A program made the translations under genes and the position numbers. From Acidobacteriota bacterium (lineage in GTDB: Bacteria; Acidobacteriota; Terriglobia; Acidiferrales; UBA7541): a stretch of DNA of 5,789 nt. This document shows, piece by piece, positions 1 through 5,789 of this stretch. Position 1 is the first letter of the stretch. Every line of letters starts with the position of its first letter. The notes under the pieces are model-generated. The model saw nothing but the letters and a program-made list of their open reading frames with translations. It did no database searches and was not told the DNA's origin. The stretch spans positions 1 to 5,789 of the forward strand of contig PLZZ01000152.1 of assembly GCA_003153585.1 (NCBI GenBank), given 5' to 3'.

Positions 1-242
1 ACTTTTATGCCGGTAACTTTCTCGCCCACCTCGGCCACTTCCCCGGCAATGTCGCTCCCGGGAATGTGAGGAAGAGGAATCTTGATTCCAGGCAGCCCGC
101 CTCGCAGAAAGAGATCTAGGTGATTCAGCGCGCAAGCCCGCACGCGGACCAGAACGTCGAACGCATCAATCTGCGGCTTCGCCGCTTCCGTGTACTTTAA
201 AACCTCGGGTCCGCCGTGCTGCGAATAAACGATCGCTTTCAT
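1..242 (-). CDS. Medium-chain (zinc-type/quinone oxidoreductase-like) alcohol dehydrogenase, N-terminal part
   Basis: The first 80 codons of a gene whose remainder lies beyond the left edge. It starts at the ATG at 242-240, behind a Shine-Dalgarno GAGAGG (253-248) with a five-base spacer. The translation begins MKAIVYSQHGGPEVLKYTEA and continues into the GroES-like fold of the medium-chain dehydrogenase/reductase superfamily, with ALNHLDLFLRGG at residues 38-49 and PHIPGSDIAGEVAEVG at 58-73. Family members are cytosolic NAD(P)H-dependent oxidoreductases acting on alcohols, aldehydes, enones or quinones. At the position where classical zinc ADHs carry the first catalytic-zinc cysteine this protein has Asn40, followed by His41 and Asp43, which resembles the quinone oxidoreductase branch. 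The Rossmann domain that would show cofactor choice is not in the window, so the substrate is unknown. It is divergent from the acetyltransferase gene. Family assignment is firm; the subfamily is inferred. Confidence 0.9.
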   Translation of the reverse strand, partial: MKAIVYSQHGGPEVLKYTEAAKPQIDAFDVLVRVRACALNHLDLFLRGGLPGIKIPLPHIPGSDIAGEVAEVGEKVTGIK

Positions 243-322
243 GAGTTCCTCTCGTTGTATGGCCGTTCGAACTGAAGCTAACACTCAGCCGCAGCCATGT
301 CCACATTCGCTATCACAAACGA

Positions 323-351
323 TTGACGCAAATGGCCGGCTGGCGTATTGT
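323..351 (+). promoter_or_regulatory. Candidate sigma70-like promoter for the acetyltransferase gene
   Basis: TTGACG (323-328; five of six bases match the -35 consensus) is followed after exactly 17 bases by TATTGT (346-351; four of six match the -10 consensus). Transcription would start near 358, giving a leader of about 40 bases before the ATG at 398. It lies in the 155-base gap between divergent genes. No equally good promoter was seen for the dehydrogenase on the other strand. Assigned by consensus match only. Confidence 0.4.
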
Positions 352-397
352 GCCGCTCAAGATCTAGTTGCAACGGAATGCTTCCTCAGGCGAAACC

Positions 398-1123
398 ATG
401 TCCAATGGGCCCTCGATACGCCGGCAATCCATCGGTGAGGCATTGCGCTACCGAGGCTTGTTTTTTTCCTCATTGCTCGCTCTGCGTGAAATCCTGCGTC
501 CATTCATGTATTGGCATGCCTGGCATATTTTTCAGACTGATCTTCAACAGCCTTTACCGGAGCCGTACGCGAAAGAGCAAGTCGAGGTCAGAATTTACGT
601 CGGAAAGGAAAATCTCGAAGACATCGCTGCGCAGATTTCCTCCCTGGGAAACATCCCTTTGGCAGACGTCAAGTTTCAGTTTGGCCGGGGCGACGCCGCA
701 GCCGTCGCATACGTGCGGCGCCAGGCGGCAGGATTCATGTGGATGGCCTTCGCCAACGGCGCCGAGCTCGTACGCGGCGTAAATTGGATTCTCCACGAGA
801 ACGAGACCCTCCGGTATGATTCCTTCGTTGTCCCGCAGTGGCGCGGTCATGGAATTCACAGCGCCATGAATCGCGCCTTGACCGAATACGCGCGCGATCG
901 CGGTTTGACACGAGCGGTTTCAGCCATCAGCGCTGTAAACACTCAGTCCTTGAATCTCGCGAAACACAATCGCAATCCTAAAGTGATGACGGTAATCCTC
1001 ATCCATTTTCGCGGAGTGAATTGGACTTACGTCAAAACCATTGGCGCGCCGTTTGACTCGCGCTTCTTCCTATCGTCAAAAGCCCTCCATCGTCCGCGGA
1101 AGTCCGTCGGTGACGAACTCTGA
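398..1123 (+). CDS. GNAT-family N-acetyltransferase
   Basis: A 241-residue protein with an acetyl-CoA-dependent GNAT domain in its second half. The core is YDSFVVPQWRGHGIHSAM (about residues 140-157). It contains the acetyl-CoA pyrophosphate-binding Q/R-x-x-G-x-G/A motif as Gln147-Trp-Arg-Gly150-His-Gly152, followed by the expected helix (NRALTEYARDRG) and the strand and helix VSAISAVNTQSLNLAKHN. A beta strand before it (AGFMWMAF, about 111-118) also fits. The N-terminal 100 residues (aromatic-rich YWHAWHIFQTDL, then a short alpha/beta stretch) are not recognised. The acceptor substrate cannot be told; similar stand-alone enzymes often sit near surface-polysaccharide genes. I chose ATG 398, which has a weak AGG seven bases upstream. 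An in-frame TTG at 368 would add ten residues but lacks a better ribosome site. It appears monocistronic, and no clear terminator follows it. Confidence 0.8.
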   Translation: MSNGPSIRRQSIGEALRYRGLFFSSLLALREILRPFMYWHAWHIFQTDLQQPLPEPYAKEQVEVRIYVGKENLEDIAAQISSLGNIPLADVKFQFGRGDAAAVAYVRRQAAGFMWMAFANGAELVRGVNWILHENETLRYDSFVVPQWRGHGIHSAMNRALTEYARDRGLTRAVSAISAVNTQSLNLAKHNRNPKVMTVILIHFRGVNWTYVKTIGAPFDSRFFLSSKALHRPRKSVGDEL

Positions 1124-1373
1124 ATCTTGGTTGGGCGCTCTAACCACAACGCGAGTATCCCGGCTTTTTGTTTCGGCCCACGCGGAATGGGGCTAGCTCT
1201 AAAAGCGGCGATTGATCTGCGACGACGGCCCAATCCCCGGGCCGCATGTGGTGGCTGGCTGCGGCGAAGTTGCGTTCCACAACGGAACATTCGTGGGCAT
1301 TTTGTCGCCGAACTTCCCGCCGCGCCAAACTGTAAACGCTTTGAGCAAAGCAGCATAGCGGGCAGATAGGAGG

Positions 1374-1418
1374 TGTTGAATGGTTGATACACGGAGAATC
1401 AACAGTCTTATCAACAGT
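1374..1418 (+). repeat. Cluster of TGTTGAT/ATCAACA direct and inverted repeats
   Basis: Four copies of one short word occur within 45 bases. TGTTGA (1374-1379) and GTTGAT (1383-1388) are in one orientation, and ATCAACAGT occurs twice in the other (1398-1406 and 1410-1418, a 12-base period). GTTGAT and the first ATCAAC can form a 6-bp hairpin with a nine-base loop. TGTTGA, directly after the Shine-Dalgarno AGGAGG, can pair with either TCAACA. The arrangement could be a regulator-binding array in DNA or an RNA leader with alternative hairpins. Neither role is shown. Confidence 0.4.
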
Positions 1419-1445
1419 GTTCGCTTTTTCTTTCAAATTCATTGA
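1380..1445 (+). CDS. Possible 21-residue small ORF or leader peptide
   Basis: ATG at 1380 follows a near-perfect Shine-Dalgarno TAGGAGGTG (1367-1375), with about five bases between AGGAGGT and the start. That is stronger than any other ribosome site in this window. It reads MVDTRRINSLINSVRFFF plus QIH and stops at TGA 1443-1445, inside the TTGACA of the candidate promoter for the next gene. The peptide repeats INS because of the underlying 9-base DNA repeat and ends in an aromatic patch. I recognise no family. It could be a leader peptide, a free-standing small protein, or chance. It is separated from the secreted-protein gene by 115 bases. The main evidence is the ribosome site; there is no conservation evidence here. 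Confidence 0.3.
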   Translation: MVDTRRINSLINSVRFFFQIH

Positions 1446-1468
1446 CAGATGGCGCATAGGAATATACC
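1442..1468 (+). promoter_or_regulatory. Candidate promoter for the PEGA/OmpA-domain gene
   Basis: TTGACA (1442-1447) is a perfect -35 consensus. The best -10 candidate is TATACC (1463-1468; four of six bases) at a short 15-base spacing. The leader to the ATG at 1561 would be about 85 bases. The short spacer makes this tentative. Confidence 0.35.
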
Positions 1469-1560
1469 TTCTTGGTGCGGTCCCAGCCAGCGCTTTACCG
1501 AACGGGCGCGGAAGCGCACAAATAATCTCGCCTATAACAAAATCGTTAGGAGACATTGAG

Positions 1561-3276
1561 ATGCGACGAATTGGACATATCTTCACCCTCGTGGTGGCAG
1601 TCGCGCTTTGCGCGAGCGCCGGCTTCGCACAGGAAGGGAAGCTGAAGATCAAAGTGTCACCTCCTCAGGCATACGTGTTCGTGGATGGCAGCGCCATTCG
1701 CGACGGAAGCTACCCGGTCAAGCTGAGCGCAGGAAAACATACGGTGGTGGTGGTTAATTACGGGTACAAAATTTCTACGCAGGACGTAAACATCGAGGCC
1801 GGAAAATCCACGGCCCTCGCTGTGACACTGCAGCCATACGGCGACAAGGTTGCCGGCCCTTGGGGCCGCGTCTATATCTCCGGAACGGACGTTCGCGCCG
1901 CGGTTCTTTCGAACGGAAAGACTCCCGGATATTTTGTCGGCCACGTGGACGAATTCAATAACGACTTCTGGGTCTGGAAACAAGAATTGCTGCTGCCGCC
2001 CGGAACACATCATCTGACCATCACGCGCGGCGGAAAAGACCTATGGTCCGGCGACGTGAAGGTCGAGGCCGGGAAAAAAGTTTCGATTAACGTAGCCAAG
2101 AACACGCAAGTCACCACAGACTGGTCTAACCGTCAGGCTGAACTGCAAAAGAAGGCGCCGTTGCCACGGTTCTATGCGGGCATCGCTAGCGCGACTGTAG
2201 CTATCGCGCCGGTAAGGGCTACGATCACGAATTCGACTGCCAACATTAATTGCAGCCAGAATACGGACATTGCCTGGCAGACCACCGATGCGGTGGATGT
2301 GACCATTGACAATGGAGTCGGCGCTGTGGACGCAAGCGGCACCAAGTCCGTTTCACCGCGCGCAACCACCACCTACACGCTGACTGCGGCGGGACCGGGA
2401 GGGATCGTAACCGGCACCGAAGCTGTTAATGTCAACACCACCGTGGTAGCTAGCGTCACGTCAAATCCCACGGAACTGCACTATCGCAAGATCGGCGACA
2501 AAGTCATCACCGATGACAATGGCACGCTGACCTGGACCACCTCGAACGCTGACTCCGTGAACATAACTCCAATCGGCAAAGTAGATCTCAACGGCAGCCA
2601 GACGATCAAGGCGGACCCCACCAAGACCGACATCGGCTCCGTGGACGAGAACAGGAACTACAGTCTGACGGCGACAAACGTCTGCGGCGGAACTTTGACG
2701 CAAACCGCGTCCGTTCACGTGACCGGCTCTATCGAGCCGATCCCAGCCGTCGTTCTGCAGAGCATCTTCTACCCCACGGACTATCCGGATAAAGGTCATC
2801 CGCAAGTTGGCCTGGTAAAGAGCCAACAAATGGAGCTCGCCACGCTGGCCGACGGGTTTAAGAAATATCTCGAGTACGACGGCGATGCGAAGCTCTCTAT
2901 CGAATCGCACGCCGACATCCGCGGCTCAAAGCCCCACAACCAGGATTTGAGCGAGCGTCGCGTCGAGCGTATTAAACAGTATTTGGTCGATCAGGGCATC
3001 TCCGCCGACAAAATTCAGACTGCCGCGTACGGAAAAGAGCGCCAGCTGGAAAAGTCGGAAGTAAAGACCCTGGAAGACACCAATCCGAACAAGGCTCCCA
3101 AGGCACGCGCGGGGAACAAACAGGGCAGCTGGCTGGCCTACAACCGCCGTGCGGACATCGTGCTGTTGCCTTCCGGCAACAAGTCGGCGCAGTTCTACCC
3201 GAACAATGCTGACGACTCCGGAATCATCTGGCAGATGCCGAAGCCGCCGCTCAAGAGGGTCGAAGCAGCTCAATAG
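1561..3276 (+). CDS. Secreted PEGA / Ig-like / OmpA-domain cell-envelope protein
   Basis: A 571-residue exported protein that probably anchors to peptidoglycan. The ATG at 1561 follows AGGAG (1548-1552) with an eight-base gap and opens a clear signal peptide: MRRIGH, a hydrophobic core to about residue 20, and likely cleavage after Ala23 (GFA-QEG). The open frame extends upstream to 1384, but that extension has no ribosome site and would bury the signal peptide. Domains: PEGA at about 27-91 (VSPPQAYVFVDG, then SAGKHTVVVVNYGY); a second PEGA-like beta unit at about 102-179 (LPPGTHHLTITRGG); two Ig-like beta domains at about 211-294 and 296-389, each with a threonine-rich TYTLTA or NYSLTATN strand; and an OmpA C-terminal domain at about 398-538. 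The OmpA domain keeps the residues known to bind diaminopimelate, Asp452 (HADIRG) and Arg467 (LSERR), and ends with NRRADIVLLP. About 30 extra residues (495-525) sit between its last helix and strand. No outer-membrane barrel is visible, so it is probably periplasmic or envelope-associated. It is transcribed alone and ends at the terminator at 3296. Confidence 0.88.
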   Translation: MRRIGHIFTLVVAVALCASAGFAQEGKLKIKVSPPQAYVFVDGSAIRDGSYPVKLSAGKHTVVVVNYGYKISTQDVNIEAGKSTALAVTLQPYGDKVAGPWGRVYISGTDVRAAVLSNGKTPGYFVGHVDEFNNDFWVWKQELLLPPGTHHLTITRGGKDLWSGDVKVEAGKKVSINVAKNTQVTTDWSNRQAELQKKAPLPRFYAGIASATVAIAPVRATITNSTANINCSQNTDIAWQTTDAVDVTIDNGVGAVDASGTKSVSPRATTTYTLTAAGPGGIVTGTEAVNVNTTVVASVTSNPTELHYRKIGDKVITDDNGTLTWTTSNADSVNITPIGKVDLNGSQTIKADPTKTDIGSVDENRNYSLTATNVCGGTLTQTASVHVTGSIEPIPAVVLQSIFYPTDYPDKGHPQVGLVKSQQMELATLADGFKKYLEYDGDAKLSIESHADIRGSKPHNQDLSERRVERIKQYLVDQGISADKIQTAAYGKERQLEKSEVKTLEDTNPNKAPKARAGNKQGSWLAYNRRADIVLLPSGNKSAQFYPNNADDSGIIWQMPKPPLKRVEAAQ

Positions 3277-3295
3277 TAATTTTCAAGCTTAGTGC

Positions 3296-3339
3296 AAAAA
3301 AACGCGCCGGAGGGAGATCCTCTCCGGCGCGTTTTTTTT
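3296..3339. terminator. Bidirectional Rho-independent terminator
   Basis: A perfect 10-bp GC-rich stem, CGCGCCGGAG (3303-3312) with CTCCGGCGCG (3322-3331), encloses a nine-base loop. It is followed by eight T (3332-3339) and preceded by seven A (3296-3302), so it works on both strands. It sits 20 bases after the secreted-protein stop and 24 bases after the stop of the convergent peroxiredoxin-like gene, and ends both transcripts. Confidence 0.95.
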
Positions 3340-3362
3340 GGCATGATGAAATTTGGTGCGCC

Positions 3363-3902
3363 TCAGCCTCGATCGAGCGCGGCCAGGAGCGTAGCCGGAG
3401 TGGCATTGTCGCCGAAGGTTTTGCTCACGTGCGCGAAACGATCGATGTCTCCCGGCGCGAAGATGAAACTGCCGCCGAGCTGAAAGGGATTCTGGCCAAG
3501 TTTGTGCTGATGATGCCCGGCCGCTTTCGCGCGATTGCGGCTCTCGAAATTGTCGCGTCGGGCTAGGTGCAACAGATTAGCGGAACGCAGGTTGGCGACG
3601 GCGTAAGCCTGGCGCTGTTCGTCGATCAACAGGGGAAACGCTATTCCCGTTTCTTCGCGGAAAATTTCCGCATAGTGTCGGTCGCCAAGTCCGACGGCGG
3701 CGAGCGACGCGCCCTTATCCAAAAAGGCTTGTTCGTGTTCGCGCAACTGCGCGACGTGCTCCCGGCAAAAAATTCAGCCATAGTGCCGTAGAAAAACGAT
3801 GACGGCAGGTTTGTTCTCCCACAACGAACCGAGACGGATTTCCCGCCCGGAGACGTCCGGAAGAACGATATCCGCGAGCCTTTTGCTGAGAGTTTCCTGC
3901 AC
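3363..3902 (-). CDS. Putative selenoprotein: peroxiredoxin-like (AhpC/TSA_2, SelU/PRXL2-type) with UxxC active site
   Basis: Reading from GTG 3902 through one in-frame TGA (3776-3774, residue 43) gives a continuous 179-residue thioredoxin-fold protein; the true stop is TGA at 3365-3363. Before the TGA come LADIVLPDVSGREIRLGSLW (9-28) and the core strand PAVIVFLRHYG (32-42). After it come IFCREHVAQLREHEQAF (44-60), GASLAAVGLGD (64-74), the typical GIAFPLLIDEQRQAY (86-100) and a final GGSFIFAPGDI (143-153). Family members read FLRH(F/Y)GCxFCREHVAQL here, so the TGA replaces the first, catalytic cysteine of CxxC. Cys46 is the only cysteine. Proteins of this family are thiol-dependent peroxidases or oxidoreductases, and the eukaryotic relative SelU also uses Sec in UxxC. 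A SECIS-like hairpin follows. Two in-frame TGA codons directly upstream of GTG 3902 limit the start, and no in-frame ATG exists. Standard calling would give a 127-residue piece from TTG 3746, lacking the active site. A nonsense mutation or sequencing error (TGC or TGT to TGA) is the alternative, but the frame and motifs are intact on both sides. Confidence 0.8.
3739..3754 (-). promoter_or_regulatory. Putative bacterial SECIS hairpin
   Basis: On the minus strand, CGCGC (3753-3749) pairs with GCGCG (3744-3740) around the loop AGTT (3748-3745), and a further T-A pair (3754 with 3739) extends the stem to six pairs. The loop starts 26 bases after the TGA and has G at its second position. This matches the known bacterial SECIS pattern: a short stem within the coding sequence, and a loop 16-37 bases downstream with a G among its first two bases, read by SelB. 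A weaker outer pairing GGCT (3779-3776, including the T of TGA) with AGCC (3729-3726) is possible. The fit was judged by eye without folding energies. Confidence 0.6.
3774..3776 (-). other. In-frame TGA, proposed selenocysteine codon (Sec43)
   Basis: The plus strand reads TCA here, so the minus-strand codon is TGA, between GGC (Gly42) and ATT (Ile44). It occupies the position of the peroxidatic or first redox cysteine in the RHYG-x-IFC motif, giving UxxC. It is the only stop in the 179-residue frame before the natural end. Cysteine codons TGC and TGT differ from TGA by one base, so recoding and mutation both explain it in principle. The active-site location and the hairpin downstream favour recoding. 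Confidence 0.75.
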
Positions 3903-3910
3903 GTAGAATC

Positions 3911-3940
3911 ATCATTGCCGACCTAATATTCTTCTGTCAA
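3911..3940 (-). promoter_or_regulatory. Candidate promoter of the selenoprotein-like gene
   Basis: On the minus strand, a perfect TTGACA (3940-3935) is followed after 18 bases by AATGAT (3916-3911; four of six bases match the -10 consensus). Transcription would start about two bases before GTG 3902, giving an almost leaderless message. This agrees with the absence of a Shine-Dalgarno before that GTG. The -10 match is modest, so the exact start is uncertain. Confidence 0.35.
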
Positions 3941-4070
3941 GACGGCATCGTCTCTTTCCGTTTCCTGCCGTTTGGCAGCGGAACAGTTTCCGGGCAAAGG
4001 CTGCGCGCTCCCGACATCTAATCCCCTCCTGGGCAGAAATCCATCTTCACGCTCATGGTAGTAATGTAGG

Positions 4071-5723
4071 ATGACTCCCGTGCGAATTGCACATTCGCCT
4101 AACCAGCGCCTCGTCGAAGGAGTCTCCTTCGAAAGCTTTGTATCGTGGTGGGTAGGATCACCCGACGCCACCCGCCGGCGCAGTCGTCTGTTAGCTGTGT
4201 TGCTCCTCCTGGTGTGTCTCGCTGTCGCTATCGTAGGAGTCCCGCGTCTGCGGATGTTCGGTCACGATGTATTCGTGTCCCTGGACGGCGGCTGGCGCGT
4301 TCTCAACGGAGAACGGCCTCAGGTGGACTTTTACGCTCAGATGGGGCCGGTTTACTACCTATTGCACGCAGCGGGGCTTTGGCTGGCGGGCAACAACGCG
4401 CGCGGTTTGGGTTACGGCAGCGCCCTGGCCACCACGCTGATCAGCTTCTGGGCATTTTTCGTTCTCCGGCCGCGTATGAAGTCCGCTCCGTTATTCGTCG
4501 CCTGTCTCTTCTTGGCGCTGCTCGCCGCCGCACCGTTTCCCCTCGGCTACGGTTTCACTCAGGCCGCTTTCTCCATGAAGCACAACCGCTATGGTTATGC
4601 GCTGACGTCCCTGGTTCTGCTTGAATCGTTCCTGCCGGAGAAGGGCGACAGTCGTAGGCTTCGGTTCGCCGGTGGTTTCTCCACCGGACTGGCCTGCGCC
4701 CTGCTGCTTTTTCTGAAGATCAGCTTTGGACTCGTGGCGTTGACGCTCGCAGCCGTCTCGCTGCCACTTCGCTCAGGCGCACGCATCCGTCTGGCGGGAA
4801 TGGCGGCAGGATTCGCTGCCTTTAGCATCCCTATCATGGGCTATCTGCGCTTTGACCTACCCGCGCTCGTGAGCGAGTACCGGGTGCTGGCTGCCGTGAA
4901 GCGTGGCGCGATTGGAACCCATGATGTGATCAAGCGTATATATGTGGATCGTTTCGAAATTGCACCGGTCGCCCTGTTGGTAGCTCTTGTCAGCCTGCTG
5001 CCCGGAGTCTCGGTCCGCCGCCGTTTCACGTTGACGTTGGTGGTAGCGATGGCGACGGTCGCCGGCACGCTCCTCCTGCTCACGAACACCCAGCCCTTTG
5101 GCCTTCCTCTTCTGGGAGCGGCCGCGCTCTTACTTTTGAACGAAGTGACCGCCGCAGTGCCGGAAGGCACCTCCCCTCCCCAAATGGCCCCGCTGCTGGC
5201 CATCGGTTTACTCGCGGTAGCAATTCCGATGTGTATAGACGCTGCGGGCCTTGGGGCTGCGATGGCAGACAAATTTCTGCGCGAGAAACCCGGCTATCGA
5301 TTTCAGGAGGCCCCGCTAGCATCGATCGAGTTCGTTGATTGCGCGACACCGTGCCCCCCGAACGACGATGGCAAGAACCTTGTCCGGTACACCGAGGAAG
5401 GGATCGCGCTGGTTCAGGCAAACGGACGACCAGGTGAATCCGTACGGGGCCTTGGCGCGAGCAATCCGTTTTCGTTCGCTACGCTGCGCCCTCCCTCCCA
5501 CGGAGGCGCGGTGGTCCTTAGCAAGACAGACATCAGCGCAGTCGCCATGCCGCCGGAGAAAATGTTGATCGGGGACGTAGCCCTCATCCTGGCGCCCAAG
5601 TTCCCGGCCAGCGAGAGGGATACTCTGGCTGTGATCCTGAATGCCTACCCCAACATGCTCGGCGTTGAATATCTCCCAGTGGCGGAATCGCCGAATTGGG
5701 TCCTTTACCGGCGGGCGAACTGA
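4071..5723 (+). CDS. Polytopic membrane protein, GT-C glycosyltransferase-like, with a soluble C-terminal domain
   Basis: A 550-residue integral membrane protein. A basic N-terminus (RRRSR, 35-39) precedes the first transmembrane segment (about 40-57). The following loop reads DGGWRVLNGERPQVDFYAQM (72-91), then GPVYYL. The pattern D...G..P..DFY...GP.YY is typical of the first periplasmic loop of GT-C enzymes, which transfer sugars from polyprenyl-phosphate donors; Asp66, Asp72 and Asp86 are candidate catalytic or metal residues. Further hydrophobic segments lie at about 115-133, 139-158, 198-230, 238-258, 296-312, 318-337, 342-357 and 373-390. Residues 400-550 are a hydrophilic, probably periplasmic domain with two cysteines (Cys424, Cys428). 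No specific family is recognised and the substrate is unknown. ATG 4071 has AGG directly abutting it. GTG 4080, in frame, has TAGGA eight bases upstream and may be the true start. It is divergent from the selenoprotein-like gene across 168 bases. Confidence 0.7.
   Translation: MTPVRIAHSPNQRLVEGVSFESFVSWWVGSPDATRRRSRLLAVLLLLVCLAVAIVGVPRLRMFGHDVFVSLDGGWRVLNGERPQVDFYAQMGPVYYLLHAAGLWLAGNNARGLGYGSALATTLISFWAFFVLRPRMKSAPLFVACLFLALLAAAPFPLGYGFTQAAFSMKHNRYGYALTSLVLLESFLPEKGDSRRLRFAGGFSTGLACALLLFLKISFGLVALTLAAVSLPLRSGARIRLAGMAAGFAAFSIPIMGYLRFDLPALVSEYRVLAAVKRGAIGTHDVIKRIYVDRFEIAPVALLVALVSLLPGVSVRRRFTLTLVVAMATVAGTLLLLTNTQPFGLPLLGAAALLLLNEVTAAVPEGTSPPQMAPLLAIGLLAVAIPMCIDAAGLGAAMADKFLREKPGYRFQEAPLASIEFVDCATPCPPNDDGKNLVRYTEEGIALVQANGRPGESVRGLGASNPFSFATLRPPSHGGAVVLSKTDISAVAMPPEKMLIGDVALILAPKFPASERDTLAVILNAYPNMLGVEYLPVAESPNWVLYRRAN
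4114..4132 (+). repeat. 19-base near-perfect palindrome inside the membrane-protein gene start
   Basis: TCGAAGGAG and CTCCTTCGA flank a single T, a 9-bp perfect inverted repeat. It covers codons 15-21 of the membrane-protein gene. In RNA it would form a 7-bp stem with a five-base loop close to the start codon. It may influence translation initiation or be a protein-binding site, or be a coincidence of coding for VEGVSFE. Confidence 0.5.
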
Positions 5724-5752
5724 TCGTTGACGGCCCCATTTCCGATTAAGAA

Positions 5753-5789
5753 ATGTTCGATCTCTCGCCAATTGTATTTTACGGTTTCG
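5753..5789 (+). CDS. Possible start of a downstream gene (cut by the window edge)
   Basis: An ATG at 5753, 29 bases after the membrane-protein stop, opens a frame reading MFDLSPIVFYGF to the edge. The hydrophobic start would suit another membrane protein, such as an envelope polysaccharide gene in the same operon. The ribosome site is poor (TAAGAA directly upstream), and only 12 codons are visible, so this is tentative. Confidence 0.3.
   Translation, partial: MFDLSPIVFYGF

What the first reader, a model, noticed from the sequence alone, without database searches (positions are those of the whole stretch)
3363..3902. A peroxiredoxin-like selenoprotein hidden behind an in-frame TGA
Seen: a minus-strand frame matches a peroxiredoxin-like AhpC/TSA_2 protein on both sides of a single TGA. 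The TGA takes the place of the first cysteine of the CxxC redox motif (HYG-U-IFC-REH). Known: selenocysteine typically replaces catalytic cysteine in thioredoxin-fold enzymes, UxxC is a recurrent form, and eukaryotic SelU belongs to this same family. Inferred: this is a bacterial SelU-like selenoprotein. Routine annotation would report only a 127-residue fragment from TTG 3746 without its active site, so it is easily missed.
Basis: partly seen in the sequence, partly recalled or inferred. Interest (0 to 1): 0.93.

Follow-up and report, generated by a model that had tools for sequence, protein, structure and literature searches.

The report
Bacterial SelU-like selenoprotein with SECIS hairpin
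A gene in what is likely a soil acidobacterium has a stop-like TGA codon in its redox site that is predicted to be read as selenocysteine, and relatives across the phylum keep the same codon followed by a nearly frozen RNA hairpin, which would make it an overlooked bacterial counterpart of the animal selenoprotein family SelU.

Summary
In detail: minus-strand frame 3366-3902 encodes a 179-residue AhpC/TSA_2 (PF13911) protein with one in-frame TGA (3774-3776, codon 43) at the first position of a CxxC motif. The same draft genome carries selA, selB, selC (anticodon tca) and selD. TGA sits at this codon in 30 of 30 close loci (window included) and 6 of 6 distant ones from the phylum; more remote homologues have Cys. 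Codons 48-54 are frozen at synonymous sites (0.93 codon identity; best other window 0.58). There a 6-bp hairpin with an AGUU loop lies 25 nt after the UGA and meets the published bacterial SECIS model; 27 of 30 close loci have one, against at most 6 after synonymous shuffling. Covariation is modest. tRNA-Sec was found in 34 of 36 TGA carriers. Database entries mostly keep a fragment of about 127 residues that starts inside the hairpin. The reviews I read list PF13911 selenoproteins in bacteria only as UxxS, so this UxxC subfamily looks new. Selenium in the protein, and its substrate, remain untested.

The parts
3363..3902 (-). Coding region of the SelU-like protein, GTG start 3902-3900, TGA stop 3365-3363
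   Evidence: conserved on both sides of the TGA
3774..3776 (-). In-frame TGA, codon 43, predicted selenocysteine, first position of the UxxC motif
   Evidence: TGA in 36 of 36 loci compared; Cys in remote homologues
3765..3767 (-). TGC, Cys46, predicted resolving cysteine
   Evidence: TGC in 28 and TGT in 2 of 30 close loci
3739..3754 (-). SECIS-type hairpin UCGCGC-AGUU-GCGCGA; loop 3748-3745, 25 nt after the UGA
   Evidence: synonymous freezing, codon-shuffle test, pair counts, fold of 19 nt -10.2 kcal/mol
3744..3746 (-). TTG (Leu53) in the hairpin, used as false start of the 127-residue ORF
   Evidence: TTG in 30 of 30 close loci, 12% of other Leu codons
3911..3940 (-). Promoter-like site TTGACA-18-AATGAT, close to the start codon
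   Evidence: 1 found, 0.4 expected; exact TTGACA 29-39 nt before codon 1 in 18 of 30 close loci

Best explanation
Window 3363-3902 (-) is a gene whose in-frame TGA codon 43 is predicted to be read as selenocysteine by the SelA/B/C/D machinery encoded in the same genome, directed by a likely SECIS hairpin 25 nt downstream, to make a SelU/PRXL2-like redox enzyme with a UxxC active site. Shown by calls: the frame, the family match, conservation of the TGA, Cys in remote homologues, synonymous freezing under the hairpin, and the presence of selA, selB, selC and selD. Inferred: SelB binds the AGUU hairpin and delivers Sec-tRNA(UCA) to the UGA; Sec43, just before the predicted helix 44-55, is the attacking selenol, reduces a peroxide- or disulfide-type substrate, and the Se-S bond formed with Cys46 is reopened by thioredoxin. 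Without selenium, translation would stop after residue 42.
Against: No protein or selenium evidence. The stretch after the UGA does not fold better than dinucleotide shuffles (z 0.17 for 60 nt; 0.38 for 48 nt). 3 of 30 close loci (L032, L041, L062) and 3 of 6 distant ones miss the model's energy or stem limits. In the pair count the +3 slide also has 4 pairs changed on both sides. G312 carries the TGA gene but neither tRNA-Sec nor selB was found (73% complete), and in G288 tRNA-Sec was not found, though selB was. 8 of 30 full-length database relatives have Trp, Arg or Gly at the site. Thioredoxin as partner and the substrate class are inference only.
Confidence: 0.88

Rival explanations
1. The TGA is a true stop, and the downstream 127 residues are made from TTG 3746 as a separate small protein.
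For: Database entries and the mechanical ORF list show exactly this fragment.
Against: Residues 1-42 before the TGA are under the same purifying selection as the rest; the fragment lacks the active-site residues 43 and 46; 'TTG' lies in the frozen hairpin and is constant as a codon, as a hairpin letter would be.
Confidence: 0.03
2. Sequencing error or pseudogene.
For: Draft genome of 267 contigs; one relative (L048) is decayed.
Against: TGA in 36 of 36 loci compared and no other frame damage in them; pN well below pS.
Confidence: 0.01
3. UGA is read by a general suppressor or alternative code as Trp, Cys or another residue, without selenium.
Against: TGA also ends this very gene. Cys is the residue in 22 of the 30. 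The frozen hairpin and the Sec machinery would have no role.
Confidence: 0.03
4. It is a selenoprotein, but not a thioredoxin-driven reductase of peroxides or disulfides: for example a regulator, or an enzyme on a special substrate as human PGFS is.
For: The closest solved relative is PGFS; no conserved neighbour points to a pathway.
Against: UxxC in a thioredoxin-like fold fits general thiol-disulfide chemistry (established knowledge of such folds; not tested).
Confidence: 0.3

Closest known systems
Bacterial AhpC/TSA family selenoprotein, PF13911/cd02970, UxxS (PMC9312934 and PMC13188914 tables)
   Same: Same Pfam family; Sec in a U-x-x motif.
   Different: Motif is UxxS there, UxxC here: residue 46 is Cys in 30 of 30 close loci. 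Its sequence was not compared.
Eukaryotic selenoprotein U (SelU/SELENOU, PRXL2 family)
   Same: Peroxiredoxin-like family, recalled to be PF13911 with UxxC; the mammalian relative PGFS (recalled as PRXL2B) is the best solved match.
   Different: Here the hairpin is inside the coding region and bacterial in type; no direct sequence comparison with SelU was made. The Sargasso and GOS surveys assigned their SelU reads to eukaryotes (passages).
Selenoprotein L (SelL)
   Same: NCBIfam calls the protein family 'SelL-related'.
   Different: SelL has two Sec two residues apart, read with one SECIS (PMC3316567, passage); here one Sec and Cys46.
Prx-like thiol:disulfide oxidoreductase (PF00578, UxxC) and redoxin family protein (PF08534, UxxC), PMC13188914 Table 1
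   Same: UxxC; the window protein also passes the PF00578 and PF08534 cut-offs.
   Different: Best Pfam match here is PF13911. Their representative sequences were not compared, so overlap is not excluded.
Sec peroxiredoxin (PF00578, TxxU)
   Same: Peroxiredoxin superfamily; one such gene (L073) is in the same genome.
   Different: No PxxxTxxU motif in the window protein; the site reads FLRHYGUIFC.

Membership tests
Bacterial selenoprotein gene | In-frame UGA opposite Cys of homologues, conserved in relatives | tested here: met
Bacterial selenoprotein gene | bSECIS: loop 3-9 nt, stem 4-16 bp, G in the first two loop positions, 16-37 nt after UGA, energy -7.5 kcal/mol or lower | tested here: met
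   window: loop 4, stem 6, AGUU, 25 nt, -9.4 (model from PMC13188914); 27 of 30 close and 3 of 6 distant loci
Bacterial selenoprotein gene | selA, selB, selC, selD in the genome | tested here: met
Bacterial selenoprotein gene | Selenium present in the protein | not testable with these tools
   needs 75Se labelling or mass spectrometry
PF13911 AhpC-TSA_2 / NF040769 | Score over the curated cut-off | tested here: met
   54.2 against 27; 127.1 against 120, both with Cys put for Sec
Eukaryotic SelU | Orthology with eukaryotic SelU sequences | not tested
   no SelU sequence was fetched; only fold and profile match to human PGFS
Eukaryotic SelU | Eukaryotic-type SECIS in the 3' UTR | not tested
   no tool for it; a bacterial-type hairpin is present instead
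SelL | UxxU | tested here: not met
   residue 46 is TGC or TGT in 30 of 30 close loci
PF13911 UxxS bacterial selenoprotein | Ser at the second motif position | tested here: not met
   Cys46
Sec peroxiredoxin (TxxU) | PxxxTxxU motif | tested here: not met
   FLRHYGUIFC

The most novel reading that the evidence does not exclude
SelU-type UxxC selenoproteins are an old bacterial family spread through Acidobacteriota in which Sec and Cys have been exchanged many times (at least 7 changes forced by well-supported branches), so that eukaryotic SelU may share a Sec ancestor with a bacterial selenoprotein, and Sec-to-Cys change in bacteria is not as rare as described.
Probability: 0.35. Interest if true: 0.75.

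Novelty: new variant of a known kind. Interest (0 to 1): 0.6.

Why it matters
It would add a UxxC subfamily of PF13911 that is absent from the 2026 table of 119 prokaryotic selenoprotein families, and give bacterial relatives with an internal SECIS to a family that metagenome surveys had assigned to eukaryotes. It also shows that automatic annotation has cut off the active site in many database entries. The gene is small and has no conserved neighbours, so Sec and Cys versions of one enzyme can be compared directly.

Tried and rejected
Folding the 60-nt and 48-nt stretch after the UGA against dinucleotide shuffles gave no signal (z 0.17; 0.38); only the 19-nt hairpin piece, chosen after the fact, stood out (z -2.96). 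Neighbours: ORFs of the window against 29 relatives' loci (about 1.5 kb of flank in 23 of them, more in the six) gave shared neighbours only with L016 and L017; the other recurring ORFs appear to be frames overlapping the gene itself (judged from coordinates). Rfam at 3300-4000 up to E 5: four weak matches below cut-off, no SECIS family. Paper searches; listings only, apart from the papers named below. In one search the 5 papers listed of 7,510 had no 'SelL-related'; one search gave one review; in the 10 papers no listed title names this protein. Papers, by what I saw: PMC13188914 section 7 parts 1 and 2 (whole Table 1) and passages; PMC9312934, PMC12013277, PMC2398784, PMC1088965, PMC1794560, PMC7539508, PMC2375036 and PMC3316567 passages only. 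The tools offered no DNA for the Cys, Trp, Arg and Gly protein records, so their codons are unknown. PRXL2B as a name of PGFS, PF13911 for SelU, and UxxC for SelU are recalled.

Rejected readings: stop plus internal start, pseudogene or error, general suppression (see rivals).

Full report
Observation. Minus-strand frame 3366-3902 reads as 179 residues from GTG 3902 and is broken once, at codon 43, by TGA 3776-3774; the codon after it, TGA 3365-3363, ends the gene. An in-frame TGA lies three codons before GTG 3902, and relatives such as P0003 start at or near this residue, which supports the start. The protein is PF13911 (54.2 bits, cut-off 27) and NCBIfam NF040769 'SelL-related redox protein' (127.1 bits, cut-off 120).

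Machinery. The window lies in an unnamed draft genome (3.28 Mb, 267 contigs, 73.8% complete). It holds tRNA-Sec (65.4 bits, gathering score 47, anticodon tca), selB (374.5 bits, cut-off 242), selA (463 bits, cut-off 22.8) and selD (380.8 bits, cut-off 125). It also has a second TGA-containing peroxiredoxin, L073, reading PKANTPG-U, the PxxxTxxU type that PMC13188914 lists as verified. The RNA after that UGA folds into a bulged hairpin with loop GUU 17 nt downstream (z -1.32), which my perfect-stem scan did not accept. That the organism is an acidobacterium is inferred from its relatives: the 6 nearest loci are records of Acidobacteria or Candidatus Acidiferrales.

Conservation of the TGA. The scan of named genome contigs gave 8 loci: 6 (70-92% identity) have TGA at codon 43, 2 (34-38%, Chloroflexi and Planctomycetia) have Cys. 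By identity those 6 look like the same genes as six of the next set. A search of 399 genomes of the class found matches in 40 (41 matches): 24 full-length ones at about 59% identity or more carry TGA at codon 43, 24 of 24 (one is reported with a second TGA, which appears to be its end); one is a decayed fragment (L048); 16 at 28-37% include 7 with an internal TGA and 9 without. Of those 16, five were read at the site: L049 and L050 have TGA, L051-L053 Cys. A search of 396 genomes of the phylum with the relative P0003 found 15: 14 with TGA and 1 with Cys, G729. Without repeats this gives 30 close loci (window included) and 6 distant ones (36-40% to P0003): TGA in 36 of 36.

Selection. In the 30 close loci pN is well below pS before the TGA (0.263/0.707) and after residue 56 (0.249/0.721). 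Codons 48-54 differ: given the same residue, two sequences share the codon 93% of the time, against a mean of 43% and a maximum of 58% in 152 other 7-codon windows. Leu53 is TTG in 30 of 30, whereas TTG is 12% of the other leucine codons. This stretch is the hairpin UCGCGC-AGUU-GCGCGA (window 3754-3739), 25 nt after the UGA. It meets the four constraints of the bacterial SECIS model given in PMC13188914 (figure legend, passage). A hairpin meeting them is present in 27 of 30 close loci; after synonymous shuffling within each gene the mean is 1.87 and the maximum 6 in 100 rounds. For the 6 distant loci it is 3 of 6 (null mean 0.74, max 3), so not distinct from the null by that cut-off, and for 5 Cys loci 1 of 5 (null mean 0.36, max 2). 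All the same, 5 of the 6 distant loci have a stem-loop at the same spacing of 25 nt, some with other letters: GCGGUGC-AGGU-GCAUCGC in L066, CGCCG-AGUUA-CGGCG in L068 and L069. In a fixed-register count on 36 sequences (35 distinct), 81.2% of cells pair and 4 of 7 pairs change on both sides (1 of 500 shuffles as high), but the +3 slide also has 4 such pairs; covariation is supportive, not decisive.

Distribution. tRNA-Sec was found in 269 of 399 class genomes: in 22 of the 24 class carriers and 247 of the 375 others (one-sided Fisher p 0.005, not corrected for relatedness; the 375 include 16 genomes with other matches). Of the two carriers without it, G288 has selB and G312 (73% complete) does not. 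The 12 further carriers of the phylum set have tRNA-Sec, 12 of 12; the Cys carrier G729 has none, and its best selB match is below cut-off. So 34 of 36 carriers have tRNA-Sec. Against a strict link, G343 and G238, which hold the more remote TGA genes L049 and L050, gave no tRNA-Sec at that threshold, though both have selB.

Annotation. Of 1905 database relatives the best 120 were listed; 30 are 165 residues or longer, with Cys in 22, Trp in 6, Arg in 1 and Gly in 1 at the site. The other 90 are shorter (119-144 residues); the starts tallied for 69 of them, as far as printed, lie after codon 43. Two carry an NCBI name (P0034, P0045: 'peroxiredoxin-like family protein', 127 residues).

Novelty. 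Table 1 of PMC13188914 (read in full) lists cd02970 only as UxxS, and in PMC9312934 PF13911 appears once, also UxxS. Both treat a different motif as a different subfamily. The Sargasso and GOS surveys found SelU sequences and assigned them to eukaryotes, without bacterial SECIS (passages). The PF00578 and PF08534 UxxC entries might overlap with this family; their sequences were not compared. My searches showed no report of this subfamily, in an open-licence library that lacks most subscription papers. I rate it a new variant of a known kind.

Evolution. In a tree of 70 proteins Sec and Cys forms are interleaved: 16 changes for the Sec label (at least 8 forced by starred branches) and 14 for Cys (at least 7); the 8 Trp, Arg or Gly records are scattered tips (the bootstrap had not settled, and 24 of 36 Sec rows are from one class). 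PMC13188914 calls Sec-to-Cys change rare in prokaryotes (passage), so this deserves a check at DNA level.

Noticed in passing
L073 (G000:C67:8287-8670), TGA at L073 1618-1620: A second TGA-containing gene in the same genome: a Bcp/PrxQ-type peroxiredoxin with PxxxTxxU and a bulged hairpin with loop GUU 17 nt after the UGA.
   Followed up: partly
L050 1597-1650 (genome G238, same genus): A different redoxin-like gene with TGA in GHW-U-PFC and a 7-bp hairpin CUCCGCC-AGUU-GGCGGAG 16 nt after the UGA; the AGUU loop is the same as in the window.
   Followed up: partly
L049 around 1591 (genome G343, same class): A remote relative with TGA in RHFG-U-QFY, so UxxY instead of UxxC, with hairpin CUCGCGC-AGUU-GCGCGAG; no tRNA-Sec was found in this genome (reported 100% complete), although selB was.
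   Followed up: partly
399 genomes of the window's class: tRNA-Sec in 269 of 399, so selenocysteine use looks common in this class.
   Followed up: no
window 3911-3940 (-) and upstream of 30 close loci: An exact TTGACA lies 29-39 nt before codon 1 in 18 of 30 loci; with a -10 box just before the start codon the mRNA may be nearly leaderless (inference).
   Followed up: partly
P0005, P0025, P0042, P0043, P0048, P0055: Six metagenome relatives have Trp at the Sec site, possibly TGA read with code 4 by a gene finder, possibly real TGG.
   Followed up: no
fragments named: Several cut-off fragments are named 'AraC-like DNA-binding protein' or a methyltransferase, perhaps from the weak sub-threshold HTH_18 match seen.
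   Followed up: no
window 3302-3332: An 11-bp inverted repeat between runs of A and T separates the convergent OmpA/PEGA-domain gene (1561-3276 +) from the selenoprotein gene and looks like a shared two-way terminator; the scan did not list it (loop of 9).
   Followed up: no
L048 (genome G170): A decayed copy of the gene: homologous from residue 70 on, frame broken upstream.
   Followed up: partly
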